This document shows positions 1-64,000 of a stretch of 64,000 nt of DNA, in pieces. The position numbers and the translations under genes were made by a program. Under the pieces are notes generated by a model. The model was given only the letters and a program-made list of their open reading frames with translations, was not told the origin of the DNA and did no database searches. Position 1 is the first letter of the stretch. The number at the start of each line of letters is the position of its first letter. The stretch comes from Patescibacteria group bacterium. GTDB lineage: Bacteria; Patescibacteriota; Microgenomatia; UBA8517. The stretch covers positions 62,001 through 126,000 of the forward strand of contig DASZQR010000010.1 of NCBI GenBank assembly GCA_035549555.1, written 5' to 3'.

Positions 1-7
1 AGCCAAT

Positions 8-484
8 ATGGCAGGCCTCAAAAAAAGATTAGATAGAGTAGAAGATTTGGATGTTCGCGACGAAAAGCATGGTGTAAATATAGCCAAAGCTCTTTTTGCT
101 GAAAGGTTTGCAGATCGCGTTGCCGCAAAAGATGGTATTTTAACGATTGGGGCGTCTGAGGAAATTAAAGTAAGAGATGCAAATGGCCACTGGATTAAAG
201 TTTTAGCGAAAGTAGATACTGGAGCATGGAGTAGTTCAATTGACAGAGAATTTGCCAAAAAATTAGGACTTTTAGAGAAAGAAAAAATCTTATTTTATCG
301 AAGAAAATTAAGTGCTTTAGGAGAAAACAATTGGCCTGTTATTAATGTATCATTAAGATTGGCAGGAAAAAGAATAAAAACAACAATGGGGGTTTCCGAT
401 CGCAGCAAATTGACTTTTAAAGTTTTAATTGGTAGAACAGATCTGCAGGGCTTTTTAGTAAAACCATGGATTGAAAAAAGATGA
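8..484 (+). CDS. RimB-like retropepsin-fold protease (ATP-dependent zinc protease family)
   Basis: Putative peptidase of the PF05618/DUF785 family, which includes RimB, the partner of RimK ligases. A KVDTGA motif with the catalytic-type Asp near residue 70 is followed by a beta-rich domain ending in LIGRTD. The first 45 residues are charged. The frame is open to the left edge, so the start at 8 is only the first visible ATG and the protein may be longer. The stop overlaps the ATG of the next gene (ATGA), so the two are translationally coupled. Inference: it trims or removes peptides added by the ATP-grasp ligases downstream. The family call is fairly sure; the substrate is unknown. Confidence 0.75.
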   Translation: MAGLKKRLDRVEDLDVRDEKHGVNIAKALFAERFADRVAAKDGILTIGASEEIKVRDANGHWIKVLAKVDTGAWSSSIDREFAKKLGLLEKEKILFYRRKLSALGENNWPVINVSLRLAGKRIKTTMGVSDRSKLTFKVLIGRTDLQGFLVKPWIEKR

Positions 485-1350
485 AAATAACTTTAATTAC
501 ATCAGCGGCAAGTTTGGATGAAGTAAGAAGGATCAAAGAAGAATCGCTTGCTCTTGGTCACGAATTTAAATTAATCGATTTTAGTTCTTTCAAATTTTTT
601 AAAAAAGGTCACGAATTTTCCTTTAGTCCGGAAATTCCGGATTCAGATCTTGTAATTATTCGCGGGCTATTCTCTACAATGAAATCTCTTGAATCTTTAA
701 AAGACTATCTTGGCTATAGAAGAGCAAAAATATTTGACAATAATCTTTTTGCTCAAAAATACTCAATGAATAAGTCATATGATATTTTGAAATTAATACT
801 TCATAAAATTCCTGTCCCAGACACATTCAGTACTCGCGAATACAAAGATTTATATAGATTGGGTGATAAATTGGGTTTTCCGCTTGTTATGAAATCCTCA
901 AGAGCTGGCAAAGGTGGAAAGGTGTGGCTTGTAAAAGACAATAGCGAATTTGTAAATTTTATAAATAAATTTGACCGCGAAAATTATCCTGCAAAAAATA
1001 TTCTTGTTCAAGGTTTTATTGACTATAAATACGATTTAAGAATTTTAGTAATTGGAGAAAAAATGTATTGTATGAGAAGAATTCCAAGAGCAGGGGATTT
1101 TAGAGCAAACTTTTCCTTGGGCGGCTCTGTTGAGCTGTTCCCTCTAACTCCTGAATTAAAGAAACTAGCAAAAGATGCAATGGATGCAATTGGCCTTGAA
1201 GTAGCGGGAGTTGATGTATTAATAGATAAAGACAATAAAAACTATATTTTGGAGGTCAATCACACTCCTGGGATGGTTGGAATGGAAAAGGCAACTGGAG
1301 AAAATATAACCAAAATATATTTAAATTATGCAATTAAAAACGCCCGCTAA
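481..1350 (+). CDS. RimK-type ATP-grasp amino-acid/peptide ligase, copy 1
   Basis: ATP-grasp ligase of the RimK/LysX kind, which joins an amino acid to a carboxyl group through an acyl phosphate. N-terminal preATP-grasp domain about 1-95, ATP-grasp core about 100-285. Visible motifs: Lys138, a Gly-rich loop SSRAGKGG (139-146), the RimK signature GDFRAN (205-210), and metal ligands D245, E258 and N260 in GVDV..EVN, followed by a TPG turn and EKATG. Length (289 aa) is normal for RimK. It overlaps the protease gene by 4 bp and is followed 3 nt later by copy 2. All catalytic residues seem present, so it is probably active. The acceptor is unknown; S6 is only the classical RimK target. Confidence 0.85.
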   Translation: MKITLITSAASLDEVRRIKEESLALGHEFKLIDFSSFKFFKKGHEFSFSPEIPDSDLVIIRGLFSTMKSLESLKDYLGYRRAKIFDNNLFAQKYSMNKSYDILKLILHKIPVPDTFSTREYKDLYRLGDKLGFPLVMKSSRAGKGGKVWLVKDNSEFVNFINKFDRENYPAKNILVQGFIDYKYDLRILVIGEKMYCMRRIPRAGDFRANFSLGGSVELFPLTPELKKLAKDAMDAIGLEVAGVDVLIDKDNKNYILEVNHTPGMVGMEKATGENITKIYLNYAIKNAR

Positions 1351-1353
1351 CTT

Positions 1354-2232
1354 ATGAAAATTCTAATTGTAGGTTTAATTAAAGGAAGTCAAATAACTAG
1401 ATTTCAGGAAGAAGCACAAAAATTAGGCCATCAAGTAACAGGATGTCATTCAAAAGATTTAATTATAGAAACTAACGGTGAAGTTTTTAATCCTACAATA
1501 AACGGCAAATCTCTTTCTGATTTTGATTTGATTTATCTTTGTGCCGGAGTCGAGTCGAAAATGCGCCTCGAGTGGTTCGTTGCATGCCAGTTTTTATTAA
1601 AAAACACCAAAACAAAAATTGTAAACAGTGTTGTTGCAAATCCAAATTTTAATTATTATCCGATCCAGAGTTGGTTTTACTTAAAACAGTTTGAAAATAA
1701 AATTCGCTCTCCAAAAACATATTCAATTTATTCGGAAGAAAATCTTGAATTAATGTTAAAAAACTTTAAATTACCTGCAATCATGAAAATTTCTGAGATG
1801 CATCAAGGAAAAGGTGTGTTTTTAATAAATAATTTTCAGGAAGGAAAAGATATTATGATCAAAAATCCAATGAAGACATATCTACTTCGTGAATTTATTC
1901 CAAATGACGGTGATGTGAGAATTTTTACAGTTGGTTTTAAAGCTGTTGCTGCAATGAAAAGAAAGTCTGCGGAAGGCGATTTCAGAAATAATATTTCCCA
2001 AGGGGCAACTGGAGAAATATTTGATTTAGAAAAAAATAAAGAAATCAAAGAAATTGCCCAAAAAGCTGCAAAAATAACAGGAATTGAAATTGCAGGAGTT
2101 GATATTATGATAGGCATTGACGGTAAGCCTTATTTATTAGAAGTAAATGTAGGCCCGCAATTTAAAGGATTGGAAAAATATACAAATAAAAATATCGCTT
2201 CAGAAATTATTAAATATTTTGTCAGTTTATGA
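1354..2232 (+). CDS. RimK-type ATP-grasp ligase, copy 2
   Basis: Second tandem RimK-like ligase. It keeps Lys145, a Gly-containing loop MHQGKG (149-154), GDFRNN (208-213) and the metal-binding D250, E263, N265. The N-terminal domain (about 1-100) differs clearly from copy 1, so this is an old paralogue and not a recent duplicate. Where copy 1 has the TPG turn after EVN, this one has VGPQ, so the acceptor pocket probably differs. Its stop overlaps the next ATG by 4 bp. An enzyme joining a different amino acid or acting at a different step from copy 1 is the simplest reading, but that is inference. Confidence 0.83.
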   Translation: MKILIVGLIKGSQITRFQEEAQKLGHQVTGCHSKDLIIETNGEVFNPTINGKSLSDFDLIYLCAGVESKMRLEWFVACQFLLKNTKTKIVNSVVANPNFNYYPIQSWFYLKQFENKIRSPKTYSIYSEENLELMLKNFKLPAIMKISEMHQGKGVFLINNFQEGKDIMIKNPMKTYLLREFIPNDGDVRIFTVGFKAVAAMKRKSAEGDFRNNISQGATGEIFDLEKNKEIKEIAQKAAKITGIEIAGVDIMIGIDGKPYLLEVNVGPQFKGLEKYTNKNIASEIIKYFVSL

Positions 2233-3116
2233 AAAAAATATTGATTTTGGTTAATAAAATAACTTCAAGACATAATCAAATTACCGATTACTTAAATAAA
2301 AATTCAAATAACAAATTTATTTTAAAAAAATTATCAGAAATATCAATATCGATAATAGATTCAAAAATCGAATGTTTTGTTGGAGATTTAAACTTGTTGG
2401 AATTTGATCTTGTCTATTTTCGTCAAACCCGAAATTATATTCCACTGGCAGGATCAATTGCCACTTTTTGTTTAAAAAATAATATTCCTTTTATCGATAA
2501 AACATTTGAAAAAGTAGGCGCCTCCAAAGATAAACTAAACAATCTTCTTCTAATTGCATATGGGAATATTCCAGTTCCTAATACTTTTTATTTTTCCAGA
2601 GAAGAAATAATTAATTCAAAAGATGAAATTATGAAATCTTTTGCTTTTCCAATTTATGCTAAAAATTTATGGAGCCAAAAAAGAAATGGACTTTTTATAA
2701 TTAACGAAATTGCAGACTTCGAAAAACTTCTTAAAAAAGATGAAAGTAACGGATTTTTATTCCAGGAAAAAGTTGAAATAGATAAGGAATATCGAATTGT
2801 TGTAATGGGAAATGAAGTTGTTGGAATTCATGAAGAATCTACTAGAAAAATTATTGAAAACAAAATTTCAGTAAACGATGAAGAATCTTCTGCTGGTTGG
2901 ATAGATAAAAATAATATTTCTAAAGAATTAATAAATTATTCTATACAAGGAACAAAATCTGTCGATTTAAACATTTCTGGAGTCGATATTTGTATTGATA
3001 AAAAAGGAAAAGTTTATGTTTTTGAAATAAATAGAGGACCAGGATTAACTCTTGACCCCAGTATCTCTCCTGAATTACCAGAATTAGAAAAATATCTCAA
3101 TTCTTTGATAAAATAG
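2229..3116 (+). CDS. Divergent ATP-grasp protein, copy 3
   Basis: Third tandem ATP-grasp protein, 295 aa, coupled to copy 2 by a 4-bp overlap. The metal-binding end is intact (GVDI D253, FEIN E266 and N268, then RGPG). Two parts are altered. The Gly-rich loop reads SQKRNG (149-154), and the GDFRxN acceptor motif is absent and replaced by a Lys/Glu-rich stretch (about 203-220). Two readings are possible: a ligase with a different acceptor, or a non-catalytic subunit of a heteromeric complex. The gene is rich in AAA, ATA and TTA codons, more than copies 1 and 2. The fold is secure; activity is not. Confidence 0.75.
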   Translation: MKKILILVNKITSRHNQITDYLNKNSNNKFILKKLSEISISIIDSKIECFVGDLNLLEFDLVYFRQTRNYIPLAGSIATFCLKNNIPFIDKTFEKVGASKDKLNNLLLIAYGNIPVPNTFYFSREEIINSKDEIMKSFAFPIYAKNLWSQKRNGLFIINEIADFEKLLKKDESNGFLFQEKVEIDKEYRIVVMGNEVVGIHEESTRKIIENKISVNDEESSAGWIDKNNISKELINYSIQGTKSVDLNISGVDICIDKKGKVYVFEINRGPGLTLDPSISPELPELEKYLNSLIK

Positions 3117-3120
3117 GAGT

Positions 3121-4020
3121 ATGCCAGAGAAACTAGAAGATAAAGAAATTGTAAGGCCAGCAAATGTACTTATTGTCAATTTTAATGTTGATCAAACTCC
3201 GTATGTGAGCATTGCGGGAGGATTATTTGATACTCCTAGACAAAATGGTGAAACCTACACGGAATATAAAAAACGAATACTCGAAAATGCTTCTCTAAAA
3301 GTTATTGATTTAATAAAACACCCTGATGATAAAGATAAATCAGTTACCAAAGCCAATTTATTACTTCCTTTCGAAAGATTGAATAATTATCAGGCAGTTA
3401 TTATTACAGGAAGTCAGTTAATCGCTCGCCCAAGCGTCATCGATCACGAAAATCCCCAAACAAGAGAGATTAAGAAAGGAGTTCTTATAAAAGACTGGAG
3501 AAAGGAATTTTATCAATTTGTATATGCTATCCGCGATGCTCGTATTCCATTGCTTGGAATTTGCTTCGGTGCAGAAGGAATTGTCGAAGCTTTAGGTGGT
3601 CAACTTAAAGATTTAAAAACACAAAAGGGTAGTAATTTCTGGGAAATAGGTTGGAGTTATGTAAAACGCTATACAGGAAGCAGAGAAGATCCTGTCTTAA
3701 GAGGCTTGCCTGAAGAGTTTCTTGTGCCTCAAGATCACGAAATGACTATCACTAAATTACCTGAAGGCGGTGAAGTTCTGCTTGAAAACGAAAGAGGAGT
3801 TCAAGGATTTAAACTTGGAAAAATCTATGGATTCCAATTTCATCCAGAAAAAAGCAGGGAACAAATGATGAATTATTTAGACAAAGACGATGTTAGACAA
3901 AGATTGGAAAAGAAAAATAAAAAAATAGATGATATTAAAGCTTTAGGGGAAACATACAACGATGAAGCAAAAATAATTCTATCAAACTTTCTTCGTTTTG
4001 CATGGCAAAATGCTCAATAA
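3121..4020 (+). CDS. Class I glutamine amidotransferase-like protein
   Basis: GATase1 (triad glutaminase) domain: nucleophile Cys148 in the elbow LGICFGAEG, and His241 and Glu243 in FQFHPEKS. A GMPS-like QDHEM segment lies at about 204-208. It has an extra N-terminal part (1-80) and a charged C-terminal extension (about 250-299) not typical of a bare glutaminase. The ATG sits 4 nt after the previous stop with AGGAG overlapping that stop, so it is the last gene of the ligase operon. Inference: it supplies ammonia from glutamine for an amidation linked to the ATP-grasp products, or hydrolyses a gamma-glutamyl bond. It is not GuaA or CarA, because no synthetase domain or partner is near. Confidence 0.8.
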   Translation: MPEKLEDKEIVRPANVLIVNFNVDQTPYVSIAGGLFDTPRQNGETYTEYKKRILENASLKVIDLIKHPDDKDKSVTKANLLLPFERLNNYQAVIITGSQLIARPSVIDHENPQTREIKKGVLIKDWRKEFYQFVYAIRDARIPLLGICFGAEGIVEALGGQLKDLKTQKGSNFWEIGWSYVKRYTGSREDPVLRGLPEEFLVPQDHEMTITKLPEGGEVLLENERGVQGFKLGKIYGFQFHPEKSREQMMNYLDKDDVRQRLEKKNKKIDDIKALGETYNDEAKIILSNFLRFAWQNAQ

Positions 4021-4026
4021 CCATTA

Positions 4027-4058
4027 AAAATCCCTCAATTTCTTGAGGGATTTTCTAA
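4027..4058. terminator. Bidirectional intrinsic terminator
   Basis: Perfect 12-bp inverted repeat AAAATCCCTCAA / TTGAGGGATTTT (4027-4038 and 4043-4054) with a 4-nt loop. The outer A/T pairs give a T-run after the hairpin on both strands. It separates the convergent ligase operon (plus) and rplJL (minus). Confidence 0.85.
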
Positions 4059-4095
4059 GTTCTACCGCAGTCTTCTGCGCGCAGAATTAAAATTC

Positions 4096-4485
4096 TTATT
4101 TTAATTCTACAGTTGCTCCAGCTGCTTTTAATTTATCAGCTGCGCCTTTAGCATCTTCTGCTTTAGCGTCTTTAAGTACTTCTGCTGGAACTGTGTCAGT
4201 CATTGCTTTTGCTTCTTGTAATCCAAGGTTTGGATTAATTTCTCGAAGTGCTTTGATGACAGCTATTTTATTTGCTCCTGCATTTGTCATAACAACTGTT
4301 TGGCTTGCTCCTGCTGCGCTTGTCTCTGCATCTGCTGATGCGGCTCCTGCTGCTGGGGCTGCCATTGCCATAGGAGTAACTCCAAGTTTCTCCTGCAATG
4401 CTTTGTTTAGTTCTGAAAGTTCCAAAACTGTAAGTTCTGCAATTTCATCAACTATTTTTGTTACTTTGTTTTTTTCTTCTGCCAT
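4096..4485 (-). CDS. rplL: Ribosomal protein bL12 (L7/L12)
   Basis: Stalk protein that recruits translation GTPases. The N-terminal dimerisation helix carries the L10-binding segment (about 1-35). An Ala-rich hinge (about 40-65) follows, then a C-terminal domain with KIAVIKALRE and the EAKAMTDTVP segment. Length of 129 aa is normal. It follows rplJ after 5 nt in the same transcript and ends just before the shared terminator. Identification is secure. Confidence 0.97.
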   Translation of the reverse strand: MAEEKNKVTKIVDEIAELTVLELSELNKALQEKLGVTPMAMAAPAAGAASADAETSAAGASQTVVMTNAGANKIAVIKALREINPNLGLQEAKAMTDTVPAEVLKDAKAEDAKGAADKLKAAGATVELK

Positions 4486-4490
4486 TTAAA

Positions 4491-5006
4491 TCACCCCACC
4501 TTCGCTGTTAGTGTTCCGATTAATTCCTGAACACTCGCTTGCAAATTAGAAATAAGCATATACATTGGGCTTGCGATATTGCCAACAACTTGTCCTTTAA
4601 GAGCTTCTTTGCCTGGAAGTTTGGAAATTGCTTCCATTCCAGCTTTGTCCTGAAAAGCTCCATCTAAAATTCCAGCCTTAAATTTAAGAGCTTCATTATC
4701 TTTTGCAAAGTTTCCAATTGCTTGAATAGGGGAAACTGCATCTTCTTTTCCAAAAACTACTGCAGTTTGTCCGCTTAAAATTTCATCAGTTATTATATCT
4801 TCTGGAAGTTTTGCATCCTTTGCTGCAAGTTTAATTAAAGTATTTTTAGCAACAATCATGCGTGCTTTTGCCTCTTTAAGTTTTTTCTTGAGATCCTGCT
4901 GGGCAACAATATTCATGCCAGTGAAATCAACTAATGAAATAGAAGAAGCATCCTTGAAGTCTTTGGATAGCTCGTTTATTAATGTTGATTTATCTTGTTT
5001 TAACAT
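4491..5006 (-). CDS. rplJ: Ribosomal protein uL10
   Basis: Stalk base protein that anchors L12 dimers; 171 aa from the chosen start. The reading frame can be extended four codons to a GTG at 5018, but that lies inside the structured leader. The ATG at 5006, preceded by GAGG, is the better start. Visible family features: DFTGMNIVAQQDLKKKL and the Lys-rich RNA-binding part (about 30-60), then the C-terminal helix that holds L12. It has its own promoter and L10-type leader, so autoregulation is likely. Confidence 0.95.
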   Translation of the reverse strand: MLKQDKSTLINELSKDFKDASSISLVDFTGMNIVAQQDLKKKLKEAKARMIVAKNTLIKLAAKDAKLPEDIITDEILSGQTAVVFGKEDAVSPIQAIGNFAKDNEALKFKAGILDGAFQDKAGMEAISKLPGKEALKGQVVGNIASPMYMLISNLQASVQELIGTLTAKVG

Positions 5007-5058
5007 ATACCTCGACACGACTTAAATTGAACCATTCAACTGCGTGTTGTCTTTGGTA
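5007..5058 (-). ncRNA. L10 leader (autoregulatory 5' UTR of rplJ)
   Basis: On the minus strand TACC (5058-5055) pairs with GGTA (5011-5008), and ACACG (5047-5043) pairs with CGTGT (5019-5015). These enclose AAAGACA opposite CGA, a kink-turn-like internal loop as in known L10 leaders. An inner hairpin TTGAA/TTCAA is nested inside. The GGTA arm contains part of the Shine-Dalgarno GAGG, so folding or L10(L12)4 binding would hide it. The predicted +1 is the first base of the outer helix. Confidence 0.8.
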
Positions 5059-5064
5059 ATTGAT

Positions 5065-5092
5065 AGTATATCAGATTTTTAAAAAAGAACAA
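5065..5092 (-). promoter_or_regulatory. rplJL promoter
   Basis: Minus strand TTGTTC (5092-5087), 16 bp, TATACT (5070-5065). It puts +1 near 5058, exactly at the start of the L10 leader. It lies partly inside the 3' end of the upstream gene. Confidence 0.65.
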
Positions 5093-5951
5093 ATCTCTTT
5101 TTCTTTTTAGGTTTATCTGTTTCAACTTCAGATATTCTTGGCTCTAGTTCTTCTTTTCTACCCAATATTTCAAGAGAGTCATTGGCTAAATTAAGTCTAT
5201 TTGTAGCTTCATCCACAGATATATTAGCTTCATTTATTTGTGCTTGTTTTACTTTGGTCAATTTATCTAAGACAGTTTGTAAATCAATTGCCACATCAAA
5301 CTTTTGAGCAAGACTAAAATTTATAGGCAATCTACTATTTCTTAATTCCCAACTATTTTTAAAAACCAGCCCCATCTCATCTTCGGTCAATTGATCAAGA
5401 GTTCCAGGTTTTCCTTCGCCTAAATTGCCATTTATTTTGTCAAAATAATCGTTAAGTATTCTAAGATTATCTATGTCAAGAGATTTATTATTCTCGCTAG
5501 GTGTTGGAGCCAAAGCATAAATTTTATCTATGTCAGAATAAGCAGAATTTAAAGGAATTTCTATGGAAAATATTGTATCTTGAGCACTTTTAATTACTTT
5601 ATCAAAGCTGAAAGATAAATATCCAAAGCCCTGAGTTGTTGCGGCTAAATATCTAATATTTATATTTCCGTTTTCAACATTTATAAATGGAAAATTAATA
5701 ACTATTGCTGCGGCTGAGAGAGAATCATTGAATAAATACATTATTTTTTCATCTAAACCTCTATCTATTTCTTGAAATCCATAAATAATATGCCACATTT
5801 TTTGTCGCAGTAAATCTTTTTTTACTTCACTTTCATGTTGTAAACTAAGTCGATTTTGTTCTGCAGAAGTATTTTGCGCTAGAAAATTATTTATTTTTAA
5901 TAATTCGCCTTCATCATTAACCAATCTTCGTGAGTTTGGTTCTGGAGTCAT
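5079..5951 (-). CDS. Unknown protein between rplA and rplJ
   Basis: 290 aa, no family recognised. It is predicted soluble: no signal peptide or membrane segment, a mixed alpha/beta middle, a helical segment at about 225-265 rich in Asn/Ala/Glu, and a Lys-rich tail ending KKKKRFVLF. It starts 1 nt after the rplA stop region and so is co-transcribed with rplKA. The rplJ promoter overlaps its 3' end. A gene at this place in the L11-L10 cluster is unusual. A link to the ribosome is suggested only by position. Confidence 0.7.
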   Translation of the reverse strand: MTPEPNSRRLVNDEGELLKINNFLAQNTSAEQNRLSLQHESEVKKDLLRQKMWHIIYGFQEIDRGLDEKIMYLFNDSLSAAAIVINFPFINVENGNINIRYLAATTQGFGYLSFSFDKVIKSAQDTIFSIEIPLNSAYSDIDKIYALAPTPSENNKSLDIDNLRILNDYFDKINGNLGEGKPGTLDQLTEDEMGLVFKNSWELRNSRLPINFSLAQKFDVAIDLQTVLDKLTKVKQAQINEANISVDEATNRLNLANDSLEILGRKEELEPRISEVETDKPKKKKRFVLF

Positions 5952-5952
5952 C

Positions 5953-6642
5953 TTAAATCTGTACTTTCAAGCTTGGGCTCATTGTAGATTTCATGAATAC
6001 ACGGACAATTTGTTTGCGGTTTACCGCATCAAGTATCACATCAGCATTTTCTACTAATTCTTTTTCATTTTGTGATACTTTTCCAAAGCTTGTATGAATT
6101 AAAGGTGCTTCTTTTTCAGTCTTTATAGTTTTTGAATTTCCTGAGAAATTCTTTGCATCAGCTGTACTTTTTATTAAAGTTCCGTTTTTAGGATTTGGCA
6201 TCATTCCTTTTGGCCCTAAAATTCTTGCATATTTAACAAGTTTTGGCATCATGTCAGCTGTTGCAAGAAGCACATCAAAATCGACTTTTCCTGCATCAAG
6301 TTTTTTAAGAGTTGCATCATCTGCAACTTCAACCTTTTTCTCTTTTCCAGAAGAATGGGGGAGATTTGCATTCACATTAAGGCCAATTTTTTTGACAATC
6401 ATATGTAATTCAAGAGTTTGGTCAAATTTAGCTCCATCTTTGTTTTCCTTAAAGAATTTTATAGCTTCAGCTAGAGTGTAATTTTTATTGTGGTCAATTT
6501 TAGCTTTAGTTTCTTGATAATTTTTTCCGCGAACCTTTGCAACAATTTCGCGCTTTGTCTTTTTAGCTTCTGGAGCAGCTTGAGCTGCTTCCATTTCTTT
6601 TGCTTTTTCAGCTTTGCTTTTCATTATTTGTTTGTTTGCCAT
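5953..6642 (-). CDS. rplA: Ribosomal protein uL1
   Basis: Component of the L1 stalk. After a charged Ala/Lys-rich N-terminal extension (about 1-45) comes the L1 fold with the signature KYARILGPKGMMPNPK (about 137-152) and the end part TMSPSLKVQI. 229 aa. It follows rplK after 26 nt. In many bacteria L1 represses this operon by binding its mRNA. Confidence 0.96.
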   Translation of the reverse strand: MANKQIMKSKAEKAKEMEAAQAAPEAKKTKREIVAKVRGKNYQETKAKIDHNKNYTLAEAIKFFKENKDGAKFDQTLELHMIVKKIGLNVNANLPHSSGKEKKVEVADDATLKKLDAGKVDFDVLLATADMMPKLVKYARILGPKGMMPNPKNGTLIKSTADAKNFSGNSKTIKTEKEAPLIHTSFGKVSQNEKELVENADVILDAVNRKQIVRVFMKSTMSPSLKVQI

Positions 6643-6668
6643 AAATTCTTATTTAGTTATTTTTTGTT

Positions 6669-7097
6669 TTAAAGTTCAGTTTTAATTCCCATGCTTCTTG
6701 CAGTGCCTGCAACAATTTTTGTTGCTGCTGCAAGATCATCAGTATTTAAGTCTACTAGTTTGTCTTTTGCAATTTCTTCAGCCTGTTGTTTGGTGAGTGT
6801 TGCAACAATTTCTTTTCCTGGGTTATGTGATGCTTTTTCAATTCCAAGTTTTTTACGAATCATATCGCTTACTGGTGCCATTTTGATAATAAAATCAAAA
6901 GTGCGGTCTTCATAAATTGTAATAACTGCAGGAACTGTATTTCCTTTCATTGAAGCAGTTTTATCGTTGTATTGCTTCACAAAGTCCATAATAGAGACTC
7001 CGTGTTGTCCAAGCGCTGTTCCAACTGGTGGTGCAGGTGTTGCTGCTCCAGCTTGAAGATTAATTTTAACTACTGTCTTTATTTTCTTTCCTGCCAT
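6669..7097 (-). CDS. rplK: Ribosomal protein uL11
   Basis: Binds the GTPase-associated centre of 23S rRNA. The Pro-rich N-terminal domain with PAPPVGTALGQHGVSIMDF and the C-terminal RNA-binding domain ending GTARSMGI are clear. The frame is open to 7142, but the ATG at 7097 (MAGKKIK) gives the usual 142 aa. It lies 9-10 nt after AAAGG and downstream of a mapped-looking promoter, so the longer start is rejected. Confidence 0.96.
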   Translation of the reverse strand: MAGKKIKTVVKINLQAGAATPAPPVGTALGQHGVSIMDFVKQYNDKTASMKGNTVPAVITIYEDRTFDFIIKMAPVSDMIRKKLGIEKASHNPGKEIVATLTKQQAEEIAKDKLVDLNTDDLAAATKIVAGTARSMGIKTEL

Positions 7098-7135
7098 TTT
7101 GATTAGACCTTTCGTCTCCCACTTTTTTAAGGTGG
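7098..7135 (-). other. rplK 5' leader with two small hairpins
   Basis: From the predicted +1 (7135) the minus strand begins with CCAC..GTGG around an A-rich loop. A second hairpin AGAC-GAAAG-GTCT carries the AAAGG ribosome-binding site. This could be an L1- or L11-responsive leader, but I cannot match it to a known consensus. Confidence 0.4.
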
Positions 7136-7141
7136 TAAGCA

Positions 7142-7170
7142 ATTATATTAGAAAAAGACTATAATATCAA
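7142..7170 (-). promoter_or_regulatory. rplK operon promoter
   Basis: Minus strand TTGATA (7170-7165), 17 bp, TATAAT (7147-7142). It is back to back with the promoter region of the plus-strand gene at 7175, which has TATAAT at 7160-7165. Confidence 0.75.
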
Positions 7171-7174
7171 CCAT

Positions 7175-7438
7175 ATGAATGAAAACAGTGAAGTTTGTAC
7201 CAATCCTGATCTTCCAGACATTATTTTATGCCCATTTGATATGACTGGTGAATGTATAATGGCAAAATATATTGAAAATCAATGCATAAACGGATCAGCT
7301 GACGGAGAATGGACAAAAGCTGCTTGGGACAGACTTCAAACAGATCTTAATTTAAGAAATGCAGGAGTCTGTTTAGACTATGTATCTTATTTGAAAGCAC
7401 TTAAGAAAAGTGTTCCAAAATTTAAACAAACAGAATAA
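7175..7438 (+). CDS. Small cysteine-containing orphan protein
   Basis: 87 aa, not recognised. Cysteines occur at about 8, 19, 27, 37 and 66, the first four in the N-terminal half (PDLPDIILCPFDMTGEC), which hints at metal binding. The C-terminal half is helical and Lys-rich. TATAAT lies 9 nt before the ATG and no Shine-Dalgarno is seen. It sits, with the next gene, inside what is normally a continuous secE-nusG-rplK operon, on the opposite strand. Confidence 0.6.
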   Translation: MNENSEVCTNPDLPDIILCPFDMTGECIMAKYIENQCINGSADGEWTKAAWDRLQTDLNLRNAGVCLDYVSYLKALKKSVPKFKQTE

Positions 7439-7492
7439 TTTTATAAAAAATCTCAGCTTGCAAATAAAATAGTTTGAATATAGTATTAGTTC

Positions 7493-8068
7493 ATGGCTGA
7501 CCAGAAAGATCTAGATATTAATCTAGAAATGGGACCAGGAGTCACACCGTTACTTGGAACATTGCGACAGGACCTGCGAGGTAAAGGCCCCGGAGTATTA
7601 GTAGATAGAAGCCGCGAAGCATTGGAAAATATTAACCCGGAAGATTTCGAAATAATGAGGTTAAATGAATATTCTGGAATCCTTAGAGTTCAAGGTAATG
7701 CGAGAAACATACCTACTCCGGACAATTCATGCTCAAGTATTTTAGCAGTAAACGTCATGGGACATATTAAAAAAAGGTTCGCTGGCGCTTCGGACCATCC
7801 TCAGATAGACGAAATAGGCAAAAGTTTTTATGAGAAAGCAAAATCAGGAGGAAATGTAATAATCGTAGAAACTTATACACCAGACGTATCACCAAAAATA
7901 AAAGTTATAGATGAATTCAAAAAATTAGGATTTGAATTAAGTGAAGAATACGAAAACGGAGAAATAAAACATATTTTTAAAGAAGAATCTCAAAAACATC
8001 CTTTTGTTAAGGCTACTCTGGCTGGAACAACAACAGGAAAATACGCACTGGTTTTTAAAAAGCCTTAG
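7493..8068 (+). CDS. Unknown protein, possibly methyltransferase-like fold
   Basis: 191 aa. The pattern SSILAVNVMGHI (about 82-93), then GGNVIIVETYTPD (about 119-131), and a final strand ALVFKKP resembles the second half of a Rossmann SAM-methyltransferase. However, no glycine-rich SAM motif I (GxGxG) is visible upstream. It is therefore either a degenerate member or something else. TATAGT stands 8 nt before the ATG. Convergent with nusG, 10 nt apart. Confidence 0.55.
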   Translation: MADQKDLDINLEMGPGVTPLLGTLRQDLRGKGPGVLVDRSREALENINPEDFEIMRLNEYSGILRVQGNARNIPTPDNSCSSILAVNVMGHIKKRFAGASDHPQIDEIGKSFYEKAKSGGNVIIVETYTPDVSPKIKVIDEFKKLGFELSEEYENGEIKHIFKEESQKHPFVKATLAGTTTGKYALVFKKP

Positions 8069-8078
8069 CTTTAATATT

Positions 8079-8699
8079 TTATACTTTCACAACCTGAAGA
8101 AAATCTAGTTCAACTGGAGTTTCTCTTCCAAAAATAGAAACCAAAACTTTGACGCGTCCTTTATCCTCATCAACTTCATTAACTGTTCCCAAAAATCCTG
8201 TAAAAGGTCCATCTGTAATTTTTACAGCATCGCTAATTGCAAGTTTTGTTTTAAATCTTGGAGCTGGACTACTGACGAATTTTTGAATGTTTGCAACTTC
8301 TGTAGCTGAAATTGGTGTTGGTTTATTATCCACTCCAACGAATCCTGTAATTCCAGGAGTTGTACGAATAGCAAGCCATACTTCATCATCTAAAATCATT
8401 TTTACAAGAAGATATCCAGGAAAAATTTTTTCTTTGACAGTTGCCTTTTTTCCGCCTCGTACAACAACTTTGTCTTGAGTTGGGACAAGAAGTTCAAAAA
8501 CTTTTCCGTTTAATCCCAAAGTTGTAACTCTTTGTCTCAAAGTCTCAGAGACTCGTGCTTCATGTCCTGATTGTGTGTGAACCACATACCATTTGGCATT
8601 TTCGTTATCTGTTTGTTCAATAACAATATGTCCAGGAATTTTCTTTGCACCAACGCCGCGTTCATCAACGCCTGCATTTGTATTTTGTGTATTATCCAT
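8079..8699 (-). CDS. nusG: Transcription termination/antitermination protein NusG
   Basis: 206 aa. An N-terminal extension of about 35 residues precedes the NGN domain, which starts KWYVVHTQSGHE. The segment EKIFPGYLLVKM is typical, as is the KOW domain DGPFTGFLGTVNEVD near 160 ending in FLQVVKV. It binds RNA polymerase and links it to ribosomes. It is the second gene of the secE-nusG transcript (41 nt gap). Confidence 0.96.
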   Translation of the reverse strand: MDNTQNTNAGVDERGVGAKKIPGHIVIEQTDNENAKWYVVHTQSGHEARVSETLRQRVTTLGLNGKVFELLVPTQDKVVVRGGKKATVKEKIFPGYLLVKMILDDEVWLAIRTTPGITGFVGVDNKPTPISATEVANIQKFVSSPAPRFKTKLAISDAVKITDGPFTGFLGTVNEVDEDKGRVKVLVSIFGRETPVELDFLQVVKV

Positions 8700-8740
8700 A
8701 AAATTTATTTGTTTATAATGTAATCATCACAAGCAAATTC

Positions 8741-8926
8741 TTATTTGCTTAATATTAATCCAATTAATTTTGTAAATCCTGCATCAAGTCCGCTTAAGTA
8801 TAATCCCACAATAATTGATATTAAGACAACAAGTAAAGTTAATCTAACAACATCACTTATTTTGGGCCAGGTAACTAAACCTAATTCGCTTTTTACTTCA
8901 AGCAAGTACTTAATTGGGTTAATCAC
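8741..8926 (-). CDS. secE: Preprotein translocase subunit SecE
   Basis: Single-span SecE (about 61 aa): an amphipathic helix with KSELGLVTWP, then one membrane segment (about 28-50). The frame opens at a TTG (8932), but that codon overlaps the -10 box. The GTG at 8926 is exactly where transcription should start, so a leaderless GTG start is chosen. No Shine-Dalgarno is present. Confidence 0.9.
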   Translation of the reverse strand: MINPIKYLLEVKSELGLVTWPKISDVVRLTLLVVLISIIVGLYLSGLDAGFTKLIGLILSK

Positions 8927-8931
8927 AAGCA

Positions 8932-8960
8932 ATTATATCAAATGTGCTAATATTTTTCAA
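8932..8960 (-). promoter_or_regulatory. secE-nusG promoter (leaderless)
   Basis: Minus strand TTGAAA (8960-8955), 17 bp, TATAAT (8937-8932), then 5 nt to the GTG start. This is one of the two best promoter matches in the window. Confidence 0.85.
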
Positions 8961-8961
8961 A

Positions 8962-9579
8962 ATGCCAGATTTCTCATACGAAAATAAGCTTTGGAAAAAG
9001 GGAATTAATGTTATTGCAGGCCTTGATGAAGTTGGTCGCGGTAGTCTAGCTGGTCCGGTTGTAACTGCTTTTGTAAGTTTCAATAAAAATACAAAAATGA
9101 ATATTTTAATTAATGATAGTAAAAAAATGTCTGCAAAAAATAGAGAATTAGCCAATAATTGGATAAAACGAAATGCCATAAATTATGGTATAGGAAAGGC
9201 AAGTGTTGCTGAAATTAATAGACACGGTATTGTAAAAGCAACTAACATGGCTTTTCGCCGTGCTTTAAAAAATTCTCATACAAAAGTTGACTACCTATTA
9301 ATAGATGCATTTTATATCCCAAACATTCGTGGATTAAGGCGCACTAAACAACTTCCGATAATAAAAGGCGATAGTAAATCGTATTCAATTGCCGCAGCTT
9401 CAATTATTGCCAAAGTTTATCGTGATGAACTGATGACAAAACTATCTCAAAATAAAAAATATAGTAGTTATTGTTGGCATAAAAATAAAGGCTACGGAAC
9501 TAAAGAACATAGAGATGCGATTGCAAAATATGGCTTAACTAATTATCATCGCAAACTATTTACTAGAAAAATAGTATAA
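8962..9579 (+). CDS. rnhB: Ribonuclease HII
   Basis: Removes RNA from RNA/DNA hybrids. The motif AGLDEVGRGSLAGP carries the Asp-Glu pair (about D22/E23). A further acidic site is LLIDAFYIP (about D115), and SIAAASIIAKVYRDELM is the family's helix. The frame opens at a GTG at 8944; ATG 8962 (MPDFSYENKLW) fits the family length (205 aa) and is preferred. It is divergent from secE, with overlapping promoter regions. Confidence 0.95.
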   Translation: MPDFSYENKLWKKGINVIAGLDEVGRGSLAGPVVTAFVSFNKNTKMNILINDSKKMSAKNRELANNWIKRNAINYGIGKASVAEINRHGIVKATNMAFRRALKNSHTKVDYLLIDAFYIPNIRGLRRTKQLPIIKGDSKSYSIAAASIIAKVYRDELMTKLSQNKKYSSYCWHKNKGYGTKEHRDAIAKYGLTNYHRKLFTRKIV

Positions 9580-9587
9580 TCTCTAAA

Positions 9588-10145
9588 ATGCCTTTTAAAG
9601 AAGCCGGGGTACTTCGTCATACTTACAGATCTGATTTGGGCTTTGATGACCTGTCAGGAATAGTCATGGATTTGCTTGACGATCCGCTAAATAAAAAAAT
9701 AGCAGCAAATTTTCTTTTTGAACCTTCTCTATCTGCCTTACGAGAATGTTTCGTAAAAGAACTCTCTGTCTCATTACAACAATATGCAATTGAAGAAATG
9801 TTGGGAATAGATCCCTTTATGACAACTAGAAGTTATGCAAAATGTATGGCTCTCCAATATCTTGGAATCGAATCTGGATTATTCAGTACCCAAGATATTG
9901 ATAATTGGATGAAAACAGGTGAACCATTAGAAACTCATCCTGAAACAAAATATGCAACCTGGGAAGAAATTCTCACTTTAACCAATAGTTGGCATGCCAA
10001 AGGGGAAGTAATTGGTTTAGTCCATGGCGCCATAGATCCTCCTCATGCTGGCCACCTAAGCGCTTGCGCAAGACTTTATCCCGAAACCCATAAAATCATT
10101 TTTGGTTTTGATCCCAATACAATTGTAAAAAAAGAAAAGGGTTAG
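9588..10145 (+). CDS. Nucleotidyltransferase-like protein, N-terminal part of a frameshifted gene
   Basis: About 140 residues of unrecognised helical domain lead into the start of a HIGH-type nucleotidyltransferase fold: VHGAIDPPHAGHLS (about 147-160) and then FGFDPNTIVKK. The frame stops at 10145 just after a run of seven A. In the -1 frame the protein continues smoothly as KGLDRPRIPGLAGRMWE, the expected KxxRP..RM part of the family. TATAAT lies 7 nt before the ATG. A transfer of AMP or CMP is expected from the fold; the acceptor is unknown. Confidence 0.65.
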   Translation: MPFKEAGVLRHTYRSDLGFDDLSGIVMDLLDDPLNKKIAANFLFEPSLSALRECFVKELSVSLQQYAIEEMLGIDPFMTTRSYAKCMALQYLGIESGLFSTQDIDNWMKTGEPLETHPETKYATWEEILTLTNSWHAKGEVIGLVHGAIDPPHAGHLSACARLYPETHKIIFGFDPNTIVKKEKG

Positions 10146-10177
10146 ATAGACCAAGAATACCAGGATTAGCTGGAAGA

Positions 10178-10558
10178 ATGTGGGAAATAGCTTCTTCGCC
10201 AATAGTGGATAAAGTTTTTGTACTACCAATTCACGACAATTTAAACACTGACTTCTTTAGAAGTTTATATAAAGAATTGTGTATTTCTGTCCTAGGAACA
10301 GATGCTTCCAATCCGTTACTGCAAGAATATGTACGGGAGATGGCGAGCATTGGCGGCAAAGTAATTTCTGAAATAAGATGGCAGTATGGATCTAATAAAG
10401 AATGGTCATCCACACAGATGTATGATCTCCAGAATGATCCGCGTTTTCGCTTAATTCACCCCAATGGCTGGCAAGATATACTTGATAAAGCAGCAGAAAT
10501 AAACCAACATGCCTTACAAACTGGTTATCTTCGAGATTATCCTGATGGAACTAATTAG
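10178..10558 (+). CDS. C-terminal part of the frameshifted nucleotidyltransferase
   Basis: First visible ATG of the -1 frame, but the true continuation begins near 10130 in the A7 run. The segment GRMWEIASSPIVDKVFVLP fits the central strand of a cytidylyl/adenylyltransferase. SSTQMYDL near residue 73 resembles the late (S/T)SS..R motif region but lacks the usual Arg. It is unlikely to be an independent gene: no ribosome-binding site lies before 10178. It overlaps the rpsU stop region by 4 bp, convergent. Confidence 0.6.
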   Translation: MWEIASSPIVDKVFVLPIHDNLNTDFFRSLYKELCISVLGTDASNPLLQEYVREMASIGGKVISEIRWQYGSNKEWSSTQMYDLQNDPRFRLIHPNGWQDILDKAAEINQHALQTGYLRDYPDGTN

Positions 10559-10752
10559 GCAGCGTTTCTCTTCTTTTCGAGCTCTTTCATGTAGTTAACA
10601 CGATATTTTTGCTCTTTACGTCTTTGAGATTTTTTCTTATAACGCTCACGCTCTCGGTAATCAATAAGAATTCCCGAGTCAATAATTTTTTTACGAAAAC
10701 GGGCAATAAGCCTGTCGTCGCTTTCACCTTTTTGTTTTTTAACAACAACCAT
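10555..10752 (-). CDS. rpsU: Ribosomal protein bS21
   Basis: 65 aa, very basic, with KGESDDRLIARFRKKI and a Lys/Arg-rich tail, as in bS21. It is preceded by a perfect AAGGAGGTG 8 nt before the ATG. This is the strongest Shine-Dalgarno seen here and contrasts with the many genes without any. Its upstream -10 (10813-10808) implies a leader of about 50 nt. Confidence 0.93.
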   Translation of the reverse strand: MVVVKKQKGESDDRLIARFRKKIIDSGILIDYRERERYKKKSQRRKEQKYRVNYMKELEKKRNAA

Positions 10753-10807
10753 TCAAAAAACACCTCCTTATCTTTGCCAATTTCTAACTTGGACAAAATC
10801 ATAAAAT

Positions 10808-10813
10808 ATTATA
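10808..10813 (-). promoter_or_regulatory. Probable -10 box for rpsU
   Basis: Minus strand TATAAT (10813-10808); no convincing -35 is seen. Apart from this box, 10814-10930 is AT-rich with no clear signal. Confidence 0.45.
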
Positions 10814-10930
10814 GCAGAATGCTACAAGCTTTGCTTATAACATTCCTTTTAGTTCGGATAAAATTCGTAAACAAATTAACCAAAAATTTTATTGTTAATA
10901 AACGAATAATTATTGTTCAAAAAATAATCT

Positions 10931-11110
10931 TTATTTCTTTTTCTTGGGAACTTTTGCACCTTCTTTACGGGCTTCTGAAAGACCAATTGCAATAGCCTGC
11001 TTTCTGTTTTTTACGGTTTTTCTGCCTTGGCCAGATTTTAACTTTCCCGCCTTCATTTGATCTATTGCCAGTTTCACTTTTTGTTCTGCCTCTTTAGAAT
11101 ACTTTGGCAT
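10931..11110 (-). CDS. DUF6496-like mini-protein
   Basis: 59 aa, Lys-rich. It begins MPKYSKEAEQKV, has KSGQGRK and the signature RKQAIAIGLSEARK (about 36-49), and ends VPKKKK. This pattern is shared by small proteins of the DUF6496 family found in many bacteria. The function is unknown, and the basic composition suggests nucleic-acid contact. Start is ATG 11110; the stop TAA is at 10933-10931. Confidence 0.8.
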   Translation of the reverse strand: MPKYSKEAEQKVKLAIDQMKAGKLKSGQGRKTVKNRKQAIAIGLSEARKEGAKVPKKKK

Positions 11111-11175
11111 ATTAATATTTTTTTATAAATAAAATACAAATAAATTTAATAACTAAGTTATAAATCAGTAAGAAA

Positions 11176-12930
11176 CTAATCTCCAGGGACAACTAGCGCC
11201 GTATAATTGCTTAAAGCCATTGCAATATCTACGATGTTTATATTTCCGTCGCCGTTTATGTCATAAATTTGATTATTGCTATTAACAGGAACTGTTAATG
11301 CTGTATATACGGACAAAACTTTTGCAATATCAGCAATTGTTATTTGATTGTCGCTATTGAAATCTCCTGCAAGAAGAGGATTTGATGTCAAATCAATATT
11401 GTTACTTCCAGAGGCAATAACTTCTGACGCAAACTTTTTTTGCAAATGTACTGGCTCTTTTATATAAATATCATAAGTCCCGTTTGAAGTTGCACCTAAA
11501 TCAATACTTCCGGAATAAATTCCGTTTGCATCGCTTGTTACATTTATTCCGTTTGCTGAGAATACAGTTGTTCCGCCATTCTTAAGCATCAAAGAAACTG
11601 TTGTATTTCCACCAGTCTTGTTAAGTCCTTGTAGTTTAAATTTAAATCCTAAAATTGTGTCATTAACAGTATAAGTTGCAGTTGCAGTACCAACTTGCAC
11701 AGCGGTTCTATTTACAGCAGCTGTTATATTGTAATTTCCGTTTGTTACATTTCCGTTTGGAATAGCAGTTATATTTACAGATGTATTAGCCCCAGTTGCG
11801 ATAGTTGCGCTGTTTGTCGCTGCCTGTACTGTCCAGTTTGAGCTTGGCGCATTCGCTGCAATTGTATAAGTGTCATCTGCACAAGTTCCAGTATTTTTAT
11901 TTGTAATATTAAGCTGGTAAGTAAGCATTTGATTATCGCGGCCAGTTTGGGTTGATGGAGTCATCGTTAAAGTCGGATTATTTAAAGTACAAGGATTAGT
12001 AGTCGAACTTGTTACGATATTTGAAAGATTTGAAATATTTCCAACCGCATCTGTAGATTTAATGCCAAAAAAATAATTTGCATTACTATTTAACCCGGAA
12101 ACTGTAAAAGTTTGATTTGTGCCGGGAGATGCAGGTATTGGAAGCCCCGTAACTGCAGTTGCGCTTGCCCAGTTAAGGGCGGTAATGGTGCTTGTTGAAT
12201 ATCTTAAATCATAACTTGCAACTGTTGTTGTCGGCCCAACGTCCGTTGGTGCTGTCCAAGATAAAGATATAGAATTATTTGTGCTTCCAGTAGAGCTGAG
12301 ATTGTTCACAGCATTTGGTGCTGTCGTATCAGCAATAATTGTAAAACTTCCGTTTGTCGGCACTTTCAAGATATCTGTTGTATTGCTTTTTGTTTGCATA
12401 AAAGATTGTGTTGCATCAAAACTTAAAACTATTGGGTTGGTTGCCGCAGCCGCACTCACTTTAAAATAAATTGTTGCAAGGTTTGTGTCAGTATTATTGC
12501 TGTAGCCTGCAATATTTGTATCAAGGGCTGAAAAATCAATTGTCACAGTGTTACTTGCCCGAGTCACTGTTTTTACAGCAAATGCCCAGTCTCCAGTTGA
12601 GACCAGAGTTGAATCAGGAAATATCTGATTACTTTGATTACCGTTTGAATCAACCACATCAAGCTGAGGAGTGGTTCCTGAATACGGATAAGTAATTCTA
12701 AATGAAATTCCTGCAATAGAGGATCCGCCAGTATTAAATTTTACATTCACTGGAAACGTTTCGCCAACATAATGTGTTACTGTTGCAGGAGACAAAGAAA
12801 TGGTTCCTGTTCCGCTTGCAGTTTCTGCATGATTATTTAAAAAGGTTTGTTTTTGCGAGAGTAAAAATGCCCCAAGAAGTCCAAAAATTAAAAATACAAT
12901 TATTAAAACAGGAAGCAAATACTTCTTCAT
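11176..12930 (-). CDS. Exported cohesin/Fn3/dockerin-type multidomain protein
   Basis: 584 aa. N-terminal membrane anchor or signal (about 6-26). Then a cohesin-like beta-domain (about 42-200), a fibronectin type III domain (about 205-312), an Ig-like NEW3-type domain (about 316-425), and a prealbumin/carboxypeptidase-regulatory-like domain (about 430-515). At the end is a dockerin type I-like pair of calcium loops (DFNSDNQITIAD near 522 and DINGDGNINIVD near 558). The last 150 residues closely resemble the end of the protein at 16910. Probably a surface scaffold protein. No enzyme domain is visible. Confidence 0.85.
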   Translation of the reverse strand: MKKYLLPVLIIVFLIFGLLGAFLLSQKQTFLNNHAETASGTGTISLSPATVTHYVGETFPVNVKFNTGGSSIAGISFRITYPYSGTTPQLDVVDSNGNQSNQIFPDSTLVSTGDWAFAVKTVTRASNTVTIDFSALDTNIAGYSNNTDTNLATIYFKVSAAAATNPIVLSFDATQSFMQTKSNTTDILKVPTNGSFTIIADTTAPNAVNNLSSTGSTNNSISLSWTAPTDVGPTTTVASYDLRYSTSTITALNWASATAVTGLPIPASPGTNQTFTVSGLNSNANYFFGIKSTDAVGNISNLSNIVTSSTTNPCTLNNPTLTMTPSTQTGRDNQMLTYQLNITNKNTGTCADDTYTIAANAPSSNWTVQAATNSATIATGANTSVNITAIPNGNVTNGNYNITAAVNRTAVQVGTATATYTVNDTILGFKFKLQGLNKTGGNTTVSLMLKNGGTTVFSANGINVTSDANGIYSGSIDLGATSNGTYDIYIKEPVHLQKKFASEVIASGSNNIDLTSNPLLAGDFNSDNQITIADIAKVLSVYTALTVPVNSNNQIYDINGDGNINIVDIAMALSNYTALVVPGD

Positions 12931-12978
12931 CTACTATTCAAGATAACGTTTAAGGAGTGATATTACAAGAAGACCTTG

Positions 12979-13049
12979 CAGGGGCGGAGAGAATCGAACT
13001 CCCGTTAGCGGTTTTGGAGACCGCTGTCCTGCCTCTGAACGACGCCCCT
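12979..13049 (-). tRNA. tRNA-Trp (CCA)
   Basis: 71-nt cloverleaf: acceptor AGGGGCG/CGCCCCT, anticodon stem GCGGT/ACCGC with loop CTCCAAA (anticodon CCA), T-loop TTCGATT, discriminator G. The 3' CCA is not encoded. Confidence 0.95.
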
Positions 13050-13057
13050 GTCTTTTT

Positions 13058-13063
13058 ATTATA
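13058..13063 (-). promoter_or_regulatory. -10 box of tRNA-Trp
   Basis: Minus strand TATAAT (13063-13058), 8 nt before the mature 5' end; the -35 is weak. Confidence 0.5.
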
Positions 13064-13107
13064 ACTTATTTTCATAAAATTGTTACCTTTTGATATAATT
13101 GTGCCAA

Positions 13108-13446
13108 ATGACAGAATCAGAAAGAGAATTTATAACATTTGAGTCACAAGCTCGTGTAAAATTTGATATGGAAGTTATTTTATTTCCATTATTAAATTCT
13201 GAAAACCGTTTTCTTGATTTAGAACAGGCATTTTTATTACTTCAAGAAAATAAAATTTACATATCTTCAGATAGCATTAAAATAATTAGAGCAGACATCC
13301 ATCCTGTTGGAGAAATAGCTTCAAAATGGATTATCGACCCATCAAGACAACCATTTAAAAGAGTGTATAAAAGCAGAAAAGATTATGAAGAAAAATCAGG
13401 AGTTGTATTTCAAAGATGGAACGAATTAATAAACTACTTTAATTAG
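13108..13446 (+). CDS. Unknown small protein
   Basis: 112 aa from ATG 13108 (MTESERE). The frame opens at a TTG (13099) within the -10 region, so that start is rejected. No family recognised. Mostly alpha/beta with a basic patch (about 83-95, KRVYKSRKDYEEK). TATAAT (13094-13099) lies 8 nt upstream and there is no Shine-Dalgarno. Convergent with the cysteine-rich gene, 2 nt apart. Confidence 0.6.
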   Translation: MTESEREFITFESQARVKFDMEVILFPLLNSENRFLDLEQAFLLLQENKIYISSDSIKIIRADIHPVGEIASKWIIDPSRQPFKRVYKSRKDYEEKSGVVFQRWNELINYFN

Positions 13447-13448
13447 GC

Positions 13449-13874
13449 TTAAATTCCAATTCTTTTCAAATTTTCATCATAAGTTTTTTGATCAATTTCC
13501 CCAACAGCCATACTTGCAATATTACACATACCTATTCTTTGCTTAGCATGAACATTTTTTGTATCTGCAAATTTTTGAAGCTGTTTTGAACAATGAAAAC
13601 CACTACAAACAGGTTCAAATCTCTTCTCTAATGTCCCATTCTTAATATGTGCACATCCTGCCTTAGGAATTTGTGCATCACACATTTCACCGGCTTCTTT
13701 TAAAATCTTTCCATCTTCTTTTCCGTTTGAGGTAATATGCAAAGCATAGCAACAGCCAGTACACCTTATTTCAGGATTTCGTGTTAAACATGTCGCATCT
13801 CCGTCTTCTGTAATCATTCCATGAATGTTTGCATTCGGATGATCTGGCATGAACACAACTTTCTCCTTATTCAT
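13449..13874 (-). CDS. Cysteine-rich cluster protein (YkgJ-like?)
   Basis: 141 aa with nine cysteines, including CTGCCYAL (about 38-45), a later C.....C spacing (about 90-95) and histidines near them. This recalls YkgJ-type zinc/iron-cluster proteins, but the match is by spacing only. No signal peptide. TATAAT lies 7 nt before the ATG on the minus strand, which suggests a leaderless mRNA. Confidence 0.55.
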   Translation of the reverse strand: MNKEKVVFMPDHPNANIHGMITEDGDATCLTRNPEIRCTGCCYALHITSNGKEDGKILKEAGEMCDAQIPKAGCAHIKNGTLEKRFEPVCSGFHCSKQLQKFADTKNVHAKQRIGMCNIASMAVGEIDQKTYDENLKRIGI

Positions 13875-13894
13875 ATCCTATATTATAGCAAATA

Positions 13895-14374
13895 TTACAA
13901 ATTATTACCTTTTATTTCGTTTATATAATTTTGAAGCCAAACTTTTGAGAAATAAAGAATTGGTATTTGGAAAGTAGCATATTCTGGATCTAAATGGTTA
14001 CTAGACATATCTGTTACAAATCCATTTTCCACAATTAAGTTACCATTAATTATTGAATCTTCAAAATCAACAACACTTCCATGTCTCACTTCATCACCAT
14101 GTCTATCAAACATTGGGAAAAAAACAACTTCCCATTTCTCTATACTTTCATCGGGGTCAATATCTGATTCTTCGTCGATTTGTACACAAAATTTTACTTG
14201 CACATATGAGTTTCTTTCTAGTTGTCTTATTAAAGTTTTATCGTATCCGTTTTCATCTGATAACATGCAGCGATCTATTTTTAGTGTAGTACCGTCTCTG
14301 TCTGTTTTCTGAAAACTAATTCTTTTATGGCCATCACTGTCTTCTTTTATAATTACTTCATTTTCTATTGCCAT
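13895..14374 (-). CDS. Unknown acidic protein
   Basis: 159 aa, acidic, no family recognised. Predicted beta-rich, with DIDPDESIEKWEV and a paired FFPMFDRHGDE segment. No signal peptide. TATAAT lies 6 nt before the ATG (minus strand), the exact spacing for transcription starting on the A of ATG. Confidence 0.55.
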   Translation of the reverse strand: MAIENEVIIKEDSDGHKRISFQKTDRDGTTLKIDRCMLSDENGYDKTLIRQLERNSYVQVKFCVQIDEESDIDPDESIEKWEVVFFPMFDRHGDEVRHGSVVDFEDSIINGNLIVENGFVTDMSSNHLDPEYATFQIPILYFSKVWLQNYINEIKGNNL

Positions 14375-14381
14375 ATATAAA

Positions 14382-15674
14382 TTATACTATTTTCCCAATC
14401 TCTTCCCAAATAGTTCTCACTCCATAATCTTTTAATTCTGGTTTATTTGGAATTATTGCAAAGAGCATTGCATAAAATATCCCTGATTGTTTTAAGCGTC
14501 GTACAAAATCTGCCGCTTTTATTGGATCTTTTGGCAGTTTTATGGCTCTCCAGGCTTTTGCTTTTTCAATCCACTTTTTCAAATCTTCTTCGACAAATAA
14601 TTGTTTATTTTCAATTTCAGTCGGCATTAGTCCGTTTCTTGTTAAAAAATTAATATTGTCATATTCCTGTCTCCCAATTGGTGCGGTCAGTAGCAAAATC
14701 ACTCCGCCTCGCTGCCTTGGATTTAACAATGCTTTAAAAGCTTGCTCGCTAGGTTTTGTTATTTCAATTGATGGGCGATTTGGCTGATAAAAAAGCGATT
14801 CATAAAAGTTCACAGCCTCCCAAGGGTTTCGCCCAATGCTTACCTGCACTCTTGGAAGTTTGCGAATATCTTCAAAAAATTTCTGCGAAAGCATTGATTC
14901 CTGTCCAATCACAGTAAACACATAATCAAGTCTGCAAAGTTTTTCAATAAATTTTTCAAAATAATTTAATTGCACAGCTGCTCCGCTAATTGGAATTTCA
15001 ATTTGTGTCACGCCGCTAGACGATGAACTCATTCCAGTTTTAGTATCAAGCTGATTAATAATAAATTGAAAATCAGCTGTTGATATGCTCTGTGTTAGTC
15101 TTGGAGCAATTGGATATGAAATTACTTTTATGCTGTCTGCCCGCTCTTTATTAAAAAACTTTTGCAAATTTATTTTTGTTTCGGCGCTTGGGACAAAAGT
15201 TAAATCGCTTCCGTGAACTGCCCATATTTTTTGTGGGCTGTCATCAGTCACAACAACACATAAATAAATTTTTATATTTAATTTCTTCTCCAGATAATTT
15301 TTTGCTGAAGAAATTGAATGGGCAAGTGCAAAATGAGTTGAAATAATGACCCATTTTTTATATGCCGGGTTGGCGTTCGCTATTTTTGTAAACTCATCAA
15401 TAATGTCTTTTGTGTGCCTGTGAAGATAAATTCTGTACCAGAAAGTCATAAAACTTTCTGCAATATGATTTGTTTGATAAAACTCAGTGAATTTTACAAA
15501 AAATTTAACACGGCTGCCTAAATCGTGAATTCTATTTGCCTTAATATTTGTAATTCCGACATCGGTCGCTTTGATGCCGCTTGGCTTTCCGTCTTTTATC
15601 GCATCCATGACGCGAATATGGCCGAGTCCTGCTGGAGAGGTTGTAAAAATAAATAAAGTATCAGTAGTGTTCAC
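14382..15674 (-). CDS. GT-B glycosyltransferase-like protein (MGDG synthase/UgtP type)
   Basis: 430 aa. The opening SPAGLGHIRVMDAI matches the glycine loop of the MGDG-synthase/diacylglycerol glucosyltransferase group. WVIISTHFALAH (about 109-120) and VVVTDDSPQKIWAV..FVPS (about 141-168) fit its acceptor-side domain. The C-terminal donor half carries ISGAAVQLNY and RGGVILLLTAPIGRQEY, less conserved. GTG start with GAGG just upstream; it follows rpmG after 4 nt. Likely attaches a sugar to a lipid, but the substrate is not shown. Confidence 0.7.
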   Translation of the reverse strand: MNTTDTLFIFTTSPAGLGHIRVMDAIKDGKPSGIKATDVGITNIKANRIHDLGSRVKFFVKFTEFYQTNHIAESFMTFWYRIYLHRHTKDIIDEFTKIANANPAYKKWVIISTHFALAHSISSAKNYLEKKLNIKIYLCVVVTDDSPQKIWAVHGSDLTFVPSAETKINLQKFFNKERADSIKVISYPIAPRLTQSISTADFQFIINQLDTKTGMSSSSSGVTQIEIPISGAAVQLNYFEKFIEKLCRLDYVFTVIGQESMLSQKFFEDIRKLPRVQVSIGRNPWEAVNFYESLFYQPNRPSIEITKPSEQAFKALLNPRQRGGVILLLTAPIGRQEYDNINFLTRNGLMPTEIENKQLFVEEDLKKWIEKAKAWRAIKLPKDPIKAADFVRRLKQSGIFYAMLFAIIPNKPELKDYGVRTIWEEIGKIV

Positions 15675-15678
15675 TACC

Positions 15679-15870
15679 TCACTTTAAATGAGTGGATTCT
15701 TTATGTAAAGTAACTTTCTTGCAGTGTTTGCAATATTTATTTAAAGAAAGCTTAGTAACTCCCTTTTTGGAGTTTTGCATATTTACTTTATTGCGCTCTG
15801 TAACATAATTTTGAGATTTACAAACATCGCAAACAAGTAAAACTATTTCTCGTGCACCCTTTTTTGCCAT
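15679..15870 (-). CDS. rpmG: Ribosomal protein bL33
   Basis: 63 aa from ATG 15870 (MAKKGAREIVLL). Four cysteines (CDVC and CKHC) bind zinc, and NYVTERNK is the family motif. The frame extends 20 codons upstream, but TATAAT (15882-15877) lies 6 nt before this ATG, which fixes the start and implies a leaderless mRNA. Confidence 0.94.
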   Translation of the reverse strand: MAKKGAREIVLLVCDVCKSQNYVTERNKVNMQNSKKGVTKLSLNKYCKHCKKVTLHKESTHLK

Positions 15871-15889
15871 AAACAAATTATAACACAAA

Positions 15890-15918
15890 TTGATTCTAAA
15901 TTCACTCATCCATATAAT
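15890..15918 (+). promoter_or_regulatory. Leaderless promoter of the serine protease gene
   Basis: TTGATT (15890-15895), 17 bp, TATAAT (15913-15918), 6 nt, ATG 15925. Confidence 0.75.
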
Positions 15919-15924
15919 ACAAAA

Positions 15925-16755
15925 ATGCAAGAAAGAAAAAGAATTGTGAAATTTGCCGGAGGATGTTTCTTGGCAACATTATCCGTATTTAGCTATTATT
16001 CAGATGCTCATACGGGATCTTTTTGGGATATCTCAGCAAAAATGGATGTGAAAGCGACAGCAATAGCTCAAGAAAACCCGCAAACTCTGAACAATGAATT
16101 GATTGGTTTGCCTGAAGATGTGATTGAAAATTCGACACAAATATCACTTTATTACCTGGATGAGGAAAACAATTCGGTGGTACATCCTCAGCAGGGATCT
16201 GGGATGCTGGTAGAAGAAATTCCCGGGTATAAGGTGTTTTTAACTGCACGACACGTTATTGTATCTCAAGAACTAAATAGTGCATCTATCTCAGGAATTA
16301 TAACTAATCGTCCTCATTTTGATTCTGGTGAAATAATTTATGCTGCAAATAACATTTGGGCTTTCATAGATAAATCAAAAGACATGGGAATAATAATTAT
16401 TAATGATTCAAATTATCAAAATAAAATAAAAATCCCAGTATCGAACGAAACAAATAAAAAACTTTTTGGTATAACATATCCCGACACAGGTGTTGAATAT
16501 CCTGGATTTATAGTATATAAACCAACAGTAGTTGCATATTTCTCCGATGCAGAAGTAGATCAGCTCCTCCCTTCAACATTTAATGGCGCAAGCGGGTCAG
16601 TTCTTTGTAACTCAAATGGAGAAATTGACTCAGTTGTTACAACTGTAGGTGCAACTAGTAGTCAAGATAATCCTGTGGCATATTCTGTAAAAGTAGGAGA
16701 TACTCTTCAAAATTTGTTAAATCAAGCATCCCAAGAGCTTGGAGTAAACTTTTAG
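15925..16755 (+). CDS. Exported trypsin-like serine protease
   Basis: 276 aa. The N-terminus is basic, followed by a hydrophobic stretch (about 9-26), a signal peptide or anchor. The catalytic triad is visible: His in LTARHVI (about 110), Asp in KDMGIIII (about 152), Ser in FNGASGSVLC (about 232). The fold is that of trypsin/HtrA family proteases without a PDZ domain. It lies among the cohesin/dockerin proteins and could process surface proteins. The stop directly abuts a tRNA gene on the other strand. Confidence 0.8.
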   Translation: MQERKRIVKFAGGCFLATLSVFSYYSDAHTGSFWDISAKMDVKATAIAQENPQTLNNELIGLPEDVIENSTQISLYYLDEENNSVVHPQQGSGMLVEEIPGYKVFLTARHVIVSQELNSASISGIITNRPHFDSGEIIYAANNIWAFIDKSKDMGIIIINDSNYQNKIKIPVSNETNKKLFGITYPDTGVEYPGFIVYKPTVVAYFSDAEVDQLLPSTFNGASGSVLCNSNGEIDSVVTTVGATSSQDNPVAYSVKVGDTLQNLLNQASQELGVNF

Positions 16756-16827
16756 AGCCTGAGAGTAGAATTGAACTACCGACCCCTTTCTTACCAAGAA
16801 AGTGCTCTACCACTGAGCTACCCAGGC
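16756..16827 (-). tRNA. tRNA-Thr (GGT)
   Basis: 72 nt: acceptor GCCTGGG/CTCAGGC (one G-U), anticodon stem CTTTC/GAAAG with loop TTGGTAA (anticodon GGT), T-loop TTCAATT. Discriminator T is unusual for Thr. CCA is not encoded. Confidence 0.93.
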
Positions 16828-16874
16828 GCGTAATCGCGATGGTGCAAGAAAATTCATATTTTCTTACCCAGGCA

Positions 16875-16903
16875 TTGTATAGAATTATAGCAGATGTTAT
16901 TCT
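16875..16903 (+). promoter_or_regulatory. Leaderless promoter of the cohesin/dockerin operon
   Basis: TTGTAT (16875-16880), 17 bp, TATTCT (16898-16903), 6 nt, ATG 16910. Confidence 0.65.
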
Positions 16904-16909
16904 AAATAA

Positions 16910-17992
16910 ATGAAGTTTTCATTGGAAACACGGAAAGTAATTTCAATAGCAGTTATTTTTTTCGCAATTCCTCTGACTGTTTATTTTGTTGCAATCGGAA
17001 TTAAAACCCGCTCTCAAGCATCTGCAAACTCAGTTTCTCTCTCTTTTTCTCAAGATCCAGTCATTCTGAACCCGTCAACTCCGGCGCAGGTAAATTTAGT
17101 TTTAAATGCAGGGACAAGCCCAATCGGTTTTGCAAATATTGAATTTACGTTTGATAATACCAAGGTAAATCTTGCAAGCGAAATTACAACGACACCAACT
17201 CTTGAATCTCCCAAATTTTTAAATCAGGGAAATACTGCAATTTTAAAAACAACTATGCAAGAGGCAAATCAAACAGGAAAAGTTGATATTGTTTTGGGTC
17301 TTGATCCTTCAGATGCTGCAAATCCTCCAACTGGAGTTATCAATCTAGCAAATTTTTCATTTATTTCAGTTGGAAGTGGTACCTCAACTTTAAGTTTTAA
17401 TAATGCGAGCATTCAAGTTGTAGATACTTCCTCAAATGCCTTAACTGTTAATTCAACAAATAGTAATGTCAACACTGGAACTCCTGTTTCAAGCCCAACA
17501 ACATCGCCAACAAGTACACCAACTCCAACCACTGCTATTAAGTTTAAATTGCAGGGAGTAAATCAAACAGGTCGCCAAGAAACGCCAACTATAACTTTTA
17601 TGCAAGGAAGTACCGTTATCTATACAACAAATGTCACAAATTTTGATTCCAATTCGTCAGGGATTTATTCAGGAACTGTAATTTTTACAACTCCTGGAAC
17701 ATACGATATTTATGTTAAGGTTCCAGGTTATCTTCAAAAGAAATTTGCCGGAATTACACTTGCACCGTCTATCGATTTGACAGGCGCTTCTCTTCTTGCT
17801 GGAGATTTTAATGGTGATAATAAAATCACAATTGCAGATTTAGCTCAAATGCTTAGTCAATATACTGCTTTAACAGTTCCTGCCTCAGGCAATAATGCAA
17901 TTTATGATATAAATAATGATGGCAACATAACCATAGTCGATGTTGCCACAGCATTAAGTAATTACACTCAGCTTGTTGTTCAAGGAGATTAA
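16910..17992 (+). CDS. Exported cohesin-dockerin protein
   Basis: 360 aa. Signal/anchor segment about 11-30. Cohesin-like domain about 40-180. Pro/Thr/Ser linker about 190-208. A carboxypeptidase-regulatory-like domain (about 210-295) precedes a dockerin-like C-terminus with DFNGDNKITIAD (about 300) and DINNDGNITIVD (about 335). First gene of a three-gene operon, and its stop overlaps the next ATG. The C-terminal half is homologous to that of the protein at 11176-12930. Confidence 0.85.
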   Translation: MKFSLETRKVISIAVIFFAIPLTVYFVAIGIKTRSQASANSVSLSFSQDPVILNPSTPAQVNLVLNAGTSPIGFANIEFTFDNTKVNLASEITTTPTLESPKFLNQGNTAILKTTMQEANQTGKVDIVLGLDPSDAANPPTGVINLANFSFISVGSGTSTLSFNNASIQVVDTSSNALTVNSTNSNVNTGTPVSSPTTSPTSTPTPTTAIKFKLQGVNQTGRQETPTITFMQGSTVIYTTNVTNFDSNSSGIYSGTVIFTTPGTYDIYVKVPGYLQKKFAGITLAPSIDLTGASLLAGDFNGDNKITIADLAQMLSQYTALTVPASGNNAIYDINNDGNITIVDVATALSNYTQLVVQGD

Positions 17993-18546
17993 TGAACAAT
18001 TTTAATTTCAAAAAAATAAACCCTAAATTAATTTATGCGGCTTTTGGCGGTCTTCTAATTGCATTAATTGCAATTGTTTTATTAAATAGTCATTTTAGTA
18101 AAACTGCAAAAACCGGAACAGATCTAACTGCAATAAATCAAGTTTCTTCGACAAGCCCTGACGTCACAATTTCAGCATCAAATTCCGGATCGCTTGTCGA
18201 CTTAAATATAAGCCCTGAAAAGCCGGAAAAAATTTCTGCATTAAGTATCAGGCTTACTGTTCCAAATCAAAGTAAAACAAAGATTGCCTTTACACAAAGC
18301 CAGTCTTTAGTTCAAAATGGTTGGATCTTTCCCATTAATCAGGTTTCGCAAAGTTCTGATGGAACAGTTACAAATATAGATATATCAGCAATTTATACAA
18401 CGCCAGGAGGTTTTGATTTTGATCAGGGTTTTAATTTAGGAAGCATCGTAGGAATTTCAGGCTTGACAGTAAGCTTCGACAAGGTGGAAACTAAAGTACT
18501 GGACGAAAGTGCCAAAGAATTAAATTTAAATTTCACAACTAATTAA
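17992..18546 (+). CDS. Membrane-anchored cohesin-like protein
   Basis: 184 aa. One N-terminal membrane segment (about 10-30), then a single beta-rich domain with the pattern of a cohesin-like module (ISALSIRLTVP, GGFDFDQGFNLGSI). No dockerin and no sorting signal. Middle gene of the operon: ATG overlaps the previous stop and the next ATG follows directly. Probably an anchored receptor for a dockerin partner, by analogy only. Confidence 0.65.
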   Translation: MNNFNFKKINPKLIYAAFGGLLIALIAIVLLNSHFSKTAKTGTDLTAINQVSSTSPDVTISASNSGSLVDLNISPEKPEKISALSIRLTVPNQSKTKIAFTQSQSLVQNGWIFPINQVSQSSDGTVTNIDISAIYTTPGGFDFDQGFNLGSIVGISGLTVSFDKVETKVLDESAKELNLNFTTN

Positions 18547-19419
18547 ATGAAAAAATACCTGCTCGCCATAATCATAATTATTATTTTATCTGCAGGCGTT
18601 GTTGTTGGATTAATTCTTCTTAAAAGTAATAAACAATTTAATCAAAAAGCATTTAATCAAAATGGAACTGCAACAGTAACCATAAGCCCTGCAACTGCAA
18701 GTATTGATTTAAATACACCTCAAACCGTTAGCGTTAATTTTAATACAGGTGGAGTTCTTGTAAATGGCATATCGATGCAAATAGATTATTCTAATATTGG
18801 GATTAAAGCTTCAGATATTATAATCAATTCAGATTTATTACAACAAGGCTGGACATGCCCTGTAAAATCTGTTTCTTCCGATGGGTCAACTGACAATATT
18901 AAAATCGGTTGTGCATTTACTACAGCTGGAACTGGTTACTCTAATAATTCAGATACAACCATTGCAACGTTTACCATTACACCATCACAAGTTCCTCCAG
19001 TTAATCCCGTAATATTTTCATTCGATTCTGATCCAAATCTAACAGTTATAACTTTAGCTTCTGATGCAAGTGATATTGCATTAACTCCTTCAAGTACTGG
19101 ATCATTTACAATTAACGGTGCAATTTCTCAAAGCCCGACTCCAACGCCAACAGTTATTGTTTCAACACCAACTCCAACGCCGTCATTAATTGCAGCAGCA
19201 ACAGACACACCAGTTCCAACTTCAACAGCAACAACTGCACCAACGTCTACTGCGACAGCAGCCCCAACTGCAACTGCTACGAGTTCATCAAGTACAGCTT
19301 TACCAACAGCAAGTCCAAACACAAATCTTCCTGTAACAGGGTTTGATACCCCAACGATAGTTGGTGGGGGAATTGGAGTAACTCTTCTAATGTTTGCTGC
19401 AGCAGCACTAATCCTCTAA
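18547..19419 (+). CDS. Cohesin-like surface protein with LPxTG-type end
   Basis: 290 aa. N-terminal membrane segment (about 5-25), cohesin-like domain (about 40-195), then a Pro/Thr/Ala/Ser-rich stalk (about 198-258). Near the C-terminus LPVTG (about 261-265) is followed by a hydrophobic helix. This resembles a sortase sorting signal, but the usual positively charged tail after the helix is missing. Last gene of the operon. No sortase gene is in the window. Confidence 0.8.
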   Translation: MKKYLLAIIIIIILSAGVVVGLILLKSNKQFNQKAFNQNGTATVTISPATASIDLNTPQTVSVNFNTGGVLVNGISMQIDYSNIGIKASDIIINSDLLQQGWTCPVKSVSSDGSTDNIKIGCAFTTAGTGYSNNSDTTIATFTITPSQVPPVNPVIFSFDSDPNLTVITLASDASDIALTPSSTGSFTINGAISQSPTPTPTVIVSTPTPTPSLIAAATDTPVPTSTATTAPTSTATAAPTATATSSSSTALPTASPNTNLPVTGFDTPTIVGGGIGVTLLMFAAAALIL

Positions 19420-19425
19420 TTTTGA

Positions 19426-19431
19426 TATAAT
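19426..19431 (+). promoter_or_regulatory. -10 box for the tRNA-Thr/tRNA-Tyr pair
   Basis: TATAAT 17 nt before the mature end of tRNA-Thr; no clear -35. Confidence 0.45.
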
Positions 19432-19448
19432 TTCATTGTTCGATTAAA

Positions 19449-19520
19449 GCCGAAGTAACTCAGTGGTAGAGTAGCTGTTTTGTAAACAGCAAGTCGTGGG
19501 TTCGAGCCCCACCTTCGGCT
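19449..19520 (+). tRNA. tRNA-Thr (TGT)
   Basis: Acceptor GCCGAAG/CTTCGGC, anticodon stem GCTGT/ACAGC with loop TTTGTAA (anticodon TGT), T-loop TTCGAGC, discriminator T. CCA is not encoded. Second threonine tRNA of the window. Confidence 0.95.
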
Positions 19521-19526
19521 CCGTAA

Positions 19527-19611
19527 GCTGAGGTGGCGGAGTGGTCAATCGCACCAGACTGTAAATCTGGCGGCCGGAAGGCCTACGTAGGTTCGATCCC
19601 TACCCTCAGCA
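19527..19611 (+). tRNA. tRNA-Tyr (GTA)
   Basis: 85 nt, class II with a long variable arm (GGCCGGAAGGCC part). Acceptor GCTGAGG/CCTCAGC, anticodon stem CCAGA/TCTGG with loop CTGTAAA (anticodon GTA), discriminator A. CCA is not encoded. It lies 6 nt after tRNA-Thr. Confidence 0.95.
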
Positions 19612-19937
19612 CAAAATTTTTTCTATCTCTAATTTCAAAATATTAACAAGTTCGGGGTCCATGTATTTGTATCCACTTTTTATATTAAGAATTTTAATTG
19701 TAGGTAATTTGGTTTTATTAAATTTTTTTCTATCCATTCTCTGTGTTTGTTTTCCATAACTAAAATTATATTTGCCCATAAAATATCTTTACTTGAAATA
19801 GTATGTCTTGCATTTTTACTTATCCCTGCAGACCGAATATTAAATCTTGAATCATTTTTGTAGATATTCTCGGCCGTCAAACTTCGCCATTGATTATAAG
19901 TACACACTACAAGAATTTGTGGTTTATTAGAATACAT
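19606..19937 (-). pseudogene. Low-molecular-weight phosphatase-like protein, split by a -1 frameshift
   Basis: From ATG 19937 the protein starts with the phosphatase loop CTYNQWRS (C-x5-R-S), then IRSAGIS and ILVMENKHREW, as in small LMW-PTP-like proteins of about 105-110 aa. The frame runs off after WIEK at a run of seven A (complement of 19723-19729) and stops at 19680. In the -1 frame the expected C-terminal part follows, including YKYMDPELV, to a stop at 19606, inside the tRNA-Tyr end. So the gene is broken, frameshift-decoded, or wrongly assembled by one base. Confidence 0.7.
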
Positions 19938-19946
19938 CAATAAAAT

Positions 19947-20097
19947 GACCCCGCACGAAGGGTTCGTCGGTTGAAGTTTCCCTTAATTGCTCAAGGTGGG
20001 TAAGCTCAGTTAAAAAATTTCTTAGATAACGATTCGCTTGTCCCTAAAAACTTCTGCTAAGGAAAAATATCCGACTTAATTCCTTGTATGCAGGGTC
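19947..20097 (-). ncRNA. Structured RNA candidate (6S-like rod)
   Basis: On the minus strand the two ends GACCCTGCAT (20097-20088) and GTGCGGGGTC (19956-19947) form a 10-bp stem with two G-U pairs; the plus strand would have A-C mismatches. Inside follow AAGG/CCTT, GTCGG/CCGAC and GAAGTTT/AAACTTC, separated by internal loops, the largest a one-sided 16-nt bubble. No good ORF lies inside. A TAATAT -10 lies 5 nt upstream. It may be 6S RNA or a leader of the phosphatase gene 9 nt downstream. Confidence 0.4.
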
Positions 20098-20123
20098 AAT
20101 TAATATTAGCATGCTTTTGCAAG

Positions 20124-20765
20124 CTAAACCATCATACTTCCAGGAATGAATATGTTAAGAAGAAAATTAATTATTGGAGAAATAACAATTGTCACCAAAG
20201 ATTGACCATTAAAAATCGGCAAAATAATTAAAAAAAGCAAAATAATTCCATATCGATTTAAAAATAAATCATATTGCCTTGCATCGCGTTCTGGTAAAAT
20301 CGCAGTTAATATTTTTCCTCCATCAAGAGGGTGGATTGGAATTAAATTAAACACAGCAAGCGCAACATTTAAAGCAATCATGCTTGGGATTAATTGTCCA
20401 AAAAATAATGAATTGCCAACAAAAGGTACAAATCTAAGAATTAAGGATAAAAGAGAAGCAAAAATAATATTAGAAACAGGCCCAGCAAGAGAAATAAGTG
20501 CTCCGTCTTTTCTAGGATTTTGTAAATTATAAGGATCAAATGGTACTGGTTTTCCCCAGCCAAAAGGAAATCCAACCAAAGCTGTGACTATAAAAACCAG
20601 GCTTCCAACAGGATCAAGATGGGCAATAGGATTAAGAGTCAAGCGTCCGGACAATCTTGCAGTAGGATCTCCCAAATAATTTGCCATCCAGGCATGCGCA
20701 AATTCATGTACATCAATAACTATCAAAAGGGAAATAAGGGTAATGGCAATAAAAGCTAAATCCAT
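20124..20765 (-). CDS. M50-family site-2 protease (YwhC-like)
   Basis: Membrane zinc metalloprotease, 213 aa from ATG 20765 (MDLAFIAI). Active-site HEFAH in the first membrane segment (about 20-24), the NPxxxLDPxG element (TLNPIAHLDPVG), and the zinc Asp in IPIHPLDGG (about 145-153). Five to six membrane segments, no PDZ domain. The frame is open to 20807, but that would overlap the promoter of rpmB. Substrate unknown. A second, PDZ-bearing M50 protease is at 43482. Confidence 0.9.
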   Translation of the reverse strand: MDLAFIAITLISLLIVIDVHEFAHAWMANYLGDPTARLSGRLTLNPIAHLDPVGSLVFIVTALVGFPFGWGKPVPFDPYNLQNPRKDGALISLAGPVSNIIFASLLSLILRFVPFVGNSLFFGQLIPSMIALNVALAVFNLIPIHPLDGGKILTAILPERDARQYDLFLNRYGIILLFLIILPIFNGQSLVTIVISPIINFLLNIFIPGSMMV

Positions 20766-20793
20766 TGAATTAAATTCAGTATAGATATATAAT
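20765..20793 (+). promoter_or_regulatory. rpmB promoter (leaderless)
   Basis: TTGAAT (20765-20770), 17 bp, TATAAT (20788-20793), 7 nt, ATG 20801. Confidence 0.8.
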
Positions 20794-20800
20794 ACACCAT

Positions 20801-21055
20801 ATGGCATACGTTTGTGAGAATTGTGGAAAAGGTATAACAGCCGGTCGCACCCAAAGACATCATCGAGGGGTCGCTGGTCGTCGTTGGAATAAAAGAGCTC
20901 CTTTGACAGTTAGAACTTTTGCTCCAAATTTGCAAAAAGCTACTGTTATGGTTCATGGAGTTGCTCAAAAAATGAGACTTTGTACTTCTTGTATCAAAAG
21001 ATTCAAAAAAGAAGGCAAAATCAAAACTTATTCTTCAAGAGTAGCTACTATTTAA
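20801..21055 (+). CDS. rpmB: Ribosomal protein bL28
   Basis: 84 aa, basic. MAYVCENCGKG and later CTSCIKRF give a four-cysteine zinc site. RRWNKRAPLTVRTFAPNLQ is characteristic. No Shine-Dalgarno; the -10 box is 7 nt before the ATG. Confidence 0.94.
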   Translation: MAYVCENCGKGITAGRTQRHHRGVAGRRWNKRAPLTVRTFAPNLQKATVMVHGVAQKMRLCTSCIKRFKKEGKIKTYSSRVATI

Positions 21056-21060
21056 TTCAA

Positions 21061-21438
21061 GTGACATCAGAAAGAAGAGGAAAATTTGCCGGCCTCCAGT
21101 TAATGGAAAATTTAGAAAATGCACCAACCAATAAAGAAGTGCAACTAATCCTTGACCAACTTCATCGCGAATTTTGTTTTAGACAATCACACAAAAGACA
21201 ACCTAAAATTATTACTTTTAAAACAATGTTAGGTTTTTCATTCAATTCGAAGAGAATAGAGGAATTTGTTGGAGTTTTAATTGAAAAAGAAATACCTTAT
21301 CTAATTTTGGAGCAAGAATTAAAATCTGGACCAAACAAGGGGAAGATTAAACAATATCATTTTGTTGCCTCAAGAAATGTAAACGAAGCTTTAGCTGCTT
21401 TTACTAAGGCAGGTTTGCTTCAGGATAAGCCTGAATAA
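21061..21438 (+). CDS. Unknown protein downstream of rpmB
   Basis: 125 aa from GTG 21061, 5 nt after the rpmB stop; ATG 21103 is an alternative. Not recognised. Basic, with FKTMLGFSFNSKRIEEFV and a run of short helices, which could be a small winged-helix or RNA-contact protein, but nothing specific is visible. Its 3' end overlaps the end of fmt (opposite strand) by 35 bp. Confidence 0.5.
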   Translation: MTSERRGKFAGLQLMENLENAPTNKEVQLILDQLHREFCFRQSHKRQPKIITFKTMLGFSFNSKRIEEFVGVLIEKEIPYLILEQELKSGPNKGKIKQYHFVASRNVNEALAAFTKAGLLQDKPE

Positions 21439-22249
21439 ATTGTTTATAGAGAACTGCTTTTTTCCCTTCAAGTTGCACTTTATCTAAAACTAATTTTCCT
21501 TCATCCAAATGCATTTTTAAAATTTTTAATCTCAAATTTCTATCATCAATTTTTACAGATGTAAAAATTCCAGGCCAAGGGGAGAGTGCTCTAAATTTTC
21601 TGTCAATTAAATTGGTATCATCTTTTTGCAAATCCACATATCCTTCTTCTCGCGAAATCATTTTTGTAAAAGTTGCATCATCATGATTTTGTTCTTTAGG
21701 ATTAATTTTTCCTGCCAAATAATTTGGCAATAATTCCATTAAAATTTCAACAGATTTTTCAAATAATCTTTTTCGAAGTGTTTCATTTGTGTCATTATCT
21801 TTAATTTCATCTGTAATTTGAGAAATAATTGGCCCATGGTCCATCTTTGCATCCATTTTAATTATTGTGACTCCAGTTTCTTTTATTCCATCAATAATTT
21901 GATATTGAATAGGGGAAGCACCGCGATATTTTGGAAGTAGCGATGGATGAATATTTAAAATTCCGTTTGGAAAATGTTTAATTATTTTTTCTGGAATTAT
22001 TTTTCCAAAACTTGCTACAACTGCAAAGCTTGCTTCAGGCAATTGATCTTCAAAGGAAGTAAATACAGGGATTTTTCTTTTATGCGCCCAATTATCGACA
22101 GGGCTAAAAGTTCTAATTTGCTTTCGCCCAACAAGTTTTGCTGCTTGTGTCACAACGGCAACTAATTTGTAATTTTTATATAATGCATCCATTACTGGGA
22201 CAGAATAATCTGGTGTCCCAAAAAAAATTACTTTTGTATCGCTTGTCAT
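21404..22249 (-). CDS. fmt: Methionyl-tRNA formyltransferase
   Basis: Formylates initiator Met-tRNA. VIFFGTPDYSVPV at the start, catalytic region NIHPSLLPKYRGASPIQ (about 107-123) with the Asn/His pair, then the second domain with ATFTKMISREEG. 281 aa from ATG 22249, which overlaps the def stop (ATGA). An upstream in-frame ATG (22270) lies within def. A def-fmt operon is the classical arrangement. Confidence 0.95.
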   Translation of the reverse strand: MTSDTKVIFFGTPDYSVPVMDALYKNYKLVAVVTQAAKLVGRKQIRTFSPVDNWAHKRKIPVFTSFEDQLPEASFAVVASFGKIIPEKIIKHFPNGILNIHPSLLPKYRGASPIQYQIIDGIKETGVTIIKMDAKMDHGPIISQITDEIKDNDTNETLRKRLFEKSVEILMELLPNYLAGKINPKEQNHDDATFTKMISREEGYVDLQKDDTNLIDRKFRALSPWPGIFTSVKIDDRNLRLKILKMHLDEGKLVLDKVQLEGKKAVLYKQFIQAYPEANLP

Positions 22250-22788
22250 AAAATTTCCACTTCCTCCCATTCATCGCCATCAAATTTATAAAGCGGAGAT
22301 TTTTGTTCTAAAATTCTGTCCACAAATAAAACACCATTCAAGTGGTCAATTTCATGAAGCATTATTTGTGCAGCAAATCCTTCAAATTCTTCCTCAATAA
22401 CTTTTCCAGTTTCATCCATATATTTTAATTTAACACGATCAGCGCGTTTTATTGGGCCGTAATAATGGGGAAGTGACAAACAGCCTTCAAGTATTTCATT
22501 TTTTTTCACTTTCTTTTTTGGCTTTTTCTCTTCAACCTCTTTTGTAAAAGTTTCAAGTATTTCAGGATTTATAATTGTTCTTTTTAAATTCTTGTAATCA
22601 ACAACAAAAAGTTGGAAAGATTTATTTACTTGAGGAGCTGCAAGCCCAACTCCTTCAGGATCTTTTTGAGCCTTCAAAGTATCTTGCATATCAGCAATCA
22701 AAGCCAAAATTTTTTTATCTATTTTGGAAACATTTTTAGCTTTTGCTCGTAAAATAGGATTTTTAACGTCCACTACTTTTAAAATCAT
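22246..22788 (-). CDS. def: Peptide deformylase
   Basis: Removes the formyl group from nascent proteins. All three motifs are present: GVGLAAPQ (about 46-53), EGCLSLP (about 99-105) and HEIDHLNG (about 143-150) with the metal-binding Cys and two His. A Lys-rich insert of about 12 residues (KKPKKKVKK) precedes motif 2. TATAAT lies 5 nt before the ATG (minus strand), so the def-fmt mRNA may be leaderless. Confidence 0.95.
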   Translation of the reverse strand: MILKVVDVKNPILRAKAKNVSKIDKKILALIADMQDTLKAQKDPEGVGLAAPQVNKSFQLFVVDYKNLKRTIINPEILETFTKEVEEKKPKKKVKKNEILEGCLSLPHYYGPIKRADRVKLKYMDETGKVIEEEFEGFAAQIMLHEIDHLNGVLFVDRILEQKSPLYKFDGDEWEEVEIL

Positions 22789-22807
22789 GCCTAATTATAT
22801 CAAAAAT

Positions 22808-24694
22808 CTACTTTTTCTTCTGATTTTGTAGTTTCTCCACAGCTTCCAAGGCATTTTTTGCATCAGCGTAATCAGGTTTTAATTTTAAAGATTTATTAAT
22901 TTCTTGAATTGCCAAATCTAATTTTCCTTCATTTGCATAAGTTTTTCCAAGAAGAAGTGGCAATTTTGGATCAGTTGGCGAAAGGGGAATTGTATCGTTT
23001 ATTAAATTAATGGCCTGTTGTGTATAGCTTGCATCAAAGGGCGAAAGTTCAAGAAATACGCTCATTCTAGTTTCTCTTATGTTCATATTTCTTGGTGACT
23101 CACTAAATGCAATATCACTTTCGTTTAATGCATAAGGCGCAATTTGTGCAGCATCTGTTGCTTGTTTGTTATCTAAAAATCCAACAGTGACTGCTGTAAA
23201 AATTCTTGCAGCTTCGTTGTGATAAATAGCTTCATCGGGTTGATAATTTATTGCCGTTTGAATATCTTTTACGCTGTCGCTATATTGCCCGGCATTAAGT
23301 TCATTTTGTGCATAGTTGTAATGATAATCAGCGAGCCAGTACTTGGCAATTGTAAAAATTAAAAATCCTCCAACCATAAATATTCCAGCAATAAATAATT
23401 TTTGGTTATCACGAAGTGAGAAGCTTTGCTTATTTTCTATATTCTTTTTATTTAAAGTTATTGCAAGCGCGGGCATTATAAAAGTAAATACTGAAATAAT
23501 TACAACTGAAAATCCAAAAAAATTTGTAATCAAAATGGAAATGAAACCAGCAAGAAGGGCAATATTTTTTCGCAAAGTATAAATACAAACCCCAATAAAA
23601 ATTAAATAAGTAATAAGTCCAACTGCTCCAGTATTAGCGAGAAAATTAAGATATTCATTATGTGCTTTGTTATATAAATAATCCCATTCGCTTGTTGTGT
23701 TGTGTTCAATTGGTCGGTATTGCCAGTAAGAATATCCAAAAGTTTCAACTCCTGTTCCAAAGATAGGGTAATGCTCTGCAATTTGCAAAGCTCCTTTCCA
23801 AACTATTTCGCGGATCGCTCCAGATTCTGTTCCTCCTTCTGATGTGTCAGTAGTCTGCACAACTTGTTTGTGTTGTGCTAATTGAAAAATACTTGGTGTT
23901 ATATCAGTTCCAAAAATTAAAATTGCAGATAAAAATAAAACTCCAATAATAATCAATTGTTTCCAATATTTTTTGAAATAATAAATTCCAAAAATAAAAC
24001 TTGCTGCTGCAAGTCCAAGAAGTCCGCTTCTGGATTTTGTAAATAAAATACATGCAAAAAATATTACTGAAAGTGTTATATAAATTATCTTGTTTCTTTG
24101 TTGTTTTGTTTGAAACGCGCCGTACCACGCCAGTGGTACAAGCGAAGTAAGCATTGCTGCAAGCCAATTTGGCTGCCCTAAAGTTGCAAAAACGCGTGTT
24201 CTCACATCCTGCACCCAGCAATTATCATCAAATTTGCCGCTAACAAAAATACAACTTATGCTTCCTCCAAAATGTTCCATGATTCCATAAATGGCAACGA
24301 CAGTTGCAGAAATTAAAGTTATCAAAATTATTTTTTTAGATTTCTCTTTATCAAAATTATTTACAAATGCGAAGTAGAGAAGTGCATAACAAATTGTAGA
24401 AAGTAATCCGCCATTAAATCTTGAATAATATCCAAAGATAGAAGTTCGCTGATCTATTGAAAGAATTGTCGAAATAATTTGTGAGCCAATAAAAATTAAT
24501 AAGGGAATATCAAGAATTGTTCTTTTGAAAATAAATTTTTTGTTTTGAATGCTTTTAATTATCCAGGCCCCAGTAATCAAAACTGTAAAAATATAAACAA
24601 CAACAATTTTGTTAAATTCAAAAACTTCAGAAGTTTTAGGGTAAAAAATCAAGGGCGAAATAAAGAACAAAATATAAAAAAGCCATTCAATCAT
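22808..24694 (-). CDS. O-antigen ligase/polymerase-like membrane protein with TPR
   Basis: 628 aa. About a dozen membrane segments in the first 440 residues, with the Wzy_C/WaaL region carrying NKAHNEYLNFLANTG (about 344-358), the usual catalytic His loop. A soluble C-terminal part has tetratricopeptide repeats (about 450-620, for example LLLGKTYANEGKLDLAI). It transfers or joins glycan chains at the outer face of the membrane. Such TPR-tailed versions are common in CPR. The acceptor is unknown. Confidence 0.85.
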   Translation of the reverse strand: MIEWLFYILFFISPLIFYPKTSEVFEFNKIVVVYIFTVLITGAWIIKSIQNKKFIFKRTILDIPLLIFIGSQIISTILSIDQRTSIFGYYSRFNGGLLSTICYALLYFAFVNNFDKEKSKKIILITLISATVVAIYGIMEHFGGSISCIFVSGKFDDNCWVQDVRTRVFATLGQPNWLAAMLTSLVPLAWYGAFQTKQQRNKIIYITLSVIFFACILFTKSRSGLLGLAAASFIFGIYYFKKYWKQLIIIGVLFLSAILIFGTDITPSIFQLAQHKQVVQTTDTSEGGTESGAIREIVWKGALQIAEHYPIFGTGVETFGYSYWQYRPIEHNTTSEWDYLYNKAHNEYLNFLANTGAVGLITYLIFIGVCIYTLRKNIALLAGFISILITNFFGFSVVIISVFTFIMPALAITLNKKNIENKQSFSLRDNQKLFIAGIFMVGGFLIFTIAKYWLADYHYNYAQNELNAGQYSDSVKDIQTAINYQPDEAIYHNEAARIFTAVTVGFLDNKQATDAAQIAPYALNESDIAFSESPRNMNIRETRMSVFLELSPFDASYTQQAINLINDTIPLSPTDPKLPLLLGKTYANEGKLDLAIQEINKSLKLKPDYADAKNALEAVEKLQNQKKK

Positions 24695-24711
24695 TTATAG
24701 TCTAAATGTTA

Positions 24712-24747
24712 TCACAACTTGTTGTGACAAGACGGGTTAATACCCGT
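24712..24747. promoter_or_regulatory. Two inverted repeats in the mreB/O-antigen-ligase divergent promoter region
   Basis: TCACAAC-TT-GTTGTGA (24712-24727) and ACGGGT-TAAT-ACCCGT (24732-24747), both perfect in their arms, directly before TATACT (24750-24755), 11 nt from the mreB ATG. Likely operator sites; a terminator is unlikely because no gene ends here. Confidence 0.5.
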
Positions 24748-24766
24748 GTTATACTAGCTTCACATC

Positions 24767-25810
24767 ATGATCAATCGCATTCTTGGTCTTCTTAGTTTTG
24801 ATATCGGCATAGATTTAGGAACAGCAAACACTTTAGTTTTTGTAAAAACCAAGGGCATTGTTATTCGCGAGCCTTCGGTTGTAGCAAGGCAAAAAAAAAC
24901 TAAAGAAATATTATCAATCGGTTTATCTGCCAAAAAAATGCTTGGCCGCGCCCCAACTCTTATTGAAGTTGTTCGCCCCTTAAAAGATGGAGTTATTGCA
25001 GATTTTGACGCAACAGAAAGCATGCTCAAGTTTTATATCAGAAAAGTTCACGAATCAGGAAATATCATTCCCAAAATCCCAAGGCCCAAAGTTATTATTG
25101 GAATCCCGTCTGGTGTTACAGAAGTTGAGCGGCGCGCTGTAGCCGATGCTGCAATTCAGGCAGGTGCCAGAAAAGTTTATTTAGTTGAAGAGCCAATGGC
25201 CGCAGCAATTGGCGTCGGTCTTCCAATAGAAGATCCGGGAGGAAGTTTTATTGTCGATATCGGCGGCGGAACAACTGATATTGCGCTAATTTCTTTGGGC
25301 GGTGTTGTAGTTGGTAAGTCAATTCGCATTGCAGGTGATGAAATGGACGAAGCAATAATAAATTATGCGCGTCTAAAATATTCATTACTTTTAGGTCAGC
25401 CGACAGCTGAAAGCATTAAAATTTCTGTTGGATCAGTAGGGCAGACAAAAGAAAAATTCACAGTTGTAAGAGGCAGAGATTTGGAAACTGGTTTACCTAA
25501 ATCTATCAAATTAAATAGTGAAGAAATCGGCGAAGCTCTTGCCCCAACAATAAATGAAATAGTTGGAGAAATTCGAGACATTTTAGAAGAAGCTCCTCCA
25601 GAATTGGTAGCTGACGTTATGCAAAAAGGAATTTACCTGACGGGCGGCGGCTCGCAAATTGCAGGTTTTGATAAAGCAATAGGCGAAGTTACCAAAATGC
25701 CAGTGATTGTATCTGACGATCCATTAAGCAGTGTTGTCAAAGGTGCAGGAAAACTTTTAGAAAATGAAAAGTTACTAACCCAGATTAAAGTTACTAGTGG
25801 AATAAAGTAG
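24767..25810 (+). CDS. mreB: Rod shape-determining protein MreB
   Basis: Bacterial actin, 347 aa. Phosphate 1 motif DIGIDLGTANTL (about 12-23), phosphate 2 DIGGGTTDIAL (about 163-173), adenosine motif TGGGSQIAGFD (about 294-304). MINRILGL at the N-terminus may form the membrane-binding helix. It directs peptidoglycan synthesis along the side wall. PBP2, its usual partner, is encoded 0.9 kb downstream, with two unknown genes between. Confidence 0.96.
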   Translation: MINRILGLLSFDIGIDLGTANTLVFVKTKGIVIREPSVVARQKKTKEILSIGLSAKKMLGRAPTLIEVVRPLKDGVIADFDATESMLKFYIRKVHESGNIIPKIPRPKVIIGIPSGVTEVERRAVADAAIQAGARKVYLVEEPMAAAIGVGLPIEDPGGSFIVDIGGGTTDIALISLGGVVVGKSIRIAGDEMDEAIINYARLKYSLLLGQPTAESIKISVGSVGQTKEKFTVVRGRDLETGLPKSIKLNSEEIGEALAPTINEIVGEIRDILEEAPPELVADVMQKGIYLTGGGSQIAGFDKAIGEVTKMPVIVSDDPLSSVVKGAGKLLENEKLLTQIKVTSGIK

Positions 25811-25814
25811 TCTA

Positions 25815-26039
25815 TTAAGATTTTCCTGATAATTTAGTGTAATAAAGATAATGTGCTGACAATTCGCTACATGTTTCAGAGCTAATTGTTCTTAACCCTT
25901 TTTGAATTTCAAGACTTTCTACTATTTTTTCAGAAGATTCTACACCTTCTTTAATTGCTCTCCGAATGTCAGAAACTTTATCTGACTGCAACAAAAGAAC
26001 GTTTTTCATATTCCGATGTGTTATTGATTCAACTGCCAT
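25815..26039 (-). CDS. Unknown small protein
   Basis: 74 aa, no family recognised. Helical, with a heptad-like KSxKVSDIRRAIKEGVESSEKIVESL stretch starting about residue 20 (shortened here to its sense, not the exact text) and one Cys. Convergent with mreB, 4 nt apart. No Shine-Dalgarno is seen. Confidence 0.5.
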   Translation of the reverse strand: MAVESITHRNMKNVLLLQSDKVSDIRRAIKEGVESSEKIVESLEIQKGLRTISSETCSELSAHYLYYTKLSGKS

Positions 26040-26166
26040 AATTAATAAATCTTTATACTACAAACTTTATTATTTGCAAATGTGTAAAATCTTCACATAT
26101 TTTGCCCGTTGCATATTGATAAGTTAGAAAATAAAATATAATTCTTCTTAGGAAGGAATCCAGTTT

Positions 26167-26658
26167 ATGTCAGCAGAATTAATTAATGTTCGTCAAAATT
26201 TTCAATATGCCCAAGTTGGTGCTTTGAAACTTAGCGACAAAGAAAAAGTCGATGAATTATTGCTTGTCAAAAAAGAAACAAGAAAAAGACTAACCCGATT
26301 AGTAAATGGAATGAGAAAGCTCGTCTCGCTTGATGAAATAAAATCAGAAATGCTTGAAAAATACACACATGCAAGGGAAGTAGAAGCATCTGTTGTGTTT
26401 TTAATTACAGAAGAAAATGGCAATGAATATGAAGATAGTAGTGATTTCCACTTAGACCATGATTTTTATTTAGTCACAGACGACACAAATAATATTTTTG
26501 GCACAGCCAATAGATATGCAATTTCCACACCCAGAGGAAGATTAATAGTTGATGTTCATTCTCCAAAATCTGCAAAAGAGCAAGAGTGGGCAACGGAAAA
26601 ATTAAATGTTTTAGCAACGGGAAGATATCCTGAAGGGATAATAAAAGAAATTCTCTAA
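26167..26658 (+). CDS. Unknown protein before PBP2
   Basis: 163 aa, not recognised. N-terminal helices (about 15-75) rich in Lys/Leu/Arg, then an acidic beta part with DFHLDHDFYLVTDDTNN (about 97-113). It has a proper Shine-Dalgarno (AGGAAGGA) 8 nt before the ATG and TATAAT 17 nt further up, so it is a leadered gene. It may be co-transcribed with PBP2 (38 nt gap). Confidence 0.55.
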   Translation: MSAELINVRQNFQYAQVGALKLSDKEKVDELLLVKKETRKRLTRLVNGMRKLVSLDEIKSEMLEKYTHAREVEASVVFLITEENGNEYEDSSDFHLDHDFYLVTDDTNNIFGTANRYAISTPRGRLIVDVHSPKSAKEQEWATEKLNVLATGRYPEGIIKEIL

Positions 26659-26696
26659 CAATCTATTGCTTTCTTCTTGTAGAATTATAGATACCA

Positions 26697-28388
26697 ATGA
26701 ATACTCTTGATGATTCTCCAAATCCTGGTTGGCTTTCCTGGTTTTTAAAAGGTTTACTTGTTTTAGTTGCAGTGATTTTATTTGCTCGCTTAGGCGAACT
26801 TCAAATTATAAAAGGTGATTATTATAGAACATTATCTGATGACAATCGTATTCGCCGTATTCCAATTCTCGCTCCTCGTGGGCAAATACTCGGAAGCGAT
26901 GGTACTCCAATTGTTGGTAACACTCCCATCCAGGAAAAAATTATATTTACGACAAATGGTTTTGAAAAAAGTTTGGACACAACTGATACAAGTGCAATTA
27001 ATAGTATTACAGAAAGTAAACGGGATTATTATTTAGGCCCTGACGCTGCGCATTTAACTGGTTATTTAAGCGAAGTTGACGCTGATGAAGTTAATAAAGT
27101 CGATCCAAATTGCCCTGATAAAGGCCCAAGAATTACAAATAGTTATGTTGGCGTAAGCGGACTTGAACAGGAATATGATTGTACTCTTCGCGGAATTGAT
27201 GGCGAAGAGTTAATTGAAGTTGATGCGGCTGGAAATCCTGTTCGAGTTTTAGGAATTAAAAATCCAGTTCCGGGAAGTGATATTAAAACTACAATTAATG
27301 TCGGGTTACAGCAAAAAGTTGCTGATACCGTAAATAATTTAAAAATAAACACCTCAGAAGGAGAAAATCTTCCTGTAGGCCGCAAAGGTTCTATTGTTAT
27401 TACTAATGGCCAGGGCGCGGTTCTTGCAATGTATTCTTTCCCCAGTTTTGATCCAAATGATTTCATAAACAGTAATTCAAAAAAACTAAGTAGTTATTTT
27501 ACTGATCCAAATCTTCCACTTTTCAATAGAAGCCTTGATGGTCTTTATCATCCAGGTTCCACATTTAAAATTGTTACTTCAACTGCAGCTCTTGAAGAAA
27601 ATAAAATTGACACGAATTTTACATATGATGATGTTGGATATGTTGAATTAAATGGCTATAAATACGACAACTGGTATTGGGATGAATATGGAAAAACAGA
27701 AGGTCCAATAAATATTGTTCGTGCAATAGCAAGGTCTACAGATACTTTCTTTTATAAAGTCGGGGAAATGGTTGGTATTGACGATTTGTCTTCATGGGCC
27801 AAAAAATTCGGGCTTGATAAACCTTCAGGAATTGATTTGCCAAATGAAGCGACAGGAATCATCCCGTCTCCTGCGTGGAAACGGCAATTCAACGGCGAAA
27901 AATGGTTTTTGGGAGATACCTATAACGTTTCAATTGGCCAGGGAGATGTAAATCTTACTCCAGTTGCATCAAATATTTTGGCATCAGTCGTTGCAAACGA
28001 CGGGCAGATTTGTAAGCCTTATGTAAACGCCTCAGTTGGAAAAAGTTGTTACAGTCTAAATTTAAATCCAAATACTTTATCAACAATTAAAGAAGGAATG
28101 ATTGATGCCTGCTCAACAGGCGGAACAGGTTTTCCATTTTTCCCTTGGAATAGTCCAGATGTCACAGGTTCTGCACAAGTTTCTGGCCCTCAAGTGACTG
28201 TTGCCTGTAAAACAGGAACTGCAGAAACAGGAGATCAAAATCTTACCCATGCCTGGTTTGCCGCTTTTGCTCCAGCAGATAATCCAAAAATTGTTATTGA
28301 TGTAATAGTAGAAAAAGCAGGCCAGGGTTCAGAAGTAGCCGCTCCAATAGCAAAGGAGATTCTTGGATATTATTTTGGCAAAAAGTAA
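26697..28388 (+). CDS. mrdA: Penicillin-binding protein 2 (transpeptidase)
   Basis: 563 aa. One N-terminal membrane segment (about 12-30), a dimerisation domain with RRIPILAPRGQILGSDG (about 51-67), and the transpeptidase domain with STFK (Ser about 283 in HPGSTFK), STD (about 343) and KTGTAETG (about 504). It cross-links peptidoglycan during elongation with MreB. The second motif reads SxD as in other PBP2 proteins. Probably complete, slightly short because the C-terminal tail is absent. Confidence 0.93.
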   Translation: MNTLDDSPNPGWLSWFLKGLLVLVAVILFARLGELQIIKGDYYRTLSDDNRIRRIPILAPRGQILGSDGTPIVGNTPIQEKIIFTTNGFEKSLDTTDTSAINSITESKRDYYLGPDAAHLTGYLSEVDADEVNKVDPNCPDKGPRITNSYVGVSGLEQEYDCTLRGIDGEELIEVDAAGNPVRVLGIKNPVPGSDIKTTINVGLQQKVADTVNNLKINTSEGENLPVGRKGSIVITNGQGAVLAMYSFPSFDPNDFINSNSKKLSSYFTDPNLPLFNRSLDGLYHPGSTFKIVTSTAALEENKIDTNFTYDDVGYVELNGYKYDNWYWDEYGKTEGPINIVRAIARSTDTFFYKVGEMVGIDDLSSWAKKFGLDKPSGIDLPNEATGIIPSPAWKRQFNGEKWFLGDTYNVSIGQGDVNLTPVASNILASVVANDGQICKPYVNASVGKSCYSLNLNPNTLSTIKEGMIDACSTGGTGFPFFPWNSPDVTGSAQVSGPQVTVACKTGTAETGDQNLTHAWFAAFAPADNPKIVIDVIVEKAGQGSEVAAPIAKEILGYYFGKK

Positions 28389-28399
28389 TATAATGAATT

Positions 28400-28771
28400 A
28401 TGTCAGATAAAGGTATAGACACTGAAACGACACTTACCCCGGAAGAAAAAACCTCACAACTCAATAGTATCTTTAAAAGAGTTCTTCGAAATAACGATCT
28501 TGCTGAGCAGGCAAAGCTCACCAAGAGAAATATTGAAATTACTCCAAGTTTGTTTCTAACTCCAAATCATGAATTACAAATGGTCCAAGAAAACAAAATT
28601 GATCTATATAAATTGGATCAAGAAACAGGAAAAATTACAAACAATAACGGACAAGAGTTTTCTGGTAAATATGAATCTCTTTTTCCTGGAACAAATTTAA
28701 AAACAATCGAAGAAACAATGAAAAAGGTTGACAATTTAACATACCCAACACAAAAACTTGATGCAGCTTAA
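28400..28771 (+). CDS. Unknown acidic protein between PBP2 and DprA
   Basis: 123 aa, no family recognised. Helical N-terminal half, then a predicted beta part (LYKLDQETGKITNNNGQEF). TATAAT lies 5 nt before the ATG inside the end of PBP2, with no Shine-Dalgarno, so it seems to have its own leaderless promoter. It overlaps dprA by 11 nt. Confidence 0.55.
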   Translation: MSDKGIDTETTLTPEEKTSQLNSIFKRVLRNNDLAEQAKLTKRNIEITPSLFLTPNHELQMVQENKIDLYKLDQETGKITNNNGQEFSGKYESLFPGTNLKTIEETMKKVDNLTYPTQKLDAA

Positions 28772-29351
28772 AATCCAGGATGAACTTCTTAATGTTTTCA
28801 TAAAAGGAACTTATTTACCAAAAGACAAAAACGCAGTTGCAGTTGTCGGCTCCCGTAAAATTAGCACTCGCGGACAAAAACTAGCATATGATTTTGCATT
28901 TTATCTAGCCAAAAATAAATTTACAATTGTCTCTGGTCTTGCCTTAGGGGTTGATACCTTGGCGCACTCTGCAGCTCTTGACGCAGATGGGAGAACAATC
29001 GCAGTTTTAGCTCATGGTTTAGACAGAGTTTACCCTCAAGAAAACAAAAAACTGGCAGAAAAAATAATTAAGCATGGATGTTTATTAACAAAATTTAAAG
29101 AGTGTACAACCCCTGTTGGCAAAAACTTTTTAGCTCGTAATCAAATCATTGCAGGTCTTTCTAGAGCCGTAGTTGTAATTGAAGGAGAAAAAAGATCAGG
29201 AAGTATTAGCACAGCAAATCACGCAGCAAATTTAGGAGTTGAAGTTTTTGCAATACCTGGAAGCCCTGCAACAGATTGGCTCATCGAAAACGGTGCAAAT
29301 ATTGCAAATAAACCTGAAGATGTATTAGATTATCTTAATGGCAGATATTAA
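28761..29351 (+). CDS. dprA: DprA-like DNA-processing protein, single-domain
   Basis: Rossmann core of DprA/Smf only: VVGSRKISTRG (about 28-38), SGLALGVDTLAH (about 56-67), AHGLDRVYPQEN (about 83-94), FLARNQIIAGLS (about 121-132) and GSISTANHA. It loads RecA on incoming single-stranded DNA. Typical DprA is 280-380 aa; here (196 aa) both the N-terminal SAM and C-terminal winged-helix domains are missing. Overlaps both neighbours by 11-14 nt. Confidence 0.88.
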   Translation: MQLKIQDELLNVFIKGTYLPKDKNAVAVVGSRKISTRGQKLAYDFAFYLAKNKFTIVSGLALGVDTLAHSAALDADGRTIAVLAHGLDRVYPQENKKLAEKIIKHGCLLTKFKECTTPVGKNFLARNQIIAGLSRAVVVIEGEKRSGSISTANHAANLGVEVFAIPGSPATDWLIENGANIANKPEDVLDYLNGRY

Positions 29352-30183
29352 ACCAGACAACCCACCCGCAACTGGAAAAGTCAGCAGAAGAACATTTTTG
29401 AGACTATTTGGGCTTGGAATTATAAGTTCTACCTTAGTCACTACCGGAGCTGCCGCACTTTTGTCGAGAAAAGATAGTCTAGCTGATACTTCAAATGTTT
29501 TTGCAGAATTTACTGCCTTACAAAAAGAAGAAGGAAACATGCAAGCCTTTCAAATGCTGGCTAATGTAATTGTCAACAAAATCCACTTAAATCCTAGTCC
29601 TGATATTTCTGAAGTTGTTTATATCTCTTTAGAAAATGGCACATATAGAAATAACCAAAACTGTAGTTTTTATTACACAAAGTATCTAAATATCGAAAAT
29701 AACATTTTTGAAGACTGTTATTGTACAAATTCAAATGGTGTAAATACGAATATTCCTGTTGGTGATTTTCCTAAATTTATAACCACAGAAGATACGACTA
29801 TACGAGTAATTATTAGTAAAAACGAACAAAAAACAGGAAAACTGGTGCTTAGCGAAGATTTAGAAGTCGCCATATATACAAACAAGCAATCAGTAGCACG
29901 AACAAACACCACACATTTAAGTATAAATGCTACGGATTCGTCTGGCACAAACATACATCTAGATCTTGAAGAAAATATAATAGAACAGCAAATAAATGGA
30001 AGATTTAAACAACAAATAATAGAATATACTTTTGATAACAATGTAGATGTTTCAAAAGATGGATATATTAAATATGACTCAAAAGGAAATGTAATTTCTT
30101 CGTCAAATAACGGAAATGAGCACTTATATAAAGATGATTTTTTTATGCTTCAATCAGCTTACGAAGGAACTTCTCTCTCTTGA
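29338..30183 (+). CDS. Exported protein with Tat-type signal
   Basis: 281 aa. A twin-arginine motif SRRTFLRLFGLG (about 16-27) leads into a hydrophobic stretch and an Ala-rich cleavage region (about 39-41). The mature part is beta-rich with paired cysteines (about 108-127, NCSF and CYCT). No domain recognised. The ATG overlaps the end of dprA. Twin-Arg export implies a protein folded before transport. No tat genes are in the window. Confidence 0.65.
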   Translation: MADIKPDNPPATGKVSRRTFLRLFGLGIISSTLVTTGAAALLSRKDSLADTSNVFAEFTALQKEEGNMQAFQMLANVIVNKIHLNPSPDISEVVYISLENGTYRNNQNCSFYYTKYLNIENNIFEDCYCTNSNGVNTNIPVGDFPKFITTEDTTIRVIISKNEQKTGKLVLSEDLEVAIYTNKQSVARTNTTHLSINATDSSGTNIHLDLEENIIEQQINGRFKQQIIEYTFDNNVDVSKDGYIKYDSKGNVISSSNNGNEHLYKDDFFMLQSAYEGTSLS

Positions 30184-30242
30184 CACCTCTGATAACATAA
30201 TCTCTATGATGTAATCATCACAAGCTTAGCTTATACTTATAT

Positions 30243-32198
30243 ATGGATCTAATTATTGTTGAGTCGCCAACTAAGGCAAAAACTTTAAACCGATTTCTTG
30301 GAAAAGATTACCAGGTAGAAGCAACCATGGGCCATATTAAGGATTTGCCCAAATCAAAATTAGGAATTGATGTCGAGCATAATTTTAAGCCTGACTATCA
30401 AGAAATGGAAAAAAAGCTTGATGTTATAAAATCTCTTCAAAAAGATTCTAAAAAAGCCAAAATGGTTTATATCGCGACAGATCCTGACCGCGAAGGGGAA
30501 GCTATTGCAGCGCACGTTAGCGAAGTTGTTGAAAATAAAAATAAAAAAAGAATTACATTTCATGAAATTACAAAAGAGGCTGTCGAAGAAGCTATTGCCC
30601 ATCCGCGTGCTATTGATAAACATTTAGTTGATGCACAAATTGGCCGCCGGGTTTTAGATCGTTTGGTTGGTTATGAATTATCGCCGCTTTTATGGAAAAA
30701 AGTTCGCCGCGGTTTATCAGCTGGCCGTGTACAGTCAGTCGCAGTCCGTTTAATAGTTGATAAAGAAAAAGAAATTGAAAAATTTAAGCCTGAAGAATTC
30801 TGGCAGATTTTTGCAGACGTTAAAGGTAAAGCAAACAAAAAGTTTACTGTTGAACTTGTAAAAGTAAAAGATAAAAAATTTGAGTCACATGACAAAAAGA
30901 CTTCTGATGAAATAGTCAAAGACTTAAACAAAGCAAATTATGTTGTAAGCGATATTAAAAAACGCGAAATGCATAAACTTCCTTACGCGCCTTTTACTAC
31001 AAGCACAATGACTCAGTCTGCCGCAATTTCATTCGGATGGAGTGCAAAGCGCACAATGCGCGCCGCTCAAAACCTTTATGAAGAAGGTTTAATTACTTAT
31101 CACAGAACTGACTCTGTAAATCTTAATACTACAGCTGTAGCTAAAGTTAGAGATTATATTAAGAAAGAATTTGGTGACAAATACGTTCCCGCAGCTCCCC
31201 GATTGTACAAAGTACAATCGAAAAACGCACAGGAGGCACATGAAGCAATTCGCCCGACTAACCCAACAATTAAATCAAAAGAAGATTTGGCAGGAGATTT
31301 TAAAAAACTGTATGAATTAATTTGGAAAAGGTTCACTGCATGCCAAATGGCAGAATCAGTTTTTGATTCAACTACTATTGATGTTAAAGCATCTGACTAT
31401 TTATTGAGAGCTTCTGGCCAAATTATGAAATTTGATGGATGGAGAAAAGTCATGCCAAAAGCAGTTTCAGCTGACGAAGTTGAGTTGCCAAGCGTAGAAA
31501 AAGAAGAAAAATTAGATTTAATAAAAGTTAATCCAATTCAAAAATTCACAGAGCCTCCAGCAAGATATAATGAAGCCTCTTTAATTAAAACTCTTGAAAA
31601 ATTAGGAATTGGCCGTCCTTCAACTTACGCTCCAATTATTTCAACAATTCAGGTAAGGCAATATGTGGAGAAAAAAGAACGCAAGTTTTTTGCAACTCCA
31701 GTTGGGATTGCAGTTACAGATTTTCTTTCACAAAACTTTCCAGAGGTACTAGATTATAAATTTACCGCAGACATGGAGGACGATCTGGATCAGGTCGCCG
31801 CAGGCGATAAAAGTTGGGAAAAAGAGATTAAAGTATTTTATGGGCCTTTCCATAAAAAATTGGAAGACGTTACCAAAAATGCAAAACGAATTGCAATTCC
31901 AGTTGAAAAAACAGGGCGCAAATGTCCTTTGTGCAAAGAAGGGGATGAAGTAATAAGAATTGGAAGATTTGGAAAATTTTTGAGTTGTTCTCGTTTTCCT
32001 GACTGCAAATATACAGGAAAATATATGGAAAAAATCGGCATGACTTGTCCAAAATGTAAAAAAGGTGACGTGATAGTTAAAAAGACTTCAAAAGGCAGAC
32101 CGTTTTTTGGCTGCAGCAGATATCCAGAATGTGATTTTGCAAGCTGGCAAAATCCAAAATTAGAGAAAAAGAAAAAAGAAGAAAAGAAAGACAATTAA
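30243..32198 (+). CDS. topA: DNA topoisomerase I
   Basis: 651 aa. Toprim domain at the start (IVESPTKAKTLNRFLG with catalytic Glu, DPDREGEAIAAH near 80-91), active-site Tyr in ITYHRTDSVNL (about 284), then two C-terminal four-Cys zinc ribbons (about 560-590 and 600-630; CPLC, CPKC). It relaxes negative supercoils. TATACT lies 5 nt before the ATG. The last 4 bp overlap the convergent gene. Confidence 0.97.
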   Translation: MDLIIVESPTKAKTLNRFLGKDYQVEATMGHIKDLPKSKLGIDVEHNFKPDYQEMEKKLDVIKSLQKDSKKAKMVYIATDPDREGEAIAAHVSEVVENKNKKRITFHEITKEAVEEAIAHPRAIDKHLVDAQIGRRVLDRLVGYELSPLLWKKVRRGLSAGRVQSVAVRLIVDKEKEIEKFKPEEFWQIFADVKGKANKKFTVELVKVKDKKFESHDKKTSDEIVKDLNKANYVVSDIKKREMHKLPYAPFTTSTMTQSAAISFGWSAKRTMRAAQNLYEEGLITYHRTDSVNLNTTAVAKVRDYIKKEFGDKYVPAAPRLYKVQSKNAQEAHEAIRPTNPTIKSKEDLAGDFKKLYELIWKRFTACQMAESVFDSTTIDVKASDYLLRASGQIMKFDGWRKVMPKAVSADEVELPSVEKEEKLDLIKVNPIQKFTEPPARYNEASLIKTLEKLGIGRPSTYAPIISTIQVRQYVEKKERKFFATPVGIAVTDFLSQNFPEVLDYKFTADMEDDLDQVAAGDKSWEKEIKVFYGPFHKKLEDVTKNAKRIAIPVEKTGRKCPLCKEGDEVIRIGRFGKFLSCSRFPDCKYTGKYMEKIGMTCPKCKKGDVIVKKTSKGRPFFGCSRYPECDFASWQNPKLEKKKKEEKKDN

Positions 32199-32809
32199 TC
32201 TTTGCTTTGTAATCCTTTGAGGAAATTTATTAACGATCTTTTTGTATTTTCAGAATTCTCAAATTGCGCTCTTTGACTTTGAATCACTCTTTCTTTTGCT
32301 TGTCTCAAAGATTCCTCCAACAATTTATCTATTTCTGCTGTGTGTGTGGGGTTAGTAGGAACTAATCTCTTTAAAACATCTTCCCAATACATATTTAAAC
32401 CATCTGTGTGTATATGATCAACCTCAGTAGGATTAAACAAATTAACCTTTTTACCAGGTTCCCAATGATCAGCATCTATTTCCTTAAACCAATCTCTGTC
32501 TTCCTTCTTGGCAAAATGAATTGATGTTGAAAAATCAGAAGCCTTAATTACAGCAAAGGCATGATGATCATTTGCCTCAAATGGAATTACCCAACCAATC
32601 AAATCTTCAAATCTTTCCGGTTCCTGTATATTTTGTTCGTACACATCACTATCTGATGCAATATCTCGAACGTGGCCTATGGTTGCCCTTCTGTTTCCAT
32701 GATGTGTTATATGTAAAATCGGCAAAAGTGCATTAGCATCGGTTAAAGCATCCATTACTTCACGTAATTGTTTTGCCTCCTCGGGATTATAACCAGGTAT
32801 TTCTGCCAT
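32195..32809 (-). CDS. Unknown His-rich protein
   Basis: 204 aa, no family recognised. Histidine clusters HITHHGNRR (about 33-41), ANDHHAFAV (about 79-87) and DHIHTDG could bind metal. The C-terminal third is helical and Gln/Glu-rich. No signal peptide. TATAAA lies 7 nt before the ATG. It overlaps topA by 4 bp, tail to tail. Confidence 0.5.
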   Translation of the reverse strand: MAEIPGYNPEEAKQLREVMDALTDANALLPILHITHHGNRRATIGHVRDIASDSDVYEQNIQEPERFEDLIGWVIPFEANDHHAFAVIKASDFSTSIHFAKKEDRDWFKEIDADHWEPGKKVNLFNPTEVDHIHTDGLNMYWEDVLKRLVPTNPTHTAEIDKLLEESLRQAKERVIQSQRAQFENSENTKRSLINFLKGLQSKD

Positions 32810-32867
32810 AATTTATTTTATACTATTGACATAATAAATAAAAACAATTAAAAAATACTTTAGTTAA

Positions 32868-33197
32868 ATGAACTTCGACGATTACCAAAAATTTACTAAG
32901 AAAACTGCAATCTATCCCAAAATTGGTAAAAACTTCGTTTATCCTGCACTTGGTTTAGCTGGAGAAACAGGTGAAGTGCTAGAAAAAATTAAAAAATTAT
33001 TTAGAGATAACAATGGAAAACTGACGAAAGAAAACAATGAGGAACTTAAAAAAGAACTTGGAGATATTTTATGGTATGTCTCGCAACTTTCATTAGAACT
33101 TGGAATTAAACTTAACGATGTTGCGGTAGCAAACGTCGAAAAATTAACTTCGAGGCAAAAAAGAAATAAGCTTCACGGAAATGGAGATAATAGATGA
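32868..33197 (+). CDS. MazG-type nucleotide pyrophosphohydrolase
   Basis: 109 aa, single MazG domain: GLAGETGEVLEKIKK (ExxE, about 29-43) and KELGDILWYVSQ (ExxD, about 62-73). It hydrolyses (d)NTPs to monophosphates. First gene of the thymidylate block; its stop overlaps dcd by 4 bp. An upstream TTGACA (32826-32831) with TAAAAA 17 bp later may be its promoter. In this setting a dUTP/dCTP-cleaning role is plausible. Confidence 0.85.
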   Translation: MNFDDYQKFTKKTAIYPKIGKNFVYPALGLAGETGEVLEKIKKLFRDNNGKLTKENNEELKKELGDILWYVSQLSLELGIKLNDVAVANVEKLTSRQKRNKLHGNGDNR

Positions 33198-33769
33198 TTT
33201 TATCTGACGTTGATATTCAAAAAGAAATAAAGTCGAAAAGACTTAAAATTTCCCCTTTTGACTCAAAAGCAATTCAGCCAGCGAGTTTAGATGTCAAAAT
33301 GGATAATGAATTTCGTATTTTTAAAAATTCCCGTAAACCTTTTCTTGATGTCAAAGAGCCAGCCGACGATTTCATGGAATTGATTAAAGTAAAAAACGGT
33401 GACCCAATTATTATTCATCCCCGTGAATTTCTTTTAGGCACAACAATTGAAAAAGTTACCATCCCGGATGATTTGGTTGCCCAATTAAACGGAAGAAGTT
33501 CTTTAGGAAGATTGGGGATTATAGTTCATGCAACGGCCGGTTTTATCGACCCTGGTTTTAGCGGATTTATAACTCTTGAGATTACAAATGTTGCCACTCT
33601 TCCCATTGCTCTTTACCCCGGAATGAGAATTGGCCAATTGTCTTTCACAAGATTAAGCACGCCCGCCAAAAATCCATACGGTCCAAAAAAAGGAAGTAAA
33701 TATAGCGGCCAAGTTGGCCCGACAACAAGTAAAATCTGGAAAGACTTTACAAAGGACAAGAAAAAATGA
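33194..33769 (+). CDS. dcd: dCTP deaminase
   Basis: Converts dCTP to dUTP (or to dUMP if bifunctional). QPASLDVKMDNEFRI at the start, GRSSLGRLGI (about 94-103), then the catalytic strand HATAGFIDPGFSGFITLE with the catalytic Glu. 191 aa, normal. Coupled by ATGA to both mazG and thyX, which supports a dUMP-for-dTMP role. Confidence 0.93.
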   Translation: MILSDVDIQKEIKSKRLKISPFDSKAIQPASLDVKMDNEFRIFKNSRKPFLDVKEPADDFMELIKVKNGDPIIIHPREFLLGTTIEKVTIPDDLVAQLNGRSSLGRLGIIVHATAGFIDPGFSGFITLEITNVATLPIALYPGMRIGQLSFTRLSTPAKNPYGPKKGSKYSGQVGPTTSKIWKDFTKDKKK

Positions 33770-35403
33770 GTGCAGAATTTCCAGGAGCAAATCAGGAAAA
33801 AATAAAACCGGATGTTGTAAACACTTTATTGGAATATAAAAAGCTTGGTGAAAAATTTGAGAATCCACCTCAAATAATATTAGTTATTTGCCCTCTTGTG
33901 GTTGGAGATGAAGAAGGGAAAGTTGGTGTTCGCGATATCTCCATTAGCGCAGCCATGCAATGCTATGCGGCTGGAGTTTCAACTCTAAAACCTCGCCTTG
34001 AAGATCGCCAGCAAGCAATTGCTGATCGTACAGCCGAAGCTGGTCATCACACGACTCGCATGCATGCTAATTTTACTTTTCATATAAATGTAACCCGGGA
34101 TTTGGCAGAAAGGGTGCTACATGCAAATCCTTTTTATAACTCAGAACAACAAAGCCAAAGATATGTCGAAGCAAAAGATGGTAACTATGAAGTTGCAGCG
34201 GGGTTAACTCCAGAACAAAGAGATTTATACATCACCTCGGCCGAGTATATGAACAAAGCTTATTTTAATTTACTTACATCTTTACACGAAAGTGTCGAGC
34301 AAAGGGTACAAAACATGTATCCGGGAGCAGGGTGGAATTATGAGAAAACTGCCAAAAGATTAAATTCCAAGGTCGACAAAATTTGCCAGGAAGTTGCCAG
34401 ATATGTTTTGCCAATCGCTCAAAAGACGACAATGTACCATACGCTAAGTGAATTGCAGATTATGAGACTTTTTAGAGCAAGTCAATTTGAGAATTTTAGC
34501 GACGAAGCAAAATATACAATTGCAACCATGGTCGAAGAAATTGCCGAAGTTGACCCTTCAATTTTGCTTGAATTAGATAAACCGTTGCCGCCTTATGAGC
34601 ATCCTCATTTTTCTGAAACACGAACAGAACAGAAACAAGAGTTTGATGAACAACTGAATAATAAAAACTCTATTATTTTAGGCACGACAGGAAATCTAAG
34701 AAATGTTTTGGCTTTTGCAGTAAGAAATATTACTGGCGCTACAGAAAAAGATTTACCAGATGACGAAGCAATTAAATTATTAATTTCTCCAGTAAACAAT
34801 GTTTTGCTCGCTGATGTTTATGAAACTGGAATGCTAGATCCCTTTACTGAGTGTCTCCGACAAGTTTCTATTACCGCCGCAACTAAATTGTCTCATACAG
34901 CAGAATCGCAAAGACAAAGGCAAAGAAGAACGCCTGGAGCTGTGCCAACCGTGGACGATATTTACGATGGTACCGCCGATTATATGACGCCATTAGTTAT
35001 AAGAGAAAATATAGAATTAAGAGCTAAGTACGACGAAATTATGACCAATATCTATGCAAATGTGGAAAAGTGTCTTCAAGCAGGAGTTCCCAGAGAAGTC
35101 GCATTGAAATTGTTACCAAATGCCCAAACTATAAGAATTGTTGAAACAGGCGACATGTTTGATTGGCTTCATAGATTTAAACAAAGATTATGTTTTCTTG
35201 CCCAGGAAGAGTTTTGCTTTATTTCTATCGAACAAGTCGAAATGTTAACTGAAGAATTTCCCGAATTTGCGGAATTATTCCTGGCTCCTTGCGCTGTTGC
35301 GGAAGCGGCGGGAACAGGGCGATGTCCTGAAGGCACAGGCTGGTGTGGTAAACCAGTTTGGAAATGGAAAATTGATAAATATAAAAAAGAAAGATTAATA
35401 TAA
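33766..35403 (+). CDS. thyX: Double-domain ThyX-like flavin thymidylate synthase
   Basis: 545 aa, about twice the usual ThyX. Domain 1 (about 40-265) has MHANFTFHINVTRD and NPFYNSEQQSQRY (about 126-138), which corresponds to the RHRxxSxNEQSxRY site but has lost the first and third residues of RHR. Domain 2 (about 290-530) has SHTAESQRQRQRR and a C-terminal AQEEF segment, then a cysteine-bearing tail. ThyX makes dTMP from dUMP with FADH2 and methylene-THF. Context (dcd, kinases, glyA, folD) agrees. Activity with the altered site is unproven. Confidence 0.75.
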   Translation: MSAEFPGANQEKIKPDVVNTLLEYKKLGEKFENPPQIILVICPLVVGDEEGKVGVRDISISAAMQCYAAGVSTLKPRLEDRQQAIADRTAEAGHHTTRMHANFTFHINVTRDLAERVLHANPFYNSEQQSQRYVEAKDGNYEVAAGLTPEQRDLYITSAEYMNKAYFNLLTSLHESVEQRVQNMYPGAGWNYEKTAKRLNSKVDKICQEVARYVLPIAQKTTMYHTLSELQIMRLFRASQFENFSDEAKYTIATMVEEIAEVDPSILLELDKPLPPYEHPHFSETRTEQKQEFDEQLNNKNSIILGTTGNLRNVLAFAVRNITGATEKDLPDDEAIKLLISPVNNVLLADVYETGMLDPFTECLRQVSITAATKLSHTAESQRQRQRRTPGAVPTVDDIYDGTADYMTPLVIRENIELRAKYDEIMTNIYANVEKCLQAGVPREVALKLLPNAQTIRIVETGDMFDWLHRFKQRLCFLAQEEFCFISIEQVEMLTEEFPEFAELFLAPCAVAEAAGTGRCPEGTGWCGKPVWKWKIDKYKKERLI

Positions 35404-35411
35404 ACATAAAT

Positions 35412-35975
35412 ATGTCTGGAAAATTCACAGTCGTATATGGAGCACCAAATACAGGCAAAAGCACAGCCTTGAAGCGTTTTGCTGATGAACACAAAGGTTT
35501 TGTATACATCAAGTATCCTCTTTACGAATTAGAACCAAATGGTCCTGTAATTGATGCTGTTATTCACAAGCGAAAAGAAATGACAGCAGAATGTTTACAG
35601 CTTCTTTGCGCCGAAAATAGACGCGATTTCGAGCAAGCTTTAGAAGAACTTTTAGAAGCAGGAATTAATGTAATTGCTGAAGACTATACTTTGACTGGAA
35701 TTGTTAGCGGCTTAGTCGAAGGTGTGCCTTTAAATACACTTAAGCATTTTAATAAAGATTTAAGGATACCCGATAAAGCATTTCTTCTGGTAGGTGAAAG
35801 ATTTACAAGCGGAAGAGAATTGGAACATAGATTTGAAGAAGGAGATGAAAAATGGGCAAAAACAAGAGAGTTACTTTTATCTTTTAAAGATGAATATCAT
35901 TTAGAAATTATTAATGTAACACCCGATATAGAAAAAACTTATAAAGCTGTCGAGTCAGCAATTCTTTCCTCTTGA
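35412..35975 (+). CDS. P-loop deoxynucleotide kinase (thymidylate kinase-like)
   Basis: 187 aa. Walker A GAPNTGKST (about 10-18) at the first strand, then VIAEDYTLTGIVSG (about 92-105), which takes the place of the substrate-binding D(R)Y region of dTMP kinases. Late helix ERFTSGRELEHRFEEGDE could be the lid. Lies 8 nt after thyX and 34 nt before tdk. A dTMP kinase role fits the operon, but identity to Tmk is weak. Confidence 0.65.
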   Translation: MSGKFTVVYGAPNTGKSTALKRFADEHKGFVYIKYPLYELEPNGPVIDAVIHKRKEMTAECLQLLCAENRRDFEQALEELLEAGINVIAEDYTLTGIVSGLVEGVPLNTLKHFNKDLRIPDKAFLLVGERFTSGRELEHRFEEGDEKWAKTRELLLSFKDEYHLEIINVTPDIEKTYKAVESAILSS

Positions 35976-36009
35976 AATCTCATCTGTAAAGGTCAATAAT
36001 CTTTTTGCC

Positions 36010-36618
36010 ATGACCGAAAGAATACGGGGAATCTCTGGCAATATGTTCGCCGGGAAAACTGATGAATTGTTGCGACGAGTTACTAGAGCTGAAATTGCTG
36101 GCAAAGATGTCCTTGTCTTTAAGCCAGCCATTGATGACAGATGGGGTAGAAAGGACAAAATCCGTTCTCATGCAGGTGCCGAACACGCAGCCATACCTGT
36201 TGCTACTTCAGAAGAAATATTAAACTATTTAACTAAAAATACAGAAATAGTAGCCATTGATGAAATTCAATTTATGGATGAAAATATAGTTCCGGTTGTT
36301 GACGAAATTGTTGAAAGAGATATAGAAGTAAATTTTGATGGCCTACCTTTAGATTTTAGAGGCGAACCTTTTGGGCAAATGCCAGTACTTCTTGCAAAAT
36401 CAGACGATATCGAAAGATTAACAGCCATTTGTACATACCATTGTGAAGAAGATGGAAAAATATGTGGCAAAGAAGCAACTCGAACACAACGGTTTGTAAA
36501 CGGAATGCCGGCAAATTATAACGATGAAATTATTTTAATTGGAGCTCAAGAATCATACGCCCCACGCTGTCCTACGCACCACAAAGTACCAGGCAAGCCA
36601 AGAAAGATGTTAAAATAA
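36010..36618 (+). CDS. tdk: Thymidine kinase (type II)
   Basis: 202 aa. P-loop GNMFAGKTDELLRR (about 10-23), Walker B AIDEIQFM (about 82-89) with the catalytic Glu, the FDGLPLDFRGEPFG substrate loop (about 112-125), and zinc cysteines (C..C near 143-156 and C near 192). Salvages thymidine to dTMP. glyA follows after 4 nt. Secure. Confidence 0.95.
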   Translation: MTERIRGISGNMFAGKTDELLRRVTRAEIAGKDVLVFKPAIDDRWGRKDKIRSHAGAEHAAIPVATSEEILNYLTKNTEIVAIDEIQFMDENIVPVVDEIVERDIEVNFDGLPLDFRGEPFGQMPVLLAKSDDIERLTAICTYHCEEDGKICGKEATRTQRFVNGMPANYNDEIILIGAQESYAPRCPTHHKVPGKPRKMLK

Positions 36619-36622
36619 CCCC

Positions 36623-37972
36623 ATGGACACAATTCAATCTCTTATAAAAAAAGAAGAAATTCGCCAAAGGGAAACTCTTTCCATGATTCCTTCCGAAAAT
36701 ATAACTTATCCAGAGGTTTTAAAAGCAGTTGGCTCTGTTTTAATGCAAAAGTATTCTGAGGGTCAGCCCGGAAAAAGATATTATCAGGGAAATGAATTTA
36801 TTGATGAAATAGAATTATTAACAAAAATAAATGCACTAGAGCTTTTTCATTTAACTCCTGACAAGTGGGCAGTTAATGTTCAAGCTTTATCAGGAGCTCC
36901 AGCAAATTTAGCAATCTACAATGCGCTTCTTAACCCCGGCGATAAAATTTTGTCTTTGTATCTTCCAGACGGCGGCCATTTATCTCACGGCTGGCATATT
37001 GGTGACCGCAAAGTTACTTTAATTTCCAAAATTTATGATGTGGACTTTTACCATGTAACCATGGCAAGCTCTGCTTATAATGATCAACAAATAAATGGTC
37101 TTATTGATTATGATGCCCTAGAAAAAAAAACCTTAGAATTCAAACCAAAAATTATTGTAAGCGGGGGGACTGCATATCCAAGAGAAATTGATCATAAAAG
37201 AATTGGGGAGATTACCAAAAAAGCTGGATCTTATTATTTAGCAGACGTATCTCACGAAGCAGGTTTAATTGCAGCTGGAGTTAATGCAGATCCGTTTCCT
37301 TATGCCGATGTTGTCATGATGACAACTCACAAAACTTTAAGAGGTCCTCGTGGCGCTTTAATTTTTTCCCGGATCGATTTGGCAAATGCAATTGACTCAT
37401 CAGTTTTTCCAGGCCTTCAAGGAGGTCCTCATAATGAAATAATTGCAGGAATTGGCATTGCTCTTCAAAAAGATAATTCAGAAGAATTTAAAAAATATGC
37501 AAGACAAGTTGTAGATAATGCAAAAGAGCTTGCACAGAAATTAATGGATTTAGGATTAACTTTAATCACAAACGGCACAGATAAACATTTAATTTTAATT
37601 GATCTTCGTCCTTTAGAAATTAATTCCTGGTTTGTTGCATATGCTTTAGAAAAAGCCGGAATAATTGTTAATAGAAACGCCATTTCACCAGACGGAATTT
37701 CTCCTCGCGCAATTTTTTATCCATCAGGAATAAGGATTGGTACTCCTGCAATTACAGCAAGAGGAATGGGCAAATATGAAATAGACCAAATTGCAGACTG
37801 GATAATGGATGTTATAAATCATTTGGAAAAAATAGAACTTCCAGAAGATGTCGCTCAAAGAAAAGTTGTATTAAAAGAATTTCAGGAAAAAATAGACAAA
37901 GATCAATTCATAAAAAATATAAATAAAGAAGTTAAAAACCTTTGTGAGAAATTTCCTCTAAATATTTCTTAA
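36623..37972 (+). CDS. glyA: Serine hydroxymethyltransferase
   Basis: 449 aa PLP enzyme that makes glycine and 5,10-methylene-THF. MIPSENITYPEVL, the KYSEGQPGKRYY segment (about 43-54), ADVSHEAGLIA (about 209-219) and the PLP lysine in TTHKTLRGPRG (about 232-242). Here it feeds the one-carbon unit to ThyX. The 3' end overlaps galU by 41 bp on the other strand, so the last 13 codons are shared DNA. Confidence 0.96.
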   Translation: MDTIQSLIKKEEIRQRETLSMIPSENITYPEVLKAVGSVLMQKYSEGQPGKRYYQGNEFIDEIELLTKINALELFHLTPDKWAVNVQALSGAPANLAIYNALLNPGDKILSLYLPDGGHLSHGWHIGDRKVTLISKIYDVDFYHVTMASSAYNDQQINGLIDYDALEKKTLEFKPKIIVSGGTAYPREIDHKRIGEITKKAGSYYLADVSHEAGLIAAGVNADPFPYADVVMMTTHKTLRGPRGALIFSRIDLANAIDSSVFPGLQGGPHNEIIAGIGIALQKDNSEEFKKYARQVVDNAKELAQKLMDLGLTLITNGTDKHLILIDLRPLEINSWFVAYALEKAGIIVNRNAISPDGISPRAIFYPSGIRIGTPAITARGMGKYEIDQIADWIMDVINHLEKIELPEDVAQRKVVLKEFQEKIDKDQFIKNINKEVKNLCEKFPLNIS

Positions 37973-38828
37973 AACTTTCCCCAGTTTCAGGATGTTTTAA
38001 TCCAAAGTCTACAATTGCTTTTACATATTCCAGTTTATTTCCCATATCATAATATTTAGCATTTTTAATTTCTGTAGAATAAACTTTTATGCGATCTGCA
38101 AGCATTAGTTTTACAGGATCATTCCAATAAAGTTCTTTACCTTCTTCCAAGTTTTCCATCGCTTTGTCCATATATTTAAAAATTTCAGGTGTAAAAAGAA
38201 AACTTAAATTCGTATTATCGCTTGGCGCTTTTTCTTTTCCTGGTTTCTCAATTAAAGTGTCAACATCAATTACGCCGTCATCTAATACTTTTCCTGCCGA
38301 AAATCCGTAACGATCGTAATCTTCATCTTTTGTAGCTTTTATTCCAGCAAGAACAGAGCTGCCGTATTTTTCATAAACACTTATCATTTGTTTAACGCTG
38401 CTTGGAGACGAAACAATAAAATCATCGCTCCATGTATAAATAAAAGGCTCATCGCCAATCAAGTGACGGACATTAAGAAGGGGAGTTCCATTTCCATAAG
38501 GCCCTTTTTGTCTTACATAAATAAAATTTGCCATTTCAGAAATTCGCTGCACTTCTTCCATTAGATGTTTCTTTTTCTCGCCTCCCATGCGAAGATTTTC
38601 AATCAAGTCAGTATTTGGCAAATCAAAATGATCTTCAATTGCTCTCTTGTGATATCCAGTAACAATGATAATATCTTTGATTCCGGCATCCACTAATTCT
38701 TCAACAACTATTTGAATAACAGGTTTATCGACGATCGGAAGCATTTCTTTTGGCATTGCCTTTGTTTGTGGCAAAAATCTTGTTCCAAATCCGGCTGCAG
38801 GGATAACGGCTTTTGTAACTCGCTTCAT
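37932..38828 (-). CDS. galU: UTP-glucose-1-phosphate uridylyltransferase
   Basis: 298 aa. The motif AVIPAAGFGTRFLPQTKAMPKE (here split: PAAGFGTRFLP then TKAMPKEM, about 9-29) and VDKPVIQIVVEE identify GalU. Later, SFLFTPEIF and NDPVKLM fit. It makes UDP-glucose for glycans. Its mRNA has a short leader: TATACT about 16 nt before the ATG and AGG as a weak ribosome-binding site. It interrupts the glyA-folD line on the opposite strand. Confidence 0.94.
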   Translation of the reverse strand: MKRVTKAVIPAAGFGTRFLPQTKAMPKEMLPIVDKPVIQIVVEELVDAGIKDIIIVTGYHKRAIEDHFDLPNTDLIENLRMGGEKKKHLMEEVQRISEMANFIYVRQKGPYGNGTPLLNVRHLIGDEPFIYTWSDDFIVSSPSSVKQMISVYEKYGSSVLAGIKATKDEDYDRYGFSAGKVLDDGVIDVDTLIEKPGKEKAPSDNTNLSFLFTPEIFKYMDKAMENLEEGKELYWNDPVKLMLADRIKVYSTEIKNAKYYDMGNKLEYVKAIVDFGLKHPETGESFKKYLEEISHKGF

Positions 38829-38859
38829 TAATACCTAAAAATAGAGTATAATTGAGTAC

Positions 38860-39648
38860 ATGTCAATTGTTTTTGACGGAAAAAAGTTCGCCGCAGACAA
38901 AGAAAAGGTTTTAAAAAAAGAAATTGCCTCACTTAAAAACAAACCTAAATTAGTATCTATACTTGTCGGAAATGATAAAGCAAGTCTTCTTTATACTAAA
39001 TTAAAACAAAAAGCTGCAATTCGCGTTGGCGCAAAATTTATTATTAAAAAATTCCCAGACAAAGTAACGCATACAGAAATAATCAAAGAAATAGGCAAAT
39101 TAAATAAAGACAAAAAAATTAATGGAATTATGGTCCAATTGCCGCTTCCTGGAAAATTAAAAGTCAAAACAAGAACTATTGTAAATAGTATTGATAAAAA
39201 TAAAGATGTTGATGGACTAAGAAATAAATCTCAGTATAAACAAGCAACTGTGAAAGGAATTGAATCAATTTTAGATTTTGCAACTAAAGATTTAGCTTAT
39301 TTTGGAAAGCGGGCAACGGTTGTTGGCGCAAAAGGAATAGTCGGAAAAGGAGTTGTTACTATGCTTGAAGAAAGAAATTACAAAGTATGCATTTGTGACA
39401 AAGACACCAGAGATTTATATGCCAAATTAACAAATGCAGATTTAGTCGTTTCAGCTACCGGTGTTCCGGAATTAATAAAAGGTGAAATGATAAAAGAGGG
39501 AAGTATTGCAATTGATGTTGGCAGCCCAAAAGGAGATTTTGATGGAAAAGTAACCGAAAGAGCAAGTTTTGTGACTCCAGTCCCAGGCGGCGTTGGCCCT
39601 GTGACAATAGTAAGTCTTCTGGAAAACTTGGTAGAAGCAGTAAAATAA
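38860..39648 (+). CDS. folD: Methylenetetrahydrofolate dehydrogenase/cyclohydrolase
   Basis: 262 aa. GIMVQLPLPGKL (about 89-100), the catalytic Lys in YTKLKQKAA (about 46-54), the Rossmann loop GAKGIVGKGV (about 151-160) and the end motif TPVPGGVGPVT. Interconverts methylene-, methenyl- and formyl-THF, so it works with glyA, thyX and fmt. TATAAT lies 7 nt before the ATG; no Shine-Dalgarno. Confidence 0.95.
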   Translation: MSIVFDGKKFAADKEKVLKKEIASLKNKPKLVSILVGNDKASLLYTKLKQKAAIRVGAKFIIKKFPDKVTHTEIIKEIGKLNKDKKINGIMVQLPLPGKLKVKTRTIVNSIDKNKDVDGLRNKSQYKQATVKGIESILDFATKDLAYFGKRATVVGAKGIVGKGVVTMLEERNYKVCICDKDTRDLYAKLTNADLVVSATGVPELIKGEMIKEGSIAIDVGSPKGDFDGKVTERASFVTPVPGGVGPVTIVSLLENLVEAVK

Positions 39649-39652
39649 ATTC

Positions 39653-39934
39653 ATGTCTGCAGATAATCTTGAAGCAATTGGTCGTCTTAATTCCGAAATA
39701 AAAAAACATAAAATTCAAAGCAGACTTTTCAAAATACCTGCAGCTTCAATAGCGGGATTTGAAATTTTAAATATATTTTATGAAATAACTACAAAAAACT
39801 ATGTTGATACGGCAGAAGTACCAGCATATTTATTATTCAGTGGTTTTGCAATTTTATGCGTATTTACGAGCAGAAAATTAGATCAAACCATTTTAAATTT
39901 AAAAGAAAAAAAGTGTAATCTTGAAAACCTATAG
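39653..39934 (+). CDS. Small membrane protein
   Basis: 93 aa. Helical charged start, two membrane segments (about 27-45 and 58-75) and a Lys-rich cytoplasmic tail. No family recognised. It follows folD after 4 nt. Its two-span layout with a charged tail resembles the (frameshifted) protein at 40218-40579. Confidence 0.55.
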   Translation: MSADNLEAIGRLNSEIKKHKIQSRLFKIPAASIAGFEILNIFYEITTKNYVDTAEVPAYLLFSGFAILCVFTSRKLDQTILNLKEKKCNLENL

Positions 39935-39949
39935 TGTTTTTGGTATAAT
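39921..39949 (+). promoter_or_regulatory. Leaderless promoter of gene 39956
   Basis: TTGAAA (39921-39926), 17 bp, TATAAT (39944-39949), 6 nt, ATG 39956. Identical -35/-10 pair to the secE promoter. Confidence 0.85.
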
Positions 39950-39955
39950 ACTTCT

Positions 39956-40210
39956 ATGGGAAAAAGCAGAGAAACACAACCGCTTAGTATCCAAGAACAA
40001 TTATTAGTAGAATATTTAGTTCCAGCTAGGTTTGATGCACAAATTAACGATCCTGAAGAAACTTTAGAAAAAATAAATACGTTTGAAGCTCTAGTTAGAG
40101 CAAATGCGATTCTTATAGATAGTGACGAACCAAAATTACTTAGGGCAAGAGCATTAAAGAAAGCAGACGATGCTCAACGTGGAATGGAAGATACCGATAA
40201 CTGGTTATAA
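39956..40210 (+). CDS. Unknown small acidic protein
   Basis: 84 aa, helical, acidic, no family recognised. It is preceded by a consensus-like promoter whose predicted +1 is the A of the ATG. No Shine-Dalgarno. Next gene 7 nt downstream. Confidence 0.55.
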   Translation: MGKSRETQPLSIQEQLLVEYLVPARFDAQINDPEETLEKINTFEALVRANAILIDSDEPKLLRARALKKADDAQRGMEDTDNWL

Positions 40211-40217
40211 AAATAAT

Positions 40218-40579
40218 ATGTCATTAGAAAATCAAATACAGGTTCTTAGACAAAATGTACAAGGAGAAGATAAAATCTTTCTTATTGACTCTGGCAAAGC
40301 GGAAGTCTTTTCGAGTATTGAATATAGTATAAGTGAAAAAACTTACGAAAGAAATATTGCAGCTATTATGTGTGTGTTTCAATTTGGCCTTGGAATTGCA
40401 GTAGACGTGCGTGCACTAAATTATATTCCGGCAGATGGAGTCGCAAATTTAGTTAGATTTTTGACAGCAATCGGTGGACGGATTTAATCTTTTCAGGTGG
40501 ATATCTATTTAATAAAATTAATTTAAAAGAAAAACAAATATCAGCCTTAAATGAATTTGCTTCTCACAACCAAATCTAA
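40218..40579 (+). pseudogene. Small membrane protein, probably split by a -1 frameshift
   Basis: From ATG 40218 (MSLENQIQVLRQ) the frame stops at 40487 after LTAIGGRI. In the -1 frame the text continues sensibly (WTDLIFSGGYLFNK, then a Lys/Glu-rich tail) to a stop at 40577-40579, right before the rpsB -10 box. The joined protein would have two membrane segments and a charged tail, like the protein at 39653. No homopolymer marks the junction (about 40475). Zero-frame ORF alone: 40218-40487, 89 aa. Confidence 0.5.
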
Positions 40580-40585
40580 TATAAT
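40557..40585 (+). promoter_or_regulatory. rpsB operon promoter
   Basis: TTGCTT (40557-40562), 17 bp, TATAAT (40580-40585). Predicted +1 is near 40592, giving a leader of about 67 nt. Confidence 0.75.
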
Positions 40586-40591
40586 ACCAGT

Positions 40592-40658
40592 TACACACAT
40601 CTATCAGGTTTTCCCTGATCACTTCTGGTAGATGGCGGACTAAGGGAAACAAAATAAA
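40592..40658 (+). ncRNA. Structured 5' leader of rpsB (S2 leader candidate)
   Basis: CATCTA (40598-40603) pairs with TAGATG (40629-40634), enclosing hairpin TCAGG/CCTGA (40604-40608, 40614-40618). The loop-side TTTCCC (40610-40615) can pair instead with GGGAAA (40644-40649), which overlaps the AAGGGA ribosome-binding site. The alternative pairings suggest translational control by S2. Confidence 0.6.
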
Positions 40659-41387
40659 ATGGCAGAAAAGAAAACAACCAAAAAAGTAGCAGTTAAAGAA
40701 ACAAAACCAAAAACTGTTAAAAGCGAAGTTTCATTAGAAAAACTTCTTGAAGTTGGTGCTCATTATGGCCATCAAGCAAAAAGATGGAATCCAAAAATGA
40801 GAGATTTTATTTATGGCACAGAAGATGGAGTCAGTGTTTTTGATCTCCCAAAAACAAAGGCAAAATTGGACGAAGCTCTTGCAGTATTAAAAGAAGCTAA
40901 GAAAAATGGCAAAGTAGTTTTATTTGTTGGAACCAAAAAACAAGCTCAGGAAAAAACAAAAGAAGTAGCAGTTGCTACAAATTCTCCATATATTATTCAA
41001 AGATTTTTAGGCGGAACTTTTACAAATTTTGATCAAATCAAAAAATCAATTAAAAAGCTTGATCAAATGAAGACCGATATGAAAAATGGAGCTTACGCAA
41101 CATATACCAAAAAAGAAAAATTATTATTAGCTCGAGAAATTGAAGATCTTGAAAAAAACTTCTCAGGAATTGCAAATTTAAATAAACTTCCAGATTTAGT
41201 TTTTATTATTGATACTCACAAAGAAAACGGAGCAGTTCTTGAAAGCAAAAAAGTCAAAATCCCAGTTATTGGATTAGTTGACAGTAATGCAAACCCAGAT
41301 TTAATTGATTATCCAATCCCAATGAATGACGATGCTGCAGGAGCAGTTGAATATGTTCTTGATTTGGTTAAGAATGCATTAAGTTAA
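40659..41387 (+). CDS. rpsB: Ribosomal protein uS2
   Basis: 242 aa. A Lys-rich extension (about 1-25) precedes LLEVGAHYGHQAKRWNPKM. Later GGTFTNFDQI and VIGLVDSNANPDLIDYPIP are diagnostic. First gene of rpsB-tsf-frr. It has a structured leader with AAGGGA, unlike the leaderless neighbours. Confidence 0.97.
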   Translation: MAEKKTTKKVAVKETKPKTVKSEVSLEKLLEVGAHYGHQAKRWNPKMRDFIYGTEDGVSVFDLPKTKAKLDEALAVLKEAKKNGKVVLFVGTKKQAQEKTKEVAVATNSPYIIQRFLGGTFTNFDQIKKSIKKLDQMKTDMKNGAYATYTKKEKLLLAREIEDLEKNFSGIANLNKLPDLVFIIDTHKENGAVLESKKVKIPVIGLVDSNANPDLIDYPIPMNDDAAGAVEYVLDLVKNALS

Positions 41388-41388
41388 T

Positions 41389-41847
41389 ATGGCAATTTCA
41401 GTTGATTTAATTAAAAAACTTCGTGAAGAAACAGGCGCTGGAGTTATGCGTGTTAAAGCAGTTTTGGAAATTGTTGCAGGTGACGAAAAAAAAGCCTTGG
41501 AAATTCTCAAAAAAGAAGGTTTTGAAAAAGTTGCCAAAAGAGCTGACCGCGAAACTGGTCAGGGAATTGTTGCAAGCTATATTCATCACAATGGAAAAGT
41601 TGGAGTTTTAGTTTCAATTCTTTGTGAAACAGATTTCGTTGCCAAAAATGAATTAACAGTTGAACTAGGAAAAAATATTGCACTTCAAATTTCAGCAATG
41701 GATCCAAAAGATGTCAAAGAATTAGAATCACAAGAATTTATTAAGGATACTTCAAAAACAATCAGCGATTTGGTAAAAGAAGTAATTGCAAAAACCGGAG
41801 AAAATATAAGAATTGGAAAATTTGCTAGAATAGAAGTGGGAAAATAA
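41389..41847 (+). CDS. tsf: Elongation factor Ts, short form
   Basis: 152 aa, about half the E. coli length. Keeps the N-terminal UBA-like domain (LIKKLREETGAGVM, about 6-19) and one core subdomain with SILCETDFVAKN (about 75-86), the TDF part that exchanges nucleotide on EF-Tu. The second core copy and the coiled coil are missing. This is usual for reduced genomes. It starts 1 nt after rpsB. Confidence 0.94.
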   Translation: MAISVDLIKKLREETGAGVMRVKAVLEIVAGDEKKALEILKKEGFEKVAKRADRETGQGIVASYIHHNGKVGVLVSILCETDFVAKNELTVELGKNIALQISAMDPKDVKELESQEFIKDTSKTISDLVKEVIAKTGENIRIGKFARIEVGK

Positions 41848-41858
41848 ACTCCAAATAA

Positions 41859-42413
41859 ATGGATGAAAATTTAGTTCGCCAAAAAATGCAAGGGATAATT
41901 GCATCCTTGCAAACTACAATCGGCACAATCCGTTCAGGCCGCGCAACTCCTGCAATGGTTCAAAATCTGGAAATTATGGTTTATGGAGGAACCCAAAGAT
42001 TAAGGATTTTAGAAGTTGCATCAGTGAGCTCTCCAGATCCACAAAGCTTGGTTATTGATCCTTGGGATAAATCAATTATTGGTGAAATTAAAAAGGGAAT
42101 TGAAGCAGCAAACGTTGGTATGAATCCAAATATCGATGGAGAAATAATTAGAATTATGGTTCCGCCATTAACAACAGAAGATCGCGAAAAGTTTGTACGC
42201 TTATTAAACGCAAAGCTTGAAGAAAGTAGAGTTGCAATAAGACAAATAAGAGCTGATGTAATGCATAGCATAAAGGGAGAATTTGATGAGAAAAAAATTA
42301 CAGAAGATGAAAAATTTGCTTTCGAAAAAAATCTTCAGAATGCAACCGATGAATTTGTAGGAAAAATTGAAGAAATGGGCGAGCGCAAGAAGTCAGAACT
42401 GTTGCAACTTTAG
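41859..42413 (+). CDS. frr: Ribosome recycling factor
   Basis: 184 aa. GTIRSGRATPAMV (about 22-34), VPPLTTEDREKFVR (about 107-120) and the coiled end EEMGERKKSELL. Splits terminated ribosomes with EF-G. pyrH, which often lies between tsf and frr, is absent here. Confidence 0.96.
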   Translation: MDENLVRQKMQGIIASLQTTIGTIRSGRATPAMVQNLEIMVYGGTQRLRILEVASVSSPDPQSLVIDPWDKSIIGEIKKGIEAANVGMNPNIDGEIIRIMVPPLTTEDREKFVRLLNAKLEESRVAIRQIRADVMHSIKGEFDEKKITEDEKFAFEKNLQNATDEFVGKIEEMGERKKSELLQL

Positions 42414-42430
42414 TCTTATAGTATTATAAT
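42402..42430 (+). promoter_or_regulatory. Leaderless promoter of gene 42437
   Basis: TTGCAA (42402-42407), 17 bp, TATAAT (42425-42430), 6 nt, ATG 42437. The -35 lies inside the frr stop region. Confidence 0.75.
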
Positions 42431-42436
42431 TTCTCC

Positions 42437-43453
42437 ATGTCTTCAGAAAACAGACTGTCAAGAATAATATTTGCTACAGCTACCTTAGCTGGGGTTTGGA
42501 CAGGTATAAATGCATACAATAGTGATGTAACAAAAAGTGACTTACAGCAGGCATTAAATATTAAAACTACAACAATCACACAACCAGTCAAACCTGAAAT
42601 AGTAATATCAGAACCTGATAATGTTACTTTGGTTACAAAAACACTGGATAGCTTAAGAAATGAGTTTGGAAGTCATCCTATTTTCAAATTCATTGACGAG
42701 AATCCTTATTTAATTAACGAACTTATCTCTAAAGATAGTGTTGATCAAGACCGATTTGACGGACTGAATTATCCGTATACACATCAGTCAACAATAACCG
42801 ATCCGCTGCTTACTGATTATCTTAGTTTCTCTCAAACATTGGTGGGTCCTCGGGGACATTTCTCTGAGTTATATCAGTATTTAAACGGAGATACGTGGAT
42901 GCGAAATTTCGCTAGCATGAATGGAGAAGGGATGAATGTTTTTGTTAATAAAGAATTGGACGATATTTATCAATCAATTCAGGAGTACCAAGTAGCCAAA
43001 AAAAACGTTGATAGCGATTTGGCATTCCAAGATACTCTTCAAGAGTCAACTAACAACTCTGATTACGAAACTCTTAAAAAGAATATTCTCAAAGCTGAAG
43101 CAGATATGAATTCTAGTATAATAAATACTAATAGTAAAACTATAAATATAACTACAAATACCCAAGCCCCCGTCTTAGTTGCAGATAATGATATATTAAA
43201 ACAACAAGTTGATAACGAAACGAATAAAGAAAATCTTTTAATCTCGGCAACATTTCTTCTTGCATTAACCGCCGGAATTTCTTCCGTAAAAATTTTATTT
43301 AGTAGAGAAATTCAAAAGAGAAAAAATAGTGAAAAGAGGAAAAATGCTGAAAAATCAAAAAACAACAATGAATATGCAAATAATCTTGCTACAGACGAAG
43401 AAATAACTACTTTAGCGCAACTACTGAGTAAACAAAAGAATACTAAAGAATAG
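42437..43453 (+). CDS. Unknown bitopic membrane protein
   Basis: 338 aa. A hydrophobic segment near the N-terminus (about 8-24), a large extracytoplasmic part with HPIFKFIDENPYL and a coiled-coil-like region (about 175-215), then a second membrane segment (about 272-290) and a Lys/Asn-rich cytoplasmic tail. No domain recognised. Confidence 0.6.
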   Translation: MSSENRLSRIIFATATLAGVWTGINAYNSDVTKSDLQQALNIKTTTITQPVKPEIVISEPDNVTLVTKTLDSLRNEFGSHPIFKFIDENPYLINELISKDSVDQDRFDGLNYPYTHQSTITDPLLTDYLSFSQTLVGPRGHFSELYQYLNGDTWMRNFASMNGEGMNVFVNKELDDIYQSIQEYQVAKKNVDSDLAFQDTLQESTNNSDYETLKKNILKAEADMNSSIINTNSKTINITTNTQAPVLVADNDILKQQVDNETNKENLLISATFLLALTAGISSVKILFSREIQKRKNSEKRKNAEKSKNNNEYANNLATDEEITTLAQLLSKQKNTKE

Positions 43454-43481
43454 TCAGTATCCATCTGTTACAATATAATTC

Positions 43482-44606
43482 ATGCTTGCTATTTTAATTC
43501 TTACAATAAAAGTTATTGTTGCCTTCTCGCTTCTTATTATGTTCCATGAACTTGGGCATTTTTTGGTCGCAAAACGAAGCGGAGTCTGGGTTGAAGAATT
43601 TGGATTAGGCTTACCTCCTCGGATTTTTGGTAAAAAAATAGGCGATACAATTTATTCAATTAACTGGCTTCCAATTGGCGGATTTGTCCGTCTTCACGGA
43701 GAAACCGCAAGCGATCAAGTGGTTTATCCTGCAAAAGCTTTTACAAATAAAAGCAAATTGACTCGAATTTTAATTACTGTTGCAGGAATTGTTATGAATT
43801 TCATTCTGGCAATTATTTGTTTTACAGTAATCTTTTTTGTAAATGGAGTCCCCAGTAATTCGACAAAATTAGATTTTATTATTTTGGATGTTGCATCAAA
43901 TTCTCCAGCTTCGATCTCTGGAATTAAATCGGGAGATTTAGTTGAAAAAATTAATAATGTAAATATTAATTCAACAGATGATCTCAAAAATGAAATTAAT
44001 AACAATAAGGGAAAAGAAATTGATATTGAAGTGAATCGAAATAATAAATTAATTGATATCAAAGCAACTCCAAGAATAAATTATCCAGCAGACGAAGGTT
44101 CACTTGGAATTTCATTTGATGATTTCCACGAAAATTATTTTGCACCAGTTTGGCAAAGGCCCTTTGTAAGTTTTTGGGAGGCAATTAAAGAAACGGCAAC
44201 TGTTACAAAAGCTGTTGTCTTTGGTTTGGGAAGTGCGGCAAAAAGCGTCAGTCAGGGCCAAGCTCCAAAAGATGTTACCGGTCCGGTTGGAATTATTGCA
44301 GTTGCAAAGCGCCTTGCAGAAGAAGATATTTGGACATTGATTAGCTTTGTAGCAGTTGTTTCAATCAATTTAGGAATTGTAAATCTTATTCCTTTTCCGC
44401 CTCTTGATGGAAGCCGTGTCGCTCTTGTTATCGCAGAGGCAATTACTAAAAAGAAATTAACTGCAAAAATGGAAGAGAGAGTTTATACTTTTGGTTTTAT
44501 TGTTTTAATTGCACTTTCAATTTTGATTACAACGCACGAATTACCATCTGTTTTTAAAGCCGGTTCTCTTGATAATTACGCCAACCAAGTTCTGAACCAA
44601 AAGTAA
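43482..44606 (+). CDS. rseP: Site-2 protease RseP-like, with PDZ domain
   Basis: 374 aa. HELGH in FHELGHFLVAKRSG (about 22-35), a PDZ domain (about 125-205, ASISGIKSGDLVEKIN), and the second zinc site NLIPFPPLDGSR (about 301-312). Four membrane segments. Cleaves membrane-bound regulators or signal peptides. TATAAT is only 2 nt before the ATG, so the transcript for this start must come from further upstream or the true start is later. Confidence 0.93.
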   Translation: MLAILILTIKVIVAFSLLIMFHELGHFLVAKRSGVWVEEFGLGLPPRIFGKKIGDTIYSINWLPIGGFVRLHGETASDQVVYPAKAFTNKSKLTRILITVAGIVMNFILAIICFTVIFFVNGVPSNSTKLDFIILDVASNSPASISGIKSGDLVEKINNVNINSTDDLKNEINNNKGKEIDIEVNRNNKLIDIKATPRINYPADEGSLGISFDDFHENYFAPVWQRPFVSFWEAIKETATVTKAVVFGLGSAAKSVSQGQAPKDVTGPVGIIAVAKRLAEEDIWTLISFVAVVSINLGIVNLIPFPPLDGSRVALVIAEAITKKKLTAKMEERVYTFGFIVLIALSILITTHELPSVFKAGSLDNYANQVLNQK

Positions 44607-44625
44607 TTGTGTGTTAAAATAGCTC

Positions 44626-45855
44626 ATGCAACAAAGCAAGCTTTTTACAAAAACCAGTAAAAATTTCCCAAGCGATGAAACTTCAATTAACGCTCAGCTT
44701 TTAATTAAGGCAGGATTCATCCACAAAGAAATGGCAGGCGCTTATGCTTATTTACCTCTTGGCCTGAAAGTCATTGAGAAAATAAAACAAATAGTTAGAG
44801 AGGAAATGGCGGCAATAGGAGGGGTTGAAATTATTATGACCACTCTTCAACGAAAAGAATTATGGGAAAAAACAGACAGATGGGATGATGAAAAAGTTGA
44901 CGTTTGGTTTAAATCAAAATTAAAAAATGATGTTGAAGTTGGTTTTGGTTGGTCTCACGAAGAGCCAATTTCAGACATGATGAGAAATTTCATAAATAGT
45001 TACAGAGATTTGCCGGTTTATGTTCATCAGTTTCAAACCAAATTAAGAAACGAACTTCGAGCAAAGTCCGGAATTATGCGCGGCCGTGAATTTATAATGG
45101 ATGATATGTATTCTTATTCAAGTAGTAATGAAGAACATCAAAAATTTTATGATGCAGCAACAGCCGCATATCACAAAGTTTTTGAAAGACTGGGAATTGG
45201 CGAAGATACTTTTTTCACCTTTGCCTCAGGAGGTGCATTTACGCAGTTTAGCCACGAATTTCAAACAATTTGCGACGCAGGAGAGGATATTGTCTATCTT
45301 GATCGCAAAAAGAAGTTGGCAATAAATAAGGAAGTTTATAACGATGAAGTATTAAAACAATTAGAAGTCAAAAAAGAAGATTTAAAAGAAGTAAAAACTG
45401 CAGAAGTTGGAAATATCTTTAGTTTTGGAGGAGCAAAATCAGAAAGCTTGGATTTATATTTCACGGACGCATTAGGAAATAAAAAACCGGTAATTTTGGG
45501 ATCATACGGGATTGGAATAACTCGAGTTATGGGAGTTATTGTTGAAAAATTCCATGACGATAAAGGAATAATCTGGCCAGCTAGTGTCGCGCCGTTTCAT
45601 GTGCATTTAATCGAGCTTCCAGGAGCAAAAAATATTAAAAAAATTTATGACGAGTTGCAGGAAAATAATATTGAAGTTTTATGGGACGATAGGGAAACGG
45701 GAGCTGGAGCAAAATTTGCAGACAGCGATTTAATTGGAATTCCAGTGAGACTTGTTGTTTCAGAAAAAACTGGTGAAAAAATAGAATATAAAGAAAGAAG
45801 TTCTGACAAAACCGAACTCTTATCTTTACAAGAAGTAATTAAAAGACTAATTTAA
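44626..45855 (+). CDS. proS: Prolyl-tRNA synthetase, short form
   Basis: 409 aa class II synthetase. Motif 2 region TKLRNELRAKSGIMRGREF (here about 131-149), motif 3 GSYGIGITRVMG (about 286-297), and a C-terminal anticodon-binding domain with ETGAGAKFADSDLIGIP. The editing (INS) domain of the 570-aa bacterial type is missing, as in the short forms of alpha-proteobacteria and many CPR. Mischarged Ala-tRNA-Pro would need a separate editor. The last bases overlap the convergent gene. Confidence 0.92.
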   Translation: MQQSKLFTKTSKNFPSDETSINAQLLIKAGFIHKEMAGAYAYLPLGLKVIEKIKQIVREEMAAIGGVEIIMTTLQRKELWEKTDRWDDEKVDVWFKSKLKNDVEVGFGWSHEEPISDMMRNFINSYRDLPVYVHQFQTKLRNELRAKSGIMRGREFIMDDMYSYSSSNEEHQKFYDAATAAYHKVFERLGIGEDTFFTFASGGAFTQFSHEFQTICDAGEDIVYLDRKKKLAINKEVYNDEVLKQLEVKKEDLKEVKTAEVGNIFSFGGAKSESLDLYFTDALGNKKPVILGSYGIGITRVMGVIVEKFHDDKGIIWPASVAPFHVHLIELPGAKNIKKIYDELQENNIEVLWDDRETGAGAKFADSDLIGIPVRLVVSEKTGEKIEYKERSSDKTELLSLQEVIKRLI

Positions 45856-46563
45856 ACTTTCCAATAATTTGTCGTAATCTTGTCTACTTACCTTATCAAA
45901 ACCACTGGTCTTGCCAGCTATTTCTCTGGAGAAATACTGATATAAATAATTACGCTGGATTGGTTGAGGAGCATACGGACTCGAATTAAGATTTTGCTTC
46001 CAACCACTCCTTTTAATAATATCTTCATACGAATAAAGCTTGTTAATGTTTTCGAATGGAGTTATTACAAACCTATCAGGCTTTACTTTCATTTGAAATT
46101 GTCTATAAGTTGAATCAATAAGATACCAATCATTTTCCTTTTGAGTTTTAAACACTAAAACAGTATGAGCATGCGGTTCAAAACCTTCTTCAATGCTTTT
46201 CCCGGTATCGATATCCAAATCATCTGTTCTTACTAAAAAGGGAATGACATCAATATTCTGTCCATATTTGTCAATTAAAGCTCTTTCTAAAACACCACTC
46301 GCAATACCACAAAGTCCAGATCCTGTAAATTCTCCTTGATTAGGTTTAGTTGGCCTTTTAAAAAAATCTGGAACTCTTGTTCTTCCTTGAAAAATACGCG
46401 GATAATTCGATGCCGCTTCAACTTTTTGGAATCCAAAATATTCACTTTTTCTTGCAAATTCTTGTAAAGCTTGAGAAAACTTCGATTGTCTGGGTTTTAA
46501 CCATTCAACAATATCCTTGTTTGTTAAGTTACTATTTTCTTGTTCAACAACAGCATCAGACAT
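45847..46563 (-). CDS. Putative Cys-His-Asp (papain/transglutaminase-like) protein
   Basis: 238 aa, no exact family recognised. A possible catalytic set is in the right order: Cys in GSGLCGIASG (about 84), His in EPHAHTVLVF (about 129), Asp in WYLIDSTYRQF (about 146). This is the layout of transglutaminase-like and papain-like hydrolases. The ends are helical. TAATAT lies 6 nt before the ATG. No signal peptide, so it acts in the cytoplasm if active. Confidence 0.55.
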   Translation of the reverse strand: MSDAVVEQENSNLTNKDIVEWLKPRQSKFSQALQEFARKSEYFGFQKVEAASNYPRIFQGRTRVPDFFKRPTKPNQGEFTGSGLCGIASGVLERALIDKYGQNIDVIPFLVRTDDLDIDTGKSIEEGFEPHAHTVLVFKTQKENDWYLIDSTYRQFQMKVKPDRFVITPFENINKLYSYEDIIKRSGWKQNLNSSPYAPQPIQRNYLYQYFSREIAGKTSGFDKVSRQDYDKLLESLN

Positions 46564-46626
46564 ATGTATATATTATCTCATTAAAAATTAATTTATATAT
46601 GCAAGATGTAATGTTATAATATCTTC

Positions 46627-46977
46627 ATGTCTGATTGTATTTTTTGTAAAATTGCAAATCATGAAGCAAAGTCTAATATTAAATTTGAAAACGATTCTGT
46701 AGCCGTTTTTGCTAGCATCGAGCCAGCTACAAGTACTCATCTCTTAATTATTCCCAAAATTCATATTACAAGTTTTATGGATCTTGAAGAAAAACATAAA
46801 GATGTTTTTATGCAAATGTGTAAAGCTGCACAAAAAATGATAACTGATAAAAATTTATCAGGAGGTTATAAATTAATTTTTAATGGAGGAAAATACCAAT
46901 CAGTTCCTCATATTCATTGGCATTTGCTTGCAGGTCGTGAATTAGATCATAATAATAAAGCGGAAAGCAAAATATAA
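46627..46977 (+). CDS. HIT-family nucleotide hydrolase
   Basis: 116 aa. Zinc pair DCIFCKIA at the start, HLLIIPKIHI (about 40-49), and the histidine triad HIHWHLLAGRE (about 98-108). Hydrolyses AMP-lysine-type or dinucleotide substrates. The usual GxxxGQxVxHxHxH region reads GGKYQSVPHIHWH, close to consensus. TATAAT lies 6 nt before the ATG. Confidence 0.93.
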   Translation: MSDCIFCKIANHEAKSNIKFENDSVAVFASIEPATSTHLLIIPKIHITSFMDLEEKHKDVFMQMCKAAQKMITDKNLSGGYKLIFNGGKYQSVPHIHWHLLAGRELDHNNKAESKI

Positions 46978-46979
46978 AT

Positions 46980-47195
46980 ATGGAAATTAGAAGAAACATT
47001 TCTAGAAGAGATTTTTTATTTATTATTGGTGGCTCTTTAGTAGCAGCTGGCGCTGGCGCTGTAATTTCACAATTACCAATCAATTTTGGTTCGCCGCAAG
47101 ATACAGAAGCCCAAATTATATCTGAAAATATTAAAGATGAGCAAAGATTAGAAGATTTACAAAGAGAATATCAAAAAAGAAGCGAACTAAAATGA
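46980..47195 (+). CDS. Tat-signal-like small exported protein
   Basis: 71 aa. ISRRDFLFIIGGSL (about 7-20) looks like a twin-Arg signal, followed by a Gly/Ala-rich hydrophobic stretch and a short charged helix (about 45-71). It may stay anchored in the membrane. It lies 2 nt after the HIT gene and overlaps yqeY by 4 bp. No function known. Confidence 0.55.
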   Translation: MEIRRNISRRDFLFIIGGSLVAAGAGAVISQLPINFGSPQDTEAQIISENIKDEQRLEDLQREYQKRSELK

Positions 47196-47632
47196 TTATA
47201 GATAATTTAAATAATCAAATAGTTGAGGCAATGAAAGCGCACGATGAAGTGCGTGTTTCAACCTTAAAACTTTTGTCTGCAGAAATTCACAATTTCCAAA
47301 TTGACCATCCAAATATGACGAACGAAGAAGAACTTGATGTTGTTAAAAAAGAAGCTAAGAAAAGAAGAGATGCAATAGAAAGCTATCTAAAGGCAGGATT
47401 ACAAGACAAAGCTGACACTGAAGTAAATGAATTAAAAATCTTAAAAGAATTTTTGCCAGCAGAATTAACAGATCAGGAATTGCAACAATTTGTCGATGAA
47501 GCAATTGCAGAGTCCGGTGCAAAAGATATTAAAGATATGGGAAAAGTTATGAGTTTGGTTCGCGAAAAATCAAAAGGAAATGCAGACGGCGCCCGCGTCT
47601 CAATTATAGTCAAGCAAAAACTCTCAATATAA
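47192..47632 (+). CDS. yqeY: GatB/YqeY domain protein
   Basis: 146 aa. NNQIVEAMKAHDEVRVSTLK (about 6-25), RRDAIESYLKAG (about 64-75), LKEFLPAELTDQEL and the end MGKVMSLVREKSKGNADG are the standard YqeY pattern, a stand-alone copy of the tRNA-binding tail of GatB. Directly followed by ybeY. Confidence 0.92.
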   Translation: MIIDNLNNQIVEAMKAHDEVRVSTLKLLSAEIHNFQIDHPNMTNEEELDVVKKEAKKRRDAIESYLKAGLQDKADTEVNELKILKEFLPAELTDQELQQFVDEAIAESGAKDIKDMGKVMSLVREKSKGNADGARVSIIVKQKLSI

Positions 47633-48016
47633 ATGATTGAAATCACTGTAACAAAAGGCAATTATCCTGTTTCGACCAAAAAAATCAAAGAAATTGCCAC
47701 TAAAACTTTGGAAGCAAATGGAATCATATCTGATTCAGAACTTGAAATTTCAATTGTTGGCAAAGAAAAAATGGACGAATTAAACGAAAAATATTACAAA
47801 GACGAAGTTTACGAGCATCCAATTTTTACTTTTCCGGAAAGTTTGCAGGATGGTAATTTTGAATTTCCTCCAGATGGAAAAATTCATTTAGGGCAAATAG
47901 TAATAAGTTACCCGTTTGTTTTAGAAGAAGCAAACGAAAAAAATAAATTGATAGATGATTTAGTTGGGGAATTAGTTGAACACGGATGCCTGCACTTAGT
48001 AGGAATCCATCATTGA
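47633..48016 (+). CDS. ybeY: Endoribonuclease YbeY
   Basis: 127 aa zinc RNase for 16S rRNA 3' end maturation and ribosome quality control. The zinc motif HGCLHLVGIHH (about 116-126) is right at the C-terminus, with the last His being the final zinc ligand, so it is complete. GQIVISYP (about 92-99) fits the family. The stop overlaps the next ATG (TGATG). Confidence 0.92.
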   Translation: MIEITVTKGNYPVSTKKIKEIATKTLEANGIISDSELEISIVGKEKMDELNEKYYKDEVYEHPIFTFPESLQDGNFEFPPDGKIHLGQIVISYPFVLEEANEKNKLIDDLVGELVEHGCLHLVGIHH

Positions 48017-48354
48017 TGACCGAAAATATTCGTGCTGCATTGATGAAATTGGATGACCATCCAACCAAATACCTTCTTGATATAAAGGCAGCTGAATATT
48101 TGCAGCAGAACACTCCTTGCGCAGTCTTGCTGGACCTTGGCGAAGGAGAATACGAGTGGTTTGCCCCAAAAGAAATTCTAGAAGAACTTCAAGAAATGGG
48201 AATGATTTATCTGAATTTACCTATATATGGCCCAAATAAAAGATCAATATTTATAGTCGCAAGGCATTTTTCTAGCGCGTCATTTAAACTGGAAGGAGAA
48301 GACTTGGATGTGTTTCGCGATTTTCTGGATACAATTTTTGAAAAAGTAAATTGA
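48016..48354 (+). CDS. Unknown protein coupled to ybeY
   Basis: 112 aa from ATG 48016 (MTENIRAALM). An in-frame ATG at 47986 lies inside ybeY and would add 10 odd residues, so it is rejected. Not recognised. Alpha/beta, with CAVLLDLGEGEYEWF and a C-terminal acidic helix. The TGATG overlap means it is translated with ybeY. Confidence 0.55.
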   Translation: MTENIRAALMKLDDHPTKYLLDIKAAEYLQQNTPCAVLLDLGEGEYEWFAPKEILEELQEMGMIYLNLPIYGPNKRSIFIVARHFSSASFKLEGEDLDVFRDFLDTIFEKVN

Positions 48355-48406
48355 CGTCTTTAGATCTCTTTACCAAAAAACTTTTAAGTGTTAACTTGAA
48401 TCTCAA

Positions 48407-49912
48407 ATGACTTTATATCTTAAATATCGTCCTCAAACTCTTGATGAACTTGATTTAGAATCAGTCCGGACTAATTTAAAAAATATTTTATCTTCAGGAA
48501 ACATTCCTCATGCATTTTTATTTTCAGGCCCAAAAGGAACTGGAAAAACTTCAGCCGCTCGCATTTTAGCAAAAATAATAAATTGCACTAATCTCACTAA
48601 AGACGGCGAGCCGTGTAACTCTTGTACTTCTTGTTTATCAATTACAAATGGAAATAGTATGGATATTATTGAATTAGATGCTGCAAGCAATCGCGGAATT
48701 GACGACATCCGCGCCCTAAAAGAAGGAGTTTATCTTGCTCCAGTTTCTTCAAAGAAAAAAATTTATATTATTGATGAAGCTCACATGCTTACTTTAGAAG
48801 CAGCAAATGCATTTTTAAAAACATTAGAAGAACCTCCTGCCCATGTTATTTTTATTTTAGCAACAACAAATCCTGAAAAACTTCCTCAAACCGTTATCTC
48901 AAGATTGACTCAAATTAATTTTACAAAAGCTTCAGTAAAAGATATCTCTCGCCAATTAAATCGTGTAGCAAAAGGAGAAAATATAAAAATTGAAGATAAA
49001 GCAATTGAAAAAATAAGTAAGTTTGCAGACGGAAGTTTCAGAGACGCTGTAAAAATTTTAGAAACCTTAAGTTTTAAAACTAAAGATATTAAAGAAGCTG
49101 ATGTCGATAATTTATTTCAAACTTCAGCAAATAGCTCTTTAGAATTTTTCCAAATATTAGAAACAAGAAATACCAAAAATATTTTAGAGTTTATAGAAAA
49201 TTTTATTAAAAACGGCGGACAAATTAAAAATTTAACAACAGAAATTTTAGAAAATATTCATCAAAGTATTTTAGGAAAAAATAATTTAGGAGAAGATAAT
49301 CTTGCCAATTTTTCTCTTGAAGAATTAATTAATTTAAATAATTTAATTTCAGAAAGTTTAATCCAGAATTCTCCAATAAATCATCTTCCCTTTGAAATCG
49401 CAATTATAAAATTTTGTGGTGAACAAAAATCAGAACCTGCTGAAGAAAAAAAAATTAAAAAACCATTAATTGAAATAAAAACTGAACCAAAAATTGAAAA
49501 TCCTGAGCGAACCCTGAGCGAAGTCGAACGGGGAGTCGAAGGAAAAAAAGTTGCCTTAAAGTCTTTGGATGAAACAACCTGGGCAAAGTTAATCGAAAAC
49601 TCTCGCAATAAAAATTTTGGTATTGAAGCTCTTCTTCGCGCTGCAAAGCCTCTTGGATATGACGGAAATGTTTTGAATCTTGGAGTTTATTATCAGTTTC
49701 ATAAGGATAAACTTGAAGAAAATAAAAACAAAATAGTTCTTGAAAAAGTTTGTGTTGAGACTTTTGGTATAGATTCCATAAAAATAAATTTAGAGTTACT
49801 TGAAAAACCAAAAATAGCAAGAAAAATTGAAGAAACAAATCTATCAAAACCGGATTTGACGCCAAAAGTAGACAAAGATATAATTGATGCAGCCAAAGAG
49901 ATCTTTGGATAA
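48407..49912 (+). CDS. dnaX: DNA polymerase III subunit gamma/tau
   Basis: 501 aa clamp-loader ATPase. Walker A GPKGTGKTSAA (about 42-52), a four-Cys zinc module (C..C..C..C, about 62-83), Walker B IIDEAHML (about 123-130), and the sensor region ATTNPEKLPQTVISR (about 154-168). Domains I-III end near 340. Then a Lys/Glu-rich linker holds an A9 run (codons 347-350) and an in-frame REP-like insertion (about 365-380). The C-terminal tau-type domain follows. A -1 slip in A9 would give a gamma-like form. Confidence 0.95.
   Translation: MTLYLKYRPQTLDELDLESVRTNLKNILSSGNIPHAFLFSGPKGTGKTSAARILAKIINCTNLTKDGEPCNSCTSCLSITNGNSMDIIELDAASNRGIDDIRALKEGVYLAPVSSKKKIYIIDEAHMLTLEAANAFLKTLEEPPAHVIFILATTNPEKLPQTVISRLTQINFTKASVKDISRQLNRVAKGENIKIEDKAIEKISKFADGSFRDAVKILETLSFKTKDIKEADVDNLFQTSANSSLEFFQILETRNTKNILEFIENFIKNGGQIKNLTTEILENIHQSILGKNNLGEDNLANFSLEELINLNNLISESLIQNSPINHLPFEIAIIKFCGEQKSEPAEEKKIKKPLIEIKTEPKIENPERTLSEVERGVEGKKVALKSLDETTWAKLIENSRNKNFGIEALLRAAKPLGYDGNVLNLGVYYQFHKDKLEENKNKIVLEKVCVETFGIDSIKINLELLEKPKIARKIEETNLSKPDLTPKVDKDIIDAAKEIFG
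49446..49454 (+). other. A9 slippage site in dnaX
   Basis: Nine consecutive A bases in frame GAA-AAA-AAA-ATT. In the -1 frame the reading is AAA-AAT-TAA, a stop within 4 nt of the run, so slippage would make a truncated gamma-like subunit. Confidence 0.6.
49502..49542 (+). repeat. REP-like palindromic repeat inside dnaX
   Basis: Starts CCTGAGCGA, repeats CCCTGAGCGAAGTCGAA and ends GTCGAAGG. The CTGAGCGAAGTCGAAG core is a palindromic-repeat type seen in many bacterial genomes. It adds in-frame residues (PER..SEVERGVEG) to the linker. Confidence 0.65.
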
Positions 49913-49923
49913 AGAAATTTTAG

Positions 49924-50055
49924 ATGAATAAAAAACTGCTCTATATTATTATCTTATTCTGTTTAATTATTTCTCTGGTACTGGTGATTTTTGCAGTTAA
50001 AAATCAAACATATATTGCAAATCACGCAGCAAGCAGATTGTTTGATACACAATAA
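49924..50055 (+). CDS. Small single-span membrane protein
   Basis: 43 aa: MNKKLL, a membrane segment (about 5-24) and a short outside part (NQTYIANHAASRL). The end of the segment resembles the start of the exported protein at 11176-12930 (its QTFLNNHAETAS). It could therefore be a tiny anchored protein or the left-over start of a lost exported protein. It sits between dnaX and ybaB. Confidence 0.45.
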   Translation: MNKKLLYIIILFCLIISLVLVIFAVKNQTYIANHAASRLFDTQ

Positions 50056-50062
50056 ATAAAAT

Positions 50063-50347
50063 ATGGGACCGTTTGATCAAATAGGACAATTAAATGAATT
50101 AAGAAAAATGCGATCTCAAGCTCTTGAGATGCAAAAAAAACTTAAAGCGATTAGTCATACCTTAAAAAAAGGCAAATGGACTATTAAAGTAACAGGAGAT
50201 CAAAAAGTTGAATATATTGAAATGGATGGCGAAGCACAACCTGAATTAGTCAAGGCAATTAATGAAGCTCTTGATAACGTTCAAAAAGACAGTGCAAAAA
50301 AAATGATGGAAGAAGGCGGGCTCTCAAATCTTCTCAAGGGATTTTAA
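50063..50347 (+). CDS. ybaB: YbaB/EbfC nucleoid-associated protein
   Basis: 94 aa. MRSQALEMQKKLKAI helix, a central three-strand sheet (KWTIKVTGDQKVEYIEMDG) and the C-terminal helix EALDNVQKDSAKKMMEE. Small DNA-binding dimer, usually between dnaX and recR, as here. Confidence 0.9.
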   Translation: MGPFDQIGQLNELRKMRSQALEMQKKLKAISHTLKKGKWTIKVTGDQKVEYIEMDGEAQPELVKAINEALDNVQKDSAKKMMEEGGLSNLLKGF

Positions 50348-51336
50348 TTGCTACTATAAATAATATTGGAAATTTGTCTGCATTCACTTGCTGAAGCGCT
50401 ATCAGAAGATATTTTTCCACAACTTCGTAAATAAGCGTTTCTGCCAATTTCTTCTTCGTTGTTTGCAATCGGTCCATCATTAACTGTAGGAATGGTATTT
50501 GCAAATTCTCTCTCTAATAATTCAAAATATATGGCCGAAAGATTGCCTGAATTGGAATTTGGTGAATAAGGGATTTTTATCATAACAAAATTTACACCTT
50601 TATTAGTTATTTCATCAAAACTGCATTTTTTATCAGACCACGAATAAACAACAGTTCTAAAAGAATGAATGTAATCCCAAGATTTCCCAATATTAAAACC
50701 TGCAGCTTTTGTCAGGTCATCAAGATTTGTATAAAAACCCAAAACTGTCTCATCATAATGGGATTTTCCTAAATTAGCACGAGATTCGGCAATCACATTT
50801 AACACTTCTTCAAGCTTACTATTTGTTATGTGTGGAATAACTGGTTCGTTTTCTGTCATTACAAACAAATTTCCGTCTCTTTCTGCAGGACAATCAATCC
50901 CTTCAGGTTGTTGATCTTGAATATTATTTGCAATAGCTGTCGGAATTTCTGATTGAGGGTTTGCATCTTGTAAAAAATAATGAGAATTATCAGCATCAGG
51001 AACATACTGTCCGTAATTTGTTTCATAAAAATTCAAAGAACCTTCATCTTTTGTTGTCATGCAAATAGGGCCGTAAATTATGTTTATTTTATCTCCTTCT
51101 TGTAACTGGCCAACAATGTTCAAATTGCCATCTCGTACATCTAACGAAGGAATAACAACTTCAGCTTCTCCTTTTTGAGGAAGGTTTGGAGAAAGAAGAG
51201 AACTACAATTTTCTGGCGAAAGATCAGCATGAGTTTCGTTAATAAATCCAAAAGTTAAAGTCGAAACAAGAAGGGCAATTGAGGCATGTTTTAAAAATTC
51301 TTGTGAGAGAATCTCTTTTGACACAATGTAATGCAA
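50344..51336 (-). CDS. Secreted protein with SH3b-like segment
   Basis: 330 aa. N-terminal signal (about 17-37, ending THA). Then a bacterial-SH3-like piece SLDVRDGNLNIVGQLQEGD (about 64-82), a long middle part of unknown fold, and six or so cysteines spread through the mature chain. No enzyme motif. It lies on the minus strand between ybaB and recR, breaking the usual dnaX-ybaB-recR row, and overlaps the ybaB stop by 4 bp. Confidence 0.6.
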   Translation of the reverse strand: MHYIVSKEILSQEFLKHASIALLVSTLTFGFINETHADLSPENCSSLLSPNLPQKGEAEVVIPSLDVRDGNLNIVGQLQEGDKINIIYGPICMTTKDEGSLNFYETNYGQYVPDADNSHYFLQDANPQSEIPTAIANNIQDQQPEGIDCPAERDGNLFVMTENEPVIPHITNSKLEEVLNVIAESRANLGKSHYDETVLGFYTNLDDLTKAAGFNIGKSWDYIHSFRTVVYSWSDKKCSFDEITNKGVNFVMIKIPYSPNSNSGNLSAIYFELLEREFANTIPTVNDGPIANNEEEIGRNAYLRSCGKISSDSASASECRQISNIIYSSN

Positions 51337-51385
51337 ATATATAACTTATTTTTACATTGTCAACAACATTCTGTTAAAATAATTT

Positions 51386-52000
51386 GTGCCCAAAATCGCA
51401 AAACCACTATCAGATCTAATTGAGTCTTTTGAAAAGCTGCCAGGAGTTGGCCCGAAAACTGCCGAGCGATTAACTTTTTATATGCTTCGTGTTCCTCAAA
51501 GCGAAATACAATTCTTTGCAGATTCTCTAACTAATTTAAAAAAATTAACAAAAGTTTGTGATATTTGCAAAAATGTTTCAGAAACAAATCCTTGCCCAAT
51601 TTGTGCTGATGATAAGCGTGACCAATCAAAAATTTTAGTCGTTGAAGAGCCTTTTGATATTTTAGTTTTTGAGCGTGGCGGAAAATACGACGGCCTTTAT
51701 CATGTATTACACGGCGCCATTAATCCCCTGGAAAATATTGGCCCCGACGAATTATATATTGATGCATTACTTAAACGCACCAAAGCGACCAATGGTCATA
51801 CCGTCAAAGAAGTTATTATCGCGACTAATCCAACAATGGAAGGTGATGCAACAGCAATGTATATTGGTGGTAAGTTGAAAGATATAAATGATAAAATTTT
51901 AGTGACGCGACTAGGTATGGGAATTCCTACAGGAGCAGATTTGGGTTTTGCGGATGATTTGACCTTAACTCAAGCACTTGCCGGCCGTCGAGAATTATGA
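51386..52000 (+). CDS. recR: Recombination protein RecR
   Basis: 204 aa. Helix-hairpin-helix LPGVGPKTAERLTFYML (about 18-34), a four-Cys zinc finger (C..C, NPCPIC, about 57-72) and a Toprim domain with VVEEPFDILVFER and ATNPTMEGDATAMY. DNA repair with RecO/RecF. GTG start; TAAAAT 5 nt upstream with TTTACA 18 bp further suggests a leaderless mRNA. Confidence 0.95.
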   Translation: MPKIAKPLSDLIESFEKLPGVGPKTAERLTFYMLRVPQSEIQFFADSLTNLKKLTKVCDICKNVSETNPCPICADDKRDQSKILVVEEPFDILVFERGGKYDGLYHVLHGAINPLENIGPDELYIDALLKRTKATNGHTVKEVIIATNPTMEGDATAMYIGGKLKDINDKILVTRLGMGIPTGADLGFADDLTLTQALAGRREL

Positions 52001-52629
52001 AGGCAGTAAAATTATTTTTGCCCAAACTTCCAGATTTCAAAGATCTTTTATCGTTAAATAAAATAATTTATATTTTGGTTTTCTCAGACTTTATTTTAAT
52101 TTCTTCATATGGCTTAATTGCGCCTTTCTTTGCAATTTTTCTAACCAAAAATATTATCGGGGGAACTCTTGTCGTTGTTGGTTTGTCTGATTCAATTTAT
52201 TTAGCAACAAAATCTTTAATCCAAATTCCGCTTGGAATTTTAATTGATAAAACTAAGGGCGAGAAAATAGATTTTTGGTTTTTATTTTTTGGCAGTTTAT
52301 TAATGAGTTTAAGTTTATTTTTATATGTAATTGCCAAAACTCCGCTTCATATTTATATAATTTCGCTTCTTTATGGAATTGGAAGCGGTGCAGCATATCC
52401 TGCATGGACGGGAATTTTTACCAGAAACATGGTGGGCGACAAAGAATCGTTTGCCTGGAGCTTGTCAGCGACTCTTTGGCAATTGGGAAGTGCGGCCGCT
52501 GCGTTAATTGGTGGAGTTCTGGCAGAGAGCCTTGGTTTTGCCAATTTATTTATTGTGGTCGGCGCTTTATCCTTAATAGGAACTTTTATTTTATTTTTTA
52601 TTTATGACAAGCTTGCCACAAAGCAGTAA
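51997..52629 (+). CDS. Half-size MFS-like membrane protein
   Basis: 210 aa with about six membrane segments. The loop IPLGILIDKTKGEKID (about 76-91) is the MFS motif A between helices 2 and 3. Only half the usual 12 segments are present, so it is a truncated or dimeric transporter. Start overlaps the recR stop by 4 bp. The next gene overlaps its end by 26 nt. Confidence 0.7.
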   Translation: MKAVKLFLPKLPDFKDLLSLNKIIYILVFSDFILISSYGLIAPFFAIFLTKNIIGGTLVVVGLSDSIYLATKSLIQIPLGILIDKTKGEKIDFWFLFFGSLLMSLSLFLYVIAKTPLHIYIISLLYGIGSGAAYPAWTGIFTRNMVGDKESFAWSLSATLWQLGSAAAALIGGVLAESLGFANLFIVVGALSLIGTFILFFIYDKLATKQ

Positions 52630-53101
52630 ACAAATCGCAATTAATGCAGCGAAACTTGTTGCCCGCGAATCAAACGAAGTCTTAAAAACAGCAGGGGAGC
52701 AAATTATGCCAAGCCCTCAGGATGAAAAGAAACCCGGAGATCCTGAGCGACCAAAAGAAGTCGAAGGACAAAGACCAAAAAACTTAAGTTTTCTTAATGA
52801 ATACAAACAAGAATTAAATGAAATCAAAAGAGAAAATTTATTTAAAGAACTGCAGAGAAAGATTGCAGGTGGAGAAACTGTTTATCTGGAAAATTATATT
52901 AATGAATTAGGCCATGAACAGCGTGAAGTTTTAAAAGCACAAATAGAAGTGATGGAAAACAGAAAATTACAGGAAGAAAGTTCTAAAAAAGAATCTGGAA
53001 TTCCTCAAATAATAAGCAAAAAGGCAAGAGGAATGATTACCGGAATGGTAAAAAAGCGAAATCAGCAGAATGTAGAAACCCGCATGCCCCCCTCAAGCTA
53101 A
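52604..53101 (+). CDS. Unknown charged helical protein
   Basis: 165 aa, highly charged, coiled-coil-like (about 60-130), with a Pro-rich N-terminal linker (about 25-50) that includes a REP-like remnant coding PERPKEVEG. The C-terminus is basic (KKARGMITGMVKKRNQQ). No family recognised. The start inside the previous gene suggests coupling. Confidence 0.55.
   Translation: MTSLPQSSKQIAINAAKLVARESNEVLKTAGEQIMPSPQDEKKPGDPERPKEVEGQRPKNLSFLNEYKQELNEIKRENLFKELQRKIAGGETVYLENYINELGHEQREVLKAQIEVMENRKLQEESSKKESGIPQIISKKARGMITGMVKKRNQQNVETRMPPSS
52742..52767 (+). repeat. REP-like remnant
   Basis: CCTGAGCGA..AGTCGAAGG: same outer ends and reading phase as the dnaX element, with a shorter middle. Confidence 0.5.
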
Positions 53102-53143
53102 AAACTTTATTGTTGAGCCAATTTGCAGTAAAATTGCATAAAG

Positions 53144-53356
53144 ATGTCTTCGGTAGAGATGGAGTTTAACGACATCCCGCCCAAGGCAACTGAACTTATT
53201 CAATTAATCGGTTCAGTTGCTATTGATGGTGATTATGTGTTTTCCGAAGAAAAAATAGATGAAATTATAACCGAAATGAAATTAATCGAATTTAAAAAAC
53301 AAATTTTCGAAAAGTTAATTTTTTTGAAAGTTATTAAAGGAGGATACGGCTTATGA
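53144..53356 (+). CDS. Small protein coupled to a Fic gene (possible partner)
   Basis: 70 aa, acidic start and basic end. Helices about 15-28 and 38-65. Its stop overlaps the start of the Fic gene (ATGA). Position suggests an antitoxin or chaperone for Fic. However, the class I antitoxin motif (S/T)xxxE(G/N) is not found, so this is only a guess. Confidence 0.5.
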   Translation: MSSVEMEFNDIPPKATELIQLIGSVAIDGDYVFSEEKIDEIITEMKLIEFKKQIFEKLIFLKVIKGGYGL

Positions 53357-54078
53357 TTGTACGAATTGAAAGTGAAGGAAACCGATTACCTGAGAATGAA
53401 AACAAAAAAGACAGTGTTTCAGCTTTATGCAGAGCTCATCTTGCAAGGCAATATTCTATTTCAGTTGCAAAAAAATTTAATTTACCCGCTTTTGAAACAA
53501 TAGTCAAAAATTTAAACTTAAGATTGGTATCAAAAGAAGAATTAAAAGGTAGACTGGATGCTGTAGCAGGGGAATATCGAACAAAAAACGTTTTTATGCC
53601 AATATCCCCAGTCTCACCGCCACAACCAGAAGATGTTCCTTATTTAATGAAAAAATTAGGAGTAGCATCTGATGAAAAAATAAAAGCGATAGATTGTAAA
53701 AAAGTCGCTGGAATTGAAATTGGAAAAATTTTAGAAACAATGTCATTTACCCATTACTGGATGGCACGCATTCATCCCTTCAGAGAAGGAAACGGTCGAG
53801 ACGCTAGAGAAACAAACGCTTTACTATCTATCAGAACCGGTCTTCCAATAATTATCATTGGACCTGTAGATAGAGATGAATATATTAAAACGCTTAACAC
53901 AATACATTTTTATACTTATTTAAACGACAAATTAGAAGCTGACCTTAAACCGTTAACATTGTTTCTTGGAAGAAGAATGCTAAGATCGTTTCCAAATTCT
54001 AATTTATCAAAACCGCAAATGGTTCAAAGAGAAAAACTTATATCATATATTTCTAAATTAGATTCTGATATAAAATAA
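53353..54078 (+). CDS. Fic-family protein 1
   Basis: 241 aa. The Fic core has HPFREGNGRDARETN (about 136-150), the AMPylator-type loop with the catalytic His. The N-terminal part (about 1-60) is helical and no (S/T)xxxE(G/N) inhibitory motif was found in it. Likely transfers AMP, or another nucleotide phosphate, to a target protein. Coupled to the small gene upstream by 4 bp. It resembles the domain in Doc/Fic toxins. Confidence 0.8.
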   Translation: MIVRIESEGNRLPENENKKDSVSALCRAHLARQYSISVAKKFNLPAFETIVKNLNLRLVSKEELKGRLDAVAGEYRTKNVFMPISPVSPPQPEDVPYLMKKLGVASDEKIKAIDCKKVAGIEIGKILETMSFTHYWMARIHPFREGNGRDARETNALLSIRTGLPIIIIGPVDRDEYIKTLNTIHFYTYLNDKLEADLKPLTLFLGRRMLRSFPNSNLSKPQMVQREKLISYISKLDSDIK

Positions 54079-54082
54079 ATAA

Positions 54083-55486
54083 ATGCAACTTTATAACTCT
54101 CTCTCAAGAAAAGTTGAAGAATTCAAACCCATAAATCCTCCCCATGTTGGAATGTATACTTGCGGCCCGACAGTTTATTCTTATCCCACAATTGGAAATT
54201 ATCGTACTTATGTAACCTCTGATTTGCTTTTAAGAACATTAAAATTTTTGGGATATGAAACTAAATATGTAATGAATCTCACAGATGTTGGTCATTTGAC
54301 AGGGGACAATTCTGGAGACGCTGACACTGGCGAAGATCGCCTTGAAAAAGCTTCAAAAAAAGAAAATAAAACAGCCTGGGATATTGCGAAGTTTTATGGA
54401 GACGATTTCGTAAATAGTTTGTCTAAATTAAATATCGAAAAACCAGATATTATCGCAAAAGCAACAGATCACATTGACGATCAAATAAAATTAATTGAAG
54501 TATTAGAAAAGAAAAAATTAACTTACAAAATTAGTGATGGAATTTATTTTGATACTGTAGCCTTCGAAAAACAAACTGGAGAAAAATATGGTGAGATGTC
54601 TAATTTGGATCAAATTAAAGAGGGTGCAAGAGTCGAGCCAAATCCACAGAAAAAAAATCCTCGAGATTTTGCATTATGGAAATTTTCTCCGAAAGACGAA
54701 AAGAGACAAATGGAATGGGAAAGCCCATGGGGAACTGGTTTTCCTGGCTGGCATATTGAGTGTTCTGCCATGAGCATGAAATATTTAGGAGAGCAGTTTG
54801 ATATTCACGCAGGCGGCGAAGACCTTCGGTCCACTCATCATCCAAATGAAATTGCCCAGTCAGAAGGAGCAACTGGTAAAATTCCCTTTGTAAAATATTG
54901 GGTTCATGGAGCATTTTTAACTGTTGATGGAGGAAGAATGGGAAAAAGTTTAGGCAATGCTTATACATTGCATGATGTTGAAGAAAAAGGTTTTGATGAT
55001 TTGGATTTGCGATATTTTTATTTTACAGGGCACTACAGAAAGCAATTAAATTTCACCTGGGAAGCTTTGTCTGCGGCACAGGCTGCATTGAATAAACTGA
55101 AACTTCAGGTTCAAAATTTACGTTCACAAGAAGAAAGAAATTCTCTTTCTGAAGAAAAATTATCAAAAGTTGATGCATACAGAAAAGAATTTACAGATGC
55201 AATTTCTGATGATTTAAATATGCCGCAAGCTCTTGCAGTAGTTTGGGAAGTTTTAAAATCAAATATTCCCTCCGAGGATAAATATGATCTAATTATGGAT
55301 TTTGACGAAGTTTTAGGTCTTGAATTAAATAAAGAAGTTACACAAAAAGAAATTCCTCAGGAGATCAAAGATTTAATGCAAAAAAGAGAGGAATTAAGAA
55401 AATCTGGAAATTATGAAGAAGCAGATAAAATCAGAGACGAAATAATTCAAAAAGGATATACTGTTAATGATGATAAATCATCATGA
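54083..55486 (+). CDS. cysS: Cysteinyl-tRNA synthetase
   Basis: 467 aa class I synthetase. YTCGPTVYSYPTIGNYR (about 25-41) holds the first zinc Cys. The HIGN motif reads TIGN here. WHIECSAMSMKYLG and the His-rich HAGGEDLRSTHHPNE give the other zinc ligands, and RMGKSLGN (about 290) is the KMSKS-like loop. The C-terminal helices are short. Secure, apart from the odd TIGN. Confidence 0.95.
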   Translation: MQLYNSLSRKVEEFKPINPPHVGMYTCGPTVYSYPTIGNYRTYVTSDLLLRTLKFLGYETKYVMNLTDVGHLTGDNSGDADTGEDRLEKASKKENKTAWDIAKFYGDDFVNSLSKLNIEKPDIIAKATDHIDDQIKLIEVLEKKKLTYKISDGIYFDTVAFEKQTGEKYGEMSNLDQIKEGARVEPNPQKKNPRDFALWKFSPKDEKRQMEWESPWGTGFPGWHIECSAMSMKYLGEQFDIHAGGEDLRSTHHPNEIAQSEGATGKIPFVKYWVHGAFLTVDGGRMGKSLGNAYTLHDVEEKGFDDLDLRYFYFTGHYRKQLNFTWEALSAAQAALNKLKLQVQNLRSQEERNSLSEEKLSKVDAYRKEFTDAISDDLNMPQALAVVWEVLKSNIPSEDKYDLIMDFDEVLGLELNKEVTQKEIPQEIKDLMQKREELRKSGNYEEADKIRDEIIQKGYTVNDDKSS

Positions 55487-56099
55487 TAAGGCAATTTGGG
55501 TTGTAATTTTTATTCTTACTTTCTTTTTCATTGGTAATTTTATTTTTACGCAAGTCGAAATTCTCCAGCTTAAAAATAATTTAAATACTCCAGTCCAGAC
55601 TCAAACTCCAGTTGTTTATAATCCAGTACAGCAAACTTCATCTCCTACAAACTCTCCAATTGCAACGTCTACAGTTTTTCCAACAGCTTCTCCAAAAGCC
55701 ATTGCTACAGCAAAGCCTATTACTCAAATTACCTATATACCATTAACTGGTGGTTCAACTCAGAATACAGATTGGACAACAATAAACAGCTCTCAATTTA
55801 ATTTTAATATTAACGACTATGGTACGCCGCAAGGCGATAAACTCCCGTATGTAATTTGGGATGCAAATTTAAGAGTTGATAATGGCAGCGGCGAAACCTT
55901 CGCAAGGATATATGACACAACTCACAATATTGCAGTAAATGGATCAGAAATAAATATCAGTAATACCAGCACTTCAACTGATGTGATTTCCGGAAGTTTA
56001 CAATTCTGGAGCGGGAATAATACTTATGTAATTCAAGTAAAATCTTTAAACGGTTCAACTGCTTTTGTTGATAGTGGAAGGATCAAAGTTACCTACTAA
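55470..56099 (+). CDS. Anchored extracellular beta-rich protein
   Basis: 209 aa from the second of two adjacent ATGs. One membrane segment (about 9-28), a Thr/Pro/Ser stalk (about 45-85) and a beta-rich domain (about 95-209). No sorting signal. It overlaps cysS by 17 nt. Unknown fold; layout like the other stalked surface proteins in this window. Confidence 0.55.
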   Translation: MINHHDKAIWVVIFILTFFFIGNFIFTQVEILQLKNNLNTPVQTQTPVVYNPVQQTSSPTNSPIATSTVFPTASPKAIATAKPITQITYIPLTGGSTQNTDWTTINSSQFNFNINDYGTPQGDKLPYVIWDANLRVDNGSGETFARIYDTTHNIAVNGSEINISNTSTSTDVISGSLQFWSGNNTYVIQVKSLNGSTAFVDSGRIKVTY

Positions 56100-57232
56100 C
56101 TTATTCTTTTTATTTCACCGTTATTTTTAAGCTCGTATGTATGAGTTGGAAATAGAATGTGTAGTAATTGTGCAGCCAAATCTGGACGGTTTACGAACTC
56201 TCCAGAAAGACAATATAATACCTTGAAACCATGATGCCCTCTCAAATCCATGACTCTTGAATATTTATTTCGATTTATTGTTAACTCTTCGACATAATTT
56301 TCTATAAATTCTCTTGCAGCAGTTAAATCATGTTTTTTTTGAGAATCTGATATGTTTACAGGTCTTTTTTTGGTTGCAGCTTCCTGGCTCCTTCTAACAC
56401 AAGTTTCCCAGTTGACGCTTTCACTCCAACCATTATCAATTAATATATGACCAAAACCTTTATTGAATAAGCTTTCTATTTTCTCTATATGCTCGTTCTC
56501 AAGTAAGGCAGTACTTAGTCTAATTTCATGAATTGGCTCAATTTGTGCAGTTAATTCATCTGTTTTATCTGGTTCTCTTCTATATAAAACTTGATCTATA
56601 AAATCAGTTACTAAATATTCTCCATATATTGTTGCTGCGTTTTCATAAAAATCTTTTAGTGTCGACTGACCACTTTTAGATGGTCTCTCGAAATAGTCTC
56701 GAAAATCTCTAACAGTTCGTATTTCAGGTTTAGCGATAACAGCTTTTTCAATTGTATCTTTAACGTGTAACCTAGCGTGTAATAACGATCTAGTTGCTTT
56801 TTCTTCAGGCATATTAAATTTGTCACTAGCTAAAACAACAATATCTTCTTTCCTGTATTTAAAAGTTCCATCATTGTTTTTCATAATAAGCGTAGACAGG
56901 ATAAAAGGCCTAACTTTAGTGTTTTTCTGAATAGTTTCCTTTGAAGTAATGTGGCCAGCTAGTCCTTCCATGAATTCTTCTAAGTTGAAATCTTCTTCGT
57001 TGATTCCATATTCTTGAATAAAATTTGTGTAATCAGATAGAATTTGTTCAAGTCTAGCTCGAGCAGTGAAATCAAGTGAAGCGAGAGAACCTGTCACAGA
57101 GTTCAAAACACCATAATTGTTTTCGTCAATTGCACGATGAGCTTCTGTTTTTAAAGCATCTGTTTTTCTATTTATGGCTTTTTGGGTTAAATCTCCCAAG
57201 CGTTCACTAAACCTTTCAAGTTTTGGTGACAT
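56096..57232 (-). CDS. Unknown large cytoplasmic protein
   Basis: 378 aa, helical, no signal peptide, no family recognised. Contains NKFNMPEEKATRSLLHARLH (about 132-151) and basic patches. A KKRPVNISDSQKKHDL stretch lies about 285-300. Convergent with the anchored-protein gene by a 4-bp overlap. No clear Shine-Dalgarno. Confidence 0.5.
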   Translation of the reverse strand: MSPKLERFSERLGDLTQKAINRKTDALKTEAHRAIDENNYGVLNSVTGSLASLDFTARARLEQILSDYTNFIQEYGINEEDFNLEEFMEGLAGHITSKETIQKNTKVRPFILSTLIMKNNDGTFKYRKEDIVVLASDKFNMPEEKATRSLLHARLHVKDTIEKAVIAKPEIRTVRDFRDYFERPSKSGQSTLKDFYENAATIYGEYLVTDFIDQVLYRREPDKTDELTAQIEPIHEIRLSTALLENEHIEKIESLFNKGFGHILIDNGWSESVNWETCVRRSQEAATKKRPVNISDSQKKHDLTAAREFIENYVEELTINRNKYSRVMDLRGHHGFKVLYCLSGEFVNRPDLAAQLLHILFPTHTYELKNNGEIKRIS

Positions 57233-57298
57233 ATTTACGGACTCCTATAATAAATAATTATTTTGCAAAAGTCAATAATTCCAGTATCATATTTATAG

Positions 57299-58096
57299 AT
57301 GAAAAAGTTTTCTGTAATTTTTCTTTCTTTATTTTTAATTTCTACTTTTACACTCATTGTCCATGCTGATTATGCTTCTGATTATCAAAATTATATTAAT
57401 CAAACAGGAACTTATAACGCTGCTCATGACGCTTATTTAACAGCTCGTGCAACATATATTGCTTCAGGAAGTATTGATAGTCAGGATAAAGCGATTCAGG
57501 CAACTTCTCAAATGCTTCAAAGCCGTGATGCAGTATTTATAAATTATTTGACAGCAATTCGCACTAAACTATCTTCTACGGTAGGGATAAATAGTACTGA
57601 TCAAAGCTCATTAACCGGCCAAATTAATACTGAAATTTCCTGGTACCAAAATCATGCAAGCCGTATTCCTTCTGCTTCAACTCTAAACGACCTGGTTAAT
57701 GACAGCAACGAAGCTCAAGATCAATATAAAAGTTCCACTCTTGATTTAATTTACAGAAGTTTGATAACAATTGGCGCAGCTAATAATTCTTTTATAAGAG
57801 GGGAGTTATCAAACGAAATCACAACCCTTTCTGCAAAAATTGATGAAATAAAAGCAAATCAGGATAAAGATGTAACAGTTGTTTCAAGATCTTTAATTGA
57901 TGTTCAGGATAAAATAAGTAGAAGCGAGAGTAAAGATAGCGACGCAGTCAACAATATTAATTCTGCAAAGCCAAATGATAATCAGCTGGATAACGATTTT
58001 GAAGATTCTCAAAGTAATTTAAGCGATTCAAATTCATATCTTAAAGAAGCAAATCAGGAAATGTTGCAAATAATTGCTGAAATAAAATCAAATTAA
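57299..58096 (+). CDS. Secreted helical (coiled-coil) protein
   Basis: 265 aa. Signal peptide MKKFSVIFLSLFLISTF.. ending VHA (about 1-23). The mature part is nearly all helical (about 30-170 and 190-260), Ser/Asn/Asp-rich. TATCAT lies 8 nt before the ATG with TTGCAA 16 bp before it. Followed 9 nt later by a membrane protein, probably one operon. Function unknown. Confidence 0.6.
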   Translation: MKKFSVIFLSLFLISTFTLIVHADYASDYQNYINQTGTYNAAHDAYLTARATYIASGSIDSQDKAIQATSQMLQSRDAVFINYLTAIRTKLSSTVGINSTDQSSLTGQINTEISWYQNHASRIPSASTLNDLVNDSNEAQDQYKSSTLDLIYRSLITIGAANNSFIRGELSNEITTLSAKIDEIKANQDKDVTVVSRSLIDVQDKISRSESKDSDAVNNINSAKPNDNQLDNDFEDSQSNLSDSNSYLKEANQEMLQIIAEIKSN

Positions 58097-58105
58097 AAAT
58101 AAATT

Positions 58106-58600
58106 ATGGAAAATCAAAACAACCAAAATATAACACCACCACAGCCGATAGCTCCTGTTCCAAATCCAGTAGCAACAAATACTCAGGAGACCGCAGTTCA
58201 ATCTCCTCAAATGGCAACAGATTTTAATAATTTCAAAAATACAATTGATAATTTAAGACAAAACTGGAAAGAAAAATTTAATAATCTATCTCCAAGATCA
58301 CGAATGCTTGTAATTATTGCTTCAATTGTCTTTGCAATTATTTTTATTTTATTTTTATTACTTCTTTTAATAGGACCTAAGAAAAAAACAGTTCCAGTTC
58401 TGACTCCTTCACCAACACCAGTTTCAGTTACTCCAGCTCCAAATATCATTTTAAATGCAAGCAGATACGCAACAGATAGCGGAGTATTAAAAATCGAAAG
58501 TGACTTAAACGGTTTTCAAAGCCAATTAAATAGTAGTGATGTGAAGCAAAGCGATCTTAATTTACCAAATGTAGATTTCAATATTAACTTCAATCAATAA
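58106..58600 (+). CDS. Single-span membrane protein
   Basis: 164 aa. Pro/Gln-rich cytoplasmic start, then SPRSRMLVII and a membrane segment (about 68-90). Outside follow a Pro/Thr linker and a short acidic part. No family recognised. Second gene after the secreted helical protein. Convergent with the acetyltransferase gene, sharing no bases. Confidence 0.55.
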   Translation: MENQNNQNITPPQPIAPVPNPVATNTQETAVQSPQMATDFNNFKNTIDNLRQNWKEKFNNLSPRSRMLVIIASIVFAIIFILFLLLLLIGPKKKTVPVLTPSPTPVSVTPAPNIILNASRYATDSGVLKIESDLNGFQSQLNSSDVKQSDLNLPNVDFNINFNQ

Positions 58601-58948
58601 TTAAAGTCTCATTGTTGCATACTCATCGTCAATTTCGAAATTATTTTTTCTATAAAATTCTTCTAATTTAGGAATATCAAGCGAACCAATTGTTGCTCTA
58701 ATATCTCTAGCCCCGTTTTCTTTAGCTTCTTGTACAAATCTATTAAGTAGGGCACTCCCTATTCCATTTCCTCGTTCATTTAATCCGACATTCAACATTT
58801 CAACAAACGCGGAATTTTTGATAGTTTTTCCAAATAAAGATCCCAGATCTTCATTTCCATTGCGAGCAAATATGTAAAAAACTTTTCGATCACCCTGAAT
58901 ATGATCAGGTACTTCAAAACTATTCACGATCAAATTATAATTTTTCAT
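58601..58948 (-). CDS. GNAT-family acetyltransferase
   Basis: 115 aa, small. Acetyl-CoA loop NERGNGIGSALL (about 55-66) is the R/QxxGxG/A signature, and EEFYRKNNFEID (about 95-106) is the end motif. Transfers acetyl to an unknown amine. Its ATG overlaps the stop of the gene before it (ATGA). Confidence 0.85.
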   Translation of the reverse strand: MKNYNLIVNSFEVPDHIQGDRKVFYIFARNGNEDLGSLFGKTIKNSAFVEMLNVGLNERGNGIGSALLNRFVQEAKENGARDIRATIGSLDIPKLEEFYRKNNFEIDDEYATMRL

Positions 58949-59289
58949 AAATTAATCTTCTTTAAATTAAATACAGGTTCTTCGACAAGTGCCGGGGCTT
59001 GTCTAATTATTCCCACATTGTCAATTAGAGGAAACATTTTTCTCACTTCATCTTGAAATTTCTGTGCCAATCCTCCTGAATAACTTGCATATCCTGAACC
59101 TTCGCTTCGTCCACAAAGTTTATCTTCCCATTGGCGAATTACGGTTTGTACTTTTGCCCCAATTTCATTAAATTCTTTTTGAAGTTTCTCCTCTTCAAGT
59201 CCATATCTGTCGTGAATTTGTTTAAATTCATCAAAAAGCTCCTTATTATTTGCAATCATGTTATTAAAATATTCTTGGTATTTTGTCAT
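58945..59289 (-). CDS. Unknown helical protein coupled to the acetyltransferase
   Basis: 114 aa from ATG 59289 (MTKYQEYF); the frame opens two codons earlier at a TTG. Helical, charged, with one Cys. No family recognised. It shares a 4-bp overlap with the GNAT gene, so it could be its substrate or partner, but nothing more is visible. Confidence 0.5.
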   Translation of the reverse strand: MTKYQEYFNNMIANNKELFDEFKQIHDRYGLEEEKLQKEFNEIGAKVQTVIRQWEDKLCGRSEGSGYASYSGGLAQKFQDEVRKMFPLIDNVGIIRQAPALVEEPVFNLKKINL

Positions 59290-59298
59290 AAGCAAAGC

Positions 59299-59327
59299 TT
59301 GTCCGTACGGATAAAATTCATTATACT
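59299..59327 (+). promoter_or_regulatory. Leaderless promoter of gene 59335
   Basis: TTGTCC (59299-59304), 17 bp, TATACT (59322-59327), 7 nt, ATG 59335. Confidence 0.65.
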
Positions 59328-59334
59328 ATGCATC

Positions 59335-59865
59335 ATGATAGATTTTGAAGGCCAATTATCAAAAGCTGACTTAAATGAACAATCTCGAAGTTTTGTAACA
59401 AAAACAACTTCTCGTTTGATAAGTAAATATCAAAGAGATTGGATGATTGCAGATAATTCAATAAGGATAATTTCCAGTAGAGACACAACTGTGTTGCCAA
59501 ATCACGAAGAATTACAAGCCCGTGTGGAAAAAAATAAACAACTAAAACCAAAATTAGAAGAACAGGCAAGTATAATGCAATTATTTCCGGCAGAAGTAGC
59601 TAAAATGAGTATTACAGGTGAAGAAATGCCGTTACCAGAATTTTTAGGTATGGAACTAGCTCATCTTGAAGATACTGATGGTTTATTGATGACAATTGAT
59701 TACACTAAAAAGTTTGAAGAGAATCATAAAACTGGATTTAATGCTATGGTATTTGCAGGTATGGAATTAGCTTTAAAATTGAACTTTGGCGATAAAGATG
59801 GCAATCCTACCAATATTGTAACTTCATTCAGCTTATGCTTGATGAATAAGATACAAGGAATTTAG
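59335..59865 (+). CDS. Unknown cytoplasmic protein
   Basis: 176 aa from ATG 59335 (MIDFEGQLSK). The frame is open to 59131, but that part runs antisense to the previous gene and is mostly Phe/Leu/Ile. The promoter also lies just before 59335, so the long start is rejected. Helical, no signal, no family recognised. Confidence 0.55.
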   Translation: MIDFEGQLSKADLNEQSRSFVTKTTSRLISKYQRDWMIADNSIRIISSRDTTVLPNHEELQARVEKNKQLKPKLEEQASIMQLFPAEVAKMSITGEEMPLPEFLGMELAHLEDTDGLLMTIDYTKKFEENHKTGFNAMVFAGMELALKLNFGDKDGNPTNIVTSFSLCLMNKIQGI

Positions 59866-59914
59866 CACTTGACCTTCTAAATTGCTATCGGTTAAAATAT
59901 AACTTCGTTGCCAA

Positions 59915-61099
59915 ATGTTTAAAAACAACCGCCCGTTATTAATTGTTTCTCTTATCGCGATAGTAAATGCCCTTGGATACGGCATTATTATTCCTATTCA
60001 ATTTTCCTACGCTGCACGTTTTGGTTTAAGTAATTTTCAAAATGGACTGTTGTTTTCGTTGTTTTCATTGTGTCAATTTTTATCATCTCCTGTGATAGGA
60101 AATTTCTCTGACCGCTTTGGCAGAAGGCCTCTTTTAATTCTTTCCTTGGCTGGAACAGTTTTATCATTTTTGACCATGGCTTTTGCTCCGAGCGCTATCT
60201 TTTTATTTATAGCTCGCGCTCTTGATGGTCTTACTGCTGGGAATGTTCCTGTCGCCATGTCTGTTATATCAGATACCGTCGAGCCAAAAGACAGGGCAAA
60301 AGGCTTCGGAATAATTGGAGCAGCTTTTGGTTTTGGATTTGTTTTCGGCCCTGCAATTTCAGCTTTAACAGTGGGAATTAATCCATCTTTGCCATTTATA
60401 ATTGCAGCCGTCATTACGTTTATTTCAGTAGTTATAACCTGGTTTATGCTTCCAGAAACTAACCAGCACATTGGCCAAGTAAACCAGAGAAAGTTATTTG
60501 ATTTTCCAAAGCTCGCAAAATCAATTGTTGACGAAAACGTCGGTTCAACGCTCATGGTTGGTTTGATTTATGCTCTTGCTTTTGGTCTCCTTATTTATGC
60601 ATACAATCCTTTCGCAAAAAGCGTTTTAGGTTTATCAGATACTGTAATTGCTCTAAACTTTGTTATTTTTGGAATTGTCGGCTTAGTTGCCCAAGGTTTT
60701 TTGATTCCGCAATTGACAAAGCGTATTGCTGACAAAAAACTGATGATACAGGCATTAATTATTTCAGTTGTTGGCTTTTTCGGAGTTTTCATAGCACATT
60801 CATATCTTTTCTTTGTGATCACATCCATTTTTATTTCTCTTTCAAACTCTTTTGTCCAGCCTTTAATTGCATCCTTACTATCAAAAGAAGTTGATTTCAA
60901 ATCTCAGGGAGAAATTATGGGAATAAACCAAAGCTATGCAAGTATCGGTACAATCTTTGGCCCGATTATTGGCGGATTAATGGCCAGTGTCTTTAGCGTG
61001 GCCAGCCCATTTTTAGGAGGAGCACTTTTGAGTTTAGTCTGTGTTTATGTTGGTTACCAAATCTTCAAAAAGCCAGAAAAAGTTGTGAGTTTGGAATGA
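59915..61099 (+). CDS. MFS drug-efflux-like transporter
   Basis: 394 aa, twelve membrane segments. Motif A GNFSDRFGRRPLL (about 63-75) and the motif C-like PAISAL region fit the DHA1/TetA group of proton-coupled exporters. TAAAAT with TTGACC 18 bp upstream lies 16 nt before the ATG, a short leader. Substrate unknown. Confidence 0.85.
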   Translation: MFKNNRPLLIVSLIAIVNALGYGIIIPIQFSYAARFGLSNFQNGLLFSLFSLCQFLSSPVIGNFSDRFGRRPLLILSLAGTVLSFLTMAFAPSAIFLFIARALDGLTAGNVPVAMSVISDTVEPKDRAKGFGIIGAAFGFGFVFGPAISALTVGINPSLPFIIAAVITFISVVITWFMLPETNQHIGQVNQRKLFDFPKLAKSIVDENVGSTLMVGLIYALAFGLLIYAYNPFAKSVLGLSDTVIALNFVIFGIVGLVAQGFLIPQLTKRIADKKLMIQALIISVVGFFGVFIAHSYLFFVITSIFISLSNSFVQPLIASLLSKEVDFKSQGEIMGINQSYASIGTIFGPIIGGLMASVFSVASPFLGGALLSLVCVYVGYQIFKKPEKVVSLE

Positions 61100-61128
61100 T
61101 TGTAAGTAAATAAAACTTATAATATAAT
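61100..61128 (+). promoter_or_regulatory. Leaderless promoter of gene 61135
   Basis: TTGTAA (61100-61105), 17 bp, TATAAT (61123-61128), 6 nt, ATG 61135. Confidence 0.75.
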
Positions 61129-61134
61129 CCACTT

Positions 61135-61473
61135 ATGTCACCAGATCAAAAACCAGAAATTCAAAAACAAAATAATCCAGCTAAAAATTTGTTAGCCCAT
61201 GTTCATGAACTTTATAAAGTTGGATTGCAAAAAGATTTAGCTTTGTTGAACTTATTAGAACAACCTACACCAGAGAATGAAAATACATATAACCAAAAAC
61301 GTTTGCAATACGATGACATCCAAGAAAGAATAAATACTTCAACTAACGAAGAAAAAGAAGAAGCGTTAATTTTATTAATAGAAGAACAGGAAGAAATAAC
61401 CAAAAGACATGAAAGTAAGATGAGAGAAATGTCAGAAGCCAGAATTACTATTTCAAGGATACCTGCTAAATAA
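61135..61473 (+). CDS. Unknown coiled-coil protein
   Basis: 112 aa, Glu/Lys/Gln-rich, nearly all helix with a likely coiled coil (about 60-105). No family recognised. It overlaps the end of the convergent Fic gene by 8 bp. Confidence 0.5.
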   Translation: MSPDQKPEIQKQNNPAKNLLAHVHELYKVGLQKDLALLNLLEQPTPENENTYNQKRLQYDDIQERINTSTNEEKEEALILLIEEQEEITKRHESKMREMSEARITISRIPAK

Positions 61474-62446
61474 CTTCATAATAAACTCCTCTTGTACTTC
61501 CTCTTTTTCGTATTTGCCCTCCATCTTGCAGTTTTTTCAAATCATATCTTAAAGTTCTTTCATTAACATCTCTAAATCTTCTTCGGATCTGATCAAAATT
61601 AACTAATTTCTGCTCTTTTATAATTTGATAAATCTCAGCCCGCCTCGGAAGCAAAAAATCAGCAACTTGCGGCTCCTGTTTTTGTAAAATATTTTTCTTA
61701 GTAGCGCTTGATGCATCGCGAATTGTCTCAAGCATAAACTCTATATAATTTGTAATATCACGCTCGCTTTCTTCAAGCATTTTGTAATAAGTTTCGCGCC
61801 TTTTATCAATCATTTCTTCAAAAGGCAAAATTCCTTTAAATCCGTAGCCGCTTTTAGCAAGTATCATAAGTAAAAACAACCTGCCAACGCGGCCGTTACC
61901 GTCTGCAAAGGGATGAATTTTTTCAAATGCATAATGAGAAATCACAGCTCTAATCGGCGCAAAAGTTTCCCTGTCTGCATTTGCATATTTGATAAGTCTG
62001 TCAATTAATTTAGGGACATGAGAAGGTGGAGGAGTGTGATAAATCATTACGCCTCCTGCTGCAAACACTCCTTCGTGTTTTTTTCTAAATCTCCCAAGCT
62101 CTTCATATTCGATTCCTTTCATGGTTATAGAATGCAGATTTAAAATATCCTTTACTGTGATATCCCTGCCACTTCGCTCAAAAATCCAGTTAATTGCTCT
62201 TAAAATATTATTTACTTCAACTCTTTTCTGGTCTTTTGAAGGAAGGTGTGCAAAATCTTCAAGCGTTGTTGGATTTCCCTCAATTCGCGCAGAAAAAACA
62301 GAGCTTGCAAGCGTAGATTTGCGCCTTAAGTTTTGTTCTATTTCAATTGGAACCGGGATCGAATCTACGACTTCTTTGTTGGCTTCAATCTCAGCAAGCA
62401 GTTTGCTTATTTGTGGGGTCAAGAAATATTTTGGAGGAATAATCAT
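61466..62446 (-). CDS. Fic-family protein 2 with built-in inhibitory motif and C-terminal HTH
   Basis: 326 aa. The N-terminal Fic_N region holds SARIEGN (about 53-59), the (S/T)xxxE(G/N) motif of class II Fic proteins whose Glu blocks ATP binding. Core motif HPFADGNGRVGR (about 176-187). The C-terminal part (about 265-326) is a winged-helix-like domain (FDQIRRRFRDVNERTLRYDL). AMPylates an unknown target. The repeats before its start suggest the HTH represses its own promoter. TAGCAT lies 6 nt before the ATG. Confidence 0.88.
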   Translation of the reverse strand: MIIPPKYFLTPQISKLLAEIEANKEVVDSIPVPIEIEQNLRRKSTLASSVFSARIEGNPTTLEDFAHLPSKDQKRVEVNNILRAINWIFERSGRDITVKDILNLHSITMKGIEYEELGRFRKKHEGVFAAGGVMIYHTPPPSHVPKLIDRLIKYANADRETFAPIRAVISHYAFEKIHPFADGNGRVGRLFLLMILAKSGYGFKGILPFEEMIDKRRETYYKMLEESERDITNYIEFMLETIRDASSATKKNILQKQEPQVADFLLPRRAEIYQIIKEQKLVNFDQIRRRFRDVNERTLRYDLKKLQDGGQIRKRGSTRGVYYEVI

Positions 62447-62457
62447 TACCTAATGCT

Positions 62458-62497
62458 ACCAGATCTTGCCAAATATTGCCATATATCGCCAGATATA
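62458..62497. repeat. Four tandem 10-bp repeats in the fic promoter
   Basis: CCA occurs at 62459, 62469, 62479 and 62489 in units ACCAGATCTT, GCCAAATATT, GCCATATATC and GCCAGATATA. On the minus strand they are TGGC.ATAT-type units overlapping the -35/-10 region of fic. A period of exactly 10 bp puts all units on one face of the helix. Confidence 0.75.
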
Positions 62498-62515
62498 ACA
62501 CATAAATTTATTATC

Positions 62516-62544
62516 TTGTGACTACAAAAAATATAAGTTATTAT
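62516..62544 (+). promoter_or_regulatory. Leaderless promoter of the FKBP gene
   Basis: TTGTGA (62516-62521), 17 bp, TATTAT (62539-62544), 6 nt, ATG 62551. Confidence 0.7.
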
Positions 62545-62550
62545 TCTTTT

Positions 62551-63081
62551 ATGAAGGTTTCAGCGAAAGTGGTGTTCGCAATAATTGCAATAATTGCAGT
62601 GCTTGCAATTGTTGTTCGAAATGTTAAAGTTGGTGGAGACGAAGGTGTAAATAATTCACCAAGTCCTACAATTACAACAATGAACGATAATTCAAATCAA
62701 ACACCAAGTGCTACAAGTTCGGCAACTCCAAACGGATTGCAAATCACAGACGAGGTGGTTGGAACAGGCGATACCGCAGTTGCCGGTAAAATGGTTACGG
62801 TAAATTATTCAGGTACATTAACAGACGGTACTGTATTTGATTCAAATACAGATCCAAAATTTCAACACGTAACTCCCTTTAGTTTTGATCTTGGAGCAGG
62901 TGAAGTAATAAAAGGCTGGGATGAAGGCGTTGCCGGCATGAAAGTTGGAGGAAAACGAAAATTAGTTATCCCTCCAGATTTGGGTTATGGAGCATATGGT
63001 GCTCCTCCATCTATTCCAGGAAATGCAACGTTAGTCTTTGAGGTTGAACTTCTCAAAGTTGAGCAAATTCTAGGCAATTAA
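62551..63081 (+). CDS. Exported FKBP-type peptidyl-prolyl isomerase
   Basis: 176 aa from ATG 62551 (MKVSAKVV). The frame opens at GTG 62518, which overlaps the -35, so it is rejected. Membrane segment about 5-23, a Ser/Thr/Pro/Asn linker (about 34-62), then one FKBP domain (about 65-170) with [36 protein letters not shown] and IPPDLGYG. Helps fold proteins outside the cell. Confidence 0.93.
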
Positions 63082-63095
63082 TGCTAGAATAAATC

Positions 63096-63335
63096 ATGAC
63101 CAATAATCAAATGCTCCAGGCAATCTTTGACACAGTTTCTAGCTTACGAAATGAAATAAAAGACTTAAGAAACGAAATGAACGACAAATTTAAAAAAGTC
63201 GATGAAAACTTTAAAAAAGTAAATCAAAGACTCAATAAAATCGGTGAATCTGTCGCATATCTTGAAGATGATACTCCAACTCGTAAAGAATTTGAAAACC
63301 TAGAAAATAGAGTTAATAAACTTATTAATAACTAA
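63096..63335 (+). CDS. Small coiled-coil protein
   Basis: 79 aa with repeated heptads (LRNEIKDLRNEMNDKFKKVD, about 13-32). Similar short coiled-coil proteins occur as paralogues in many CPR genomes. TAGAAT lies 5 nt before the ATG. Confidence 0.6.
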   Translation: MTNNQMLQAIFDTVSSLRNEIKDLRNEMNDKFKKVDENFKKVNQRLNKIGESVAYLEDDTPTRKEFENLENRVNKLINN

Positions 63336-63336
63336 T

Positions 63337-64000
63337 TTATTTGTATTTCAAAAACTTCCTGTAACTTTGATTAACTAAATAATCAAGTAAGTCTGAGAAT
63401 TTTACTCTGGCAACTCCAATGTTTTTATCTGCAGCACCATAATACACATATAAATAGTCTCCAATTTCAACCACGCCGCAAGGAAAAACAATTCCTCGTC
63501 CGTTTACCTTTTCCCATTCCTCGCTTGGCTCAAGAATTGGATATTTTGTACGTGCATCAACTAATTGTGGATTTTTTATATCAAGAAGCATTGCTCCAGC
63601 TCGGTACCAGTGATCAATTGTCGAAATTCCATGATAAATAAGAAGCCACCCTTTTGTTGTCTTTATTGGCGTTGGTCCGATTCCAATTTTTTCATCATCC
63701 CACATTCCTTTGCGAGGAATTATATAAGACTTTGTCGCAAGCCACTTTCCTTCGCCAAAAGTTAAAGATTCGCTTTTATCAATTGAAATTCCAGGCGTTA
63801 TGCGATGAAAAAACACATATTTGTCAGAAATTTTATCAGGAAGAAGGCATGCATCTTTATCATAAATTCCTGGAGCTGTCACAAGTTCTGGTTTAGTCCA
63901 GGCGTCCCATTTCCGATTTAAAAAATCTTCTACAGTTATTGAAGTGAGCGCGACTCGCACAGTATTGTCTCCTTCGTAAGCTGTGTAACACATATAAATT
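63337..64000 (-). CDS. GH130 family phosphorylase/glycosidase, N-terminus cut by the window edge
   Basis: At least 220 codons. CYTAYEG, VFFHRITPGI (about 62-71), the GIGPTPI segment (about 105-111) and HGIS.DHWYRAGAMLLD are typical of GH130 beta-mannoside phosphorylases or hydrolases. The frame is open to 64000, and the residues before the first ATG still fit the family, so the true start is outside. Works on a beta-mannose-type sugar. No signal peptide can be judged. Confidence 0.85.
   Translation of the reverse strand, partial: IYMCYTAYEGDNTVRVALTSITVEDFLNRKWDAWTKPELVTAPGIYDKDACLLPDKISDKYVFFHRITPGISIDKSESLTFGEGKWLATKSYIIPRKGMWDDEKIGIGPTPIKTTKGWLLIYHGISTIDHWYRAGAMLLDIKNPQLVDARTKYPILEPSEEWEKVNGRGIVFPCGVVEIGDYLYVYYGAADKNIGVARVKFSDLLDYLVNQSYRKFLKYK

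Follow-up and report, generated by a model that had tools for sequence, protein, structure and literature searches.

A terminator-less L10 leader that overlaps the putative ribosome-binding site of rplJ in a member of the Patescibacteria

Autoregulation by ribosomal protein L10 has been known since 1982 (PMC10931766). L10(L12)4 is reported to bind a target made up of a kink-turn and a UAA, which it stabilises, and the UAA is reported to be critical for L10 binding in G. stearothermophilus (PMC4538822). The rplJL leader of B. subtilis, as described in the same source, is 213 nt long and contains an anti-antiterminator, an antiterminator and a terminator (Yakhnin 2015, PMC4538822). For E. coli rplJL, the review places the L10 site at a distance from the ribosome-binding site, reports that direct competition was considered unlikely for this reason, and treats the mechanism as unresolved (Johnsen 1982, reviewed in PMC10931766). 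Our search of the open literature found no paper joining L10 leaders with the phyla considered here, and a term search of a ribosomal leader survey (PMC7247131) returned neither L10 nor CPR terms.

The 64,000 nt stretch of DNA analysed here (the window) contains a leader that can be set beside both systems. As in the B. subtilis attenuator and the Rfam family RF00557, an L10-type target consisting of a kink-turn and a UAA lies upstream of rplJL. Unlike the B. subtilis leader, that of the window is only 52 nt long, lacks a terminator and has its site overlapping the ribosome-binding site; the mutually exclusive antiterminator and terminator are absent, with a gap of 3 nt to the ATG. With E. coli rplJL, as the review describes it, the window leader shares a kink-turn target and proposed control at translation initiation, but the E. 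coli site is distant from the ribosome-binding site, whereas CGAGG in the window ends 3 nt before the ATG. This layout is unlike both the E. coli and the B. subtilis systems. The parts of the locus, with the evidence for each, are as follows.

5065..5070, minus strand: predicted -10 box TATACT (sequence and family promoter count)
5007..5058, minus strand: L10 leader, the entire predicted 5' UTR, about 52 nt (sub-threshold RF00557 alignment, model R1, covariation)
5055..5058, minus strand: outer helix P1, 5' arm UACC (MFE fold, pair counts in alignment)
5048..5054, minus strand: kink-turn strand AAAGACA (conserved AAGA-A motif; kink-turn role as described in PMC4538822)
5043..5047, minus strand: covarying stem (helix 2), 5' arm ACACG (96.9% of cells paired)
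5022..5024, minus strand: unpaired UAA (present in 33/43 motif-anchored leaders)
5015..5019, minus strand: covarying stem, 3' arm CGUGU (alignment pair counts)
5010..5014, minus strand: CGAGG, kink-turn 3' strand and putative GAGG Shine-Dalgarno (GAGG in 10/10 family RBS-overlapping leaders)
5008..5011, minus strand: outer helix P1, 3' arm GGUA, within the ribosome-binding site (fold, pair counts)
4491..5006, minus strand: rplJ, ribosomal protein L10, 171 aa (Pfam PF00466, 80.3 bits; NCBIfam NF000955, 139.9 bits)
4096..4485, minus strand: rplL, ribosomal protein L7/L12, 129 aa (Pfam PF00542, PF16320)
4026..4055, minus strand: terminator after rplL (the sole minus-strand terminator-like site found in 3900-9000)

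The order of elements in the UTR is UACC-AAAGACA-ACACG-C-(loop)-UAA-G-U-CGUGU-CGAGG-UAU-AUG. The rplJ start codon is the ATG at 5006-5004; a GTG at 5018 was rejected as the start, since L10 homologues align from the ATG. The -10 box at 5070-5065 puts the predicted +1 at about 5058, and the -35 is weak by eye. The initial annotation had proposed that the whole 52 nt 5' UTR is an L10-binding structure beginning at the predicted +1, and had noted the lack of a Bacillus-like terminator. The presence of an L10 leader at this place is confirmed; so is the second proposal, in that we looked for a terminator between the leader and the rplJ ATG and found none. Nor was a terminator found between the upstream genes and rplJ, so the rplJ message may also arise by read-through from those genes. 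Between rplA and rplJ lies a 290-aa reading frame (5079-5951, minus strand) without a Pfam or NCBIfam match, the end of which overlaps the rplJ promoter region. In the related genome G239, what precedes the rplJ promoter looks, by eye, like the end of rplA instead, so the 290-aa frame may be an insertion.

An L10 leader is present upstream of rplJ on the minus strand of the window. RF00557 aligns over it with 24.8 bits (E 0.032 in a 301-base search) against a gathering score of 44, and a scan of the whole window at the gathering threshold missed it. The alignment sets the kink-turn and CGAGG in register with the Rfam L10 model, and two traits of RF00557, namely conserved strands of the kink-turn and a stem with covariation, are found in the leader ahead of rplJ. 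The 3' hairpin and U-run of the RF00557 consensus are absent, the last hairpin of the model landing inside the rplJ reading frame, and in its present form the RF00557 model does not include this leader. An Rfam match at C1:150519 in genome G007 was set aside as a chance match to the end of an unrelated reading frame; by eye, this frame resembles a small heat-shock gene. In the MFE fold of the window leader a stem is closed and UACC is paired with GGUA; we nevertheless rejected the single-sequence fold as evidence (-12 kcal/mol, z -1.24, with 26 of 200 shuffles folding as well).

The evidence beyond chance is comparative, and consists of conserved motifs and a covarying stem in relatives. We collected rplJ upstream regions from 46 genomes of the window's family (50 were searched) and 14 other genomes of the order or class, and aligned 43 of these 60 regions by anchoring on sequence motifs alone (C[CT]nAAGA and CGAGG). 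In the 43 regions, a six-pair stem has 247 of 258 cells in standard pairs, whereas 1000 shuffles of the 3' arms averaged 188 and never exceeded 201; the rows of A1 were chosen by a score that includes pairing, so this motif-only count is the fairer one. A MAFFT alignment of the 43 rows has changes on both sides in eight of ten named pairs. The inner stem is paired in 96.9% of cells, with every slid control below 48%, and compensatory changes, the lack of which among relatives would have refuted the initial annotation, are plentiful there. RNAalifold, run on the same rows, predicted the five-pair stem alone and not the outer helix. A covariance model (R1) built from the 43 aligned rows matches 162 of 281 class genomes, with a single match in each, although it misses some leaders visible by eye, such as that of G012, which has a long loop; R1 scores 48.1 bits at 5058-5008 in the window, which is itself one of its 43 rows. 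In 39 of 41 family leaders, a hexamer resembling TATAAT precedes the leader by 4-14 nt; three control windows placed further upstream contain one in 8, 5 and 3 of 41 cases. This indicates that a leader start at about +1 is a family trait.

We compared the leader by eye with the L10 region of the organism's own 23S rRNA, ...CCAUAGACAGCCAG...GUAACAGCUCACUGGUCAAUGG..., which resembles AAAGACAACACG...UAAGUCGUGUCGAGG in the leader. In this comparison the 23S region appears to share AGACAG, GUAA and, at the matching position, a stem closing on CUGGU, and it has CAA where the leader has CGA; an L10 site would be expected to mimic the rRNA. R1 gave no match against the pieces of the 23S rRNA.

Masking of the Shine-Dalgarno sequence by the outer helix, also part of the initial annotation, holds up in part: the GGUA arm does lie inside the ribosome-binding site, but the helix has 2-4 pairs and is weaker than had been stated. 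It is paired in 75% of cells across the 43 rows, owing to two C-G pairs, which are the only near-invariant ones; the two that follow are present in 28 and 15 rows. Masking would need protein binding and not RNA folding alone. Outer-helix pair 2 is formed in all 10 RBS-overlapping leaders of the family versus 17 of 31 long-spacer leaders (Fisher p 0.009, uncorrected for shared ancestry), whereas outside the family the trend is reversed (9/16 versus 57/77, p 0.22), and we do not claim a longer outer helix as specific to the RBS-overlapping layout.

Leaders in the window's family (f1) come in two forms. In the long form, found in 31 of the 46 family genomes, an in-frame rplJ ATG lies 33-217 nt after CGAGG, and for 30 of these 31 leaders our script detected an intrinsic terminator within the spacer; the remaining one has, by eye, a hairpin with few G-C pairs followed by a T-run. 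Complementarity links the 5' half of the terminator to the CGAGG arm (30 leaders score 15.9 on average; shuffles average 10.6 and reach 11.8 at most), and in L091 an altered arm, CUGAGG, is matched by a change in the terminator to CCUCAG. This complementarity follows the antiterminator logic shown in B. subtilis (PMC4538822). In the short form, found in 10 of the 46 genomes including the window, 3-6 nt separate CGAGG, or a variant of it, from the ATG; this leaves no space for a terminator, and none is present. The C of CGAGG is altered in three of these ten, and all ten keep the AAGA/UAGA strand, the UAA/CAA and at least four of the five stem pairs. Terminator-type leaders of the family (G006, G016 and G007) have the same kink-turn, stem, UAA and promoter spacing as the window leader, but carry a spacer and an intrinsic terminator, both of which are missing from the window. 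Five genomes (G008, G228, G014, G015 and G238) were left out of these counts of 41 family leaders. In G015 the leader is about 280 nt upstream of rplJ. In the leaders of G008 and G228 (L002 and L073), the 3' kink-turn strand reads UGGAGG and the ATG is some 50 nt away; inspection by eye revealed no terminator before it. These two constitute a third, unexplained layout.

R1 has 139 matches in the class outside the family, of which we examined 95, mostly better-scoring (80 fetched and 15 from returned loci); two were dropped (clipped flanks; no detectable L10), leaving 93, with G025 also among the 60 regions described above. The spacing between CGAGG and the start codon, which depends on the start codon chosen by the script, is bimodal in these 93 leaders: 3-6 nt in 16, and at least 32 nt in 77. 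In three of the 77, an in-frame ATG is already present at 22-24 nt. Two of the 14 non-family genomes have the ATG at 5 nt (G031) and 7 nt (G036); neither is among the 93. A terminator was found in the spacer of 71 of the 77 long-spacer leaders, as compared to 34 of 1540 shuffled spacers. The six long spacers in which the script found none (L148, L158, L231, L234, L236 and L245) are all from family f11, and possibly reflect another mode of control. The 16 short-form leaders belong by family label to f12 (11 leaders), f16 (2), f111, f10 and f5, such that the short layout occurs in six families when f1 is counted. Families f1, f5 and f10 each hold both forms, the long-spacer ones with terminators. 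GAGG is kept in 15 of the 16, the exception being G347, with CGAAG in place of CGAGG.

A wider scan of 84,980 species used one exact pattern that fails on the window itself, and hence undercounts. It returned 68 matches, 63 with L10 downstream and five without. The adjacent ATG is the L10 start in nine of the 63; eight of these bear candidate-phyla names, and the ninth has a leader identical to that of the f12 genome G333. In the other 54, whose record titles mostly name Clostridia or relatives, the L10 start lies further along; among them, two from Bacilli (L280 and L317) have the adjacent ATG in frame with L10, followed by a better-placed ATG with a GGAG motif. At many of the Clostridia loci in L258-L325, the L10 motif is followed after 3-5 nt by the ATG of a usually short frame, with L10 itself starting about 80-220 nt downstream; these frames could be leader peptides, or could be due to chance, the pattern having selected for an ATG. 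A search of a genome-contig collection with the L10 protein found no relative.

The window as a whole likely has widespread leaderless transcription. A -10-like hexamer lies 3-12 nt before the ATG of 28 of its 76 ORFs, as compared to 12 of 76 at 13-22 nt and 6 of 76 at 33-42 nt, which gives statistical support to an earlier description of the region as one of leaderless genes; an SD-like motif is found near the start of just 13 of the 76 ORFs. Another short leader, of about 40 nt, lies behind a TATAAT box upstream of rplK (L11; 7097-7146, minus strand), with CCAC...GUGG and GAC-GAAAG-GUC hairpins just before the ATG, by eye. Our guess is that it might be an L1-responsive leader; too few relatives were available for a comparison upstream of rplK.

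We are fairly confident that the rplJ leader is a terminator-less L10 autoregulatory leader reduced to the L10(L12)4 site, in which CGAGG would double as the Shine-Dalgarno sequence and L10 would directly occlude the ribosome-binding site. L10 binding, the role of GAGG, repression and the translational level of control are all things we infer. We propose that L10(L12)4 in excess over 23S rRNA would bind the rRNA-like kink-turn in the leader, clamping GAGG(UA) in the structure and covering the AUG region, and that this clamp would block entry of the 30S subunit to rplJ and hence to rplJ-rplL. With L10 drawn off into ribosomes, the outer helix, being short, would open and translation could start. 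The organism's own 16S rRNA ends in GGATCACCTCC, carrying the anti-SD CACCTCC, so GAGG(U) can pair with it. Nonetheless, the scarcity of SD motifs in the window, together with the CGAAG of G347, suggests that GAGG may matter mainly as the L10 target; even then, an L10 molecule sitting 3 nt away from the AUG would still prevent initiation. On this sequence-based reading, control in the window would be purely translational, as the initial annotation had supposed.

An alternative is that the structure is a non-regulatory relic, decaying after loss of the terminator and kept partly because GAGG serves as a Shine-Dalgarno sequence. The altered C of CGAGG in three of the ten family members with this layout fits such decay, as does G238, which is nested among RBS-overlapping genomes and would have lost its leader altogether. 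In G238 (L088), the -10 is followed by 5 nt and then the rplJ ATG, there is no R1 match in the genome (85% complete), and the sequence is similar to that of its neighbour G239 up to the -10, all of which points to loss of the entire L10 leader and a leaderless rplJ. We nevertheless think a relic unlikely: the kink-turn strand, the UAA/CAA and at least four of the five stem pairs persist in all ten, a bare Shine-Dalgarno sequence would need none of these, and the layout is found in six families. Another possibility is that L10 bound at the extreme 5' end alters RNA decay or Rho-dependent transcription termination rather than 30S entry. The structure does begin at about the 5' end, and the sequence is compatible with such an effect, but the tight spacing to the AUG (10 leaders of the family and 16 of the class have 3-6 nt, and two more have 5 and 7 nt) points to ribosome access, and we consider an effect on decay or termination very unlikely. 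Lastly, transcription attenuation of the Bacillus type, in which L10 binding would favour an intrinsic terminator before rplJ, has the layout of 31 of the 46 family members behind it, 30 with a script-found terminator complementary to the CGAGG arm, but is barely credible for the window itself, where 3 nt separate CGAGG from the ATG and the sole minus-strand terminator-like site in 3900-9000 follows rplL.

Our preferred reading, direct occlusion of the ribosome-binding site, leaves the question of how the two forms are related. In the best tree built from L10 and TopA for 48 taxa (several on L10 alone), RBS-overlapping genomes fall in four places: one clade of seven (support 100) plus G238, and three single tips, namely the window, G022 and G002. 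Support along the backbone is 30-70, and the order-level relative G029 falls inside the family. An AU test of a single short-form clade gave p 0.053 with a full constrained search, and p 0.17 on the 42 taxa with TopA data (fast searches for both trees); an apparent rejection at p 0.0019 was withdrawn, as the constrained tree came from a fast, poor search. Hence, a single origin of the short form inside the window's family is not rejected. Across the class, both forms are present in f1, f5 and f10; provided that these families are clades, each requires one or more switches within it, and the layout must have changed repeatedly. By analogy with Bacillus, and from its majority, the terminator form would have come first.

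We lean slightly towards a broader proposal, that there is a third mode of L10 autoregulation, in which the target is the Shine-Dalgarno sequence and the ribosome-binding site is directly occluded, and that this mode has repeatedly been swapped with terminator attenuation within a single class of ultra-small bacteria (including Woese-, Ames- and Beckwithbacteria), with the same RNA kept throughout and the leader deleted in at least one lineage. Standard Rfam searching misses the RBS-overlapping layout in all cases tried: at the Rfam threshold, none of 20 such loci was found, versus six of 20 long-spacer loci. With the L10 target adjoining the AUG in a natural leader, direct competition becomes a mechanism that can be tested. 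Of the two recurring states, the one with a terminator is carried by most family members, and two interchangeable layouts around one conserved protein target provide a clean example of how regulation is rewired in minimal genomes.

Follow-up and report, generated by a model that had tools for sequence, protein, structure and literature searches.

The 10-bp repeats at the fic promoter of this genome very probably serve as a row of binding sites that let the Fic protein shut down its own gene. Based on a comparison of orthologous loci, we consider with good confidence that they form an operator array for the C-terminal winged helix (wHTH) of the Fic protein itself, and that fic is autorepressed through this array.

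The repeat at this promoter is real. In the window (i.e. the whole stretch of 64,000 nucleotides analyzed here), four 10-bp units, TGGCRAKAT-like in fic sense, occupy positions 62452–62491 of the reverse strand directly 5' of fic. Read from the sequence in fic sense, the intergenic order is TGGCGATATA (unit 1, 62482–62491), TGGCAATATT (unit 2, 62472–62481), TGGCAAGATC (unit 3, 62462–62471), and TGGTAGCATT (unit 4, 62452–62461), followed by AGGTA-ATG. The four units are flanked on both sides by one degenerate unit each, and unit 5 (AGGTAATGAT, 62442–62451, reverse strand) overlaps the fic start codon (62446–62444). On the forward strand, the units appear as CCA every 10 bp, and the claim of an earlier note on this DNA that such units face one side of the helix over the fic promoter is borne out by the sequence and by the orthologs described below. 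The span given there (62446–62544) does correspond to the intergenic region, and the array fills only its fic-proximal half. TRF reports a period of 10 at 62466–62496 with a score of 41, which is unremarkable alone, as 61 TRF rows were obtained in the window at the low threshold used. The period-scan score of 18 at the array was reached by 0 of 200 first-order shuffles, and 2-unit matches with 0 mismatches are found at this site only across the 1.01-Mb genome (16 contigs, 96% complete). Among named relatives of this genome, a Candidatus Woesebacteria MAG was the closest one found. We regard the array as more than chance because it is conserved in orthologous promoters.

The fic gene (61466–62446, reverse strand) encodes a protein of 326 aa (Pfam Fic, 2.8e-20; PADLOC SoFic, 3.2e-50, the best PADLOC model). 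Its translation contains the Fic motif HPFx[D/E]GNGR as HPFADGNGRVGR (HPFADGNGR), and the N-terminal inhibitory motif [S/T]xxxE[G/N] as FSARIEGN (residues 51–58), which is kept in orthologs. The AlphaFold2 model (pLDDT 92.9) has a C-terminal winged helix after the Fic core, with helices at residues 267–279, 284–290, and 296–308 plus wing strands. This domain, placed at residues 262–326 (61469–61663, reverse strand) by a domain search and AlphaFold2, has a weak HTH_20 match, and residues 296–308 (61523–61561, reverse strand) form its predicted recognition helix. Foldseek matches of the protein include 4rgl, 7xux (CccR, among the top matches), and 3eqx (SoFic). Judged from sequence and model, the protein combines the three features of class II (SoFic-type) Fic proteins, i.e. 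the Fic motif, the inhibitory motif, and the C-terminal winged helix. A further weak match to the SoFic profile (E = 1.5e-10) is present on the forward strand at 53416–53904 of the window (G000:C10:115416–115904).

A class-wide search identified fic orthologs in 102 of 373 genomes, and the 10-bp repeat is kept upstream of most of them: the lag-10 score is at least 10 in 93 of the 102 orthologous promoters (91%), compared with 1 of 444 control windows (0.2%). Across these 102 promoters, lags 10 and 20 are the only ones to stand out, with a mean score of 17.5 at lag 10 vs ~4 at most other lags. The earlier note named an absence of such repeats from orthologous promoters as the outcome that would refute its idea, and the orthologs show the opposite. 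Five same-family orthologs (48–68% identity) all have period-10 repeats before fic. Arrays comprise 3–8 scored units, mostly 4–5, and matches to the GG pattern (see below) that adjoin fic are on the fic strand. Another Fic subfamily, with a different wHTH, has no period-10 arrays in the same genomes. In a phylum-wide sample, the ortholog is found in 9 of 380 genomes; 5 of these belong to the class surveyed above, and one of the 5 is the genome of the window. A contig scan with the window's Fic protein returned a single relative, apparently the same locus as L012. This comparative evidence, which comes mostly from draft genomes with predicted start codons, suggests that, throughout a class of uncultured Patescibacteria, self-operators are the rule in this Fic-wHTH family.

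The units follow the consensus N1 N2 N3 Y A A N A T N, in which the AAnAT half is common and N2N3 vary among genes. In a mutual-information (MI) scan of all 326 columns of the protein, corrected by label shuffling, the top-ranking column is 300 for N2 and 297 for N3, and both residues are on the recognition helix in the AlphaFold2 model. In the window's protein, these putative specificity residues are R297 (codon 61558–61556, reverse strand) and R300 (codon 61549–61547, reverse strand). Specifically, proteins with R..R at residues 297..300 have GG at N2N3 in 59 of 62 cases, K..H goes with TC (10 of 12), R..H with TG (5 of 5), and K..K with AC (2 of 2). The S..H class is noisy (TC in 6 of 11), and R..S or R..A proteins have AG, TG, or mixed N2N3, with mixed units in three RS proteins. 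Some RR proteins are without a clear GG array (L016, with TAACAGTAT, L051, and L059). A helix of the form xLHRDLQ (X1 = L or V) in L133, L134, and L137 goes with a further unit class, TTATCGTAT, which was seen by eye only and left unscored because the template forces AA at N5N6. It appears from these sequences that residue 297 sets N3 and residue 300 sets N2, i.e. a two-residue/two-base code.

Shared ancestry raises the MI background, with other columns at 0.4–0.6, and a tree was therefore built from the Fic domain without the wHTH. On this tree, residue 300 changes 7 times, and among 4 well-supported independent pairs N2 follows residue 300 an average of 3.9 times and never in the opposite direction; the sign test is underpowered, with 4 pairs for N2 (P = 0.125) and only 2 pairs for N3. 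The residue–base rule was recorded before the wHTH-only searches, and loci found later were scored with the same template; their upstream regions were chosen with the hypothesis known, which makes this a consistency test and not a strict blind trial. Later loci that agree with the rule are L208 (RR/GG, 3 units), L227 (RH/TG), L238 (KH/TC), and L241 (SH/TC). For L240, with a previously unseen S..R, the additive rule predicts GC, and N2 is G in 3 of 4 units while N3 is tied between A and C. N3 is C in 3 of 3 units at L237 (K..Q), L236 and L239 are RR/GG with two units each only, and L244 is RR/GG at a decayed locus. L242 (Q..H) is outside what the template could score, and L182, L192, and L193 are not counted as tests of the code because they were found by the GG pattern itself. 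If the code is true, R297K combined with R300H would shift preference from TGGCAATAT to TTCTAATAT units, and R300H alone would shift it to TTGCAATAT units; as such, a specificity held by two helix residues is open to simple swap tests.

The array goes with the wHTH and not with the enzyme, because stand-alone wHTH genes (L182, L192, L193, L208, L227, and L241) and core-less genes keep it. The latter encode short proteins in which an inhibitory helix (SARIEGN-like) is fused to the wHTH without the catalytic core (L140, L179, and L238), and their arrays are of the expected type, L179 itself having been found via the GG pattern. These three proteins could be natural anti-Fic regulators or decay products. 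The 3-unit GG pattern is present in 63 of 373 genomes, and the reversed pattern, used as a control, in none. In a manual tally of 65 GG sites, 57 could be assigned to fic or wHTH loci, live or decayed: intact or contig-edge fic genes account for 46, fic fragments for 3, stand-alone or core-deleted wHTH genes for 4, and sites before wHTH fragments for 4. At L181, L184, L187, L194, and L196, the array is directly followed by ORF fragments from a wHTH or fic gene, and these "fossils" suggest repeated gene deletion with the array left behind. The array provides a sequence signature for finding both live and dead fic/wHTH loci. The other 8 GG arrays have no adjoining wHTH gene or remnant, and 2 of them precede unrelated genes, one directly before a polysaccharide flippase (L189) and one before a CobO-like adenosyltransferase (L191). 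No wHTH match at E ≤ 1e-11 is found in the genomes of these two loci (G010 and G267), and their arrays may be captured promoters or chance. Distant membrane-anchored wHTH proteins (L211, L212, and L218) have no array. The earlier note had proposed that the Fic winged helix binds the repeats, and conservation, the covariation with residues 297 and 300, and the retention of arrays by stand-alone and core-less wHTH genes all argue for such binding.

The array also overlaps the likely promoter. In 58 promoters, the last unit is at most 12 nt away from the start codon. Among these, T occupies N4 in 46 last units, compared with 16 of the next units, where C prevails (C 34, T 16, and A 8). A T at this position gives a TGG-TAATAT-like extended −10, and therefore this unit probably also serves as the −10 of a near-leaderless transcript. 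In the window, unit 4 can also be read as a putative extended −10, TGG TAGCAT (hexamer at 62458–62453, reverse strand).

Under the operator model, one winged helix would occupy each 10-bp unit, with N3 set by residue 297, where the recognition helix begins, and N2 by residue 300, one turn later. Because the spacing equals one helical turn, several Fic monomers could sit side by side on one face of the DNA, and because the units are direct, they would do so in a head-to-tail row, probably cooperatively. This row would cover the −10 up to the start codon, and a filled array should therefore block RNA polymerase and repress fic. Autorepression of this kind may serve to keep a potentially toxic SoFic-like AMPylator scarce until it is needed. 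The array, its conservation, period, and fixed orientation, the covariation, the core-less retention, and the −10 overlap are computed, and we infer physical binding, cooperativity, and repression. A broader scenario can be offered only tentatively, and we find it more doubtful than the operator itself: a self-contained, evolvable operator in which a two-residue/two-base code governs recognition of the tandem 10-bp array. Monomers lined up head-to-tail on it would repress fic and might also keep the AMPylator inactive while it is bound to DNA, and array and wHTH would outlive the enzyme core, giving rise to stand-alone autorepressors and possible anti-Fic regulators. The array as such has implications for the control of potentially toxic Fic proteins in the absence of a separate antitoxin.

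Several other readings of the units were weighed. Activation of fic by its bound product, instead of repression, is unlikely: arrays also reach 5' of the likely −10, and in some genes they lie well upstream of the predicted start, but in the 58 scored cases the array extends to 12 nt or less from the start codon, overlying the likely −10, and CccR represses through an operator near the −35/−10 (PMC9755527). An unrelated transcription factor that binds the array and controls fic would be compatible with an operator model built on sequence comparison, and with the few arrays before non-wHTH genes (L189 and L191). We nevertheless find it quite unlikely, as the bases of the units change together with two residues that belong to the Fic wHTH itself and are the top two of 326 columns, and as stand-alone wHTH genes have their own array. 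It is very unlikely that the units are tandem promoters, i.e. repeated extended −10-like boxes (TGGTAATAT), and not operators. The start-proximal unit does resemble an extended −10 and lies 6–8 nt away from many start codons, but the C that most other units have at N4 spoils the −10 hexamer, other unit classes (TTCTAATAT, TACTAATAT, and TTATCGTAT) are without TGn, and the 297/300 covariation would be left unexplained. The chance that slippage produced a functionless tandem repeat is practically negligible; the TRF score is modest in isolation, but diverged units keep a common motif and an exact register in orthologs across the class.

The earlier note had also tentatively linked fic repression to export folding, through the divergent gene for an FKBP-type PPIase with an apparent signal/TM segment (62551–63081, forward strand; Pfam 4.8e-34). 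It is highly improbable that the array coregulates this gene. The distance from the array to the FKBP start is only ~60 bp in this genome, but the units stop before the likely FKBP core promoter (TTGTGA-17-TATTAT, 62516–62544), and among 35 fic loci checked with flanks of up to 1.5 kb, an FKBP homolog is near fic only here and in none of the other 34. The FKBP gene was therefore rejected as part of the system. Beyond it, a 21-bp period repeat (63143–63185) lies inside a short coiled-coil-like ORF (63096–63335).

The proposed autorepressing operator array can be compared with known systems. The view that autorepression by Fic-HTH proteins through such arrays is little described holds, as CccR was the only Fic-HTH autorepressor found in the literature searched, and its operator geometry is different. 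CccR of Yersinia pseudotuberculosis (PDB 7XUX) is a Fic-HTH toxin, autorepressor, and T6SS effector, whose HTH binds its own promoter near the −35/−10 and represses it, according to EMSA, footprint, and lacZ assays, and whose dimer recognizes an operator made of two inverted AGATAATCAT boxes with 26 bp between them (PMC9755527). The window's Fic protein shares with CccR the Fic core with a C-terminal HTH and the inhibitory S..E motif, and this precedent, together with the comparative support above, makes the proposed autorepression of fic probable. Nothing suggests that the window's protein is a T6SS effector. In contrast to the paired inverted boxes of CccR, the array has 3–8 direct units with a 10-bp period. 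Because the CccR dimer binds a wide inverted repeat, a different geometry must be assumed for the array, which would represent a new operator architecture.

SoFic, a class II Fic-wHTH protein, acts in anti-phage abortive infection, and no operator is described in that study (PMC12249575). The window's protein has the same architecture as SoFic, the SoFic PADLOC match, and a structural match (3eqx/3zcn), but its identity to SoFic is ~22%, and its score (64.8) lies below the NCBIfam SoFic equivalog cut-off (550). Head-to-tail binding of wHTH proteins to direct repeats of about one turn is known for BldC of Streptomyces, which binds as monomers to a variable number of repeats (PMC5859096), and for RdfS/Xis filaments (PMC11963761). 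The array resembles BldC sites in its direct repeats of about one turn and in their variable number (3–8 scored units here), a functional analogy that implies no claim of homology. By contrast, BldC is a MerR-type wHTH protein without an enzyme domain and reads 9-bp AATT-type sites partly by shape, whereas the array seems to be read through a pairing of two residues with two bases. The Phd-Doc locus of a Fic/Doc-fold toxin is also self-repressing, with a separate antitoxin that binds DNA; here, by contrast, the Fic protein carries a DNA-binding domain of its own.

Arrays are also found beyond this family. Among eight non-CPR plasmid Fic proteins (25–35% identity), 7 are without arrays, and the eighth, a SoFic-type gene on a Stanieria plasmid, is preceded by a 10-bp array whose motif differs (TAATTGGCTC-like). 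In the group of this gene (Cyanobacteria and Proteobacteria, including Stanieria), the lag-10 score is at least 10 in 5 of 9 cases, and SoFic-type genes on cyanobacterial and proteobacterial plasmids (L254, L288, L289, L293, and L295) have 10-bp arrays of the types AAATGGATAT, TAATTGGCTT, and AAATGGGTGT. Viral contigs contain one exact GG array (L256) without an adjoining Fic gene and only distant Fic relatives; phage records yield only distant, mostly partial Fic matches. On plasmids of Salinivibrio, Azotobacter, and Shewanella, distant Fic relatives (L248, L249, and L250) lie between hsdS and hsdR of a type I restriction operon. The other Fic-wHTH subfamily, which is more widespread and has ~355 aa (L002 and L017–L040; in this genome at G000:C10:777218–778264), has a different conserved upstream element, TTTCCGCA-N-TGCGGTAATAT, in 18 of 25 loci. 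It forms a dyad that overlaps a likely −10, and this dyad may be an inverted-repeat self-operator of that subfamily.
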